A stretch of DNA of 51,254 nucleotides from Deltaproteobacteria bacterium (GTDB lineage Bacteria; Myxococcota_A; UBA9160; UBA6930), in assembly GCA_016875395.1 (NCBI GenBank), contig VGRF01000031.1, positions 1 through 51,254 of the forward strand, given 5' to 3'. Below are positions 1 through 51,254 of the stretch, one piece after another. Within the stretch, counting starts at the first letter, position 1, and each line of letters opens with the position of its first letter. The position numbers and the translations under genes are program-made. The notes below the pieces were generated by a model. The model was not told the origin of the DNA and did no database searches. It worked only from the letters and a program-made list of their open reading frames with translations.

Positions 1-1080
1 CTAAACACTGAGGACGCGCCGCGAGGTCTCCCCATGTTCTCGTTCAATCCGCTCGATCCCGCGGTTCGCCGCGATCCCTTCGCGTTGTATGCGCGCGCGC
101 GGGATGAGGCGCCGGCGTTGTTTCATGCGGGGCTGCCGCTGCGCGTCGTCTCGATCTTTCGTTACGAGGACGTGCAGGCGACGCTGCGCGACGACGCGCG
201 CTTCTCGAATGCGCCGAACCAAGTGCTGCGCGCGGCGATCGCGCCGGAGCTGCAGGAGGTGATTCCGCCGTCGATGCTCGTGACGGACGGCGAGGAGCAC
301 ACGCGCCTGCGCGGGCTCGTGAACAAAGCGTTCACGCCGCGCATCGTCTCGCGCCTCGAATCGCGCATGCACGCGCTCGCGGGAGAGCTGGTGGAAGCGG
401 CGGTCGCGCAGGGGGAGAGCGACCTCGTGCAGTCGCTCACGTATCCGCTGCCCGTCACCGTGATCGCCGAGATCATCGGCATCCCCGCGCAAGACCGAGC
501 GCAGTTCAAGACGTGGTCGGATCGCGCGGTGGCGAGCCTCGGCGTCGCGTTCCTCGGCGGCTTCGACGCGGAGCGCGTGAAGGCGCAGATCGCGCTGCGC
601 CAGGAGATGCGCGAGTACCTGATTCCGCTCGCCGAGGAGCGCAAGCGCGCGCCGCGCGAGGACCTGATGACTGGCCTCGTGCAGGCGGAGGTGGATGGCT
701 CGCGCCTCTCGCACGACGAGATGCTGCAGATGCTGATCCTGCTGCTCGTCGCGGGGAACGAGACCACCACGACGCTGATCCAGAACATCGTGCTGGAGCT
801 GCTCGCGCATCCCGCTTGGATGGAGCGCGTGCGCGCCGATCGCGCGCTCGTGCCCGGCGTGATCGAAGAGACGCTGCGGCACTCGTCGCCCGTGCAGTTC
901 GTGCCGCGCCGCTCGCTCGTGAGCACGACGCTCCACGGCGTTGCGATCGAGCCGAATGACTTCGTGCTGTGCTGGATCGGCTCGGCGAATCGCGACCCGC
1001 GCGTGTTCGAGAATTCCGAGACGTTCGACCCGGCGCGCGAGAAGAGCCCGCACATCGCCTTCGGCTGCGGGTCGCCTTTG

Positions 1081-1103
1081 TTGCGGAACGTCCCCGGCCT
1101 GTG
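1081..1103 (+). repeat. REP-like half-site at the P450 breakpoint
   Basis: The word TTGCGGAACGTCCCCGG plus CTGTG is repeated at 1762-1784 with one C/T difference. Its reverse complement GGGGACGTTCCGCAAG lies at 1719-1734. This single arm, without its hairpin partner, starts about 9 bases after the last recognisable P450 codon. It is probably one end of a REP/BIME-type palindrome that took part in the rearrangement. Confidence 0.7.
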
Positions 1104-1119
1104 TTCGCGGTTCCCCGAG

Positions 1120-1635
1120 CTAACGCCCCACCACCCGCACCGGCTCCCTGCCATCCCAGCCGCGCGCGGCCTCGCGCACCATCGCGTAGAACGGGGCGAG
1201 CTTCTCGCGCTCGTACAGCTCGGTCATGTGCCCGAGCGCAGCGCTGGTGTCGACCATCGCGAAGCCGGTGCCGTTCGCGGTCTCGGCCTCGAGCGCGATC
1301 GCGAGCCCGCGCGCGCGCTGCTCGGCGAGCGCAGCCGCGAGATCGTCGACGAAGCACGCGACGTGGTGCAGGCCGCGCTCGTGCGGCGCGAACAAGTCGC
1401 GCAGCGCCGAGGGCGCGTCGTTGTGCTGCGTGATCAGCTCGATCATCACGTCGCCCGCCTGGCCGTAGGCGGAGCTGTGATCGAACACCGCCGGCGCGCC
1501 GCGATACAGGCAGCGCGCGAGCGGGATGTGCTCGATCAGGAAGAACGGCCCCCAGCCGCGCGCCGCCGCGAGCTCGCGCGCCGCCGCCGCGGGATCGGGC
1601 ACGTGATACGCGAGCTGCACGGGCAAGAGCTGCAT
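1120..1635 (-). CDS. VOC family (glyoxalase/epimerase-like) protein
   Basis: This 171-residue protein has the paired beta-alpha-beta-beta-beta modules of the vicinal oxygen chelate fold. It opens with LAYHVPD and carries MIELI at the end of the first half, LHHVACFVDD opening the second and MTELYE near the C-terminus. His, Glu, His and Glu therefore sit where VOC enzymes bind a divalent metal, most like the methylmalonyl-CoA epimerase/Glyoxalase_4 branch. The substrate cannot be told. ATG 1635 is preferred over the in-frame GTG at 1647 because GGAGG ends five bases before the ATG. The gene is antisense to the open tail of the broken P450 and lies between two REP-like repeats. Confidence 0.8.
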   Translation of the reverse strand: MQLLPVQLAYHVPDPAAAARELAAARGWGPFFLIEHIPLARCLYRGAPAVFDHSSAYGQAGDVMIELITQHNDAPSALRDLFAPHERGLHHVACFVDDLAAALAEQRARGLAIALEAETANGTGFAMVDTSAALGHMTELYEREKLAPFYAMVREAARGWDGREPVRVVGR

Positions 1636-1718
1636 GGCGGCCTCCACGCGCGAGAGTGCGGCAGCGCGCCGCCGCGGGCGAGCCGCGCGATGCGGGTCGA
1701 AGACAGGGAGGAGGGAAC

Positions 1719-1784
1719 GGGGACGTTCCGCAAGTAAGTAAAGAAACTCAGCTTTACTTTCTTGCGGAACGTCCCCGGTCTGTG
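1719..1784. repeat. REP-like palindrome (GGGGACGTTCC family)
   Basis: Two 25-base arms (1719-1743 and 1752-1776) are reverse complements with one mismatch, separated by 8 bases. The arm begins GGGGACGTTCCGCAAG. The right arm continues to 1784 and there matches the lone copy at 1081-1103. It is intergenic, between the VOC start and the flavoenzyme start. Such palindromes are usually mobilised by REP-associated Y1 transposases; no such gene is in the window. Confidence 0.8.
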
Positions 1785-1833
1785 GGCCTCGGTCGTCGCG
1801 TTACGGTGCCGGCCCTCACCTCGGAGTCCGCGC

Positions 1834-3975
1834 ATGTACGAGCACCTCCTCTCCCCCACGCGCATCGGGACGCTCGCGCTGAAGAACCGCATCGCGATGG
1901 CGCCGATGGGCGTCGAGCTGGTCGAGGCCGACGGCGCGGTTCGCGCGCCGACCATCGCCTACTACGAGGCGCGCGCGCGCGGCGGCGCGGGGCTGCTGAT
2001 CACGGAGAACACGAGCGCGGCCTATCCGCGCGGCGCTAACAGCGCGCACGAGATCGCGGTCTCGCACGACCAGTATCTGCCCGGCCTAACAGCTCTCGCC
2101 GACGCGGTGCACAGGCACGGCGCGAAGCTCGCGATCCAGCTCGCCTTCCACGGCAAGATCGCGCGGCTCGATGTCGCGCAGGGACGCCCGATGATCGTGC
2201 CGAGCGAGCCGCGCTTTCACATGGACCTGCGCGGCCTCGGCGAGCTCACCCAACAAGAGCTCGGTTGGATGATGTCCGCGAACACGGGCACCGGCGGCAA
2301 GTACCAAGCGGCGACGAAGGCGGACATCGCGCAGATCACCCACGACTTCGCGGACGCCGCGCTGCGCGCGAGACGCGCGGGCATCGACGCGGTCGAGCTG
2401 CACGCCTCGCACGGCTACCTCTTCTCGAGCTTCCTCTCGGCGGGCTGGAACTTCCGCGACGACGAGTACGGCGGCTCGATCGAGAATCGCGCGCGCCTGT
2501 TGTGCGAGGTGATCCGCGCGTGCAAGCAGCGCGCGGGCGCGGACTTCCCGATCTGGGCGCGGCTCGATGCGCACGAGTACGGCGAGCCCGGCGGCATCAC
2601 GCTGCCGGACGCCGTGCGCGCCGCGCAGCTCGCGGCGCTTGCCGGCGCCGACGCGATTCACGTGAGCGCCTACGCCGCGAACAACCTCGGCACGCACTTC
2701 CTCGACGCCCCGTTGCCGCACGCCGAGAACGCGTACGTCGACTTCGCGAGCGCGGTGAAGGCCGCCGTGCGCGTGCCGGTGATCGCGGTGGGCCGCATCG
2801 AGCCCGAGACCGCGAACCGACTGATCCGCGACGGCAAGGCAGACCTCGTCTCGTTCGGGCGCAAGTTGCTGGCGGATCCCGACATGCCTAACAAGCTTGC
2901 CGCCGGCAAGCGCGAGTCCGTGCGGCCGTGCGTCTACTGCTACACGTGCGTCGCGCAGGCCTTCTTCGACAAGCCCGTGCGCTGCGCGGTGAACCCCGAA
3001 GCGGGCAGTGAGAGCGAGCGCAGCGCGGCCGTAACAACTCCCGCGGCGCAGAGGAAGCGCGTGCTCGTGGTGGGCGCAGGGCCCGCGGGCATGGAGGCCG
3101 CGCGCGTCGCAGCGCTGCGCGGGCACGACGTGACGCTCGTGGAGAAGAGCGAGCAGCTCGGCGGTACGCTGCGCTTCGCGGCGCTGCCGTACGAGCCGAA
3201 CGAGCGGCTGCTCCGGTACTACGAAGAGACGATTCGCAGCGCGCCGCTCACGCTGCGCCTCGGCGTCGAGGCAACGCCCGCGCTCGTGCGCGAGCTGCGT
3301 CCCGACGTCGTGATCGCCGCGGTCGGCGCGCGCCGCGAGCGCGCCGCGATCCCTGGCGCCGACCAAGAGCACGTCTTCGACGGTGACGACCTGCGCGCGC
3401 TACTCACGGGCGAAGACGCGCGCGAGGCGAGCGGCAAGCTCTCGCTGTTCGGCCGCCTCGCCGCGACCGCGGGACGCCTGACCGGCATCAGCGCCGATCC
3501 CGCGAAGCTGCGCGAGGCCTCGCGCGCCTACATGCCCGTGGGCCAACGCGTCGTGGTGATCGGGGGCGGCCTGGTCGGTGCGGAGCTCGCGGAGTTCCTG
3601 TGCGAGCGGGGGCGCGAGGTGACGGTGCTCGAGGAGGGCCCGACGCTCGCGAAGGAGATGGCGCACCCGCGCCGCTGGCGCGCGCTCCACGACCTGAGCG
3701 AGCACGGCGTCCGCCTCGTCGCGAACGCGCGCATCCTCGAGATCGCCGAGCAGAGCGTGTTCTTCGAGCGCCCCGGCAAGCAGGGCGCGCCGCCGGTGCG
3801 CGACGCCGCGCCGGCCGACACCGTGATCCTCGCAAGCGGCCTCGAGGCGAATCCCGAGCCCGCACAGTTGTTACGGGAAGCGGGCGTGCCGGTGATCGAG
3901 ATCGGAGACGCGACGGGCGTCGGATACATCGAAGGCGCGGTGCATGACGGGTGGAAGGCGGGAAGTGAGGTCTGA
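1834..3975 (+). CDS. NADH:flavin oxidoreductase, 2,4-dienoyl-CoA reductase family
   Basis: This 713-residue enzyme has the three-part layout of 2,4-dienoyl-CoA reductase and trimethylamine dehydrogenase. An old-yellow-enzyme TIM barrel binding FMN covers about residues 1-350. A 4Fe-4S motif follows with C366, C369, C372 and C384 (C-x2-C-x2-C-x11-C, the trimethylamine-dehydrogenase spacing). An FAD/NAD(P) module comes last, with VVGAGPAGMEA near 411 and a second dinucleotide motif VIGGGLVGAE near 575. Electrons would pass from NAD(P)H through FAD and Fe-S to FMN and reduce an unsaturated substrate. ATG 1834 begins MYEHLLSPTRIG, the usual family start; the 24 codons open upstream lie in the REP-like repeat. 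The physiological substrate is not determinable; reduction of an enoyl-CoA or of a terpenoid or steroid enone are both possible. Confidence 0.88.
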   Translation: MYEHLLSPTRIGTLALKNRIAMAPMGVELVEADGAVRAPTIAYYEARARGGAGLLITENTSAAYPRGANSAHEIAVSHDQYLPGLTALADAVHRHGAKLAIQLAFHGKIARLDVAQGRPMIVPSEPRFHMDLRGLGELTQQELGWMMSANTGTGGKYQAATKADIAQITHDFADAALRARRAGIDAVELHASHGYLFSSFLSAGWNFRDDEYGGSIENRARLLCEVIRACKQRAGADFPIWARLDAHEYGEPGGITLPDAVRAAQLAALAGADAIHVSAYAANNLGTHFLDAPLPHAENAYVDFASAVKAAVRVPVIAVGRIEPETANRLIRDGKADLVSFGRKLLADPDMPNKLAAGKRESVRPCVYCYTCVAQAFFDKPVRCAVNPEAGSESERSAAVTTPAAQRKRVLVVGAGPAGMEAARVAALRGHDVTLVEKSEQLGGTLRFAALPYEPNERLLRYYEETIRSAPLTLRLGVEATPALVRELRPDVVIAAVGARRERAAIPGADQEHVFDGDDLRALLTGEDAREASGKLSLFGRLAATAGRLTGISADPAKLREASRAYMPVGQRVVVIGGGLVGAELAEFLCERGREVTVLEEGPTLAKEMAHPRRWRALHDLSEHGVRLVANARILEIAEQSVFFERPGKQGAPPVRDAAPADTVILASGLEANPEPAQLLREAGVPVIEIGDATGVGYIEGAVHDGWKAGSEV

Positions 3976-4068
3976 GCCTCCCGCGGCCACTCGCTTTTGC
4001 TGTGAGATCGCTAACAGCGTGAGAGCTCACCGCCGGCGAAAACTCGCCCGTGCCAACAGGAGGTCGAT

Positions 4069-4527
4069 GTGGCGCGGCTCAGCGACAACTTCACGCTCGA
4101 AGAGATGGTCCTCTCGCAGGCGGCAACGAGGGGGAACCTCGCCAACAGACCGGGGCCACGCGAGATCGAGAACCTGAGACTGCTCTGCGAGAAGATCCTC
4201 CAAAGAATACGCGACGACGTGGGTCCCATCGTGGTCTCCTCCGGTTACCGATCTGCCGCCGTCAACGCGGCGGTGGGCGGCAGTCCGACGAGCCAGCACG
4301 TCGAAGGCAAAGCCGCAGACATCACGTACCCGCGAGTCGGAACGAAGGCGCTCTTCAAGCGCATCATCGAGCTAGGTCTGCCGTTCGACCAGCTGATCTT
4401 CGAAGGAACCTGTGTGCACGTGTCGTTCGACGAGGCTCGGACGCGCGGACAGATCATGAGGGCGACCTTCGCCAACGGAAGGGCCACGTACACGAGGCTG
4501 TCGAAGCGCGACGCGCTCGCACTCTGA
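4069..4527 (+). CDS. Zinc D-Ala-D-Ala carboxypeptidase-like M15 peptidase
   Basis: This 152-residue protein of the Peptidase_M15_3 type cleaves peptidoglycan stem or cross-link peptides. The zinc ligands are H77 (SQH), D84 (KAAD) and H118 (HVSF), within the SxxHxxGxAxD framework, and SSGYRS precedes them. There is no signal peptide, as in phage-type endolysins. The start is GTG 4069, supported by CAGGAGG five bases upstream. Base use is less GC-biased than in the neighbours, with AGA and AAG runs and an AT-richer leader from 3976. No other phage gene flanks it, so it is either a lone phage relic or a domesticated wall enzyme. Confidence 0.82.
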   Translation: MARLSDNFTLEEMVLSQAATRGNLANRPGPREIENLRLLCEKILQRIRDDVGPIVVSSGYRSAAVNAAVGGSPTSQHVEGKAADITYPRVGTKALFKRIIELGLPFDQLIFEGTCVHVSFDEARTRGQIMRATFANGRATYTRLSKRDALAL

Positions 4528-4549
4528 TTCGTGCCAGCGCCGAGCGTCG

Positions 4550-5425
4550 CTAGCGCAGAGCCCGTTGAAACAGCGCCAACATCCTCTCCCACGCTCTCTC
4601 CGCCTGTGCCTCGTCGTACACCGGTGAATCCGGCGGGCACCAGCCGTGCGCGGCGGGGTAGACCTCGATCTCGGCGGCGAGGCCGGCCTTCGCGAAGGCG
4701 TCGCGCAGCGCGTTCTTCGCCTCGGGCTCGCGTGCGTCGTCGTTCTCGGCCACGGCGAACAGGTATTGCGCCTTCATCTGCGGCACGAGCAGATGCGGGC
4801 TGTCGGGCGCGGCCGTAACAAGTCCGCCGCCGTGGAAGGAGGCGGCAGCGCCGATGCGCGCCGGCAGCGCGGCGGCGGTGCGCATCGTGATCGGGCCGCC
4901 CATGCAGTAGCCGGTGGTGCCGAGCTTGCGCGTCTTGTCGACGGCGGGCTGCGCGTCGAGCCACGCGACGAACGCCTTCGCGTCGGTGACGTGTGTCGTC
5001 GCGTTGAGCGAACGCGCGAGCGGCATCACGAGATCGCGCGTGGCTTGATCGGCGAAGCTCGCGCCCGCGGGCGCGATCGGCGCGCGCTTCATGCGATAGA
5101 ACGGATTGACCACGAGCACCGCGTAGCCGGATTCCGCGAGGCGGCGCCCCATCTGCCGAAACGCGGGGCGCAGGCCGAGGATGTCGGGCCATACGAGCAC
5201 GCCGGCGTGCGCGCCGCTCGCGGGGTGTACGAAGAATGCGTCGGCGGCGCCGTCGGGCGTCGTGATCAGGGCGTCGTGCTCGGTCAGCTCGGCGGCGTTC
5301 GCGGCGCGCGGCAATAACAACGAAAGGCCAGCGGTCGCCGAGAGCACGCCGAGCTGCCGGCGCGTCAGCGCGGCGCGCTCGGCGTAGTGCGCGAGGTCGT
5401 GCTCGAAGTGGTCTTGGTCGCACAT
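4550..5425 (-). CDS. Dienelactone hydrolase family protein with Tat-like leader
   Basis: This 291-residue alpha/beta hydrolase belongs to the DLH family. The nucleophile is a cysteine, C174 in GYCMGG, as in dienelactone hydrolase, with the acid in AENDDARE and the histidine in PAAHGW. Before the domain there is an N-terminal stretch with TRRQLG followed by a hydrophobic run ending PRAANAA, which looks like a twin-arginine signal. The enzyme is therefore probably periplasmic. ATG 5425 opens with MCDQDHFEHDL. It is the last gene of a minus-strand run starting at 7298, 19 bases after the preceding hydrolase. The substrate is unknown. Confidence 0.83.
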   Translation of the reverse strand: MCDQDHFEHDLAHYAERAALTRRQLGVLSATAGLSLLLPRAANAAELTEHDALITTPDGAADAFFVHPASGAHAGVLVWPDILGLRPAFRQMGRRLAESGYAVLVVNPFYRMKRAPIAPAGASFADQATRDLVMPLARSLNATTHVTDAKAFVAWLDAQPAVDKTRKLGTTGYCMGGPITMRTAAALPARIGAAASFHGGGLVTAAPDSPHLLVPQMKAQYLFAVAENDDAREPEAKNALRDAFAKAGLAAEIEVYPAAHGWCPPDSPVYDEAQAERAWERMLALFQRALR

Positions 5426-5444
5426 GTCTTCCCCCGGTTTGGGT

Positions 5445-6371
5445 TCAGCCGACTCGCTTCGCCAGCCACTCGTAGATGCGCTGGTTCGCGGCGCGCGCCA
5501 TCGCGATGGGGAACATCGTGAAGCCGTGTACGCACTCGGGGTAGATCGCGAGCTCGCTCTCGTTGCCCGCGGCGCGCCAGCGCGCGTGCATGAAGAGCGA
5601 GTCGTCGTAGAGGTAGTCGCTCGTACCGACGGTGAAGAGCGCGGGCGGGAGGCCTGATAAGTCCGCGTAGAGCGGCGAGATGTCGGGGTGCTTGCGGTCG
5701 TCGCCGAAGATCTTCGGCAGGTAGAGATCGCGGAAACTCTGCACGCCGCCGCGCCGCTGCGAGGGCGTGCCCGAGACGTCGTAGACGCCGAACACGAGGT
5801 TCGCGGCGCAGAAGCGCGACGCACTTTGGTGTCGCTCACGCAGGCGCACGAGCGTGGTCGCGGCGAGGTTCGCGCCGGCGGAGCCGCCGCCGATCGCGAG
5901 GCGCTGCGTGCCGAACTCGCGCTGCGCGTTCGCGAGTAGCCACAGCGCGACGGCTTCGCAGTCGTCGGGGCCGGCGGGGTACGCGTGCTCCGGCGCAAGA
6001 CGGTAGTCGACGCTCACGATCGCGCAGCGCGCGCGCTTCGCGATCTCGGCGTTGTCGCGATCGTCCATCTCGGGCGCGCCCATGAAGAAGCCGCCGCCGT
6101 GCACGTCGTAATAGACCGCGCGCACGTCCGGCGGGACGAACGTGCGCAGGCGAAGCGGGCCGCGCGGGCCGGGGATTTCGCGCGTCTCGAAGCCGGGGAT
6201 CGCCGCGCTCGCGAAGATGCCGCCCATGATCTGCGTGAGGTCGCGCGCGCGCGCGATCGCCGCGGGCGTCCAGCGCACGCGCGCGTCTTCGCGCGGCAGC
6301 TTCGCGTTGAACGCGCGCACCTCGGCGAGGTGCGCGTCGAGGGCGGGGTCGTAGAGCGGCTCAGGCAGCAT
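5445..6371 (-). CDS. Alpha/beta hydrolase, hormone-sensitive-lipase type
   Basis: This 308-residue carboxylesterase belongs to the HSL (alpha/beta hydrolase-3) group. HGGGFFMG provides the oxyanion hole, GGSAGA carries the nucleophilic serine where the family has GDSAG, and VHGF near the C-terminus carries the histidine. DYRLAPEHAYPAG between them is a family hallmark. It would hydrolyse short- to medium-chain esters in the cytoplasm. ATG 6371 overlaps the end of the upstream DUF4345-like gene by 11 bases, so the two are translationally linked. Confidence 0.87.
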   Translation of the reverse strand: MLPEPLYDPALDAHLAEVRAFNAKLPREDARVRWTPAAIARARDLTQIMGGIFASAAIPGFETREIPGPRGPLRLRTFVPPDVRAVYYDVHGGGFFMGAPEMDDRDNAEIAKRARCAIVSVDYRLAPEHAYPAGPDDCEAVALWLLANAQREFGTQRLAIGGGSAGANLAATTLVRLRERHQSASRFCAANLVFGVYDVSGTPSQRRGGVQSFRDLYLPKIFGDDRKHPDISPLYADLSGLPPALFTVGTSDYLYDDSLFMHARWRAAGNESELAIYPECVHGFTMFPIAMARAANQRIYEWLAKRVG

Positions 6372-6768
6372 GCGCTGCTCCGCTCGTTCCGGGCTGCGCG
6401 CGCTTCCACAGCGCGAGCACGATCGCGAGCGAGCCGAGCTCGAGCGCGAGCGCCATCACGGTGTATTGGCTGAACGCGCTGCCGATCGTGGCAGCGCCGA
6501 GCCGTGCGACGCCGAGCCCAGCGCTCGCAACGCCGAGCATCACGAGCGCGTACGGCGCGACCGCGGGGCGCAGCGCGCCCGCGAGTGCGAGCAGACCGAC
6601 GGCGGCCTGCAGCCCGCCGTACATCGCGCGCAGCTCGGCGACGCCGGTGGGGCTGGTCGCGGCGACGTTGGCGGCCTCGGTGAGCGCGGCGGGGTCGATC
6701 AGCAAGAAGAGCGCGTACGGGGTCCACAGCAGCGCGGTGAAGGCGAGAAAGATGCGGACGGCGAGCAT
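6361..6768 (-). CDS. Small integral membrane protein, DUF4345-like
   Basis: This 135-residue protein has four hydrophobic segments: about residues 4-24, 50-66, 70-90 and 100-121. The sequence RAMYGGLQAAVGLLAL in the second is typical of DUF4345-like proteins. No catalytic residue is evident and the family's role is unknown. ATG 6768 lies 11 bases after the stop of the gene at 6780-7298. The gene overlaps the downstream esterase, so it belongs to the same transcript. Confidence 0.7.
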   Translation of the reverse strand: MLAVRIFLAFTALLWTPYALFLLIDPAALTEAANVAATSPTGVAELRAMYGGLQAAVGLLALAGALRPAVAPYALVMLGVASAGLGVARLGAATIGSAFSQYTVMALALELGSLAIVLALWKRAQPGTSGAAHAA

Positions 6769-6779
6769 GGGGTCTCCTC

Positions 6780-7298
6780 TCAGCGAGCATCCAGCCGCAC
6801 GAACGCGATGTTCGGGCGCTCGCTCGGCGCCATCGCGTGCCACTCGGCCCAGCGCGGATACTTCTGCGCGAACGCGGCGAACACGCGCGTACGCTCGGCC
6901 TCGTCCGTAACAAGTGAGGCGCGCAGCGGGTAAAGCTTGCCCGCGATGCGGATGCGCACGTTCGGGTCGCGCACGATGTTGCGGTTCCAGAGCCGCGCGT
7001 CGGGAAAGCCTCCGCCTTCGAGGTAGACCGAGGGCACGTACAGCGCGCCGCCATCTGGCGACGCGCAAACCACGGTGACCGAGTGCGCGAGCAGCCAGGG
7101 TGCGCGCGTCTCGAGCTCGACGAGATCGTCACTCGCGGAGAACGACCAATCGCTCACGCGCTCGCTCACGTCTTCGCCCGCGAGTCTCATGCCGGGTCGC
7201 CCTTCTGCCGTCGGCGCGACCGCGCCCGCCAGATAAGCCGCGGCGAAGGCGCCCACGAGCGCGCCGAGAGCGGCCACGAGAATTCTGCGGGCCCGCAT
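6780..7298 (-). CDS. Membrane-anchored or exported protein of unknown function
   Basis: This 172-residue protein starts with MRARRIL and a hydrophobic segment to about residue 28, probably an anchor or uncleaved signal. The rest contains LWNRNIVRDPNVRIRIAGK and a charged alpha segment near the C-terminus. That arrangement recalls the split-barrel flavin/F420-binding proteins related to DUF2255 or deazaflavin-dependent nitroreductases, but I cannot assign it firmly. It is the first gene of the minus-strand run 7298-4550 and is divergent from the SnoaL-like gene, 50 bases away. Confidence 0.6.
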   Translation of the reverse strand: MRARRILVAALGALVGAFAAAYLAGAVAPTAEGRPGMRLAGEDVSERVSDWSFSASDDLVELETRAPWLLAHSVTVVCASPDGGALYVPSVYLEGGGFPDARLWNRNIVRDPNVRIRIAGKLYPLRASLVTDEAERTRVFAAFAQKYPRWAEWHAMAPSERPNIAFVRLDAR

Positions 7299-7348
7299 CG
7301 CGCTTCTCCTTCGCGCCGCACGATACTCGCGCGCTGCGAGGAGGCGGG

Positions 7349-7807
7349 ATGACGGAAGCCGAGCTGCGCGCGCTGGCCGACCGGCGCGAGATCGAGGAGT
7401 TGCTGCACCGCTACGCCTGGATGGTGGACCGCCGCGAGTGGGCGCTGATGGACCTCGTGTTCGCGCCCGGCGCGACGATCGATTACGAGAGCACGGGCGT
7501 GATCAAGGGCGAGTACCGCGCGACGCTCGCCTGGCTCGATCGCGCGCTCGCGCCGTGGCCGATCAACCTGCACTTCATCTCGAACGTGCAGCTCGACTTG
7601 TCAGGGAACGAGGGCCGCTCGCACTGTTACTTCCAGGCGCCGATGGGCCGCGCGCGCGCGGACGGCACGCAAGAGGTGATCACGAACGCGGGCTACTACG
7701 AGGACCGCCTCGTGCGCACGCCGCGCGGCTGGCGCATCGCCGAGCGCGTGTGCCGGCAGACGGTGCAGATCGGGAGCCTACCGCCCGGCTACGCGATCCC
7801 GCGATGA
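7349..7807 (+). CDS. SnoaL-like (NTF2-fold) protein
   Basis: This 152-residue protein has the cone-shaped NTF2 fold signature of the SnoaL_4 group. It opens with a helix reading EIEELLHRYAWMVDRREW, followed by DLVFAPGATIDYES, and has HFISNVQL in the middle and YYEDRLVRTPRGWRIAER near the end. Members act as small isomerases, cyclases or dehydratases, or as binding domains. ATG 7349 follows GAGGAGGCGGG. Its stop overlaps the MFS start in ATGA, so transporter and enzyme are probably co-translated. Confidence 0.8.
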   Translation: MTEAELRALADRREIEELLHRYAWMVDRREWALMDLVFAPGATIDYESTGVIKGEYRATLAWLDRALAPWPINLHFISNVQLDLSGNEGRSHCYFQAPMGRARADGTQEVITNAGYYEDRLVRTPRGWRIAERVCRQTVQIGSLPPGYAIPR

Positions 7808-9237
7808 GCGCGCCCGCAGCTCCCGCGCGCGGCGTCTCGTTCGCGACGCGCTTCGCGTACGGCTTCGGCGCGATCGCGTTCGGCGTGAAGGACAACGGCT
7901 TCAAGTACTTGCTCCTCTTCTACTACGACCAGGTGCTCGGCTTGCCCGTCTTGATGACGGGCCTCGCGATCATGCTCGCGTTCATCGTCGACTCGGTGTG
8001 GGATCCCACGGTCGGCTACTTCTCCGATCACCTGCGCTCGCGCTGGGGCCGGCGCCATCCGCTGATGTACGCCGCCGCGCTGCCGGTCGCCGCCTCGTAC
8101 TTCTTGTTATGGAACCCACCCGCCGGGCTCAGCGACTGGGGCCTGTTCGCGTGGCTCGTCGGCGTGTCGATCGGCGTGCGCGCGATGATCACGCTGTACG
8201 AGACGCCGTCGACCGCGCTCACCGCCGAGCTCACCGACGACTACGACGAGCGCACGAAACTGCTCTCGCTCCGATACTTCTTCGGCTGGTGGGGCGGCCT
8301 CACCGTCGCGGTGCTCGCGTATCAGGTGCTGCTGCCCTCCGGCGGCGGCCAGCTCGCGGCGCCCGGCTATCGCACCTACGGCGTCGTCGGCTCGCTGATC
8401 ATGCTCGCCGCGATCCTCGCCTCCGCGCTCGGCACGCACCGCGAGATTCCGCGCCTGCGCCAGCCGCCCGCGCGCCCCGGCGCCGCGAACATTGCCCTCG
8501 CGCTGCGCGAAGTGCGCGAGTCGTTGATGAGCCCGTCGTTCGTGCCGTTGCTCTTCGGCGCCGTGTTCTACTCGATGGCGGCTGGCCTCTCCGCCGCGCT
8601 CTCGATCTACCTGATGACTTACTTCTGGGAGCTGAGCTCCGAGCAGATCGGCCTGCTCAACCTCCCGTACTACTTCTCCGCCGCCGCAGCGCTCGTGATC
8701 GCGCCGCGCCTCTCGCAGCGCTTCGGCAAGAAGCGCGCCGCAATCGGCGCCTCGGTCGCGATGATCGCCGTCGCGCCGCTCACGATCCTGCTGCGCTTCG
8801 CGGGCCTCTTCCCCGAGAACGGCACGAGCGCGCTCTTCTACACGCTGATGGTGATCTTCACGGTCGAGGTGATCGTCGCGATCTGCTCGGCCGCGCTCGT
8901 CTCGGCGATGGTCGCCGACGTCGTCGAAGAGAGTGAGCTCGCGACGGGCCGCCGCAGCGAGGGCGTGTTCTTCGCCGCGCGGAGCTTCATCGACAAGTCG
9001 GTGTCGGGGCTCGGGATCATGCTCTCGGCGCTGCTGATCAGCTGGATCGGGCGGCCGGGCGAGGGCGACCCCGTGCAGCGCGCCGAGATGATTTCGCAGC
9101 TCGGCGCGGGCTACGCGGTGGCGGCGGTGGTGCTCTACTCGATCGCGATCGCGTGCTACGCGCGCTACCGCATCGACCGGGCGGGACATGTGGAGAACCT
9201 CGAGCGGCTCGCGCGGAAGAACGTCGCGAGCGCCTAA
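7804..9237 (+). CDS. MFS transporter, GPH (sugar:cation symporter) type
   Basis: This 477-residue protein has about 12 membrane segments and the glycoside-pentoside-hexuronide layout. The early loop reads DSVWDPTVGYFSDHLRSRWG followed by RRHPLMY, which is that family's version of the MFS loop 2-3 motif. Another conserved stretch is ELTDDYDERTKLLSLRYFFG. Members move sugars or other small organic solutes with H+ or Na+. The partner genes (SnoaL-like upstream by ATGA overlap, SDR 12 bases downstream) suggest a catabolic substrate rather than a simple sugar. The start is fixed by the overlap. Confidence 0.85.
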   Translation: MSAPAAPARGVSFATRFAYGFGAIAFGVKDNGFKYLLLFYYDQVLGLPVLMTGLAIMLAFIVDSVWDPTVGYFSDHLRSRWGRRHPLMYAAALPVAASYFLLWNPPAGLSDWGLFAWLVGVSIGVRAMITLYETPSTALTAELTDDYDERTKLLSLRYFFGWWGGLTVAVLAYQVLLPSGGGQLAAPGYRTYGVVGSLIMLAAILASALGTHREIPRLRQPPARPGAANIALALREVRESLMSPSFVPLLFGAVFYSMAAGLSAALSIYLMTYFWELSSEQIGLLNLPYYFSAAAALVIAPRLSQRFGKKRAAIGASVAMIAVAPLTILLRFAGLFPENGTSALFYTLMVIFTVEVIVAICSAALVSAMVADVVEESELATGRRSEGVFFAARSFIDKSVSGLGIMLSALLISWIGRPGEGDPVQRAEMISQLGAGYAVAAVVLYSIAIACYARYRIDRAGHVENLERLARKNVASA

Positions 9238-9249
9238 CAAGGAGTCGCC

Positions 9250-10140
9250 ATGAAGCAGCTCACCAGCCGAGTCGCCGTCATCACCGGAGGCGCGAGCGGC
9301 ATCGGCAAAGGCATGGCCGAGGCGTTCGCGGCGAACGGGATGAAGCTCGTGATCGCCGACATCGAGGAGGGCGCGCTCGCGCCCGCGGTGGCGGCGCTGA
9401 AGGCGGGCGGCGCCGACGCGATCGGCGTGCGCTGCGACGTGACGAACCCGAAGTCGGTCGACGAGCTCGCGCAGCGCGCGCTCACGCAGTACGGCGCGGT
9501 GCACGTCGTGTGCAACAACGCGGGCGTCGCGGGCGCCGCGAACATGGGCGCGCTCTGGGAGCTGCCGCTCGCGGACTGGGAGTGGGTGTTAGGCGTGAAC
9601 ACCTGGGGCGTCGTGCATGGCATGCGCGCGTTCATGCCGATCCTCGCGCAACAGCCCGAGGCGCACGTGGTGAACACGGCGTCGCTCGCGGGCACGATGG
9701 TGAGCGGCGGCATCTACGGCGTTTCGAAGCACGCCTGCGTCGCGATCAGCGAGGCGCTCTACCGCGAGTGCCAGCTGCGCGCGCCGCACGTGGGCGTGTC
9801 GGTGCTGTGCCCCGGCTGGGTGAACACGCGCATCCTCGAGTCCGAGCGCAATCGCCCCGAGACGCCGCGGCCCGCGCCGAGCGCGCCGCCGTCGAGCGAG
9901 TTCGGCGCCGCGCGCGAAGCGGTCGCCGCGCTGCTGAAGAACGGGCTCGATCCGCGCAAGGTGGGCGACATCGTCGCGGACGGGATTCAGAGCGGGCGCT
10001 TCTACATCTACACGCACCCGCACTGGAACTACATGATGAAGGCGAGGTTTGATGCCGTGCTGAGCGGCGCTCCGCCGCCGGTCGTGGCGCCGCCTGCGGG
10101 CGAGGGGGTGGAGGTGGGCGGCTCCGCTCCGAGGGATTAG
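9250..10140 (+). CDS. SDR family NAD(P)-dependent oxidoreductase
   Basis: This 296-residue classical SDR has TGGASGIGKG at residues 12-21 for the dinucleotide, NNAG near 90, a serine in NTASLAG and the catalytic YGVSK. An acidic residue after the second strand (IADIEE) suggests NAD+ preference. The C-terminal 45 residues are Pro/Gly-rich and extend beyond a usual SDR core. ATG 9250 follows AAGGAG at a good distance, and the upstream MFS stop is 12 bases away. It oxidises an alcohol or reduces a ketone; the substrate is unknown. Confidence 0.85.
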   Translation: MKQLTSRVAVITGGASGIGKGMAEAFAANGMKLVIADIEEGALAPAVAALKAGGADAIGVRCDVTNPKSVDELAQRALTQYGAVHVVCNNAGVAGAANMGALWELPLADWEWVLGVNTWGVVHGMRAFMPILAQQPEAHVVNTASLAGTMVSGGIYGVSKHACVAISEALYRECQLRAPHVGVSVLCPGWVNTRILESERNRPETPRPAPSAPPSSEFGAAREAVAALLKNGLDPRKVGDIVADGIQSGRFYIYTHPHWNYMMKARFDAVLSGAPPPVVAPPAGEGVEVGGSAPRD

Positions 10141-10338
10141 GCAGAGCGGGGCTCGCGTTCTTCCTTGTTTACTTCGCGTTCGGCTCCGCGGACTCCGCCG
10201 AACGCTGCGCGCTTCGCTTGCGGCCTCGGCCGACGCGCTCGGCTGGAGCGTTCGACTTCGAGGATGTTCTGGCGCTGCCTCGGCGCGTAAGCCATTGCGG
10301 GGATGCGGGGCAGTGCCACTCGTCGCGGGGCGTGGTTG
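10141..10338. other. 198-base intergenic region, no gene seen
   Basis: This lies between the convergent SDR and DUF2238 genes. Open frames here are short and rich in Arg/Ala, with no ribosome site. Around 10196-10245 there are repeats of CGAACGCTGCGCG-like and GGCCTCGGCCGACG words that could fold, but I see no convincing terminator with a T-run. Confidence 0.4.
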
Positions 10339-11001
10339 CTATTGGCCGAGCCGCCACGGCTCGCGCCCCGTCGTTCTTTGGTAGAGCGCCACCAGCGCGA
10401 GAGATATGAGGGAGCCGGTGTTGGCGAGGCTCATGTCCTTCTGCGCGTCCCACTCGTCGCCTTGGGTGCCGAGGTAGGCGGTGCCGAGCTCGGGGGAGAC
10501 GAGCCGCGCGGTCCAGCCTTCGACGATCTCGTAGCCGCCCGAGAGCGCGAGGATCGCGAGCCACGGGACCGCGAACGCCCAGCCTCCGCGAATGTGAGTG
10601 ACGCGCCGCGCGATCTCGTAAGTGGGGTAGACGAGCAGCGCGCCGAAGCTGAAGTGCACGACGCGGTCGTAGTGGTTGCGCTCGAGTGCGAGCGCTTGCT
10701 TCAGCCAGTCGCCGAACACGGACTCGGCGTAGGTGTAGTGCGCCCCGTAGGTGTGCATCGACAGGAACAGAGTGATTAGGGCGTAGGACAGGTTCGAGAA
10801 CACGAACCGGCGGTGCGTCGCGATCAGCGTCGCGATGAACGCGAACGCGAGCAGCATCTCGAGCCACCAGTCGCGCGGGTACTTGGGCGCGATCGCGCTC
10901 CACACGAACACGCCCGCGTAGGCGAGCGCGAGCGCCTGCAGGAAGCGGTTGCGCGCGAAGGGGCGGCCGACGCGCGGGTCGACGTGCTCGCTCGCGCTCA
11001 C
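10339..11001 (-). CDS. DUF2238 (YjdF-like) inner-membrane protein
   Basis: This 220-residue polytopic protein has about five or six hydrophobic segments. Diagnostic stretches of the DUF2238 family are SMHTYGAHYTYAE, NHYDRVVHFSFG and the late GTQGDEWDAQKDM, which supply conserved His, Asp and Glu residues on the membrane faces. The function is unknown for the family, including E. coli YjdF. ATG 11001 lies three bases after the RidA-like stop, so the two genes form an operon. Confidence 0.83.
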   Translation of the reverse strand: MSASEHVDPRVGRPFARNRFLQALALAYAGVFVWSAIAPKYPRDWWLEMLLAFAFIATLIATHRRFVFSNLSYALITLFLSMHTYGAHYTYAESVFGDWLKQALALERNHYDRVVHFSFGALLVYPTYEIARRVTHIRGGWAFAVPWLAILALSGGYEIVEGWTARLVSPELGTAYLGTQGDEWDAQKDMSLANTGSLISLALVALYQRTTGREPWRLGQ

Positions 11002-11004
11002 GCC

Positions 11005-11460
11005 CTACTTCCGGCGCGCGGCCTTCTTCTTCGCGGCGCGCTTCGGCTTGGGCTTCGCGGGCGCGGCCTTGCGCAGCGCCGCGGTCACGCGCACCTCGGC
11101 GAGGCCGCCAGGGAACGCCAGCTCGCTGATGCCGATGGCCGTCCACGCAGGGAACGGCTCGGGCACGTAGCGGTCTTTCACCGCCATGAACGCGCCGAGC
11201 GTCGAGCGCATGTCGACGTGGAACGTGGTCATCTCGACGACGTCGGAGAGGTCGAGCTTCGCCTCCGCGAGCACCGCCTTCACGGCCTCGAACGCGAGCG
11301 TGAATTGCTCGGTGTGGTCCGCCGGCGCGCGCCCATCGGGGCCGATGCCGATCTGGCCGGAGCAATGCAGGAACCCGTTCGCTCGCACGGCGGGCGCGAA
11401 GTGAAAGCGGTCGTACATGCCATGCATCGAGGCGGGAATCACGAGGTCGGACTTCTTCAC
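11005..11460 (-). CDS. RidA/YjgF-like protein without the catalytic arginine
   Basis: This 151-residue member of the RidA superfamily includes FLHCSGQIGIGPDG and MTTFHVDMR. In true RidA enzymes an arginine (R105 in the RPARS context) binds the imine substrate. Here the equivalent stretch reads FPAWTAIGISEL, so the arginine is missing and 2-iminobutanoate deaminase activity is unlikely. The C-terminus carries an added Lys/Arg/Ala-rich tail of about 25 residues (KPKPKRAAKKKAARRK), resembling a histone-like basic tail. AAGGAGAA precedes ATG 11460. It is the first gene of the operon with DUF2238. Confidence 0.8.
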   Translation of the reverse strand: MKKSDLVIPASMHGMYDRFHFAPAVRANGFLHCSGQIGIGPDGRAPADHTEQFTLAFEAVKAVLAEAKLDLSDVVEMTTFHVDMRSTLGAFMAVKDRYVPEPFPAWTAIGISELAFPGGLAEVRVTAALRKAAPAKPKPKRAAKKKAARRK

Positions 11461-11507
11461 GGCGTTCTCCTTGCCATGCGCGCGACTCTACCTCCGACCT
11501 CGCCGCC

Positions 11508-11551
11508 GAGAATCGTCCTCTTTTGGGTTCATGCCTTTCGGGACGATTCTC
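11508..11551. repeat. REP-like inverted repeat (GGACGATTCTC)
   Basis: GAGAATCGTCC (11508-11518) and GGACGATTCTC (11541-11551) are perfect reverse complements separated by 22 bases. They lie between the divergent RidA-like gene and the gene at 11580. The arm has the GGGACG core seen in the other palindromes of this window but a different outer half. It could also act as a hairpin or operator in the shared promoter region. Confidence 0.6.
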
Positions 11552-11579
11552 GTTCGTGCCGCGGGGTACGATCGCGGCC

Positions 11580-12422
11580 ATGCGCACACTCCCGATCCCG
11601 CACTACGGCACCACGCTGATCGAGTCGCCGCCGCCGCCCGGCGTGGCGCAGGCGGACGTGCCCCTCACCGGCATGCTCGCGCGCACGGATCGCTTCCTGC
11701 GCCTCGCGGGCTTCGAGCTTGCGAGGCGCAACCTCTATCCGGGCGCTGGCCGCCAGTACATCTATCGCCGCGGCGTGCACACCGACGCGGACTACATGGA
11801 GAAGGACAGCTTCACCTCGTACACCGCCGAGCCGCCGCCGATCATCGGCGCGCCGCGCGTGGGCGAGACGATCTTCCGCTTCCCACATCGCGACCCGCGC
11901 GCGCTCTGGCGCACTTGGCGCGGCGAAGGGCTCGTCTCGCCGCTGCTCGGGCCGACCGCCGAGGCCTCGTTCCTCGCAGGCGACGCGCCGGGCCTGCTGT
12001 TCCGCGGCCCCGATGCGCAGCGCTACGAGCTGACGGCTTCCGCGCCGAGCGTCGCGGAGAACTTCGCGGTGTTCGCGTGGACCGATCCCGCGCAGCTTGC
12101 GGCCACCATCGACGCGTACGCGAAGGAGTTCGCGATCGAGCCCGCGGGCGGCGCGGAGAGTCATTACGGGATCGCGACGCTGCATCGCCTCGTGCGCCGC
12201 GAGCCCGGCGTCACGATCGGGCTGCTCACGCCGCTCCCCGGCGCGCGCATCGCGCCCCGCTGGCGCGACGACATCTTCGGCGAGGCGGGCTACTCGCACT
12301 TCCGCCTCGGCGCGCCCGACAAGGAGCGCGTCGCGGCCAACAACAAGCAGGCATTCCCGCCGACGGGAGACGTCTCGTACGTGATGTTCCGCGAGGCGTA
12401 CCTCGAGCTGGTCCAGAACTGA
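11580..12422 (+). CDS. Conserved hypothetical protein
   Basis: I do not recognise this 280-residue protein. It is soluble, with no signal peptide or membrane segment. The second half (ENFAVFAWTDPAQLAATID, then YGIATLHRLVR) looks like an alpha/beta ferredoxin-like or VOC-like repeat and ends YLELVQN, but no metal ligands can be assigned. ATG 11580 is chosen over an upstream in-frame start at 11523, which lies in the REP-like hairpin. The stop is one base before the start of the nitroreductase fusion, so the two are co-transcribed. Confidence 0.7.
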   Translation: MRTLPIPHYGTTLIESPPPPGVAQADVPLTGMLARTDRFLRLAGFELARRNLYPGAGRQYIYRRGVHTDADYMEKDSFTSYTAEPPPIIGAPRVGETIFRFPHRDPRALWRTWRGEGLVSPLLGPTAEASFLAGDAPGLLFRGPDAQRYELTASAPSVAENFAVFAWTDPAQLAATIDAYAKEFAIEPAGGAESHYGIATLHRLVRREPGVTIGLLTPLPGARIAPRWRDDIFGEAGYSHFRLGAPDKERVAANNKQAFPPTGDVSYVMFREAYLELVQN

Positions 12423-12423
12423 C

Positions 12424-13539
12424 ATGGCGGACCTCCTCGAAGTCATGCGCACGACTTTCGCCGCGCGCGAGTTCACGGACGCCGCGGTGCCCGACGACGC
12501 GATCGCGCGCTGGGTCGACGACGCGCGCTTTGCGCCGAGCGGCGGCAACCGCCAGGGCTGGCGCGTGATCGTCGTGCGCGAGCCGGGGGCGAAGCGCGCG
12601 ATCGCCGAGCTCGGTGGGCCCACGATCCGGCGCTACGCAGCGCAAGTAGCGGCGGGCGAGGCGCCCTGGAACACGGTGAATCCGACGCGCCTCACGCCGG
12701 CGCAGATCGAGGCGCAGCCGGTGCCCGCGCGGTTGCTGGACGCGATCGCGAAGGCGCCCGTCGTGCTGGTGGTGTGCGTCGATCTCGCCGTGGTCGCCTC
12801 GTTCGACTCGCAGCTCTCGCGCGTCGGCGTGATCAGCGGCGCCTCGATCTATCCCTTCGTCTGGAACCTCCTGCTCGCCGCGAACGCCGACGGCTTCGGC
12901 GGCACGCTCACCACGTTCGCGGTGGGCGCGGAGCCCGAGCTGCAGAAGCTGCTCGGCATTCCGCAGCACGTCGCGGTCGCGGCGGTGCTGCCGATGGGCG
13001 TGCCGGTGAAGCGGCTCACGCAGCTGAAGCGCAAGCCCGCGAGCGAGCTCGCGACGCGCGAGCGCTTCGACGGCGCGCCGCTCGCGCCCGCGCTCGATGC
13101 CGAGGCGCGCGCGGCGCTCGCGCACGATCGCGTGTGCGACATCACGACGCGCGGGCGCAAGAGCGGCGCTGCGCGGCGCACCGAGATCTGGTTCTGGCGC
13201 GTCGCCGGGCGGCTCTACCTAACAGGTGCGCCGGGCCGCGCGCGGCAGTGGCACGCGAACCTCGCGGCGAACCCGCACTTCACGCTCCACCTGAAGGAGA
13301 CGGCGCAGCGCGATCTCCCCGCCCACGCGCGGGTGATCACGGGCGCCGCGGAGCGCCGCCGCGTGCTCGCGAAGATCCTCGAGCTGATCGACGGCAGCGC
13401 GCCGGATGCGTGGGTGCCGAGCGTGCCCGAAGCCGGGCGCCCCGCGATGCGCGCCAACCTCGCGCGCATCGCCGCGAACCGCGCCGCCGAGCTGCCGCGC
13501 TGGGAGGTGGAGAGCCCGCTCGTCGAGATTCGGCTGTAG
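12424..13539 (+). CDS. Fusion of FMN nitroreductase and F420-type (DUF385) nitroreductase domains
   Basis: This 371-residue protein has two parts. Residues 1 to about 205 are a classical nitroreductase, with the FMN-binding RxF start in TFAAREFTD, PSGGNRQGWR, and a late segment reading FGGTLTTFAVGAEPELQKLL. Residues about 240-371 match the deazaflavin-dependent nitroreductase family: TTRGRKSGAARRTEIWFW, then GAPGRARQWHANLAANPHF. Either domain normally stands alone. The product may move hydride between an FMN site and an F420 or other cofactor site, or act on one substrate with two pockets. The start is one base after the preceding stop. Confidence 0.82.
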   Translation: MADLLEVMRTTFAAREFTDAAVPDDAIARWVDDARFAPSGGNRQGWRVIVVREPGAKRAIAELGGPTIRRYAAQVAAGEAPWNTVNPTRLTPAQIEAQPVPARLLDAIAKAPVVLVVCVDLAVVASFDSQLSRVGVISGASIYPFVWNLLLAANADGFGGTLTTFAVGAEPELQKLLGIPQHVAVAAVLPMGVPVKRLTQLKRKPASELATRERFDGAPLAPALDAEARAALAHDRVCDITTRGRKSGAARRTEIWFWRVAGRLYLTGAPGRARQWHANLAANPHFTLHLKETAQRDLPAHARVITGAAERRRVLAKILELIDGSAPDAWVPSVPEAGRPAMRANLARIAANRAAELPRWEVESPLVEIRL

Positions 13540-13544
13540 CCGGC

Positions 13545-13606
13545 GCCGGCCAATTGGGGTCTGGCACGGAGTGGCGCCATTCCGTGCCAGGCCCCGATTG
13601 GCCGGC
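13545..13606. repeat. REP-like palindrome (GGGGTCTGGCACGGA family)
   Basis: A nearly complete 62-base palindrome lies between the nitroreductase fusion and the DUF1800 gene. The arms 13545-13570 and 13581-13606 pair with two mismatches; the 10-base centre GTGGCGCCAT is itself self-complementary. The arms begin GCCGGCCAAT and contain TCTGGCACGGA. No T-run follows, so a Rho-independent terminator is less likely than a REP-type element. Confidence 0.75.
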
Positions 13607-13704
13607 GCGGAGTCGGCAACTGCGGTGCAACTCGTCAGATCTCGGTGCTACGCGCGAAACGTTCGCGCCACTCACGCGTTGAGTGCTCCTGAGCCGGAGG
13701 CCCC

Positions 13705-15210
13705 ATGCTGAATCCCGACGACGTCGCCCATCTCTGCAGACGCACGGGCTTCGGCGCGACGGCGCAGGAGGTCGCGTTCCTCGCGGCGGAGTACGCCTCG
13801 CTTCCTGCGCTCGTGGATGCGCTGCTCGCGGATTCTCGCCTCGCAGCGGCGCCCGTGTACGCGTCGCCGCCGCCCGCGATGTCGCCGCCCGCGTGCGCGA
13901 GTGTCGAGCCGTACTTCGAGACGCTCGCGATGGGGCGCTGGGTGCTCGACCGCATGAAGGACGCGCGCTTCGTCCGCTCGTTCGTGACGACGAACGGAGT
14001 GCGCAAGAAGAAGAAGCGCAAGAAGCTGCTCAGGCAGCGTGCGGCGGAAGAGGCTTCGCGCGCGAGCTGGCCGCATCCGCTGCGCGAGAAGATGGTGCTG
14101 TTCTGGCACGGCCTGCTCGTGTCGTCGCTCGACAAGGACTTGGTCTACTGCCACCACTCGACGCTGCGCGCGCAGAACTTGTTGTTCCGCGAAAAGGGGC
14201 TCGGTGACTTCGGCGCGCTGCTCGAGGCGACCAGCGTCGACCCCGCGATGCTCTACTACCTCGACAACTGGATCAGCACGAAGGACAACCCGAACGAGAA
14301 CTACGCGCGCGAGCTGCTCGAGCTGTTCAGCCTCGGCGTCGGCAGCTACTCGCACGCGGACGTGGTGGCCGCCGCGCAGGCGGGCACGGGCTACACGATC
14401 AATCCCGCCACCGGCGTCGATCACGTCTTCTACTCGCCCGCGCACGATTACGGCGACAAGACCTTCGACGCGCGTACGGGCAACTGGGACCTCGTCGGGC
14501 GCGCGGGCGGCGCGAGCTCGCTCGATCTCGTCGAGCACCTCGTCACCGCGAACGGCAAGGGGCAGGTCGCCGCGCGCACGCTCGCGAAGCTGCTCTGGCA
14601 ACACTTCGCGCACTTCACGCCGGCCCAAAGCGTCGTCGACCAGATCGCGAGCGCCGCACTCGCGAGCGGGCGCGTGAACGTCACGGCGGCGCTGCGCGCG
14701 ATCTTCACGCACGCCGAGTTCTATGGCCCTGCAGCGCGCACGGGCAAGCTGAAGAACCCGGTCGAGTTCGTAGTGACGTTGCTAGGGGCGCTGAACCTCG
14801 CCGCGCCCTACGACGCCGAGCAGCGCCTCGACGTGGTGCAGTACCTGATGAGCGACATGGGCATCCAGCTCTTCCATCAGCCGAACGTGTTCGGCTGGTG
14901 GCGGCGGCCCGAGACGCGCTGGATCTCGCTGCCCGCGTTTCAGTCGAAGCAGCTCGCGGCCGGCTACCTCGCGCTCGTGGCGGTGCAGAACGCGGCGCAC
15001 CCGCTGCTCGCGTGGGTGCGCGGCGCGCCCGACTCCGGCGCGGCCGCGATGTTCAGCGCGCTCGGCGCGCCGCAGCCGGCGGGCTCGCCCGTGCTCGCGC
15101 GCGCGGTGCGGCTGCTGACCGATCTGCGCGCGGCGGGTGCGGACGACGCGACGACCGCGATCCGCGCGTTCCAGTTCGTGGCTTCGACGCCGCAAGTGCA
15201 GACCAACTAG
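13705..15210 (+). CDS. DUF1800 domain-containing protein
   Basis: This 501-residue protein belongs to the DUF1800 family, known mainly from its pairing with DUF1501 proteins in planctomycetes, myxobacteria and other Gram-negatives. Recognisable stretches are AHLCRRTGFGAT at the start, MVLFWHGLLVSS, the long NENYARELLELFSLGVG and GTGYTINPATG. An insertion after residue 90 is strongly basic (VRKKKKRKKLLRQ). No signal peptide is visible, unlike its partner. ATG 13705 follows GCCGGAGG. The DUF1501 gene starts 10 bases after the stop. The biochemical role is unknown; a surface or export role is suggested by the Tat-exported partner. Confidence 0.87.
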   Translation: MLNPDDVAHLCRRTGFGATAQEVAFLAAEYASLPALVDALLADSRLAAAPVYASPPPAMSPPACASVEPYFETLAMGRWVLDRMKDARFVRSFVTTNGVRKKKKRKKLLRQRAAEEASRASWPHPLREKMVLFWHGLLVSSLDKDLVYCHHSTLRAQNLLFREKGLGDFGALLEATSVDPAMLYYLDNWISTKDNPNENYARELLELFSLGVGSYSHADVVAAAQAGTGYTINPATGVDHVFYSPAHDYGDKTFDARTGNWDLVGRAGGASSLDLVEHLVTANGKGQVAARTLAKLLWQHFAHFTPAQSVVDQIASAALASGRVNVTAALRAIFTHAEFYGPAARTGKLKNPVEFVVTLLGALNLAAPYDAEQRLDVVQYLMSDMGIQLFHQPNVFGWWRRPETRWISLPAFQSKQLAAGYLALVAVQNAAHPLLAWVRGAPDSGAAAMFSALGAPQPAGSPVLARAVRLLTDLRAAGADDATTAIRAFQFVASTPQVQTN

Positions 15211-15220
15211 GGAGCGTGCG

Positions 15221-16465
15221 ATGAACCCGTTTACCCACGACGTGACGCGCCGCCGCTTCCTCCAAGCGCTCGGCGCGGGCGGCGCTGCGGGCGCGCTCGC
15301 GAGCGTCCTGCCCGACGAGCTGATGGCCCTCGCGCGCCCGCTGCCGCTCGGCGAGCCGATCCTCGTCTCGCTCTTCCTCGGCGGCGGGCTCGACGGCGCG
15401 CACATGCTGGTGCCGAGCGGCGCGAACGACTACGGCCACTACGTCGGCCAGCGCGGCGCGCTCGCGGTCGACCTCGCCGCGACCCTGCCCCTCACCGCGG
15501 ACGCGAGCCTCAACGCGGTGATGCCGCGTCTGCACGCCCGCGCGCAGCGCGGCGAAGTCGCCTTCGTGCGCGGCGTCGACTTGTTGGGGTCGAGCGGCTT
15601 CGATCCGCTCAGCCACTTCGACAAGACCGACTACGTGATGTCGGGCCGCAGCACGCCGGGCGGACCGTCGGGCATCTGGGCGCGCTGGGCGGACACGCAG
15701 CCCGACAACCCGCTGCTGCTCTCGACGGTGTCGTTCGGGCTGCCGCGCATGTTCTCGGGCGGCGCGAAGCCGCAGGCCACGAGCCTGCCGGCGGCGCTGA
15801 ACTTCGCGCTCGGCGCCGGCAGCACGCGCGACGAGACGCTGCTCGCCGCCGCGCTCGAGGATCTCGCGAGTGACTACTCGGCGACGTCGAGCGCGCTCGA
15901 CGCGCGCCTCGCGCACAGCGCGAAGTTCTCGATCGAGACGACGCGCGAGCTCGCGGGCATCTACCCCGCGGCGGTGCCGAACGAGAGTGCGCTCACGCGC
16001 AGCCTGCGCGTCATCGCGGCGCTGATCAACGCGAACCTCACCGGCACGCGCGTCTACGGCACGGTGCACGGCGGCTACGACTCGCACGAGAACCAGCGCT
16101 ACGACCTCGAGCAGAAGCTGCTGCCCGACCTCGACGCGTCGCTCGAGGCGTTCTTCGCGGCGCTCGCGGATCCGTCGCCGGTGGTGGTGATGGTGTGGAC
16201 CGAGTTCGGTCGCCGGCCGCAGGCGAACACGTCGGGCACCGACCACGGCACCTGCAACAACGTGATCGTGCTCGGGCCGCGCGTCGCTGGCGGCGTGGTC
16301 GGCGCGCAGCCCTCGTTCGATTCGGCGCAGCTCGACGCGAACGGCAACCTGCGCGGCGCGATCGCGTTCGAGCAGATCTACGCCGAGCTGATCGACCGGC
16401 ACCTCGGCGGCGACTCGCGCGCAATCCTCGGCGCGCCCTACGCCCCGCTCCACATTCTGCGCTGA
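15221..16465 (+). CDS. DUF1501 family protein, Tat-exported
   Basis: This 414-residue protein starts with a twin-arginine signal (TRRRFLQALGAGGAAGAL). The fold is related to alkaline phosphatases and sulfatases. Visible family landmarks are LFLGGGLDGAHMLVPSG near residues 45-65, YDSHENQ, and VVVMVWTEFGRRPQANTSG with TDHGTCNN, which supplies likely metal-binding Asp and His. It is co-transcribed with the DUF1800 gene. The activity is unproven; a periplasmic hydrolase or scaffold is a reasonable guess. Confidence 0.87.
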   Translation: MNPFTHDVTRRRFLQALGAGGAAGALASVLPDELMALARPLPLGEPILVSLFLGGGLDGAHMLVPSGANDYGHYVGQRGALAVDLAATLPLTADASLNAVMPRLHARAQRGEVAFVRGVDLLGSSGFDPLSHFDKTDYVMSGRSTPGGPSGIWARWADTQPDNPLLLSTVSFGLPRMFSGGAKPQATSLPAALNFALGAGSTRDETLLAAALEDLASDYSATSSALDARLAHSAKFSIETTRELAGIYPAAVPNESALTRSLRVIAALINANLTGTRVYGTVHGGYDSHENQRYDLEQKLLPDLDASLEAFFAALADPSPVVVMVWTEFGRRPQANTSGTDHGTCNNVIVLGPRVAGGVVGAQPSFDSAQLDANGNLRGAIAFEQIYAELIDRHLGGDSRAILGAPYAPLHILR

Positions 16466-16654
16466 ACCGACCGCGCAGCGTCCCGCCACACTTCGTTTCC
16501 GGCGGCAGCGCGCGCCCGGCGCCCCCCAAACGCGAGTCCGAGGGACTTCGAGTCACCGCAAAGTCCCGATTGAGTTCGGGAAATCGCGGGCGTAGGGTGC
16601 GCGCCACAACGGCGGGCTGCTGTACCAGAGCACGGGCTCGCATGGAGGAATCGT

Positions 16655-19600
16655 ATGTCGTTGGCGTTTGCGCGGGCTCTTCGGCAGCTCGCAGTGGTGG
16701 CGACTTCGCTCGCGCTCGGCGTGGCGGTCGCGCAGTCGAAGGTGAACGAGACGGACGCGCCCAAGCGCGGCAACAACCTGTACATCGTGCGCCTCGCACA
16801 CGCGCCGGTCGTGGCGTACACGGGCGGCGTCGCGGGCCTCAAGGCGACCAAGCCCGGCCTGAACAAGAAGATCGACCCGAACAGCAGTGCGGTGATCGAT
16901 TACTCGAACTACTTGCGCGGCAAGCACGACGCCGCGATCGCGGGCGCAGGCGGCGGCCGCAAGGTCTACAGCTACGTCAACGTGTTCAACGGCTTCGCGG
17001 CGGAGCTGAGCGACTCGGCGGTTGCGGCGCTGCGCGCGAACCCCGATGTGCTGCGCGTCGAGAAGGACCAGATCCAGCAGCTCGACACGTTCTCGACGCC
17101 GCAGTTCCTCGGTATCCCTGGCGGTATCTGGCAACAGCTCGGCGGGCCGGAGCGCGCGGGTGAGGACGTGATCGTGGGCGTGATCGACTCGGGCGTGTGG
17201 CCCGAGAATCCGAGCTTCTCGGATCGCGACATCACCAACCCGCACGACAACCGCGTCGTGTACCGCCAGATCCCGGGCTGGAACGGCAAGTGCGAGCCGG
17301 GCGAGGCGTTCGCTGCGTCGCACTGAGGCCACAAGCTGATCGGCGCGCGCTACTACGCCGAAGGCTTCGGCGGCGTCGCGGGCGTGAAGCGCGACTACCC
17401 GTACGAGTTCGCCTCGGCGCGCGATACCGATGGCCACGGCACGCACACCTCGAGCACCGCGGCCGGCAACTACGATGTCGACGGCGTCGCATTCGGCACG
17501 TCGTACGGGCGCATCAGCGGCATGGCGCCGCGGGCACGCATCGCGGTGTACAAGGCGTGCTGGGCGCGTCCGCCCGAAGGCGGCTGCTCGGGCGTCGACC
17601 TCGTCGCGGCGATCGATCAAGCGGTGGCCGACGGCGTCGACGTGATCAACTACTCGATCAGCGGCACCGGCACGAACTACCTCGACGCGGTCGAGGTGGC
17701 GTTCCTGTTCGCCGCCGACGCAGGCGTGTTCGTGGCAGCGTCCTCGGGCAATTCGGGCCCCAGCCCGAGCACGACGAACCACCCGAGCCCTTGGCTCACC
17801 ACGGTGGCGGCGAGCACGCACGATCGCGGCACCGCAGGCACCGTCACGCTAGGCGACGGCTCGGTGCACACCGGCATGACGATCGGCGTGGGCGCTGGAC
17901 CGGCGCCGCTCGTGTTCTCGTCGAGCGTCGGCCTCGCCGGCGCGAACGCGACGGAAGTTCGCCTCTGCTACCCGGGCCGCCTCGACCCCGCGCTCGTCGC
18001 GGGCAAGATCGTGCTGTGCGACCGCGGCGTGATCGCGCGCGTGGACAAGAGTCTCGCGGTGCAGCTCGCCGGCGGCGTCGGCATGGTGCTCGCGAACACG
18101 AGCGCCAACTCGCTGAACGCCGACCTGCACGTGATTCCTACCGTGCACATCGACCACGTCTCGGGCGCCGTGGTGCGCGCGTACGCGCAGACTCTGGGCG
18201 CAACGGCGAAGCTCTCGGCGCTGATCCCCGGCGTCGCGGTGGCGCCCGTCGTGGCGGCGTTCTCGTCGCGCGGCCCGTCGCGCGCGTCGAGCGACATCCT
18301 GAAGCCCGACGTCACGGCGCCCGGCGTCGACATCTTCGCGTCGTACTCGCCGGCTCCGCGCGGCGCGAATCACGACTTCCTGTCGGGCACCTCGATGTCG
18401 AGCCCGCACATCGCGGGCATCGCGGCGCTGATCAAGCACGCGAATCCGACGTGGACGCCGATGATGATCAAGTCGGCGATCATGACGACGGCGTCGCAGC
18501 TGATGAACAACGGCGCGGCGATCCCGGGCAATCCGTTCGGGTTCGGCGCCGGTCACGTCGCACCCAGCAGCGCTGCGGATCCGGGCCTCGTCTACAACAC
18601 GACCTTCAACGACTGGCTCGCGTTCTTGTGCGGCACGGGTCAGCTGCAGGCCAGCTACTGCCCGCTCATCAAGATCGACCCGAGCGACCTCAATCTCGCG
18701 TCGATCACGGTGGGCGAGCTCGCGGGCTCGCAGACGGTGAAGCGCACGGTGCGCAACGTCGGCGCTGCCGGCACCTACACCGCGAACGTGCAGGCGCCGG
18801 CTGGCGTGAACGTGACGGTCACGCCGTCCTCGCTCACGCTCGCGAAGGGTCAGAGTGCGACTTATCAGGTGAGGTTCAGCTCGACGACGGCTGCCGTGCT
18901 GAACAGCTACGCGTTCGGCGCTCTCACCTGGACGGACGGCACGCACAACGTGCGCAGCCCGCTCACGGTGCGCCCGGTGCCGCTCTCGGCTCCGGCAGCG
19001 GCGAGCTCGAACGGCGGCGCGATCAGCATCCCCATCGTGTTCGGCTACGACGGCGTGTTCGGCGCCTCGGCGCGCGGCCTCGTGGCGGCGAACACCACGC
19101 CGGGCAATGTGGTCGATGATCCGGCCAACGACATCGACACCGCACTGGCCACGGGGGTCGGCATCACGGTGCATCCCGTCGTGATTCCGGCCGGGACCAC
19201 GCTCGCGCGCATCTCGCTGTTCGACGCGAACACGGACGGGGCCGACGACCTCGACCTCTATGTGTTCAACGCAGCGGGCACGACGCTGCTCGGCTCGAGC
19301 GGCTCCGGCACGTCGGCGGAAGAGGTGAACCTGGTGAACCCCGCCGCGCAGACCGTGCTCGTGGTCGTGCACGGCTGGCAGACCGACGGCCCCGACGCGA
19401 ACTACACGCTCTTCAACTGGAACCTCGACGAGAGTCTTCGCGAGGGGTGCCTCCTGGCGAAGCTGCGGCGCAGGCTCTTCGGAGCCTGCGCCGCCCGTAT
19501 TTTGGGCGCGCCCGTCTTGAGCCGGCGCAGGCGTCGGAGATACGCTCCGCGGCTTCCCGAATCCCGAAGGAGACTCGCGTGGCCGATCTCGAAACCTTCC

Positions 19601-19660
19601 GCGCCGAAGCGCGCGCCTGGCTCGAAGCCAACTGTCCGCCGGAGATGCGCCAGCCGCTGA
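16655..19660 (+). pseudogene. Plant-type subtilase (S8A) with PA domain, interrupted by in-frame TGA
   Basis: One reading frame runs 16655-19660 with a single TGA at 17324-17326. Order: signal peptide (1 to about 27), I9 propeptide (YIVRL to about 150), catalytic domain with D178 (GVIDSGVWPE), H261 (GHGTHT), oxyanion N366 (SSGNSGP) and S580 (GTSMSSPH), counting the TGA as residue 224. A protease-associated domain lies near 430-500, a fibronectin-like domain near 690-770, then a beta domain. The layout is that of cucumisin-type proteases. The TGA stands exactly where relatives have the second Cys of a conserved pair (WNGKC...Cys-x-x-KLIGAR). The C-terminus is also abnormal: after NWNLDES the frame continues as Arg-rich sequence through the leader of the next gene. 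GGAGGA precedes ATG 16655. Decay is most likely; recoding or assembly error remain possible. Confidence 0.85.
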
Positions 19661-20775
19661 AGCCCGGCGAGTCGCTCGTGTGGGGCGGGCGGCGCGAGAA
19701 GTTCGCCGCGCCGGGCTCGAAGCTCTGGCTCGAGCGCATGGTCGCGAAGGGCTGGACGGTGCCGACTTGGCCGAAGGAGTACGGCGGCGCGGGGCTGTCG
19801 AAGGCGGAGGCGCGCGTGCTGCAGCAGGAGATGCGCGCGCTCGGCTGCCGGCCCGCGCTCACCTCGTTCGGCATGACCATGCTGGCGCCCGTCGTGATGG
19901 AGTACGGCACGCCGGAGCAGAAGGCGAAGTTCCTGCCGCCGATCGCGCGCGGCGAGATTCGCTGGTGCCAGGGCTACTCCGAGCCGGGTTCGGGCTCGGA
20001 CCTCGCGAGCCTGCAGTGTGCGGCGGTGCGCGACGGCGACGACTACGTCGTGAACGGCCAGAAGATCTGGACCAGCGATGCGCACCACAGCGACTGGATC
20101 TTCTGCCTCGTGCGCACGAACAAGAACGGCCCCAAGCACGACGGCATCAGCTTCCTGCTGTTCGACATGGACCAGCCCGGCGTGAAGGTGAGCCCGATCA
20201 TCCTGATCAGCGGCGCCTCGGACTTCTGCCAAACGTTCTTCGACAACGTGCGCGTGCCCGTCTCCCACCGCATCGGCCAGGAGAATGCGGGCTGGACGAT
20301 CGCGAAGCGCCTGCTGCAGCACGAGCGCGAGATGCTCTCGGAAGGCGGCGGGAGCTATCAGGCGCGCAAGAAGCGCACGCTCGCCGAGTGGGCGCGCGAG
20401 TCGATCGGCGCCGGCCCCGGCGTGCTGCCCGACGCAGACCTGCGCGATCGCATCGTGCGCGTGGAGATGGAGCAGCTCGCGTACAGCGCGTCGCTGCGCC
20501 GCAGCATGGAGTCCGCGAAAGCGGGCAAGGGCCCCGGCCCCGAGACGTCGATGTTCAAGATGGTCGTCTCGGAGATGAGCAAGCGCCGCGCGGACCTGCG
20601 GGTGCGCATCGCCGGCGTGCAAGGCCTCGGCTGGGAGGGCGAGGGCTTCGACGAGAGCGACCTCGAAGCCACGCGCATCTGGCTCGCGTCGAAGGCCGAG
20701 TCGATCGCGGGAGGCACGAGCGAGATCCAGCGGAACATCATCGCCAAGCGCGTCCTGGGCCTACCGGGCGACTGA
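19579..20775 (+). CDS. Acyl-CoA dehydrogenase
   Basis: This 398-residue FAD enzyme catalyses alpha,beta-dehydrogenation of an acyl-CoA. It shows TWPKEYGGAGLS near 70, CQGYSEPGSGSDLASL for the FAD-binding strand region, and SIAGGTSEIQRNIIAKRVLG at the C-terminus. GTG 19579 (VADLETFRAE) follows GAAGGAG; the further 44 codons open upstream lie in the decayed tail of the subtilase and are not used. The region before the C-terminal helices is longer than usual (RKKRTLAEWARESIGAGPG), as in the large FadE-like subgroup. It may pair with the shorter dehydrogenase at 20921 as an alpha/beta heteromer, as actinobacterial steroid-side-chain FadE pairs do; that is inference. Confidence 0.87.
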   Translation: MADLETFRAEARAWLEANCPPEMRQPLKPGESLVWGGRREKFAAPGSKLWLERMVAKGWTVPTWPKEYGGAGLSKAEARVLQQEMRALGCRPALTSFGMTMLAPVVMEYGTPEQKAKFLPPIARGEIRWCQGYSEPGSGSDLASLQCAAVRDGDDYVVNGQKIWTSDAHHSDWIFCLVRTNKNGPKHDGISFLLFDMDQPGVKVSPIILISGASDFCQTFFDNVRVPVSHRIGQENAGWTIAKRLLQHEREMLSEGGGSYQARKKRTLAEWARESIGAGPGVLPDADLRDRIVRVEMEQLAYSASLRRSMESAKAGKGPGPETSMFKMVVSEMSKRRADLRVRIAGVQGLGWEGEGFDESDLEATRIWLASKAESIAGGTSEIQRNIIAKRVLGLPGD

Positions 20776-20782
20776 CGCGCAC

Positions 20783-20862
20783 TGGGGACGCACGTGCACC
20801 AAAAAGGGCACCTGGGACGTACGTGCACCTTCACGCGATCAAGTGCACGTACGTCCCAGGTG
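20783..20862. repeat. REP-like palindrome (GGGACGTACGTGCAC family)
   Basis: The arms 20809-20828 and 20843-20862 are perfect 20-base reverse complements (CACCTGGGACGTACGTGCAC) with a 14-base loop. A third, direct arm lies just upstream at 20783-20800 (TGGGGACGCACGTGCACC). A related half-site occurs at 25751-25767. The element fills the gap between two acyl-CoA dehydrogenase genes. Confidence 0.8.
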
Positions 20863-20920
20863 CGCGCGCTTTGGACATCTAGCCGCAGCGCTCAATCAGG
20901 CGCTTCGCACGAGGAAAGAC

Positions 20921-22066
20921 ATGTCATCACCGCTGATCCTGTCTGAAGAACAAGAGCTGCTGCGCGACTCGGCGCGCGAGATGGTGCAGGCGAAGGCGCC
21001 GCTGAAGGAGACGCGGCGCATGCGCGACTCGCGCGATGCGGATGGCTTCTCGCGCGCACTGTGGAAGGAGGCGTGCGAGCTGGGCTGGGCGGGCATCCCG
21101 TTCGCGGAGGAAGTGGGCGGCGCGGGGCTCGGCTACGCGGAGCTCGGCATCGTGCTCGAGGAGCTGGGCCGCACGCTCGCGCCGACACCGCTGCTGAGCA
21201 CGGTGGTGCTCGCGGGCAGCGCGGTGCAGCTCGCGGGCAGCGAGAAGCAGAAGAGCGAGATCCTGCGCGGCATCTGCGACGGATCGCGGCTGCTCGCGCT
21301 CGCGCATCAGGAGTCGCCGCGCTTCGCGCCGTATCGCTGCGCCACGCGCGCCGAGAAGACGGCTGGCGGCTGGAAGCTCACGGGCAAGAAGCTGTTCGTG
21401 CTCGATGGCCACATCGCGGACACGCTCGTGGTCGTCGCGCGCACGAGCGGCGCCGAGAGCGATCGCGACGGCCTCGCGCTCTTTCTCGTACCCGCGGCGC
21501 AGAAGGGCGTCGCGATCGCGCGCACCACGCTGATCGACGGCCGCAACGCGGCGCAGGTCGCGCTGAGCGGCGTCGAGATCGGCGCCGACGCTGCGCTCGG
21601 CGCCACCGGCGGCGCGGCGGACGTGCTCGACACCGTGTTCGATCGCGGCGCCGCGGCGCTCGCGTCGGAGATGATGGGCGGCATCCAGGAGGCGTTCGAT
21701 CGCACGCTCGCGTACTTGAAGGCGCGCGATCAGTTCGGCGTGAAGATCGGCACGTTCCAGGCGCTGAAGCACCGCGCGGCCGACTGGTTCTGCGAGGTGG
21801 AGCTCGCGCGCGCGATCGTGCTCGAGGCGCTGCGCGCGATCGACGCCGGCGACAAGAACGCCGCGCGCCTCGTCTCCACCGCGAAGGCGCGCGCCAGCGA
21901 CGCGTTCATCCTCTCGGGCGAAGAAGGCATCCAGATGCACGGCGGCATCGGCATGACCGACGAGGAGGACATCGGCCTGTTCCTGAAGCGCGCGCGCGCC
22001 GCGGAGCAGACGCTCGGCGATGCGGGGTATCACCGCGATCGCTTCGCGAAGCTCGGCGGTTATTAG
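20921..22066 (+). CDS. Acyl-CoA dehydrogenase family protein
   Basis: This 381-residue flavoenzyme is of the smaller, more divergent ACAD type that often forms the partner subunit of an FadE pair. It shows FAEEVGGAGLGYAELGIVLE near 60-80, a central FDRGAAALASEMMGG and DQFGVKIGTFQALKHRAADW, and QMHGGIGMTDEEDIG near the C-terminus. The glutamate in that last motif replaces the aromatic residue seen in typical ACADs. ATG 20921 follows GAGGAAAG. Substrate probably a branched, cyclic or steroid-like acyl-CoA by analogy, not shown by sequence. Confidence 0.85.
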   Translation: MSSPLILSEEQELLRDSAREMVQAKAPLKETRRMRDSRDADGFSRALWKEACELGWAGIPFAEEVGGAGLGYAELGIVLEELGRTLAPTPLLSTVVLAGSAVQLAGSEKQKSEILRGICDGSRLLALAHQESPRFAPYRCATRAEKTAGGWKLTGKKLFVLDGHIADTLVVVARTSGAESDRDGLALFLVPAAQKGVAIARTTLIDGRNAAQVALSGVEIGADAALGATGGAADVLDTVFDRGAAALASEMMGGIQEAFDRTLAYLKARDQFGVKIGTFQALKHRAADWFCEVELARAIVLEALRAIDAGDKNAARLVSTAKARASDAFILSGEEGIQMHGGIGMTDEEDIGLFLKRARAAEQTLGDAGYHRDRFAKLGGY

Positions 22067-22075
22067 GCCCACCGG

Positions 22076-23326
22076 GTGCGCGTCACGCGCCGCGCGCTCG
22101 TGAAGTCCGCTGCGGGCGCCGCTGCGCTCGCGGCGCTGCCAGCGAGGAGCCGCGCGATGAGCATCGAGCCCAGGCGCTGGGACGTGATCGTCGTGGGCGC
22201 CGGCGTGTTCGGCGCATGGACGGCGTGGCATCTCCAGCAGCGCGGCCAGCGCGTGCTGCTACTCGACGCGCACGGGCCCGCGCACGCGCGCGCGTCGAGC
22301 GGCGGCGAGTCGCGCATGACGCGCGGCAGCTACGGCGCGGACGAGATCTACACGCGCATGGCGCACGACTCGCTGGCGCAGTGGAAGTGGCTCTCGGAGC
22401 GCAGCGGGCTGCCGATCTTCCACGAGCTCGGCGTGCTGTTCTTCTTCGGGCAGCGCGAGAAGTACGTGGACGACACGCTGCGCGTCCACGCGAAGCTGAA
22501 GCTGCCCACGCGCGTGATGGAGCGACGGGAGCTGAAGGAGCGCTACCCGCAAGCCGTTTGGGAGGACGTCGCGCTCGGAATCTTCGAGCCCGAATTCGGC
22601 GCGCTGATGGCGCGGCGCGCGGTGCAGACGCTGGTGCGAGAGCTCCGCGCGAACGGCGGTGACTACGAAGCCGCCGAAGTTGCGCCGCCGGTGTTCGGAG
22701 CGGCGGCTCCCGGCGAAGTGCGGACGACCGGCGGCAACCAGTTCCTCGGCGAACGCTTCGTCTTCGCGTGCGGTCCGTGGCTCCCGAAGCTGTTCCCTGC
22801 GGAGCTCGGCGGCCGCATCTTCCCCACGCGCCAGGAAGTCTTCTTCTTCGCGCCGCCCGCCGGCGGCGACGCGTTCTCTCCTAACAAGCTCCCCGGCTGG
22901 GCCGACTTCAACGCCGGCGACATCTACTACGGCTTCCCCGACCTCGAAGCGCGCGGCTTCAAGATCGCGCACGACAAGCATGGCCCCGCGATCGATCCCG
23001 ACCGCGGTGATCGCATCGCGAGCGCGGAGGGCCTCGCCGACGTGCGCGGCTACCTCGCGCGCCGCTTCCCCGCGCTCGCGGATGCGCCGTGCGTCGAGTC
23101 GCGCGTGTGCCAATACGAGAACAGCGCGAACGGCGACCTCTTGATCGACCGCCATCCCAGCGCGCAGAACGTGTGGCTCGTGGGCGCGGGCTCCGGCCAC
23201 GGCTTCAAGCACGGCCCCGAAGTCGGGCGCATGGCGGCGGACCTCGTGCTCTCGGGCAGCGCGGCGACCGAGCCGCGCTTCAGCCTCGCGACCAAGGCGC
23301 AGCAGCAGAACAGGAGCGTGCACTGA
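22076..23326 (+). CDS. FAD-dependent amine oxidase, monomeric sarcosine oxidase family
   Basis: This 416-residue protein has a Tat-like leader (VTRRALVKSAAGAAALAALP) and then a DAO-fold domain with DVIVVGAGVFGAWTAWHL. GGESRMTRGSYG matches the sarcosine oxidase/N-methyltryptophan oxidase group. C345 in VCQYEN aligns with the cysteine that links FAD covalently in monomeric sarcosine oxidase, and GSGHGFKHGPEVG is the C-terminal family signature. It would oxidise a secondary N-methyl or cyclic amine, making H2O2, probably after export. GTG 22076 is used, 9 bases after the ACAD stop. The stop overlaps the next start (TGATG). Confidence 0.85.
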   Translation: MRVTRRALVKSAAGAAALAALPARSRAMSIEPRRWDVIVVGAGVFGAWTAWHLQQRGQRVLLLDAHGPAHARASSGGESRMTRGSYGADEIYTRMAHDSLAQWKWLSERSGLPIFHELGVLFFFGQREKYVDDTLRVHAKLKLPTRVMERRELKERYPQAVWEDVALGIFEPEFGALMARRAVQTLVRELRANGGDYEAAEVAPPVFGAAAPGEVRTTGGNQFLGERFVFACGPWLPKLFPAELGGRIFPTRQEVFFFAPPAGGDAFSPNKLPGWADFNAGDIYYGFPDLEARGFKIAHDKHGPAIDPDRGDRIASAEGLADVRGYLARRFPALADAPCVESRVCQYENSANGDLLIDRHPSAQNVWLVGAGSGHGFKHGPEVGRMAADLVLSGSAATEPRFSLATKAQQQNRSVH

Positions 23327-23832
23327 TGCCGGTTCTCAGCCACGAGGAACGCGACGCATTTCTCCGCGAGCCGGGTCTGCTCATGCGCTTCGCGACGATC
23401 CAGCCGGATGGCGCGCCTTACGCGACGGCGATCTGGTACGCGTTCGAAGAAGGCGCGCTCTGGTTCACGCCGCGCAAAGAATCCGTGTGGCGCCAGCACT
23501 TGTTACGAGATCCGCGCATCGCACTCGTGATCGACGAGCAGGCGCTGCCGTACCGCAAGGTCGTGATCGAGGGCCGCGCGCAGCTCGCGTATGACCTCGG
23601 CCGCGACGCCGAGTGGCGCGAGCGCTACCGCCGTATCGCCGAGCGCTACGTGCCGCCCGACGGCGCGCAGCACTACATTACGGAGACGCTCGACGAGACG
23701 CGCGCGCTCTTCACGCTGCCACTCGCCCTCGCGAAGGTGCGCACGTGGCGCATGCCCGTCGGCGACGAGGACTACTCCGGCATCTGGGCGCAGCGCTACT
23801 TCGCGGAAGGCACCAAGCTGCGGAAGAAGTGA
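23326..23832 (+). CDS. PPOX-class (pyridoxamine 5'-phosphate oxidase-fold) flavin/F420 protein
   Basis: This 168-residue split-barrel protein begins MPVLSHEERDAFLREPGLLM and continues RFATIQPDGAPYATAIWYAF, the usual opening of PPOX-class enzymes. The remainder has strands reading LWFTPRKESVW and RKVVIEGRAQL. Members bind FMN, F420 or haem and reduce small molecules. It is translationally coupled to the amine oxidase through TGATG. The cofactor cannot be decided from sequence. Confidence 0.83.
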   Translation: MPVLSHEERDAFLREPGLLMRFATIQPDGAPYATAIWYAFEEGALWFTPRKESVWRQHLLRDPRIALVIDEQALPYRKVVIEGRAQLAYDLGRDAEWRERYRRIAERYVPPDGAQHYITETLDETRALFTLPLALAKVRTWRMPVGDEDYSGIWAQRYFAEGTKLRKK

Positions 23833-23835
23833 GCC

Positions 23836-24095
23836 TCAGCGCTCCTTCGCGCGAATCCCCACCGCGCTCGCCGCCACCATGCCCGTGTCGATCCACTCGC
23901 GCGCGGCGGAGCGCAGGCCGCCGTTCGTGGCGAGCTCGGCATCACGGCGGCGGCGTCGCGCTCTTCGGCGGCGAAGCGGATCCGCAGCGCGTCGAGCTCG
24001 ATCGCGCAGTCGCGGACGTTCTCGGAAGCGATCAGCGCCTCGAAGGCGCGGCCGAGTTGCCGCTTGTCTGCGAGCTCGAGCGTGTGAACGAGCAT
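23836..24095 (-). pseudogene. Small conserved-looking gene with a one-base frameshift
   Basis: Starting at ATG 24095 (AGGAG nine bases upstream) the frame encodes MLVHTLELADKRQLGRAFEA, then LIASENVRDCAIELDALRIR and FAAEERDAAAVM. It then becomes meaningless, while the neighbouring frame continues sensibly with AELATNGGLRSAAREWIDTG and MVAASAVGIRAKER to a stop at 23836. The join is near 23947-23950. Restoring one base after GTGAT (for example giving Val-Ile-Ala-Glu-Leu) yields a continuous protein of about 86 residues with soluble helical character. I do not recognise the family. The stop lies 3 bases from the convergent PPOX gene. Confidence 0.65.
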
Positions 24096-24225
24096 GCGAT
24101 GGCTCCTCGCTGGGGGTCGAGTGCGGGCGCAGCATCGACGTCAGCGCGAGCTGCGTCCGTGGCGCGCGTCACGGGGGCGCGAGGAATCGCGATAGCATGC
24201 GCCCATTCAACCAGGAGACGCCGCG

Positions 24226-25473
24226 ATGGCGATGAACGTGCAGCCGATTCCGAACGTGAGCGACCGCATCAACCAGATCCGCCACCTGACCGCGCAGATC
24301 ATCAACAAGGAGATTCTCCCCCACGAGAACGAGATCTGGGCGGCGCGCAGCGCCGGCGCCAGCGCCGAAGACCGCAAGCACGCGCACGAGCTGCGCGAGG
24401 GCGTGAAGTCGAAGGTGAAGCAGGCGGGCCTGTGGGCGCCGCACCTCCCCGAGCAGTACGGCGGGTGCGGGCTCGGCTTCCTCGAGCACGCCTACATGAA
24501 CGAGGTGCTCGCCTACTGCGTCGGCGCCGCGGCGCTGTTCGGCGTGGTCGCGCCGAACTCGGGCAATCAGAAGATCCTCGCGCAGTACGGCACGAAGGAG
24601 CAGATCGAGAAGTGGCTCATCCCGCTCACCGAGGGGAAGATGGAGTCGGGCTTCTCGATGACGGAGCCGAATCAGCCGGGCTCGGACCCGCGCTCGCTGA
24701 AGACGACGGCGCGGCGCGAAGGCAACGAGTGGGTGATCAACGGCCACAAGTGGTTCACGTCGAACGGCAAGCGCGCGGACTTCTTCATCGTGATGTGCCG
24801 AACCGACGACCCGAACGGCCCGGCAGATCGCAACGGCAAGATGACGCAGATCATCGTGCCCAAGAAGACGCCGGGCGTGAACATCGTGCGCAGCGTGCCC
24901 GTGTGGGGCCACGACGGCGATCACTGCGAGATCATCTACGACAACGTGCGCGTGCCCGTCGAGAATCAGCTCGGCAAGACGGGCTCCGGTCACGCCGCAG
25001 CGCAGGACCGACTCGGCGCGGGCCGCGTGTACCACTGCATGAACTCGATCGGCCAGATGTGGCGCGCGTTCGATCTGATGGTGCAGCGCATGGCGACGCG
25101 CGAAGTGCACGGCGGCAAGCTCGCGACGAAGCAGTTCATGCAGGGCTTCATCGCGGACTCGTACATCGACCTGCAGGCCGCGCGGCTCATGACGATCCAC
25201 TGCGCCGAGCGCATGGATGTCGGCCTCGACGCGCGCACGGAGATCTCGGCGATCAAGATCTTCGTGCCCGAGGCCTACACGCGCGTGGTCGATCGCGCGA
25301 TCCAAGTCTGGGGCGCCGCCGGCGTGTCCGGCGACCTGCCGCTCGCGGGCATGTACCAGGGCGCGCGCACGCTGCGCATCGCCGACGGTCCGGACGAGGT
25401 GCACAAGATCCTGATCGCGAAGAACGTCCTGAAGCGTTACGCGGACGGGGAGGGCTGGGACTTCGGGAACTAG
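24226..25473 (+). CDS. Acyl-CoA dehydrogenase, ACAD10/11-like
   Basis: This 415-residue FAD enzyme has LWAPHLPEQYGGCGLGFLEH near 70-90, SGFSMTEPNQPGSDPRSLKT for FAD and substrate contact, INGHKWFTSNGKRADFFIVM, and a C-terminal WGAAGVSGDLPLAGMYQGAR. The SDP and proline-rich loop resemble the C-terminal domain of mammalian ACAD10/11 and related bacterial long or branched-chain dehydrogenases. ATG 24226 follows CCAGGAGACG. It is transcribed alone or from the divergent region 24096-24225, and a strong terminator follows 17 bases after its stop. Confidence 0.87.
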   Translation: MAMNVQPIPNVSDRINQIRHLTAQIINKEILPHENEIWAARSAGASAEDRKHAHELREGVKSKVKQAGLWAPHLPEQYGGCGLGFLEHAYMNEVLAYCVGAAALFGVVAPNSGNQKILAQYGTKEQIEKWLIPLTEGKMESGFSMTEPNQPGSDPRSLKTTARREGNEWVINGHKWFTSNGKRADFFIVMCRTDDPNGPADRNGKMTQIIVPKKTPGVNIVRSVPVWGHDGDHCEIIYDNVRVPVENQLGKTGSGHAAAQDRLGAGRVYHCMNSIGQMWRAFDLMVQRMATREVHGGKLATKQFMQGFIADSYIDLQAARLMTIHCAERMDVGLDARTEISAIKIFVPEAYTRVVDRAIQVWGAAGVSGDLPLAGMYQGARTLRIADGPDEVHKILIAKNVLKRYADGEGWDFGN

Positions 25474-25490
25474 TCCTCGGTTGTTAGGGC

Positions 25491-25530
25491 GGGCGCCTGA
25501 GCTCGTGGCTCAGGCGCCCGTTTCGTTTTG
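25491..25530 (+). terminator. Rho-independent terminator after the acyl-CoA dehydrogenase gene
   Basis: GGGCGCCTGAGC (25491-25502) and GCTCAGGCGCCC (25508-25519) form a perfect 12-bp stem with a 5-base loop TCGTG. The T-rich run GTTTCGTTTTGG follows. It stands 17 bases after the stop at 25473. Confidence 0.88.
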
Positions 25531-25559
25531 GTTGTTGCTGGCGCGTCGTTGCATCGAGC

Positions 25560-25640
25560 CCGCTGTCGGCTCCGGCGGGCCCACGCCTGCGGCGGCCATC
25601 TGTTCCTCCTCGGCGTGGGCCCGCTCTCCGCCGACAGCGG
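25560..25640. other. Long imperfect hairpin in intergenic region
   Basis: Arms 25560-25587 and 25612-25640 are reverse complements apart from an internal bulge: CCGCTGTCGGC and GCGGGCCCACGCC on the left match GGCGTGGGCCCGC and GCCGACAGCGG on the right. The loop is 24 bases. No ORF with a ribosome site covers it. It may be a REP-type palindrome, a structured small RNA, or a 3'-end structure for the convergent transcripts. Confidence 0.6.
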
Positions 25641-25689
25641 ACGCGCATCCGGGAACCCGAGTCGGCCGGACACGCTCTACTTGGGTTGG

Positions 25690-25726
25690 GTGACGCTCGG
25701 GGGCCGTTGAGGCCCCCTCGCGTCAC
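25690..25726. other. Second intergenic hairpin
   Basis: GTGACGC-TC-GGGGGCC (25690-25705) pairs with GGCCCCC-TC-GCGTCAC (25711-25726) across a 5-base loop, leaving a two-base internal mismatch. With the terminator and the 25560 hairpin it makes three consecutive foldable units in 240 bases. It might terminate the leftward NAT transcript, although no clear T-run follows on that strand. Confidence 0.55.
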
Positions 25727-25750
25727 TGCGCTTCGAGGAGGCGCGTGCAA

Positions 25751-25767
25751 CGGGGACGTACGTGCAT
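25751..25767 (+). repeat. REP-like half-site (GGGGACGTACGTGCA)
   Basis: CGGGGACGTACGTGCAT shares its GGGACGTACGTGCA core with the arms of the palindrome at 20783-20862. Only one arm is present here. It lies 44 bases from the end of the NAT gene. Confidence 0.6.
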
Positions 25768-25811
25768 CTCTCCGCGGCGATGTGAGCGCGCGGCGCCCGC
25801 TGCTGTCCGCG

Positions 25812-26657
25812 TCATGCGCGCTCGCTCGCCGCGTCGGCGTTTCGCGCCCGCTCCGCGACGCGCGCTTCGATGCGTTGCCAGAGCGCGTCGAGCTCGTCGC
25901 CGAGATCGTGGCCGAGGATGCGCGCGAGCTCGCGGCGGTAGTCGGCGGCGGTCGTGAGCTCGCGCTTCGTCATCACGCCATCGCGGAGGTCGAAGTGCGT
26001 GGCGTCGCGCAGTGCGCGGAAGCCGTCCGTGGTGCGGCGGCTCGCGAAGCAGAGCTGCACGAAGAACGAGGCGGCGTCCGTTTGGAGCGCGCGGCAGGTC
26101 GGCTCGTACCACGCGAGGTCGCGCGGCTCCTCCGTGAAGTCGAAGCTGCGCGCGAGACCGTGGGCGTGGTTGTGGAAGCGCCACCACGCGCCATCCAGGC
26201 GTTCGAGGCGAAACTCGAGCGGGCCCTCGCGCCACGTGCGCGCTTCGAGGGGGAACGGCTCGAGCGGGCCGTCCATGAGGCCCACGTCGACGACATAGCG
26301 CCGCTCGAGGTCGACGAGGCCGACCATGTGGTTGCCGACCGCCGCGTCCCCGATCAGCTCGCGAGCGACGGCGCCGCCGACGCGCGTCGTCGCGAAGCCG
26401 AGCTCGCGGAACATGCGCGTCATCAGGCCGTTCATCTCGTAACACCAGCCGCCCCGGCGCCGGCGCACGAGCTTGTCGAAGAACGCGTCCTCGCCGATCA
26501 CGTTGCTGCGGCCCAGCTGGATCTCGAGCGTCTCGTACGGGATCGCGAGGATGTGCGCGCGGTGAATCGCGCCGAGCGTCGCGAGGTCGCGCGCGGCGGC
26601 GCCGCCGTAGCCGATGCGCGCGAAGTAGGCGTCGAGCAGCGCGGCGTTCAGAGGCAC
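25812..26657 (-). CDS. Arylamine N-acetyltransferase
   Basis: This 281-residue protein acetylates arylamines or hydrazines from acetyl-CoA. The Cys-His-Asp triad is visible at C72 (GGWCYEMNG), H110 (GNHMVGLVDL) and D124 (YVVDVGLMDG), with spacing as in bacterial NATs. GTG 26657 (VPLNAALLDAYFARIGYGG) is chosen: it overlaps the upstream serine-hydrolase stop by 10 bases and begins at the normal NAT N-terminus. In some bacteria NAT lies in steroid-catabolic operons; here it only partners a beta-lactamase-like gene. Confidence 0.88.
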   Translation of the reverse strand: MPLNAALLDAYFARIGYGGAAARDLATLGAIHRAHILAIPYETLEIQLGRSNVIGEDAFFDKLVRRRRGGWCYEMNGLMTRMFRELGFATTRVGGAVARELIGDAAVGNHMVGLVDLERRYVVDVGLMDGPLEPFPLEARTWREGPLEFRLERLDGAWWRFHNHAHGLARSFDFTEEPRDLAWYEPTCRALQTDAASFFVQLCFASRRTTDGFRALRDATHFDLRDGVMTKRELTTAADYRRELARILGHDLGDELDALWQRIEARVAERARNADAASERA

Positions 26658-27775
26658 GCGTAGGTCGCGTCGAGCAGCGTGAGGGAGCGCGGGTCGCCCA
26701 TCAGGTTCGGGAACATCTGGTTCATCGCGTAGCCGATGCCGAGCTTCGCGTCGGGGTCCGCGGCGCCGAACGCGCCGCCCCATCCCGCGTGCGCAAACGT
26801 CGAGTCATTGGGTCCGTAGATGCCGAGGCCGTTCAGCATCCAGCCCGCGGCCCACGGCGTCGGCACTTGCAGCACGAGGTCGGTGCCCTGGACGCGCTCG
26901 CGCCGCGCTTCGGCGAGTGTCGCCGCCGACAGGTAGCGGCGGCCGTCCTGCTCGCCGCCGCGCGCGAGCATTCCGTAGATGCGGGCGAGCGCCTTCGCGT
27001 TCGTATGCCCATTCGCGGCCGGCAGCTCGCACGCGCGCCACCAGCGCTCGTTCGGCAGCGCGGGATCGAGCGGCGGATTGCCGAGCGCCGCCTTCGCCGC
27101 GGGGTGCTCGGGCAGCGGCATGTTGGCTCCGCCCTCCGGCGGCACGATCTCGGCGGCGCGCGCGTTCTCGGACTCCGGCAGCCCGATCCACGCATCCGCG
27201 CCGAGCGGCTCGGCGATCTCGCGACGGAAGAATTCGCCGAGTGTCAGGCCGATCGTGCGCCGAACGAGCTCGCCGGTGAGGAAGCCGTGCGTGATCGCGT
27301 GATAGCCGCTTTGGCCTGGCGAGAAGAACGGCGCCTGCGCGGCGAGCAGGCGCGCGATCTTGTCGTGATCGGCGTAGTCGCGAGCGACGATCGGCTCGCG
27401 CAGCCCCGACAGGCCACCCTGATGACTCAGCAGCTGCGCCACGGTGAGCGCGCCTTTGCCGCTCGCCCCGAACTCCGGCCACACGCTCGCGACGGTCTGC
27501 TCGTACGAGAGCTTGCCGCGCTCGACCAGCAGCGCGACGCAAAGCGAGGCGAGGCCCTTCGTCGTGGACCACACGTTCACGAGCGTGTCCGCGCTCCACG
27601 GCTTCGTGCGCGCGCGATCTCGGAAGCCGCCGTACAGGTCGACGACCAGCGCGCCGTCGCGCACCACCGCGTACGAGGCGCCGACCTCGCGGCCTTGCTC
27701 GAAGTTCGCGGTGAAGGCGTCGCGCACGCGCTCGAAGCCGGGGGCAGTGAATCCGTTGACTCGCGAGGTCGTCAT
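26648..27775 (-). CDS. Serine hydrolase, beta-lactamase/EstB family
   Basis: This 375-residue class-C beta-lactamase-like esterase has the catalytic S-x-x-K in VWSTTKGLAS near residue 70, a tyrosine in SGYHAITHGF where the family has YxN, and a C-terminal HAGWGG in place of the KTG box. There is no signal peptide, so it is probably cytoplasmic. EstB-type members hydrolyse esters rather than beta-lactams. AGGAGAC precedes ATG 27775. The stop overlaps the NAT start. Confidence 0.87.
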   Translation of the reverse strand: MTTSRVNGFTAPGFERVRDAFTANFEQGREVGASYAVVRDGALVVDLYGGFRDRARTKPWSADTLVNVWSTTKGLASLCVALLVERGKLSYEQTVASVWPEFGASGKGALTVAQLLSHQGGLSGLREPIVARDYADHDKIARLLAAQAPFFSPGQSGYHAITHGFLTGELVRRTIGLTLGEFFRREIAEPLGADAWIGLPESENARAAEIVPPEGGANMPLPEHPAAKAALGNPPLDPALPNERWWRACELPAANGHTNAKALARIYGMLARGGEQDGRRYLSAATLAEARRERVQGTDLVLQVPTPWAAGWMLNGLGIYGPNDSTFAHAGWGGAFGAADPDAKLGIGYAMNQMFPNLMGDPRSLTLLDATYACL

Positions 27776-27840
27776 CAGAAGTCTCCTTTAACAGCGCAGA
27801 TGTGAAGACTACGCTGCCGCAACTCCGCGAGGCGTCGCCC

Positions 27841-28755
27841 ATGAGAATTCGCTTGCGCTCGCTGTTCGCCGCGATCGTCGTCATCAGCGGCGGTGGCCTG
27901 CTCGCGGCTCCCCGCCAGGAGCCGGTGCCGATGACGGTGAGTGCCGCGGACATCGCCGCGCTCGAGCGCGCGCGGGACAAGCGCCCGAACAGCCACGAGC
28001 GCCGGGACGAGCTCGCGCTCGCCTACTACCGCTTCGCGCGCGCTGCCCTCGATCGCCGCGAGTTCCCCGCCTACGAGCGCAACCTCGAGCTCGCGATGAA
28101 CGAGTGGATCGAGAGCCTGCGAGTCGAGCCGCGCAATCCGAGCCCGCACATCTTCATGGGCATCGTGAGCGCCTATCAGGGCCGCATCGACGATGCGCTC
28201 GACAGCATGCACAACGCGCGCGCGCTGTCGCCGTCCGACGGCATCGCGTACACGAACATCGCGGAGACGCTGATCTACGCGGGCCGCGACGCGCGCGAAG
28301 TGGAGACCTGGCTCGCGCGCGGCGAACGCATGGGCGTGAACCCCGCGATCGTCGAGCTCAACTACTGCCTGCTGCGCTGGCGCGACGGCAACCTCGAATC
28401 CGCCGCGCGCAACTTCCATCGCGCCGCGAAGCTGGATCCAGAAGTCGTACGCGTGTGGAACGAGGCGCCCGTCGCGACGCCGATCAAGACCTTCGAGGAT
28501 CTGCGGCACTACTGCTGCGGCAGCCCCGCCTGTGGTCCTTACCTCGCTCGCGCGTGCCAGCTCTCGCAGGAGGAGGTCGCGAAGCGCGAGATTCCCGAAG
28601 AGACGGCGCTGCGCGAGCTGCGCATCGAAATGAAGCGGCGTCGCGAGCTCGAGCGCATCTATCGCGAGCGGCGTGAGCTCGATGTGCGCGTGAAGGACGC
28701 GGAGGAGGCGCCGAAGCCAGCTCCGGAAGCCGCAACTGGGCCAGCACCGAAGTAG
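27841..28755 (+). CDS. Exported TPR-like protein
   Basis: This 304-residue protein has a signal peptide (MRIRLRSLFAAIVVISGGG, cut near AAPRQ). Helical repeats follow that read as tetratricopeptide units: LALAYYRFARAALDRREF, IFMGIVSAYQGRIDDALD and WRDGNLESAARNFHRAAKLD. A Cys cluster YCCGSPACGPYLARAC lies near 220-240, and a highly charged helix (about 255-290) suggests a coiled coil before a Pro/Ala tail. ATG 27841 is preferred over GTG 27802 because it gives a clean signal peptide. The partner is unknown. Confidence 0.72.
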   Translation: MRIRLRSLFAAIVVISGGGLLAAPRQEPVPMTVSAADIAALERARDKRPNSHERRDELALAYYRFARAALDRREFPAYERNLELAMNEWIESLRVEPRNPSPHIFMGIVSAYQGRIDDALDSMHNARALSPSDGIAYTNIAETLIYAGRDAREVETWLARGERMGVNPAIVELNYCLLRWRDGNLESAARNFHRAAKLDPEVVRVWNEAPVATPIKTFEDLRHYCCGSPACGPYLARACQLSQEEVAKREIPEETALRELRIEMKRRRELERIYRERRELDVRVKDAEEAPKPAPEAATGPAPK

Positions 28756-28763
28756 TCGCGGCG

Positions 28764-29213
28764 CTACTCGCTCGCCTTTGGCGGCGGCGCCGCGCGCTTC
28801 AGGTGCGCGGGCACGTCGAGCTTCGCGCGCATCAGCGCGTGTAGCTGAGAGCGCAGGATCTCCGGTGTCCAGCCGTACATGCCTTCGTCGGCGCGCGCGC
28901 CGATCGGCTTCTTGCACATCGCCGCGCGGCGTCCCCACAACAACAGGTGCGGCGTCTGCTCTTCGCGCGCGACGCGCAGCTCGGCGCACATCGCGGGGCT
29001 CTCGTCGGCGTGCTCGCCGCAGATCACGATCACCGCGTCCGCGCCGCCGATGCGTTCGCGAAGCGTTACGTCGTCGGATTCCGTCGCGAGCTCGGAGCAG
29101 GCCGCGACCGTGAAGAGCGTGCCCGAGCGCGCTTCGGCGGCGAGGCGTTCGCGCAGGTCGCCGTCGTGCGCGCGGTCGTAGCTCACGAACACACGCGCGC
29201 GCTGCGAGCGCAT
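28764..29213 (-). CDS. TIR-like (DUF1863/MTH538, ThsB-type) domain protein
   Basis: This 149-residue single-domain protein begins RARVFVSYDRAHDGDLRERL, the first strand and loop of TIR-like folds. DAVIVICGEHADESPAMCAE is the strand and helix where the family has VIVICGxxT, then come LLLWGRR, CKKPIGARADEGMYGWT and a final helix. These match the MTH538 TIR-like family, to which ThsB of Thoeris antiphage systems is related. No ThsA-like NADase or SMC/ATPase is nearby, so a Thoeris call is not justified. The ATG overlaps the stop of the small upstream gene in TGATG. Confidence 0.75.
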   Translation of the reverse strand: MRSQRARVFVSYDRAHDGDLRERLAAEARSGTLFTVAACSELATESDDVTLRERIGGADAVIVICGEHADESPAMCAELRVAREEQTPHLLLWGRRAAMCKKPIGARADEGMYGWTPEILRSQLHALMRAKLDVPAHLKRAAPPPKASE

Positions 29214-29404
29214 CAGGCGCCGCGCTTCTGCGCGTCGGAGGGAGCTGGCGCGGCGCCATATGCCGCGAGGTCGTCCGCGCTCGCGACCTCGCTCGCGCGC
29301 TCGTCCTTCTTTTCGCGCTTCTGCTCGCGCTTCAGCGCGGCCTTCTCGGCCTTCTTCTGCTCGCGAGCGCGTTTCTGCATCGACATGCGTGCGGTGTTCG
29401 CCAA
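29213..29404 (-). CDS. Small Lys/Arg/Glu-rich protein
   Basis: This 63-residue peptide (SMQKRAREQKKAEKAALK, then REQKREKKDERASE) is almost entirely charged and alpha-helical. Similar short KR-rich proteins often sit beside RRM or cold-shock genes in proteobacteria, but the function is unknown. The start is TTG 29404 with CGGAGA seven bases upstream. The stop overlaps the ATG of the TIR-like gene (TGATG), so synthesis of the two is coupled. Confidence 0.7.
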   Translation of the reverse strand: MANTARMSMQKRAREQKKAEKAALKREQKREKKDERASEVASADDLAAYGAAPAPSDAQKRGA

Positions 29405-29432
29405 GGGGAATCTCCGAGAGCGAGAGAGCGCA

Positions 29433-29450
29433 GGCCCGTTCGCACGGGCC
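29433..29450 (-). promoter_or_regulatory. Hairpin between RRM gene and KR-rich gene
   Basis: On the minus strand GGCCCGT-GCGA-ACGGGCC is a perfect 7-bp stem with a four-base loop. It lies 20-37 bases after the RRM stop and before the KR-rich start. No T-run follows, so it may attenuate or process the transcript rather than end it. Confidence 0.5.
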
Positions 29451-29469
29451 CGCGCCTCTTTGTTGCGGG

Positions 29470-29784
29470 CTAGCGCCGGCCGCCGCGGAAGCCGCCGCCA
29501 CCGCCGCCGAAGCCGCGGTCACCGCCGCCGCCCGCGCGGCGGTCCTGGGCTTCGTTCACGCGCAGGGCGCGGCCGCCGAGCTGCGTGCCGTCGAGCGCCT
29601 TGATCGCGTCCGCCGCAGCGTTCGCGTCGGCCATCTCGACGAACGCGAAGCCGCGCGGTCGGCCGGTCTCGCGGTCGGTCACGACCGCCACCGAGTCGAC
29701 GCCGCCGTGGCGTGTGAACAGAGCGCGCAGCTCGTCCTCGGTGGAAGTGAAGGGGAGGTTGCCTACGTAGATCTTCTTGCCCAT
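29470..29784 (-). CDS. RRM-type glycine-rich RNA-binding protein
   Basis: This 104-residue protein is a single RNA-recognition motif. RNP2 is IYVGNLPF (residues 4-11) and RNP1 is RGFAFVEM (about 44-51). A tail rich in Gly and Arg (GGGGDRGFGGGGGGFRGGRR) follows. Bacterial proteins of this kind are often cold-induced and bind single-stranded RNA. AAAGGAG precedes ATG 29784. It is the first gene of the trio with the KR-rich peptide and the TIR-like protein. Confidence 0.88.
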   Translation of the reverse strand: MGKKIYVGNLPFTSTEDELRALFTRHGGVDSVAVVTDRETGRPRGFAFVEMADANAAADAIKALDGTQLGGRALRVNEAQDRRAGGGGDRGFGGGGGGFRGGRR

Positions 29785-30106
29785 TCGGGCTCCTTTGCGC
29801 GCGAGCTTGAAGCTGCGCGCAATTCGCTCCGGCCCGCGCCCAGACAGTCCGCGCGCGAGGGTTCCGTCGCTGTGTGGTCCGCGGCGACGGCCTTGGCAGT
29901 CACTCGTCGGGCGAGAGCGAATTCGACGGAAAACAGGTCGGGCTGTTGCCAAGGCCAGCGGGCCGGCGGACGCCTCTCGCGCGGCGCACCTTAGGCGTTG
30001 CTTCTCCAAAGCGCCCCTCGGCGCTGGCACGCTCGATGCTGCGACCCTGACGCAGGCGGCCAAAGGGGGCGTAAGTCCCCGCGAGCGGCCGCATTGCGAG
30101 GCGACC
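29785..30106. other. Divergent regulatory region with a 10-bp inverted repeat
   Basis: This 322-base gap separates the RRM gene (minus) from the WS/DGAT gene (plus). GGCCTTGGCA (29889-29898) and TGCCAAGGCC (29947-29956) are perfect reverse complements 48 bases apart, suitable as paired operator sites or a long-range stem. A small stem GGGG...CCCC (about 30066-30080) precedes the acyltransferase start. The RRM leader is long, as is common for cold-shock genes. I see no riboswitch I can name. Confidence 0.45.
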
Positions 30107-31494
30107 ATGAGGCGATTGCGTGCGCTCGATGCGGCGTTTCTCTACGCGGAAACAGCGGAGGCGCCGATGCACGCCGCCGCGCTTCAGATCTTCGAGCCCG
30201 CCGCGGCCGGCGGCGACTTCTTCAACGGCTTCCGCACGCACCTGCGGGAGCGGCTGGCGCTGCTCCCGCATCTGCACGAGCACCTGCACGAGACCCCGCT
30301 CGGGCTCGATCATCCGGTGTGGGTGGCGGACTCCCACGTCGAGCTCGCGCGCCACATTCGACTCGATCGCCTGCCGCCTCCGGGCTCGCTCACGCAGCTG
30401 ACGCGCCTGTGCGAGGCGCTGTATCCGCCGCTGCTCGATCGCTCGCGCCCGCTGTGGGACTACACGGTGATCGAGGGCCTCGAGCGCGGGCGCGTCGCCG
30501 TGTTCGGCAAGGCGCACCACGCCTGCCTCGACGGCATGGCGGCGCAGGCGGTGTTCGAGACGCTGTTCAGCCGCACGCCGGAGACCCCGCCACCGCCGCG
30601 CGCGCACGAGCTGCACGAGCGCGAGCCGGGGCCGGTGCAGTTGTACGGGACGCCTTCGCGCACCTGCGCGAGCAGCCGAGCCGCTCACTGCGCGCGCTAC
30701 CCGACCTCGCGCGCGCGGCGTGGAAGCTGAGCGCGCGCGCGTGGGAGCGCCGCGGCGGGCCGGCGACGCCGCACACGCGCTTCAACGTCGCGGTCTCAGA
30801 CCAGCGCCGCTTCGAGGTCGCGTCGCTCTCGCTCGCGCGCGTGCGTGCGCTCGCGCGGGCGGAGCGCGTCAGCGTGAACGACGTGGTGATGGCGGTCTGC
30901 GGCGGCGCGCTGCGCGCCTACTTGCAGGAGAAGCGCGAGCTGCCCGAGGAGCCGCTGATCGCGTTTGCGCCGGTCTCGATGCGCGCGAAGGGCGACTCGA
31001 GCGCGAACAATCAGGTGTTCGGGATGCTCACGTCGCTCGCGACCGACGTCGCCGATCCGATCGAGCGGGTCCACGCCGTGCACGCCTCGGCGAAGGACGC
31101 CAAGGCGCTCGTGGAGGATCTGCGCGCAGTCGCGCCCGAGGACATCGCGCTGCCCGGCGCGGCGGCGCTGATTCCGGCGCTCGTGCAGCTCGCCTTCGCG
31201 CTGCACGTCACCGAGCGCGCGCCGTTCTGCAACGTCGTGATCTCGAACGTGCCCGGCATCCCGCACCCGGCCTACATGCGCGGCGCGCGCATGGTCGCCG
31301 AGTACCCGATGTCGATCGTGACCAATGGCGCCGCGCTGAACATCACCGTGATGGGCGTCGAGGACGCGCTCGACTTCGGGCTCGTCGCCTGCGCGCGCGC
31401 GGTGCCCGACCTCGACACGCTGCGCGACGCGCTGGTGGAGTCGTTCCGCGAGCTCGAGAAGACGGCGGCGCCGCTGGAGGCGAAGCGCGCGTGA
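30107..31494 (+). pseudogene. Wax ester synthase/diacylglycerol acyltransferase with a one-base frameshift
   Basis: ATG 30107 (MRRLRALDAAFLYAETAEAP) starts a WS/DGAT enzyme, which joins acyl-CoA to a fatty alcohol or diacylglycerol. The catalytic HHxxxDG is H137-H138-A-C-L-D142-G143. The frame fails at 30641-30646, where the sequence reads CAGTTGTACGGGAC. Inserting one T (CAGTTGTTACGGGAC, Gln-Leu-Leu-Arg-Asp) restores a continuous protein of about 462 residues. The distal part carries SVNDVVMAVCGGALRAYL, NNQVFGMLTSLATD, NVVISNVPGIPHPAYMRG and NITVMGVEDALDFGLVA, all typical of WS/DGAT. Unless the base is an assembly error, only an N-terminal half is made. The next gene starts 36 bases downstream. 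Confidence 0.85.
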
Positions 31495-31530
31495 GCGCGC
31501 GGCCCGCGCGCGCCGCACTACCGTGCGCCC

Positions 31531-32151
31531 ATGCACGAATCGCTGCTCATCGCCTGCACTCGTGGCCCCGCTGCGAGCGCGCTCGCGAGCACGCTAGGCG
31601 CCGGACTTCTCGCGCTGCCCGATGAGGTGGACGCGCTCGAAGCCTGGCGCGAGCGCGAAGCCGGTGGCGCGAAGTGCGCGCGCATCGCGGTCGGGCTCAT
31701 GCACGGGCGCGAGATCTCCGCACGCGCGTTGTTAGGGGTCGACCCCGCGAGCTGGCTCGCGCGCGCGGAGGACCCGATCGCGCGCTGGGTGTTCGCGCTC
31801 GGCGTCGCCGCGGCGCGCTGCTGGGACGACGGCGCGATCGTCGCGGTGATCGACCGCCCGGCGCCGCTCGATTGCGCCGGCTTCGCACCCGAGAGCGCGG
31901 CTGCCGACGCCGCGTGCGCGCTGGTGCGCTCCCTTGCGCGCTCCGAGGGCGCTCGCGGTGTGCGCGTGAACGCTGTGGTGACGAGCGCGCGGCTCGCGCC
32001 CGCAACGCCCGTCGCGCCTGCGCCGCCCCTCGCGAGCTTCCCCGGCAGGCTCGAGCGCGAGGTCGTGGGCGCGGTGCGCATGCTGCTCGCGGACGACGCG
32101 AGCGGAGTCACGGGCCAAGTCATCGCCGCGGATTGCGGGAGAACTTGGTGA
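31531..32151 (+). CDS. Degenerate SDR-like protein, probable partner subunit
   Basis: This 206-residue protein keeps an SDR C-terminal half: GARGVRVNAVVTSARLAP, and EVVGAVRMLLADDASGVTGQ with VIAADCG. It lacks the N-terminal TGxxxGxG dinucleotide motif and the catalytic YxxxK, so it should not bind NAD(P) or act alone. The stop overlaps the GTG of the following intact SDR (GTGA). A pseudo-subunit pairing with that enzyme is an attractive inference, as in heteromeric SDRs. It heads the 31531-40476 operon. Confidence 0.7.
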   Translation: MHESLLIACTRGPAASALASTLGAGLLALPDEVDALEAWREREAGGAKCARIAVGLMHGREISARALLGVDPASWLARAEDPIARWVFALGVAAARCWDDGAIVAVIDRPAPLDCAGFAPESAAADAACALVRSLARSEGARGVRVNAVVTSARLAPATPVAPAPPLASFPGRLEREVVGAVRMLLADDASGVTGQVIAADCGRTW

Positions 32152-32903
32152 GCGCGCGAGTCGTCGCGGTGACGGGCGCGAGCGGCGGCGTCGGCCGCGG
32201 CATCGCGCTCGCGTGCGGTGCTGCAGGCTGGCACGTGTGGATCGCGGCTCGGCGCGCCGCCGAGGGCGAAGCGGTCGCGCGCGGGGTCGACGCCGCGGGC
32301 GGAGCCGGGCGCTTCGTCGCGTGCGACGTCGCGGACGAAGTCTCGGTGGAGCGCGCGATCGCGGAAGTCGTCGCGCGCGACGGACGCCTCGACGCGATCG
32401 CTCACAACGCGACGAGCGCGCTCTCGCCGAAGCCGACCACGCTGCGCGACGTCTCGCTCGCCGACGTGCGCGATCACCTCGCCGTCTCGCTGCGCGGCGC
32501 GTACTGGCTCGCGCGCGCGGCGCATCCGCATCTGCGTACGGCCCGCGGCGCCTACTTGTTGTTGACCTCGGAGGCGGGCTTCGAGGGCAAGGCGCGGCTC
32601 CCGATCTACGCCGCCGCGAAGGCTGCACAGCGCGGCTTCGCACGCGCGCTCGCGCGCGAGTGGGGCGCCGACGGAATTCGCGTGAACTGCCTCGCGCCGC
32701 TCGCGAACAGCCCCGCGATGGAGCGCGCCTTCGCGCTCGATCCCGCGATGCAGGCGCGCGTTCTGGGCCGAAACCCGCTCGGCGCCCTCGGCGACGAGAT
32801 CGCCGACGTCGGCGCCGCCGCGCGCTTCCTCCTCTCGGACGACGCTCGCTACGTCACCGGCCACACGCTGATGGCGGACGGCGGGAGCTGCCCCGTCACA
32901 TGA
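32148..32903 (+). CDS. SDR family oxidoreductase
   Basis: This 251-residue classical SDR has VTGASGGVGRG at 8-18, AHNATS where the family has NNAG, LLTSEAG with the serine, and YAAAKAAQRG with catalytic Tyr and Lys. The end reads RYVTGHTLMADGGS. WIAARRAAE after strand 2 favours NADP. The middle resembles FabG-type or enoyl-reductase-like proteins. Both ends are fixed by 4-base overlaps: GTGA with the degenerate SDR and ATGA with the P450. Confidence 0.85.
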   Translation: MSARVVAVTGASGGVGRGIALACGAAGWHVWIAARRAAEGEAVARGVDAAGGAGRFVACDVADEVSVERAIAEVVARDGRLDAIAHNATSALSPKPTTLRDVSLADVRDHLAVSLRGAYWLARAAHPHLRTARGAYLLLTSEAGFEGKARLPIYAAAKAAQRGFARALAREWGADGIRVNCLAPLANSPAMERAFALDPAMQARVLGRNPLGALGDEIADVGAAARFLLSDDARYVTGHTLMADGGSCPVT

Positions 32904-34087
32904 CCGCCATCGACTTCGACCCGTTCGACCCTCGTTGGTTCGAGGATCCTTATCCCGCTTATCAGGCGCTGCGCAGAGAGGCGCCCGCGTACAAGCGCGC
33001 GAACGCGCAGCCGCGCGTGTGGCCGCACTACTGGATGCTCACGCGCGCGGCGGACGTGAACGCGGCGCTCGAGGATTGGCGCACGTTCTCGTCGGCGCGC
33101 GGCACACTCGTCGACACCGACATCACGCTGATCCCTCCGAACATCTTCAACATGGATCCGCCGCGGCACGACGAGCTGCGCGCGCTGCTCGCGCGCGTGC
33201 TCGCGCCGGCGCGCGTCGCGTCGCTCGAGGCGGGCGTGCGCGAGTACGCGCGCACGCTTGCGCGTGAGCTGCGCGAGAAGCGGCGCTTCGACGTGGCGAC
33301 CGAGTTCGCGCAGCTGATCCCGACGATCACGATGTGCGAGCTGATGGATCTGCCGCGCAGCGAGCGCGAGCGCTTTCTCGCGTGGAACCTCGCGACGCTC
33401 GCGGGCGCGGATTTCACGAGCGCCGCGGCGCTCGCGGCCTACGCCGAGATGGCCGACTACTGGCGCGCGCTCGTTGCGGAGCGCCGGAAGCGGCCGGGCG
33501 CGGACTTGATCTCGCAGATCCTCCACACCGAGGTGCGCGGCGCGGCGCTCACGGACGCAGAGATCGGGGGGTTCTGTTCGCTGCTTCACGACGCGGCGCA
33601 GAACACGACGATGAACATGATCGCGAACGCGGTGATCGCGCTGGCGCGAAATCCCGCGCAGCTCAGCAAGCTCGCAGCGAATCCCGCTCTCTGGACGAGC
33701 GCGGTCGACGAGTTGTTGCGCTTCATCTCGCCGGTGCAGGGCCTCGCGCGGACTGCGACGCGCGACATCGAGATCGCGGGCGTGACGATTCCAGAGGGCG
33801 ATCAGGTGCTGCTGCTCTATGGCTCGGCGAATCACGACGAGGCGGTCTTCGAGAACCCCGACACGCTCGACTTCGATCGCCCGAGTCGCTTCCACTGGGC
33901 GTTCGGTCACGGCATTCACACCTGCCTCGGCGCCTCCGCGGCGCGGCTCGAAGTGCGCGTGGCACTGCAGGAACTGCTGAGCGCGCTCGGGGAGTTCGCC
34001 GTCGAGGAGCGCGGCATCGTGCGCAATCAGCTCGTGCCGACGCGCGGCGTGGCGCATGCGCCCGTCGTCGTGGGCGTGAGTCGTTAG
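32900..34087 (+). CDS. Cytochrome P450
   Basis: This 395-residue soluble class I P450 has the haem loop FGHGIHTCLG with thiolate C342, ExxR in DELLRF, and the C-helix region NMDPPRHDELR. The I-helix reads DAAQNTT (231-237), so the acidic residue normally before the catalytic Thr is Asn, which could alter proton delivery. Electrons would come from a ferredoxin and reductase encoded elsewhere. The start overlaps the SDR stop by ATGA. It has the general look of CYPs acting on steroids, terpenoids or fatty acids; the family number is not determinable here. Confidence 0.88.
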   Translation: MTAIDFDPFDPRWFEDPYPAYQALRREAPAYKRANAQPRVWPHYWMLTRAADVNAALEDWRTFSSARGTLVDTDITLIPPNIFNMDPPRHDELRALLARVLAPARVASLEAGVREYARTLARELREKRRFDVATEFAQLIPTITMCELMDLPRSERERFLAWNLATLAGADFTSAAALAAYAEMADYWRALVAERRKRPGADLISQILHTEVRGAALTDAEIGGFCSLLHDAAQNTTMNMIANAVIALARNPAQLSKLAANPALWTSAVDELLRFISPVQGLARTATRDIEIAGVTIPEGDQVLLLYGSANHDEAVFENPDTLDFDRPSRFHWAFGHGIHTCLGASAARLEVRVALQELLSALGEFAVEERGIVRNQLVPTRGVAHAPVVVGVSR

Positions 34088-34095
34088 GGGGCGGC

Positions 34096-34908
34096 ATGCG
34101 CAGACTCGAGAACCGCGTCGCGATCGTGACGGGCGGCGGCTCGGGCATCGGGCGTGCGACTGCGCTCGCGCTCGCGCGCGAAGGCGCCGCGGTGCTCGTC
34201 GCCGACATCTCGCGCGAGCGCGCGGAGGAGGTCGCGGCGGAGGTGCGCGCTGCGGGCGGCGCTGCGCGCGCGCGCGTTGCCGACGTTGCGGACGAAGCCT
34301 CGGTCGCGGCGATGGTGGCGGCAGCCGTCGCGGCGTTCGGCGGTCTCGACATCCTCCACAACAACGCCGCTGCGACCGACTGGGCGGTAATGGGCGGCGA
34401 CGGCGAAGTCGCGCAGCTCGACCTCGCGATCTGGGAGCGCACGCTCGCTGTGAACCTGCGTGGCCCGTTTCTCGGTTGCAAGCACGCGATCCCCGCGCTG
34501 CTCGCGCGCGGCCGCGGCGCGATCGTGAACACGTCGTCCGCGTCGGGCCTCACGGGGGACCTCGTGCGCACGGCCTACGGCGTCTCGAAGGCGGGCCTCG
34601 CGGTGCTCACCCAGTCGGTCGCGACGCAGTACGGCAAGCGCGGCATTCGCTGCAACGCGATTGCGCCCGGCGTGATCGAGACGCCCGCGTTGCGCCAGAA
34701 CGTGGCGCCCGAGCAGATCGCGCTGTACGAGCGCCACCACCTGACGCCGCGCCTCGGCTCGCCCGATGACATCGCGAACGCTGTCGTGTTCCTCGCATCC
34801 GACGACGCCGCGTTCATTACGGGGCAAGTGATCTCGGTCGACGGCGGGTTGCTCGCGCACCACCCGACCGTCGCCGAAGTGCGCGGCCTCGCGGAGAAGG
34901 AGCCGTGA
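34096..34908 (+). CDS. SDR family oxidoreductase
   Basis: This 270-residue SDR has VTGGGSGIGRA at 11-21, VADISRERAEE (Asp after strand 2, NAD preference), HNNAAATD, SSASG and catalytic YGVSKAG, then the end motif FITGQVISVDGGLLAHH. It resembles hydroxysteroid or cyclohexanol dehydrogenases. ATG 34096 is 8 bases after the P450 stop, and the stop overlaps the next P450 start (GTGA). The C-terminal tail HPTVAEVRGLAEKEP is longer than usual. Confidence 0.86.
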   Translation: MRRLENRVAIVTGGGSGIGRATALALAREGAAVLVADISRERAEEVAAEVRAAGGAARARVADVADEASVAAMVAAAVAAFGGLDILHNNAAATDWAVMGGDGEVAQLDLAIWERTLAVNLRGPFLGCKHAIPALLARGRGAIVNTSSASGLTGDLVRTAYGVSKAGLAVLTQSVATQYGKRGIRCNAIAPGVIETPALRQNVAPEQIALYERHHLTPRLGSPDDIANAVVFLASDDAAFITGQVISVDGGLLAHHPTVAEVRGLAEKEP

Positions 34909-36104
34909 GCGACTTCGCGTTCGATCCCTTCGACCCGAAGCAGACGCAGCACATGTGGGATCGCCTCGCGCGCATGCGGCGGGAGGCGCCGGTCACGCGG
35001 CCGATTCCCGGCTTCGTGTTCGTCGCGCGCTACCACGACGTGAGGGCGGTGTTCCGCGACACCGTGACGTACTCCGCGCGCGAGGGATTTCGCGGGCCTG
35101 GCGTCGTGCTGCCATACGAAGAGAGCTTCCTCGGCGAGCTCGATCCGCCGGAACACCCGAAGCTGCGCATGCTGATGATGCAGGCGTTTCGCCCTGGCAT
35201 GGAGCGCGCAGCGGAGCCGTTCACGCGCGCGTGGGCGTCGCGCAAGCTCGACGCGATCGCGGCGAAGGGCGGCGGCGATCTCGTCTCCGAGCTCGGGATT
35301 CATCTCCCGCCCGCGGTGACGGCGCACATGCTCGGCATCCCGACCGAGCACATCGAGCGCGTGGGGCAGTGGGGCTTCGAGCTGCTGCACTCGACGTGGC
35401 CGCAGCTGAATCGCACCGAGCGCGGCGAAGGCCTCGGCGGCGCGTTCCCGGAGCTCGCGCAGTTCCTCGACGAGCAGATCGAGCGACGCCGCGAGAGCTC
35501 GAACCCACCCGACGATCTGATCACCCGCATGACGCGCGCCGAAGTCGACGGACGCAAGCTCTCCTCGCTGCAGATCCGCACGCTGTGCGCGAACTGCCTG
35601 CTCGCGAGCCAGAGCACCGCGAACCTCGTGGGCAACTTGCTCTACCGCTTCGCGAGCGACGTCGAGCTCGAGCGCCGCTTGCGCGCGCAGCCGAGCCTAA
35701 TCACTTCCGCGGTCGAAGAGTCGCTGCGCTTCGACGCGCCGGTGCTCTTTCTCTTCCGCACGGCGCGCATCGATCACGAGATCGCCCGCGTGCCGGTGCG
35801 CGCGGGCGAACGCATCATCATGGGCATCGCGTCGGGCAATCGCGACGAGACGGTGTGGGAGCGCGCGGACGAGTTCTGGCTCGAGCGCGACTGGAAGCGC
35901 GCCCCGGAGATCCTCACGTTCGGCCCCGGCCCGCATTTGTGCCTCGGCAACCAGATCGCGCGCATTGAAGCGCGCGTGGTGCTGGAGCTCGTGATCGAGA
36001 AGTTCGCGCCGAGGGCGCTGCGGATGGCAAAGGGCTTCACGCGCGCGCTCGTGCCAATGTTCCTCGAGTACGGACCGGAGAGTCTCGAGGTCGCGATCGA
36101 CTGA
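34905..36104 (+). CDS. Cytochrome P450
   Basis: This 399-residue class I P450 has the thiolate C346 in FGPGPHLCLGN, ExxR in EESLRF, and LDPPEHPKLRMLMMQAF in the C helix. The I-helix stretch is LASQST (233-238), again without the acidic residue before Thr and with Ser in place of Gly. GTG 34905 overlaps the SDR stop. It is not a close duplicate of the P450 at 32900: I-helix and C-helix sequences differ strongly. The two may oxidise different positions of one scaffold. Confidence 0.88.
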   Translation: MSDFAFDPFDPKQTQHMWDRLARMRREAPVTRPIPGFVFVARYHDVRAVFRDTVTYSAREGFRGPGVVLPYEESFLGELDPPEHPKLRMLMMQAFRPGMERAAEPFTRAWASRKLDAIAAKGGGDLVSELGIHLPPAVTAHMLGIPTEHIERVGQWGFELLHSTWPQLNRTERGEGLGGAFPELAQFLDEQIERRRESSNPPDDLITRMTRAEVDGRKLSSLQIRTLCANCLLASQSTANLVGNLLYRFASDVELERRLRAQPSLITSAVEESLRFDAPVLFLFRTARIDHEIARVPVRAGERIIMGIASGNRDETVWERADEFWLERDWKRAPEILTFGPGPHLCLGNQIARIEARVVLELVIEKFAPRALRMAKGFTRALVPMFLEYGPESLEVAID

Positions 36105-36120
36105 GGGCGAAGGAGTGGTG

Positions 36121-36996
36121 ATGCGAGGGCTCGTTGCGCTGGTGTGCGGACTCCTGGTTACGAGCACTGCCATTGCGGAGCCGCCCGCCCAGTACGGATC
36201 GAACCCCGCTGCCGCCGCCACCTTCGTGCACGAGGGCGTGACGCTCTACTTCGAGACTTACGGATCCGGCGAGCCGCTGCTGATCGTGCACGGCAATGGC
36301 GGCAGCATCGCCGACGTCGCGGCGCAGATCGCCCACTTCCAGCGCTCGCGCCGAGTGATCGCGATGGACAGCCGCGATCACGGCCGCTCGAGCGACAGCG
36401 CGGATCCGATCACGTACGAGAGGATGGCCGACGACCTCGCGGCACTGATCGATCACCTCGGCACAGGTCCGGTAGACGTCGTCGGCTGGAGCGATGGTGG
36501 AATCGAGGCGCTGCTGCTCGGCATTCGCCACCCGGCGAAGGTGCGGAAGCTCGTCGCGATGGCTGCGAACCTGAACCCGACCACGCAAGCGGTCCATCCC
36601 GAGACGATTGCCGCTTTCGAGCCGGCGCTCGCGAGCATTCCTGAAGGCGACGATGCGACGCCCGCGCAGCGCCGCGAGCGCAAGACGTTCGAGCTCGTCT
36701 TCCGCGAGCCGAACATCGCGCCGGCGGCACTCGCCGCGATCGCGGCTCCGACGCTCGTGATCGCGGGCGACCACGATCTGATCCGCGACGAGCACACGGT
36801 CGAGATTTTTCAGCATCTCCCGAACGCGCAGCTCGCGATTCTTCCGAACGCGACGCACTTCGTACCCTACGACGATCCCGCGACGTTCAACGCCGTCGTC
36901 GAGCGCTTTCTCGTCACGCCGTTCGTGAAGCGCGACCGCGCCAAGGATGCGCTCGATTCGCTCGCGCGGATGCGTGCGAGTGCAGCGAGACCATAG
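36121..36996 (+). CDS. Exported alpha/beta hydrolase
   Basis: This 291-residue alpha/beta hydrolase has a signal peptide (MRGLVALVCGLLVTSTAIAE). The oxyanion region is LLIVHGNGGS, the nucleophile elbow VVGWSDGG, the acid in VIAGDHDLI and the histidine in NATHFVPY. ATG 36121 is preferred over two in-frame GTG codons because AAGGAG lies five bases before it. It is the only exported enzyme in the operon and may free the substrate from an ester or process it outside the cytoplasm. The P450 stop is 16 bases upstream. Confidence 0.85.
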   Translation: MRGLVALVCGLLVTSTAIAEPPAQYGSNPAAAATFVHEGVTLYFETYGSGEPLLIVHGNGGSIADVAAQIAHFQRSRRVIAMDSRDHGRSSDSADPITYERMADDLAALIDHLGTGPVDVVGWSDGGIEALLLGIRHPAKVRKLVAMAANLNPTTQAVHPETIAAFEPALASIPEGDDATPAQRRERKTFELVFREPNIAPAALAAIAAPTLVIAGDHDLIRDEHTVEIFQHLPNAQLAILPNATHFVPYDDPATFNAVVERFLVTPFVKRDRAKDALDSLARMRASAARP

Positions 36997-37005
36997 GAGG
37001 CGCGG

Positions 37006-37809
37006 ATGAGCGACGAGATCCTCTACGAAGTCGCCGATCCCGTCGCGACGATTCGCCTGAATCGCCCCGACAAGCTGAACGCGCTCACCTACCCGATGCT
37101 GCGCGCGCTGCGCGCCGCGGTGGACGACGCGGCGGCCGACCCGCGCGTGGTCGGCATCGTGATCACGGGCAACGGCCGCGGCTTCTGCGCGGGGCTCGAT
37201 GCGAGCGTGCTCGCGGCGACGTCGTCGCAGGGCAGCGCCGCGCGCACGAGCGTCGCCGAGGGCGAGCTGCCGGGGCTCGTGAGCTACCTGCTGCGCGTGC
37301 CGAAGCCGGTGATCGCGGCGGTGAACGGCCCCGCCGCGGGCGGCGGCTTCGTGCTCGCGTGCATGAGCGACGTGCGCTTCGCCTCGACCGAGGCGTCGTT
37401 CACCACGGTTTTTTCGAAGCGTGGCCTGATCTCGGAGCACGGGACGAGTTGGATTCTGCCGCGCTTGTTAGGGGCGGGCCGCGCGCTCGAGCTGCTGTGG
37501 AGCTCGCGCAAGGTGAGTGCGGAGGAGGCGCTGCGCATCGGGCTCGTCGAGTTCGTGACGCCGCCCGCGGAGCTGGTCGAGCGCGCGCAGGCGTTCGTGC
37601 GCGAGCTCGCCGCGAACGTGTCGCCCGGCTCGCTGCGCGAGACGAAGCGGCTGGTGTACGACCATCTCGGGATGGGCGTCGAGCCCGCGCTGCACGATGC
37701 GGACGCCGCGCAGTGGCGTGCGCTCGATCGCCCCGACGCGCTCGAAGGCGCGCAGTCGTATCTCGAGAAGCGGCCGCCAAAGTTTGCGCGGATTCCGGAG
37801 AAGAAGTGA
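37006..37809 (+). CDS. Enoyl-CoA hydratase/isomerase (crotonase) family protein
   Basis: This 267-residue crotonase has RLNRPDKLNALTYPM, the oxyanion-hole glycine in GNGRGFCAGLD and AAVNGPAAGGGF. The two glutamates of enoyl-CoA hydratase are replaced (GGFVLA and TVFSKRG). A glutamate is present in GLISEHGTSWILPRL, the site used by delta3-delta2-enoyl-CoA isomerases. It is therefore more likely an isomerase or other crotonase than a hydratase. AGGAGGCGCGG precedes ATG 37006. The stop overlaps the next start in TGATG. Confidence 0.85.
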   Translation: MSDEILYEVADPVATIRLNRPDKLNALTYPMLRALRAAVDDAAADPRVVGIVITGNGRGFCAGLDASVLAATSSQGSAARTSVAEGELPGLVSYLLRVPKPVIAAVNGPAAGGGFVLACMSDVRFASTEASFTTVFSKRGLISEHGTSWILPRLLGAGRALELLWSSRKVSAEEALRIGLVEFVTPPAELVERAQAFVRELAANVSPGSLRETKRLVYDHLGMGVEPALHDADAAQWRALDRPDALEGAQSYLEKRPPKFARIPEKK

Positions 37810-38600
37810 TGGGCGCGTACGAGACGATTCTTTTCGAAGCGAAGGACGGCGTCGGCACGCTCACGCTGAATCGCCCCGAGCGCCTCAACGCGATGACGAA
37901 TCGCATGGTGCGCGAGACGACCGCGGCGCTGCGCGAGATCGCGCGCGACGCGAGCGTGCGCGTGCTCGTGCTGACGGGCGCAGGCCGCGGCTTCTGCCCC
38001 GGCGCGGACCTGAATCACTTCACGTCGGGGGAGGCAGCCCACGACGAAGCGATCGGCGAAACCGACTTCGAGGCGGCGCTGCTGATGCACGAGATGCCGC
38101 AGGTGACCCTCGCCGCGATCAACGGCGCCTGCGCAGGGGCAGGCTTCGGCTGGGCGTGCGCGTGCGATCTGCGCGTGGCGGCGGAGTCGGCGACGCTGAA
38201 CAGCGCGTTCCTGCGGGTTGCCTCCGCGGGCGACATGGCGGGGCCGTGGTCGCTGCCGCGCATCGTCGGCGCCGCGAAGGCGCGCGAGCTGTACTTCCTA
38301 CCCAACAAGTTCCCTGCGGCGGAAGCGCTCCGCATCGGGCTCGTGGCGCGCGTGTTCCCCGACGCGAGCTTCCGCAGCGAGGTCGCGGCGATCGCAGGCG
38401 AGCTCGCGAGCGCGTCGCCGGCGGCGCTGCGCGGCATGAAGGCGAACTTCGTCGATGCGGAGAAGCTCGGGCTCGCGGACTATCTGCGGCTCGAATCGCG
38501 GCGGCACCAACAGATCATGTCGGGCCCCGACTCGAAGGAGGCGTTCCGCGCGTTCCTCGAGAAGCGTAAGCCCGACTTCACGCGAGGAGGCAAGTCATGA
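37809..38600 (+). CDS. Enoyl-CoA hydratase/isomerase (crotonase) family protein
   Basis: This 263-residue crotonase is adjacent to and related to the previous one. It has TLNRPERLNAMTNRMV, GAGRGFCPGADLNHF and AAINGACAGAGFGWACACDL. Both hydratase glutamates are absent; the isomerase-type position reads SAGDMAGPWSLPRI, offering Asp instead of Glu. The reaction may be isomerisation, dehydration or hydrolysis of a CoA ester. The start overlaps the upstream stop, and the stop overlaps the VOC start (ATGA). Confidence 0.85.
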   Translation: MGAYETILFEAKDGVGTLTLNRPERLNAMTNRMVRETTAALREIARDASVRVLVLTGAGRGFCPGADLNHFTSGEAAHDEAIGETDFEAALLMHEMPQVTLAAINGACAGAGFGWACACDLRVAAESATLNSAFLRVASAGDMAGPWSLPRIVGAAKARELYFLPNKFPAAEALRIGLVARVFPDASFRSEVAAIAGELASASPAALRGMKANFVDAEKLGLADYLRLESRRHQQIMSGPDSKEAFRAFLEKRKPDFTRGGKS

Positions 38601-39358
38601 CGCTCTGGGTTCGGCAGATCGCGCTCGTCGCACACGACCGCGACAAGGTGGTGGAAGACTTCCGCGCGGTGCTCGGACTCGAGGTCGGCTTCGTCGATCC
38701 CGGCGTCGGCCAGTTCGGCTTGCACAACGCGCTGCTTCCCGTCGGCGGGCAGTTCATCGAGATCGTGGCGCCGGTGAAGGACGGCACCACGGCGGGCCGC
38801 TACCTCGAGCGGCGGCGCGGCGACGGCGGCTACATGGTGATCCTGCAGTGCAGCGATCACGCGCCCGTGAAGAAGCGCGCCGCCGATCTCGCGCTTCGCA
38901 AGGTGCTCGAGTTCGACGAGCACGCCTACTCGTGCATGCAGTTTCATCCGCGCGATACCGGGGGCTCGTTCCTCGAAGTCGACTGCCATCGCGGCAGCAC
39001 GCCGCCGTACGGGCCGTGGTCTCCGGCGGGCAAGCGCTGGCGAGACGCGGTGCGCACCGAGCGCGTGTTCGGCATCGCCGGGGCGGAAGTGCAGGGCCCC
39101 GAGCCCGCGAAGCTCGCGGCGCGCTGGAGCGAGATCCTCGAGCTGCCCGTAACAAGCGAGGCCGGCGTGCCCACACTCACGCTCGCGAACGGCACGATCC
39201 GCTTCGTGCGCGACGCCGATGGCCGCGGCGAGGGTCTCGGCGGCATCGACCTGATCGCCGCGGATCGCGCGCGCGTGCTCGTCGCGGCGCGCGACCGCGG
39301 CGTGCTCGGCGACGGCGACGTGATCGGCATCTGCGGGATGCGCGTGCGGCTGGTGTGA
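38597..39358 (+). CDS. VOC/glyoxalase-like protein
   Basis: This 253-residue protein has two VOC-like halves. The N-terminal half begins VRQIALVAHDRDKVVEDFRA and includes GGQFIEIVAPV. The C-terminal half includes MQFHPRDTGGSFLEVDCHRG and later LTLANGTIRFVRD. His and Glu residues suited to metal binding are present (FHP, FLEVD). The length fits glyoxalase-like domain proteins rather than single-module VOCs. It is translationally coupled on both sides, which suggests a role in the same pathway, such as isomerisation or ring cleavage. The substrate is unknown. Confidence 0.78.
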   Translation: MTLWVRQIALVAHDRDKVVEDFRAVLGLEVGFVDPGVGQFGLHNALLPVGGQFIEIVAPVKDGTTAGRYLERRRGDGGYMVILQCSDHAPVKKRAADLALRKVLEFDEHAYSCMQFHPRDTGGSFLEVDCHRGSTPPYGPWSPAGKRWRDAVRTERVFGIAGAEVQGPEPAKLAARWSEILELPVTSEAGVPTLTLANGTIRFVRDADGRGEGLGGIDLIAADRARVLVAARDRGVLGDGDVIGICGMRVRLV

Positions 39359-40476
39359 TGGAACCGCTCGCGCTCCCCATAACAACCGAGACGCTCGCGA
39401 CCGCAGCACTGATGTTCTGGGGCTTCGTGCTCGCGATGTTCCTCGGCGCGCGCTTTTTGCCCGGCATCGAGCGCATGGGCTACCCGCAGCCCGACGGCAC
39501 GCGGAAGCCCTACACGCTGACGGGCATGACGCTGTTCTTCCTGAGCCACATCGTCGCCGCGGTCGCGGTGCTCGGGTTCGACGTGTCGCTGGCGCCGATC
39601 GCGCGCCACTTCTGGCCGCTGCTCGTGGTCGCGCTCGCGTCGTCGACGCTCATCACGCTCGCGCTGCTCGCGTGGGGGCGCCGCGCGGGGCCCGTCTGCC
39701 GCAGCCCCGAGAGCACCACGCTCCCGCTGCCCGAGAGCGTGAAGACGTTCTGGTTCGGCAACGAGTGCAACCCCGAGTGGTTCGGCGTCGACCTGAAGAT
39801 GTTCTTCTATCACCCCTCGCTGATCGGCGCGTACGCGATGAGCGTGTCGTTCGCGTTCGCGCAGTGGGAGCGTCACGGCGTCGTCACGCCGCAGATGCTG
39901 TGCCTGTGCTTCTTCTGGTTCACCTACGTGTTCAGCCACTACGTGAAAGAAGAGTTCATGCTCTCCACCTGGGACGTGATGGCCGAGAACTTCGGCTTCA
40001 TGCTCGTGTGGGGTGACCTCACGTACGTGCCGTTCCTGTACTCGCTGCCCGCGTGGTGGATGGTCGACGCGACCGCGCCGTTCGGAACCGGCGCGCTCGT
40101 CGCTCTCGTCGCGTTCCACTTCGCGGCGCTCATGGTGTTCCGCCAGTCGAACTGGCAGAAGGAGCGCTTCAAGCAGAACCCGAGCGCGCCGATTTGGGGG
40201 AGGCCGCCGCGCGTCGTGGGCGGGAAGCTGCTCGCGAGTGGTTATTGGGGAATCGGGCGCAAGATCAACTACACGGGCGAGATCCTCGTGTATGTCTCGT
40301 TCGCGCTGTGCGCGGGCCTCTCCTCGCCGGGGCCGTTCTTGCTGCCGCTCGCGCTGCTGGCGCTGCTCACGCACCGCGCGCACCGCGACGACAAGCGCTG
40401 CCGCGAGAAGTACGGGGCGCTGTGGACGGAGTACGGGCAGATCGCGACGTGGCGCGTGATTCCGGGGATCTACTGA
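39358..40476 (+). CDS. ERG4/ERG24-family sterol reductase-like membrane protein
   Basis: This 372-residue polytopic protein has about eight or nine membrane segments. The C-terminal signature of sterol C14/C24(28) and delta-7 reductases is clear: GYWGIGRKINYTGEILVY, then RDDKRCREKYGALWTEYG and WRVIPGIY. The middle NPEWFGVDLKMFFYHPSLIG also fits the family (xxxDWKxFxExRPG in eukaryotes). Such enzymes use NADPH to reduce a sterol double bond. Bacterial copies are known but uncommon, and this one closes a ten-gene operon with two P450s. The start overlaps the VOC stop (TGATG). Reduction of a sterol, a triterpenoid or another polycyclic enone are all possible. Confidence 0.86.
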   Translation: MEPLALPITTETLATAALMFWGFVLAMFLGARFLPGIERMGYPQPDGTRKPYTLTGMTLFFLSHIVAAVAVLGFDVSLAPIARHFWPLLVVALASSTLITLALLAWGRRAGPVCRSPESTTLPLPESVKTFWFGNECNPEWFGVDLKMFFYHPSLIGAYAMSVSFAFAQWERHGVVTPQMLCLCFFWFTYVFSHYVKEEFMLSTWDVMAENFGFMLVWGDLTYVPFLYSLPAWWMVDATAPFGTGALVALVAFHFAALMVFRQSNWQKERFKQNPSAPIWGRPPRVVGGKLLASGYWGIGRKINYTGEILVYVSFALCAGLSSPGPFLLPLALLALLTHRAHRDDKRCREKYGALWTEYGQIATWRVIPGIY

Positions 40477-40576
40477 CGCGCATCGCGTGACGCTCTGACA
40501 GCCGCTGGTCGGTAAACCAACCTTCGGGGTGACGACTCGTCCTGCCTCGACATCCTTCCTCGCGAAGGAGAATCCC

Positions 40577-40945
40577 ATGCAGATCGACAGGGTGTACGAG
40601 ATCGCGATTCCGGTGCGAGACCTGCCGCGCGCGGAGAAGTTCTACCGCGAGGTGCTCGGCTTCGAGGTGGGCCTGCGCGACGAGCGGCGGCCCTGGGTGT
40701 TTCTGCGCATCGGCGGCAGCGGGGGAATGATCGTGTTGCAGGAGACCCCGGCGGAGTTCGCGCCGCTGCACTTCGCGTTCACGGTCGCGCGCGACGTGAT
40801 TGGGGCGCTCGCGCAAGAGCTGAAGACCCGCGGCGTCGCAGCGAGCGGGCCGCACTTCCACGCCTGGATGCCTGCGCAATCGGTGTACTTCGCGGACCCC
40901 GACGGCCACGCGCTCGAGCTGTGCGCGCCGGGTGAGGCGCCGTAG
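40577..40945 (+). CDS. Single-module VOC family protein
   Basis: This 122-residue protein begins MQIDRVYEIAIPVRDLPRAE with KFYREVLGFEVGL, the classic glyoxalase I-fold opening. MIVLQETP, LHFAFTV and FADPDGHALELC follow. The final Glu and the central His are placed for metal binding across a homodimer. ATG 40577 follows GAAGGAG. It is separated by 100 bases from the sterol-reductase-like gene, so it may have its own promoter, and it is convergent with the amidohydrolase gene 9 bases away. Confidence 0.83.
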   Translation: MQIDRVYEIAIPVRDLPRAEKFYREVLGFEVGLRDERRPWVFLRIGGSGGMIVLQETPAEFAPLHFAFTVARDVIGALAQELKTRGVAASGPHFHAWMPAQSVYFADPDGHALELCAPGEAP

Positions 40946-40954
40946 GCCCGCGCG

Positions 40955-42184
40955 CTAGTTCCGCGCTCCCGCCCAGCGTCCGTCCTTCATCACGCGCAGC
41001 CGCGAGCGCTCTTGCAGGACGCGCACGTCTGCGAGCGGATCGCCGTCGACGACGACGAGATCCGCGAATGAGCCGGGCGCGAGCGTGCCGACGCGGCCGC
41101 GCGGATCGAAGGCGAGGCCGCCGTTGCGCGTCGCGCACAGCAGCGCCTCGGAGGGTCTCATCGAGAACAGCTCGACGAAGTACTCGAGGTCGCGGGCGTA
41201 GGTGCCGTGCGGCGCGATGCTGATTCCATAATCACCGCCGACCACGAGCCGCACTTCGGCGCGACGCAGCTTCGCCACGGTCGCGATCGTCGCCTCGACT
41301 TCAGCCGCGTAGCCCTGCGCGCGAATCGTCTCCTTCGAGACGCCGAGGCTCTCGTGCTGCGCGAGGTACTGCACCTCCCATGCGATCGCGGGGCCCACGA
41401 ACACGCGCTCGCGATTCGCCGCGAGCAGCTCCACCGCTTCGTCGTCGAGATAGTTCGCGTGGCCGATCAGGTCGACGCCAGCGCGCACGGCTTGCTTCAC
41501 CGCCGCGGCCGAGCGCGCGTGGCACGCGACGCGCATGCGGCGCCGGTGCGCCTCGTCGACGATCGCAGCGACTTCCTCGTCGCAGAACGAGAGCTCGCCG
41601 GGCGGGCAGGTGGGATTGATCGCCTCGCCGTCGATGAAGATCTTCACGATGTCGACGCGCGCGCGGCGCTGCTCGCGGACGGCTTGGCGCAGCGCCCACG
41701 GGCCGTCGGCGATTTGGCTGAGACCGCCCTTGTTATCGACGTTGCTCGCGGTCGCGCCCAGATCGCGGCCCGCGGCGAGCAGGCGCGGGCCCTCGATGCG
41801 GCCCGCGTTGATCGCGTCGCGCAGAGCGACGTCGATGGCGTAGGTCGAGCCGAAGCTCACCGCGGAGGTGAAGCCCGCGCCGAGCATCAGGCCCGCGTTG
41901 CGCACGGCGGTGATCGTCGACTCCTCCACGGGCGTCTGTCCGAGCGCGAACGGGCTCGCATCGGCGAAGGAGAGGTGCGCGTGCGTCTCGGTCATGCCGG
42001 GCATCACGAACTGCCCGCGCACGTCGACCTGCTCCGCATTCGGCGGCACGGCCGGGAGCCCGCTCTGCGCGCCCGCGTAGCGGATCGTGTTGCCCGAGAT
42101 CCACACCGCGCCGTCCGGGATCGCGCGCTCGTCCAGCGCGGTGAACAGCTTGGCGTGTGAGAGGACGATGTCGCGTGCGCTCAT
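40955..42184 (-). CDS. Amidohydrolase family protein (imidazolonepropionase/prolidase-like)
   Basis: This 409-residue metal-dependent amidohydrolase carries its metal ligands in order: THAHLSF (HxH), VKIFIDGEA (carboxylated Lys candidate), VACHARS (His), LIGHANYL (His) and VGGDYGIS (Asp). FADLVVVDGDPLADV near the end is the usual closing strand of the small composite beta domain. It hydrolyses C-N bonds of a cyclic amide, lactam or peptide-like compound. It is the last gene of a minus-strand operon with ABM and NHL genes. Confidence 0.87.
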   Translation of the reverse strand: MSARDIVLSHAKLFTALDERAIPDGAVWISGNTIRYAGAQSGLPAVPPNAEQVDVRGQFVMPGMTETHAHLSFADASPFALGQTPVEESTITAVRNAGLMLGAGFTSAVSFGSTYAIDVALRDAINAGRIEGPRLLAAGRDLGATASNVDNKGGLSQIADGPWALRQAVREQRRARVDIVKIFIDGEAINPTCPPGELSFCDEEVAAIVDEAHRRRMRVACHARSAAAVKQAVRAGVDLIGHANYLDDEAVELLAANRERVFVGPAIAWEVQYLAQHESLGVSKETIRAQGYAAEVEATIATVAKLRRAEVRLVVGGDYGISIAPHGTYARDLEYFVELFSMRPSEALLCATRNGGLAFDPRGRVGTLAPGSFADLVVVDGDPLADVRVLQERSRLRVMKDGRWAGARN

Positions 42185-42224
42185 GCCGAGGCTCCGTTGT
42201 CAGGCGTCGCGTCGCCTCGCCTGC

Positions 42225-42572
42225 TCAGTCTGCGAAGAACTTCGTCTTCTTCTCGCCATTCGGGCCGTACACCGGCTCGCCACGCTCGACGAGATACGCC
42301 TGGTTGATGCTCTCGAGAATGCCTGCGCTGCCGAGCACCTCGACCATCTTCGCGTAGTTCGGGTGCTTGAAGTGCGCGGCGAGGCTGTCGCCGTCGTCCC
42401 ACAGCTCGTAGACCTGGATGCGCGTCGGCACCGACGGATCGGCAGCGAAGCAGTAGTCGCGACAGCCCTTCTCCTCTTGGCGCGTGGCGAGCTGCACGGG
42501 CGCGGTCAGCGCGACGGCGCGGTCGCGATCGGCCTGGGTGGCGAAACGAAGTGCGGCGACGACGATGATCAC
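42225..42572 (-). CDS. Antibiotic biosynthesis monooxygenase (ABM)-fold protein
   Basis: This 115-residue protein has the dimeric alpha-beta barrel of ABM proteins: MIIVVAALRFATQADRDRA, CRDYCFAADPSVPTRIQVYE, LWDDGDSLAAHFKHPNYAKM. Members include quinol or anthrone monooxygenases without cofactor and haem-degrading enzymes, while many have no known activity. Spacing is 15 bases to the upstream NHL gene and 40 bases to the downstream amidohydrolase. It is probably an accessory enzyme in the same pathway. Confidence 0.82.
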   Translation of the reverse strand: MIIVVAALRFATQADRDRAVALTAPVQLATRQEEKGCRDYCFAADPSVPTRIQVYELWDDGDSLAAHFKHPNYAKMVEVLGSAGILESINQAYLVERGEPVYGPNGEKKTKFFAD

Positions 42573-42587
42573 GAGTGCTCCTAGTTG

Positions 42588-43613
42588 TTACGGGGATCGG
42601 GTCCAGCGGCGATGGCACGGGCCCTCGGGTCCGCGCTTCGCGCCGGCGTGCTCGGGGTAGACGGTGGCGGTGTAGAGATCGCCATGCGCATCCATCGCGA
42701 GCTGGTGGATGTAGATCGCGAGATTCTCGACGCGCTGCACGACCTCGCCCGTCTCTTCGTCGAGGATCGCGAGGTGGCTCGCCTTGTCGCTCGCGTAGAT
42801 GCGCTTCCCGTACGTCGCGAGGCTGAGCGGCGTGATGTGCGTCCACTCGCCGAGGTACTTGCCCTCGGGATCGAGGCGCTGGATGCGGTGCTTGCTGCCG
42901 GGCGGCACCACGCTGCGGTGCTCGGCGAGCTGGCCCTTCACCGTCATGTAGTCGTGGAAGTTCCCGCCGCAGAGATCCGCGACGAGGATGTTCCCGCGCG
43001 AGTCCTGTGTGATGGCGTGGGGCGTGTGGAACTGCGCCGGTCCGCGACCCCAGCCGCCCACCTGCTTGATGAACTCGCCCTTCGGCGTGAACCACACGAG
43101 CCGCGAGTTCCAATAGCCATCGGCGACGACGATGTTCCCGTTCGCCTGCACGAGCACGGCGGTGGGGCCGTTGAAGTGCTTGTCGTCCTCGCCCCACTTC
43201 CCGAACGTGCCGAGCTCCAACAACACATCGCCGGCGGGGGTGTACTTGCGCACGCAGTGGCCGTCGCGGTCGGTGGTCCAGAAGTTGCCGTCGCGCTCGA
43301 TGTAGATCGTGTGCGCGCCGAGGGCGAAGCCGCGCTCGTCGGACTTGCCCCACTTGCCGAGGTAGTTCCCCGCGCGGTCGAACATCGAGACGCTGCTCTT
43401 CCCCATTTTTTCCTTCATCGCGAGGGGATGTGCGGCCCAGTGCTCGATGTCGCGCGTGAAGAGGTAGATCACGCCCGCCGCGTCGACGGCCACGCCCGAG
43501 CCCATCTCGAAGTGCATGCCGGGCGGGTAGTGCGGCCAGCCCTCCACCAGGCGGTATCCCGCCCGCGGATCTGCGGTTTGCGTGCGATCGCTGACGTCGT
43601 GGGAGACGCACAT
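42588..43613 (-). CDS. NHL-repeat beta-propeller protein
   Basis: This 341-residue protein is made of about six NHL-type blades, each with a G-x-I-xV/xD turn: GVAVDAAGVIYLFTRD, GAHTIYIERDGNFWTTD, GPTAVLVQANGNIVVADGY, TPHAITQDSRGNILVADL. The propeller resembles that of peptidyl-alpha-hydroxyglycine amidating lyase and related proteins. No signal peptide is seen when starting at ATG 43613. The last blade near the C-terminus is QLAMDAHGDLYTATVY. It heads the minus-strand operon with ABM and amidohydrolase genes. It may be a lyase or a binding scaffold. Confidence 0.82.
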   Translation of the reverse strand: MCVSHDVSDRTQTADPRAGYRLVEGWPHYPPGMHFEMGSGVAVDAAGVIYLFTRDIEHWAAHPLAMKEKMGKSSVSMFDRAGNYLGKWGKSDERGFALGAHTIYIERDGNFWTTDRDGHCVRKYTPAGDVLLELGTFGKWGEDDKHFNGPTAVLVQANGNIVVADGYWNSRLVWFTPKGEFIKQVGGWGRGPAQFHTPHAITQDSRGNILVADLCGGNFHDYMTVKGQLAEHRSVVPPGSKHRIQRLDPEGKYLGEWTHITPLSLATYGKRIYASDKASHLAILDEETGEVVQRVENLAIYIHQLAMDAHGDLYTATVYPEHAGAKRGPEGPCHRRWTRSP

Positions 43614-43767
43614 GCGCGGCCTCGGTTCGGCGGGGGAAGCGCGAGCATGCAGAAGTACGCCGCACGCGGGCAACTGCGCAGTGCGAGGCCCGGCTGTGCG
43701 CTCGCAGGCGCGCTCACGCCGAACCCCGCGCTCACGCTCTGCGCAGTCGGGTGCGAGACTCGCGCCC

Positions 43768-44223
43768 ATGCGCATCACACCGGGCGACTTCGACGATCCG
43801 CGCGTGCTCGAGTTGTTACGGCTGCATCTCGCGGGCATGCACGAGAGCTCGCCGCCCGGGAGCGTCTACGCGCTCGACTTGTCGGGGCTGAAGTCGCCGG
43901 ACGTGAGCTTCTTCGCGGCATGGGAAGACGCCGCGCTGGTCGGGATGGGTGCGCTCAAGGAGCTGGCGTCGGCGCACGGCGAGCTGAAGTCGATGCGCAC
44001 GCATCCCGCGCATCTGCGCCGCGGCGTGGCCGCGCGCATCCTCGAGCACCTGATCGCGCTCGCACGCGAGCGCGGCTACCGGCGCGTGAGCCTCGAGACC
44101 GGCACCGGCCCCGCGTTCGAGCCCGCGCTCGCGCTCTACCGCCGCCGCGGCTTCGCATTCGGCGAGAAGTTCGGCGACTACGAGGCGAGCGCGTTCAACG
44201 TCTTCATGCACCTCGAGCTCTGA
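43768..44223 (+). CDS. GNAT family N-acetyltransferase
   Basis: This 151-residue protein has the GNAT motif A in LKSMRTHPAHLRRGVAARIL, where R-R-G-V-A forms the pyrophosphate loop for acetyl-CoA. The helix-strand SLETGTG-PAFEPALALYRRRGF is motif B. ATG 43768 begins MRITPGDFDDPRVLELLR, a usual start in the PhnO/YafP-like group. It is divergent from the NHL gene, with 154 bases between them. The acceptor is unknown. Confidence 0.85.
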   Translation: MRITPGDFDDPRVLELLRLHLAGMHESSPPGSVYALDLSGLKSPDVSFFAAWEDAALVGMGALKELASAHGELKSMRTHPAHLRRGVAARILEHLIALARERGYRRVSLETGTGPAFEPALALYRRRGFAFGEKFGDYEASAFNVFMHLEL

Positions 44224-44275
44224 GGACAACGCGCCGCGGCTGTCGCATCGTCTCGCGAACTCCGAGGAGATGGCG

Positions 44276-45118
44276 ATGACCGAGTACACCCCGCCGCGCG
44301 TCTGGACCTGGAACACCGACAAGGACGGCGGGCGCTTCGCGAAGATCAACCGCCCGATCGCCGGTGCGACACACGAGAAAGTGTTGCCGGTCGGGAAGCA
44401 CCCGCTGCAGCTCTACTCATTGGGGACGCCGAACGGCGTGAAGGTCACCGTGATGCTCGAGGAGTTGCTCGCGCTCGGGCACGCGGGCGCCGAGTACGAC
44501 GCGTGGCTGATCAACATCGGCGAGGGCAACCAGTTCGGCAGCGGATTCGTCGCGGTGAACCCGAACTCGAAGATTCCCGCGCTGCTCGATCGCAGCGGCG
44601 CGCAGCCGGTGCGCGTGTTCGAGTCCGCCGCGATCGTGCTCTACCTCGCCGAGAAGTTCGGCGCGCTCGTGCCGCGCGAGCTCTCGAAGCGCGCCGAGTG
44701 TTACTCGTGGCTGTTCTGGCAAATGGGCTCAGCGCCGTATCTCGGCGGCGGCTTCGGCCACTTCTATGCCTACGCGCCGATGAAGATCGAGTACGCGATC
44801 GACCGCTTCACGATGGAGACCAAGCGGCAGCTCGACGTGCTCGACCGGCGCCTCGCCGAGAGCGAGTACATCGCGGGCCCCGAGTACACGATCGCCGACA
44901 TCGCGATCTGGCCGTGGTACGGCGCGCTCGCGAAGGGCTTGCTGTACAACGCGGGCGAGTTCCTCGACGTCGAGTCGTACAAGCACGTGCAGCGCTGGAC
45001 CGCGGCGATCGCGAAGCGCCCCGCGGTGCTGCGCGGGCAGCGCGTGAATCGCTCGTGGGGGAATGACGCGCTCCCGGAGAGGCACGACGCGAAGGACTTC
45101 GAGGCGAAGCTGGAGTAG
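44276..45118 (+). CDS. yghU: Glutathione S-transferase YghU
   Basis: This 280-residue protein is closely alignable with E. coli YghU. Shared stretches are INRPIAGATHEKVLPVGKHP with LQLYSLGTPNGVKVTVMLEE, VNPNSKIPALLDRSG, LGGGFGHFYAYAPMKIEYAI and GPEYTIADIAIWPWYGALA. YghU binds two glutathiones or glutathionylspermidine and has disulfide reductase and peroxide-reducing activity. ATG 44276 is chosen over ATG 44270 because GAGGAG ends directly before 44270, leaving a correct 6-base spacing only for the second codon. Confidence 0.9.
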   Translation: MTEYTPPRVWTWNTDKDGGRFAKINRPIAGATHEKVLPVGKHPLQLYSLGTPNGVKVTVMLEELLALGHAGAEYDAWLINIGEGNQFGSGFVAVNPNSKIPALLDRSGAQPVRVFESAAIVLYLAEKFGALVPRELSKRAECYSWLFWQMGSAPYLGGGFGHFYAYAPMKIEYAIDRFTMETKRQLDVLDRRLAESEYIAGPEYTIADIAIWPWYGALAKGLLYNAGEFLDVESYKHVQRWTAAIAKRPAVLRGQRVNRSWGNDALPERHDAKDFEAKLE

Positions 45119-45173
45119 GCGGGGCGACTGGAAGAGCTGCTCTCCGTTCTCTCTCGTTCGACCGGCAGCAGGA

Positions 45174-45935
45174 TCACCACGCGATCGGCTTGCCGGCCCA
45201 ATCGAGGAATCTTCCGCTGTCTTCCGGCTCGAGCGATTGCACCACGCTCCAGAGCTGCGACGCCGCCTTGCGCGGCGGGAACACGCGATCGGGATCGATG
45301 CCGGCGCGGTACGGCGCCGAGAGATTCGTCGCGACGGTTCCGGGGTGCAGCGCGACACAGATCAGCCGAGGTGCGCGGCGCCGCGTCTCGATGGCGAGCG
45401 TGCGCGTGAACATGTTCTGCGCCGCCTTCGAAGCGCGGTACGCGTACCAGCCGCCGAGCCGATTGTCCTCGATGCTTCCGACCCGCGCAGAGAGATTGGC
45501 GAGCACCGACCGCTCGCCGTGCGCGAGCAGCGCGAGAAAGTGCTTCGCGACCAGCAGCGGACCGAACGCGTTCACGGCGAACGCGCGCGCGAGGTGCGCT
45601 GGGTCGACGTCCTCGAGGCGCTTCTCGGGCCGCACGGGGGCGTCGTGAAGGACGCCCGCGCAGTTGAAGAGCCAATGCAGGCGCGGAGTCCGCTCGCCGA
45701 TCTGGCGAGCCGCCGCGCGGATCGAGTCCTCGGCGGTGACGTCGAGCGGCTCGCAGACCAAGCGGTCGCCGTGCCGCGCGCGAAGTGCAGCGAGGCCCTC
45801 GCTGTGCACCGGATTGCGGCTGGTCGCGAACACGCGCTGGACGTCGCTCGCCTCGAGCAGCGTCTCGACGAGCGCGAGGCCGATGCCGCGGCTCGCGCCC
45901 TGAACCATCGCGATGCGTGCGTCTGCAGCGCTCAT
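45174..45935 (-). CDS. SDR family oxidoreductase, CsgA/sniffer-like
   Basis: This 253-residue SDR has MVQGASRGIGLALVE at 10-24, FNCAGVLHD, ANLSARVGSI with the serine, and YAYRASKAAQN with Tyr and Lys. LHPGTVATNLSAPY and the ending RFLDWAGKPIAW are typical of the C-factor/sniffer group. TSRNP after strand 2 suggests NADP. It is convergent with yghU. The gap between them (45119-45173) shows no clear terminator. Confidence 0.86.
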   Translation of the reverse strand: MSAADARIAMVQGASRGIGLALVETLLEASDVQRVFATSRNPVHSEGLAALRARHGDRLVCEPLDVTAEDSIRAAARQIGERTPRLHWLFNCAGVLHDAPVRPEKRLEDVDPAHLARAFAVNAFGPLLVAKHFLALLAHGERSVLANLSARVGSIEDNRLGGWYAYRASKAAQNMFTRTLAIETRRRAPRLICVALHPGTVATNLSAPYRAGIDPDRVFPPRKAASQLWSVVQSLEPEDSGRFLDWAGKPIAW

Positions 45936-46040
45936 GTACCGACTCCTTCGATCTGAAGCGACGCAGCCGCCCGCCCGCGCGCCGAAGCCGTCTGCCCGAA
46001 ACTCACTCCGCAGGCGCGCGTCGGCTTCGCGGGCTGCGGC

Positions 46041-47465
46041 CTACAACTGACCCAGCCGCAGCCTCGCGACCACTTCACGGGCACGCTCCCGCACCGCCTT
46101 CGCATCCCGCAGCTTCTGCGCCGAGCGCACCTGCGTGGACATGCGCGGATTCTTCACGAAGCGATCGGCGTGGCGGAGCAGGAAGTCCCAGTACAGCGTG
46201 GTGAACGGGCACGCGTCCTCGCCGACTCGCTTGCTGCGATCGAACGCGCAGCCCGCGCAGTAGTCGCTCATGCGATCGATGTACGCGCCGCCAGCGGCGT
46301 ACGGCTTCGAGGCCATCTTGCCGCCGTCGGCGTGCAGGGACATGCCGATCACGTTCGGCACCATCACCCACTCCGCGGAGTCGACGAACGAGTCCCACAT
46401 CCAGCGCGTGAACTGCTGCGGGTCGACGCCCGCGATCAGCGCCAGGTTGCCGAGCACCATGAGCCGCGGAATGTGATGAACCCAGCCGCGGGTCTGCAGG
46501 TCGCGCAGCACGCCGCCGACGCAGCGCATCGACGTTTGAGCTGCGCCTGTGAAGAGCGGAGGCAAGTCGAGGTCGGCATCGAGCGCGTTGAGCGACGCGT
46601 AATCGGGCATCCAGCGCCAGTAGAGATTCCACACGTACTCGCGCCAGCCGATCACTTGGCGGATGAAGCCCTCTGCGGAGTTGATCGGCACGCGACCGGC
46701 GCGGAACTCCTTCTCCACGCGGTCGCAGACTTCGCCGGGCAATAACAACCCCAGATTGAGATACGGCGACAGCACCGAGTGCGCGAGATGCCAGTTCTTC
46801 GCGAGCATCGCGTCTTCGTGCGGCCCGAACATCGGCAATGCGCGAGTGACGAAGAACTCGAGCCGCTCCAGCGCCGCCTTGCGCGTGGTCGCCCACGCAT
46901 TGGCGGGCGTGGGCCAGCGGCCGTGACCGTCCTTGGGGGGTCGCTCGCGGTTCTGTTCGTCGTAGTTCCACTCGCCGCCGGCAGGCTCGTCGCCGTCCAT
47001 GAGGTAGCCGAGTCGCCGTCGCTGCCAGCGATAGAAGTCCTCCATCCGGAAGGACTTGCGCGTGCTCGCCCAGCTCTGGAAGTCGTCGGGGTGGCAGAGG
47101 AACTGGTTGCTCCGCACCGAGTCGCAACCGAGGTCGGCGACGAGCCGCCGCGCGCTCAACGAGTTCGGTTCGGTCACCACGATCCGGCTCGGGGAGTGCG
47201 CGGCGCGGTGCGCCTCGACGCCGGCCCGAAAGCTGGGCGCCAACTGGTGGTCGACCTCGAAGCCATCGGCGCGCAGATCGGCGACGAAATCCGCGATGGC
47301 GCGCGTGATCAGCGCGACGCGCGCCGGGTGCCACGGACGAGAAGCGATCTTGCTGGCCGCGGTCACCAGCAACACGCGATGCGTTGCGGGCGCCGCCGTC
47401 GCCAGCGCGCCGATCGCGCGATTCAGTTGGTCGCCGAACACCCAAACCGTCTCGCGCTTCGCCAC
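46041..47465 (-). CDS. phrB: Fe-S bacterial cryptochrome / (6-4) photolyase (FeS-BCP, PhrB type)
   Basis: This 474-residue protein of the DPRP/FeS-BCP family matches Agrobacterium PhrB along its length: WVFGDQLNRAIGAL, VTEPNSLS, MEDFYRWQRRRLGYLMDGDE, AEGFIRQVIGWREYVWNLYW, WVMVPNVIGMSLHADGG and MSDYCAGCAFD. The four Fe-S cysteines are in SMRC, the C-x2-C pair at residues 403/406, and EDACPF. It repairs (6-4) photoproducts with FAD, a lumazine cofactor and a 4Fe-4S cluster. GTG 47465 is preferred because it gives MAKRETVWVFGDQ; TTG 47495 would add ten Arg/Ala-rich residues. Confidence 0.88.
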   Translation of the reverse strand: MAKRETVWVFGDQLNRAIGALATAAPATHRVLLVTAASKIASRPWHPARVALITRAIADFVADLRADGFEVDHQLAPSFRAGVEAHRAAHSPSRIVVTEPNSLSARRLVADLGCDSVRSNQFLCHPDDFQSWASTRKSFRMEDFYRWQRRRLGYLMDGDEPAGGEWNYDEQNRERPPKDGHGRWPTPANAWATTRKAALERLEFFVTRALPMFGPHEDAMLAKNWHLAHSVLSPYLNLGLLLPGEVCDRVEKEFRAGRVPINSAEGFIRQVIGWREYVWNLYWRWMPDYASLNALDADLDLPPLFTGAAQTSMRCVGGVLRDLQTRGWVHHIPRLMVLGNLALIAGVDPQQFTRWMWDSFVDSAEWVMVPNVIGMSLHADGGKMASKPYAAGGAYIDRMSDYCAGCAFDRSKRVGEDACPFTTLYWDFLLRHADRFVKNPRMSTQVRSAQKLRDAKAVRERAREVVARLRLGQL

Positions 47466-47580
47466 GACGGCGCGGCGCCTGCGAGCGCCGCTCAAGGCGA
47501 GGCGCCGGCGCGGGCGCAGCCTGCGTTCGACGGGCGACCGCAGCGCCGCGGGTTCGAGGCGCGCGCTGATGCGCAGGGAA

Positions 47581-48657
47581 TCACAGCAACCCGAGCGCGG
47601 CGTACGAGTCGCCCGTCGCCCGCAGCGTCTCGTCGACGCCGCGCGGCGCGAGGCCGAGCTCTTGCTTCGCGAGGACGCAATAGGCGCGGGGCGAGTCGTA
47701 CGTCTTTTGCGTGGGCTCGTCGTCCGTCATCTCCTCGCCGCCAATCTCCTTGAGCGCGGGGAAGAGTGCGCGCAGCTTCGCTTGCAGCTGCCACGTGAAC
47801 AGCTCGCCCGAGCGATCCGCGGCGGAGAGGATGTATCGCGAGCCGTTGCGGGAGACGGTGCTCTCCGCGGCGAGGCGATGCGCGCGTGCGACGTCGCGCA
47901 CGTCCACCACGTTCCACAGCATGCGCCCGCCCTTCTTCGCCTTGAACGGGCTGCCTTGCAGCATGAAGCGCACGCAGTTCTGCCAGCTCCACGGCTGGTC
48001 GTGGTTCGCGCTCATCAGGGGACCGAGCACGTGCAGCGGCAGGATCGCCATCGCTTCGAAGCGCCCGCTCGCGCGCGCGGCGTCGTAGATCATCCGCTCG
48101 GTGTTTGCTTTCGCCATCGCGTACGCGATGTCGCGGCTCTTCGGGATGCTCTCCGCCGTCCACGCGCCGCGATATCCGTCGGGGTTGTCTCCGCACCAAT
48201 CCTTCTCGGTGAACACGTAGCCCTCGGGTCGCGGGTGCCCGACCGCGGCGAACGAGCTCGTGAACACGAAGCGCCGCACCGTGCCGGCGCGCGCGACCGA
48301 CTCGAGCACGTGCGCGTTCTCGGTGAAGCAGCCGTCGTAGACTTGTTGCGGCGTCTCGCGGTTGAAGCCGACGGCGGCGCCTGCGTGGATCACGGCGCCG
48401 CAGCCGGCGAACGCCGCGTCGTAGCTGCCGCGCGAGAAGAGATCGCCCGCGTGGAGCGAAACGCTGCCGCGCAGGTTCATCTCGTTCAGCGCGAGCAGAT
48501 GCGCCGTCTTCGGGGCGCTCGACGGGTCCCGCACGCACGCGCGCACCGCGTAGCCTTGCTCCACGAGGTCGCGCACGATCCACGAGCCGATGTACCCGCT
48601 CGCGCCCGTGACTGCGAGGGGGCCGTGCGCGGGCGAGATGGCGAAGGCGTGCGGCAT
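47581..48657 (-). CDS. NAD-dependent epimerase/dehydratase (dihydroflavonol reductase-like)
   Basis: This 358-residue extended SDR has VTGASGYIGSWIVRDL near residues 16-31, VIHAGAAVGFN, RFVFTSSFAAVG with the serine, and YAMAKANTERMIYD with Tyr and Lys. The layout is that of dihydroflavonol-4-reductase-like and 3-beta-hydroxysteroid dehydrogenase-like enzymes. ATG 48657 (MPHAFAISPAHGPLAVTGA) is chosen; the 22 codons open upstream lack a ribosome site and look non-coding. It lies next to the tRNA fragment and is the last gene on the chromosomal side of the junction. Confidence 0.86.
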   Translation of the reverse strand: MPHAFAISPAHGPLAVTGASGYIGSWIVRDLVEQGYAVRACVRDPSSAPKTAHLLALNEMNLRGSVSLHAGDLFSRGSYDAAFAGCGAVIHAGAAVGFNRETPQQVYDGCFTENAHVLESVARAGTVRRFVFTSSFAAVGHPRPEGYVFTEKDWCGDNPDGYRGAWTAESIPKSRDIAYAMAKANTERMIYDAARASGRFEAMAILPLHVLGPLMSANHDQPWSWQNCVRFMLQGSPFKAKKGGRMLWNVVDVRDVARAHRLAAESTVSRNGSRYILSAADRSGELFTWQLQAKLRALFPALKEIGGEEMTDDEPTQKTYDSPRAYCVLAKQELGLAPRGVDETLRATGDSYAALGLL

Positions 48658-48800
48658 TGCGTTGCTCCTGCGCGCAGGCGCGGGGCTGTGTAGCGCGTTG
48701 CGGACGCCGCACTGCACGGTCACCCGCGGCGCGGCCCAGCAGCACGAAGTCGACGCCGTCGCTCAGCAGCGCAGCGAGAGCCAGTCCACTCACGTGCGCC

Positions 48801-48845
48801 TGGAGCCGATGGCCGGATTCGAACCGGCGACCTGCTGATTACGAA
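48801..48845 (-). tRNA. 3' portion of tRNA-Thr(CGT): attachment-site remnant
   Basis: The minus strand reads, from 48845 down, TTCGTAA (anticodon loop with CGT), TCAGC (anticodon stem 3' side), AGGTC, a T arm GCCGG-TTCGAAT-CCGGC, CATCGGC (acceptor 3' side), then T and CCA at 48803-48801. The 5' half is missing: the sequence before the loop (CAACT) does not pair with TCAGC. It is thus not a working tRNA but the piece duplicated when an element integrated at the anticodon loop. The integrase relic 220 bases away supports this. Confidence 0.88.
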
Positions 48846-49063
48846 AGTTGTTAGGCGGGTTGCGATGTGCTGCGACGGACTGCGGCCCGTTGCTCCAAGT
48901 GCGCGAATTCTCTGCTGAAGCCGTGAATCTCCCGCTCCGACGGCATGCGCGGTGATAGCCTCGATTTCGCTTCCAACTGCTTCCCCCGTGCTTCCCCGGC
49001 GCTCGCGGTCGCGAGAGTTGTTATGGAGAACGCGGCTGCTGAAGCCGGAACGCGAGGAACCGC
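48846..49063. other. Junction region between att remnant and integrase
   Basis: These 218 bases contain no supportable gene. Two copies of the TTGTTA word are here, one directly beside the att core (AGTTGTTAGGC) and one at 49018-49023 (AGTTGTTATGG). Arm-type integrase binding sites would be expected here, but I cannot define them. Confidence 0.45.
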
Positions 49064-50253
49064 GTGGCGACTCTCACGAAGCGCGTGATCGATGCGATCC
49101 AGCCGAGTGAGCGTGAGCAGTTCATCTAAGACGACGCGCTCGCGGGCTTCGGAGTGCGCGTGAAGCCCTCGGGCGTGTGCACGTACATCGTGCAGTACCG
49201 AAACGCGCACGGGCGCACGCGGCGTCACGCGCTCGGCCGGCACGGCGCGCTCACGCCCGACGCGGCACGGAAGCTGGCGCGCCAGGTGCTTGGGCAGATC
49301 GCCGGCGGTGCCGACCCCGCGGCGGAGAGGAAGGCGCAGGAGAAGTCCTCACGCTCTTGCAGTTCGCTGAGCGCTACATGAGCGAGCACGCGCTCGTGAA
49401 GAAGAAGGCGTCGTCCGCGCGCTCGGATGAGCTCACGCTGCGCCTCTACATCCTCCCGAGGCTCGGCGCGCTGCCGCTCGCGGCTATCGCGCGCCCCGAT
49501 GTCGCGCGCCTCCATCACGAACTGCGCGACAAGCCGACAACCGGGAACCGGGTCGTCGCGCTGCTCTCGAAGATGATGAATCTCGCCGAGCTGTGGGGAA
49601 TCCGGCCGGATCACACGAACCCGTGCCGTCACATCCGCCACTACCCGGAGTCGCGCCGGCGCCGCTTCCTCTCGGGCGACGAGCTCGCGCGTCTCGGCCA
49701 TGCGCTAGAGCACGGCGAGGCGCTCGGTCTCGCGGATAAGCCCGCGCTCGACGCGATTCGCCTGCTGCTCCTCACCGGCGCGCGCTGCGGCGAGATTCTC
49801 AACCTGCGTTGGGAGCACGTCGACCGTGAGCGCTGGGTGCTGAGCCTGCCCGACTCGAAGGCCGGCGCGAAGGAGATTCCGGTCGGTCGCGCCGCGCAGG
49901 TCGTGCTGAAGAACATCGAGCGCACGACTTCGCCTTGGGTGATTCCGGGCCGCGATCCGCGCGCGGCGCTCGTGAACCTCAACAAGGCGTGGCGGCGGAT
50001 TCGCAAGCACGCCGAGATCGAGGATGTTCGCCTGCACGATCTGAGGCGCACGGCGGCGAGCGCGGGCGCTTCGGTCGGGCTCAGCCTCGAAACCGTCGGC
50101 CAGATTCTCGGCCACACGCAGGCCGCGACGACGAAGCGCTATGCGTTCCTGTTCGACGACGCGAAGCGCGAGGCCGCGGACCTCATGAGCGCGCGGCTCG
50201 CGGACGCGCTGAAGGCGAGGCCGGCGCTGCGGGTGGTTCTAAGCAGGAGCTGA
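49064..50253 (+). pseudogene. Tyrosine site-specific integrase (P4-like), broken by stop and frameshift
   Basis: From GTG 49064 the frame reads VATLTKRVIDAIQPSEREQF and I, then TAA (49127-49129), then DDALAGFGVRVKPSGVCTYI, the usual DUF4102-like arm-binding N-terminus. Near 49345 the reading frame shifts by one missing base (AAERKAQEK to VLTLLQFAERYM). The core-binding and catalytic domains follow intact: Arg in LLTGARCGEILNLRW, HDLRR, GHTQAATTKRY with His and nucleophile Tyr. Two lesions make it inactive as read. It is the expected integrase for the adjacent tRNA-Thr site. Confidence 0.85.
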
Positions 50254-50374
50254 AGCCGGCGCTGGTGCACCCGATCCGCCGAAGTGGTGCGTTTCAGCGA
50301 ACTGCGGCGGACCGGATGCACCGTGAGGGCTTCCCGCGGAAGCCGTTCCCCGCAGGGTTAAATTAGGCATCGCT

Positions 50375-50406
50375 CTATTTAAGAGATCGACCTCCTGCTT
50401 AAATAG
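50375..50406. promoter_or_regulatory. 9-bp inverted repeat upstream of the Fic gene
   Basis: CTATTTAAG (50375-50383) and CTTAAATAG (50398-50406) are perfect reverse complements with a 14-base spacer, 23 bases between arm centres. They stand out as AT-rich in a GC-rich background and end 40 bases before the Fic start. The geometry, about two helical turns, suits a dimeric repressor; the AT-rich run 50358-50410 may also contain the promoter. Confidence 0.65.
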
Positions 50407-50446
50407 CGCCGGGCCGATCGAAAGATCTCTTCACAAGGAGGCCGGG

Positions 50447-51254
50447 ATGCTCCGCGGCGCCACCGGAGAATGGGCCGTGACCCGGACTGGCGACGAGGTC
50501 GTCCGCGCATTCGTTCCCAGGGCGCTCCCTCCGGTTCCGCCGCTCGAAGTCGACGCGAGTCTCCAGGCTGTCCTCGACAGCGCACTCGTCGCGCTCGGTC
50601 GCCTCGACAGCGTGAGCGCGCTGCTGCCGGACCCCGCGCTCTTTCTCTACGCGTACGTCCGCAAGGAGGCCGTGCTCTCCTCGCAGATCGAGGGCACGCA
50701 GTCGTCGCTGTCGGACCTCCTTCTGTTCGAGATCGATGAAGCGCCTGGCGTGCCGCTCGACGACGTGGTCGAGGTTTCGAGCTATGTCGCCGCGCTCGAG
50801 CACGGGATCAAGCGGCTGCGCGAGGGCTTCCCGCTCTCGAACCGATTGCTGCGAGAAATCCACGGCGTGCTCCTCGCCAAGGGCCGAGGTGCGGACAAGC
50901 AGCCGGGTGAGTTCCGCCGCTCGCAGAACTGGATCGGCGGAACGCTGCCCGGCAACGCGACCTACGTGCCGCCGCCGCCCGATCGTTTCGAGGCGTGCAT
51001 GGCGGAGCTCGAGCGCTTCCTGTACGACGACCCGGTGCGCGTGCCGGTGCTGCTGAAGGCAGCGCTCGCTCACGCGCAGTTCGAGACGATCCACCCGTTT
51101 CTCGACGGCAACGGCAGAGTCGGGCGACTCCTGATCACGCTGCTCCTGCACCACGACGGCGTGCTCAGCGAGCCGCTTCTCTACGTCAGCCTCTACCTGA
51201 AGAAACACCGCGCGGCGTACTACGAGCACCTTCAGCGCGTGCGAACGGACGGTG
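50447..51254 (+). CDS. Fic family protein (Fic_N + Fic), 3' end outside the window
   Basis: At least 269 residues are visible and the gene runs off the right edge. The N-terminal Fic_N domain holds SSQIEGTQSSL (from 78), where the (S/T)xxxE(G/N) inhibitory motif has E82-G83. The catalytic FIC loop HPFLDGNGRVGR starts at H216. Such enzymes transfer AMP, or related groups, to a hydroxyl of a target protein and are held inactive by the inhibitory glutamate. ATG 50447 follows AAGGAG at 50435-50440. The usual C-terminal winged-helix domain, if present, is beyond the window. It lies inside the island that carries the integrase relic. Confidence 0.88.
   Translation, partial: MLRGATGEWAVTRTGDEVVRAFVPRALPPVPPLEVDASLQAVLDSALVALGRLDSVSALLPDPALFLYAYVRKEAVLSSQIEGTQSSLSDLLLFEIDEAPGVPLDDVVEVSSYVAALEHGIKRLREGFPLSNRLLREIHGVLLAKGRGADKQPGEFRRSQNWIGGTLPGNATYVPPPPDRFEACMAELERFLYDDPVRVPVLLKAALAHAQFETIHPFLDGNGRVGRLLITLLLHHDGVLSEPLLYVSLYLKKHRAAYYEHLQRVRTDG

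Follow-up and report, generated by a model that had tools for sequence, protein, structure and literature searches.

The window analysed here, a stretch of 51,254 nucleotides (contig VGRF01000031.1 of assembly GCA_016875395.1, Deltaproteobacteria bacterium), contains a PA-domain subtilase gene that is interrupted by a TGA codon exactly at a conserved cysteine. Does this codon specify selenocysteine, is it a nonsense mutation in a decaying gene, or is it a base error of the consensus sequence? These three readings had been set out, with a lean towards decay, in a sequence-only reading of the same DNA. The locus is composed of the following features:

16655..17323, plus strand: 5' half of the subtilase with the N-terminus, the inhibitor-I9 propeptide, the catalytic Asp178 and Cys213
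17324..17326, plus strand: TGA in frame as codon 224, at the column of the conserved cysteine
17327..17366, plus strand: hairpin 3' of the TGA with a 6-bp stem, a loop from 20 nt after the TGA and G as the second loop base
17327..19440, plus strand: 3' half of the subtilase with His261, Asn366, Ser580, the PA domain and an fn3-like domain; homology and coding signal stop at about 19440
19441..19660, plus strand: part of the frame that has neither homology nor coding signal and stays open up to 19658, overlapping the start of the next gene
19465..19494, plus strand: terminator-like hairpin of 13 pairs with a T-rich tail, ahead of any in-frame stop codon
19579..20775, plus strand: downstream gene with a GTG start and AAGGAG upstream of it

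The subtilase frame begins with an ATG at position 16655 that is preceded by GGAGG, and it is open to position 19660 apart from the TGA. The GC3 value amounts to 0.915 on the 5' side of the TGA and about 0.92 on its 3' side, thus indicating a single gene that has been split, just as the sequence-only reading had proposed for the two halves in the same frame. When the frame is read through the stop, the Pfam domains inhibitor I9, Peptidase_S8, PA and fn3_6 are recovered, with the catalytic Asp178 upstream of the TGA and His261, Asn366 and Ser580 downstream of it; the Peptidase_S8, I9 and PA domains together with the Asp/His/Asn/Ser residues place the protein in the S8 subtilase family. TGA is also the usual stop codon of the neighbouring genes, e.g. 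of the frame ending at position 16465. Directly upstream of the subtilase lies a frame pair (window 13705-16465) that we take to encode DUF1800 and DUF1501 proteins, and the gene downstream (19579..20775, plus strand) is presumably an acyl-CoA dehydrogenase.

Translation from position 16655 ends, according to the sequence, after 223 residues, and the product would comprise the propeptide and Asp178 without His261 and Ser580 and hence would be no protease. A two-piece protease, formed by reinitiation or by readthrough with an amino acid other than selenocysteine, might be envisaged, as an in-frame GTG at position 17384 could restart the 3' part. However, the stop parts Asp178 from His261 and Ser580, and a piece restarted downstream would be devoid of the signal sequence, the propeptide and Asp178, so that we regard this scenario as the most improbable of all.

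The conserved cysteine was investigated in an alignment of 20 homologous loci (L020, L023 and L052-L069), which correspond to 19 distinct homologues, given that L020 and L052 represent one gene; L021, whose match covers residues 286-640 only, was omitted. The alignment at this column, which had been proposed as a check, bears out the claim that the TGA occupies a conserved cysteine paired with an upstream one: column 224 is a cysteine in all 19 distinct homologues, and the partner Cys213 is retained in 18 of them. Equivalents of both residues are present in the solved relatives 7eox and cucumisin (3vta). The similarity to S8 subtilases of the cucumisin or tomato SBT3 type (7eox, 3vta, 3i6s) extends to the I9 propeptide, the PA insert, fn3_6, the domain order, the catalytic residues and the Cys213-Cys224 pair, whereas a stop codon at the second cysteine and a lost 3' end distinguish the gene studied here. 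The subtilase of HGW-Chloroflexi-8 (L020) is 51% identical over residues 9-933; it has the cysteine at the column in question, about 55 extra residues and a proper stop, and its gene is intact.

Among the 19 distinct homologues, which were taken irrespective of the use of selenocysteine by their hosts, not a single one exhibits a TGA at column 224, which argues against recoding. The gene is rare in the vicinity of the source genome, with a match at 1e-60 in only two of 117 genomes including its own, and close relatives therefore cannot settle the question of the column. The subtilase is matched at this threshold in 14 of 110 genomes from the class to which the Chloroflexi homologue belongs; a search of viral contigs revealed no relative of it.

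The sequence-only reading had suggested that an absence of selenocysteine genes would refute recoding, an argument that falls away, since the complete set is present. The genome harbors selA (514.9 bits), selB (282 bits) and selD (261.7 bits), all above their cut-offs, and a tRNA-Sec (71.3 bits) that is also called by ARAGORN with the anticodon tca. Judged by these genes, the organism is able to use selenocysteine. SelD itself carries CGGC instead of selenocysteine. Its locus (L018; C1:239014-239925 of the same genome) is organized as a fusion in which SelD, with Cys at the Sec/Cys site, follows another domain that we assume to be a pyridine-nucleotide oxidoreductase. Two candidates were discarded: formate dehydrogenase alpha was considered as a native selenoprotein, but none of its matches has an internal stop, and an EF-Tu copy with a TAG among the selB matches is not interrupted, the TAG being its normal stop. 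With this machinery, the TGA might be read by SelB and tRNA-Sec, resulting in a secreted subtilase whose Cys213-Cys224 disulfide would be replaced by a selenenylsulfide between Cys213 and Sec224.

The genome provides its own control for such a decoding. A screen of 925 kb of its sequence for TGA codons with a cysteine three residues away and a coding signal on both sides retrieved a single site, L080:13286. It is located in a gene (L080:13247-13588, contig C7) for a protein of 113 residues with the motif UTSC, whose score of 109.9 bits exceeds the cut-off of 85 for NF041106, 'ArsC family (seleno)protein'. Proteins of this type occur in 41 of the 60 genomes searched, the own one included, and the TGA is common across the order: one TGA was found in 42 of 43 matches, and the one match without it is partial and starts at residue 34, past the Sec column. 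The U-TSC context followed by a hairpin, with a loop that begins 23-24 nt after the TGA and contains GUU, was recovered in 19 of 20 loci fetched, the remaining one (L096) having been missed by the filter. All seven base pairs of this hairpin are kept in 19 of 19 sequences, and one pair has changed on both sides in two of them. On sequence evidence this gene encodes a clear ArsC-family selenoprotein, and its conservation suggests that the selenocysteine machinery is in use. The subtilase shares with it an in-frame TGA at a cysteine-type position, but differs from it in that the ArsC-family gene exhibits a UxxC motif, a TGA common to its relatives and a strong conserved hairpin; around the TGA of the subtilase neither a CxxU nor a UxxC redox motif is present, a further point against recoding.

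The stretch downstream of the subtilase TGA does contain a hairpin, with a 6-bp stem, a loop of 10 nt with G in second position and a distance of 20 nt, and this element is in favor of recoding insofar as it conforms to a loose SECIS definition. We take this definition, of the bSECISearch type, to comprise a loop of 3-14 nt starting 16-37 nt after the TGA, a G among its first two bases and a stem of at least four pairs. The same definition applies, however, to 145 of 736 Cys codons (20%) and 313 of 1451 random codons in the coding stretches of the genome, and shape and energy together (40 nt) still select 84 of the 736 and 180 of the 1451. The hairpin is thus commonplace at the background level of this genome. 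Folding of the stretch was no better than that of shuffled sequences (z -0.26 to -0.58), and a hairpin model of the lineage, which was built on one protein family and partly reflects its coding sequence, gives about -0.4 bits at the subtilase versus 55.5 bits for the ArsC gene. In the Rfam searches, SECIS_1 had no match over the genome and is uninformative, given that none of 14 controls was matched either; no family was found over the window at the gathering score, and a lax E-value over positions 17250-17450 returned only two matches at chance level. The lack of a SECIS-like fold had likewise been named as a refutation of recoding, and this point is decided weakly, because a loose hairpin exists and hairpins of this kind abound.

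A second defect was recognized at the 3' end, where the abnormal C-terminus reported in the sequence-only reading was recovered. The similarity to the homologues ends near position 19440, and the closest homologue continues for about 55 residues beyond this point. A search for its tail in all frames of the window yielded nothing beyond a shared YTLF stretch (best E 0.62). The coding score in the frame declines from about 0.4 per codon at position 19410 to below zero by 19470-19500. No in-frame stop precedes the terminator-like hairpin (19465-19494), and the frame ends at 19660, past the start of the next gene at 19579. Even with full readthrough of the TGA, the mRNA would accordingly lack a proper stop if transcription ends at this hairpin. 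A comparison of the broken 3' end with the sampled genome revealed no repeat or mobile element; the stretch matched only itself and the hairpin it contains. A bacterial selenoprotein gene is expected to have an otherwise complete frame with a normal end, which the subtilase does not possess, and the damage thus counts against recoding. It also bears on the possibility that the TGA, and perhaps the missing 3' stop as well, is a consensus error or the base of a minor strain in a metagenome-type assembly, so that the real gene would be intact: the loss of homology over about 55 residues affects more than one codon and is not explained by a single base error.

How improbable is a TGA at a cysteine if nonsense changes strike at random? 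Codons 1-926 offer 189 single-base routes to a stop, eight of which lead from Cys to TGA (4.2%, or 2.6% with a fourfold frequency of transitions), and for genes of the genome this share ranges from 2.5 to 4.4%. The precise hit on the conserved cysteine is therefore a rare event per random nonsense change in this gene and as such speaks for recoding. The genome, however, contains further interrupted genes. A screen of 525,258 bases resulted in 12 candidates, including the subtilase, and that of 400,000 more bases in five; a case was retained only if family matches extended across the stop or lay on either side of it, and an earlier, looser screen for pairs, which mostly retrieved neighbouring genes, was excluded from the counts. 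Six other interrupted genes remain in about 922 kb of distinct sequence (20% of the assembly):

L037:16612-19136, minus strand: TonB-dependent receptor with the stops TAA and then TAG
L040:10541-11938, minus strand: MFS transporter with a TGA inside the Pfam match
L038:734-2266, minus strand: histidine kinase with a TAG inside the Pfam match
L090:25-1158, plus strand: AAA-CBM protein with a TAG inside the Pfam match
L092:4235-7846, minus strand: bifunctional PutA with an in-frame TAA at a column where 5ur2 has Tyr
window 49043-49378: integrase arm domain with an in-frame TAA

The TGA of the MFS transporter seems, as far as we can judge, to be located at a glycine-type position, and the integrase piece is apparently the remnant of a mobile element. 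The other candidates (L051:11061, L035:17988, L035:17054, L033:1371, position 18372 on the minus strand of the window, L050:14200, L044:222, L079:8157, L079:3062 and L091:19381) were dropped as neighbouring genes, as wrong-frame cases or as unproven. Extrapolation gives about 29 interrupted genes per genome, which is a lower bound, and with a Cys-to-TGA share of 2.5-4.4% among some 30 such genes about one TGA at a cysteine is expected by chance (0.7-1.3 cases genome-wide). For one broken gene taken alone the coincidence is unusual; across a genome with some 30 such genes it is not. The stops in other well-kept genes, including the bifunctional PutA, are at the same time consistent with consensus errors, as are the fragmentation of the assembly into 96 contigs, its contamination of 1.5%, and the intact codon structure and catalytic residues on both sides of the subtilase TGA.

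Published surveys illustrate how such a site would be handled elsewhere. According to the description of its procedure, deep-Sep (PMC12013277) accepts a candidate if it has one or more Sec homologues, or if its ten best hits include two Cys homologues that come from different organisms; SECIS elements and homologues are then inspected by hand. The requirement for Cys homologues is one that the subtilase would probably satisfy. The results given for the GOS survey (PMC2398784) include predicted selenocysteine in trypsin-like (nine sequences) and MucD (two sequences) serine proteases, which is a precedent for recoding in that it concerns secreted serine proteases and, in the trypsin-like family, a conserved cysteine. 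Those proteases have another fold, and nine and two TGA sequences with SECIS-like elements contrast with one isolated sequence here, a type of case that the survey did not judge because of possible sequencing errors. The part of the review PMC9312934 that lists the trypsin-like protease makes no mention of a subtilase, and the literature searched on selenocysteine, subtilase and in-frame TGA contained no naturally Sec-containing subtilase; the one paper retrieved on selenocysteine and UGA together with subtilases concerned the thermostability of enzymes.

In summary of the four lines of evidence, namely the in-genome control, the homologues, the 3' damage and the frequency of in-frame stops in other genes, the subtilase is best regarded as an ordinary damaged gene, and the TGA at 17324-17326, be it a real stop or a base error, is almost certainly not a selenocysteine codon. 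With its stop at codon 224 and its lost 3' end it shows disabling lesions relative to intact homologues, as is characteristic of a pseudogene. The most likely reading, and in our view a probable one, is a real nonsense codon in a subtilase that is decaying in its lineage, with the two defects interpreted as steps of this decay; the gene has otherwise preserved its codon structure and every catalytic residue, and the inactivation would hence be recent. A consensus error or a mixture of strains, with a gene that is actually intact, appears possible, and a real loss is more likely than such an error. Of the three initial readings, decay and base error have thus been strengthened, and selenocysteine recoding has been weakened to the point of being very unlikely. 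Equally doubtful is the specific scenario of a Sec codon that has moved into the conserved disulfide of a PA-domain protease as a structural selenenylsulfide, in a frame that ends in an unrecognised lineage-specific tail.

If recoding were true, the known uses of selenocysteine would be extended by a structural role, outside redox chemistry, in a secreted protease. The locus conveys a caution: a complete selenocysteine system and a TGA exactly at a conserved cysteine are insufficient to claim a selenoprotein, since roughly one such coincidence is to be expected where about 30 genes of a genome are interrupted. Other TGA claims in this lineage can be measured against the ArsC-family selenoprotein and its hairpin.
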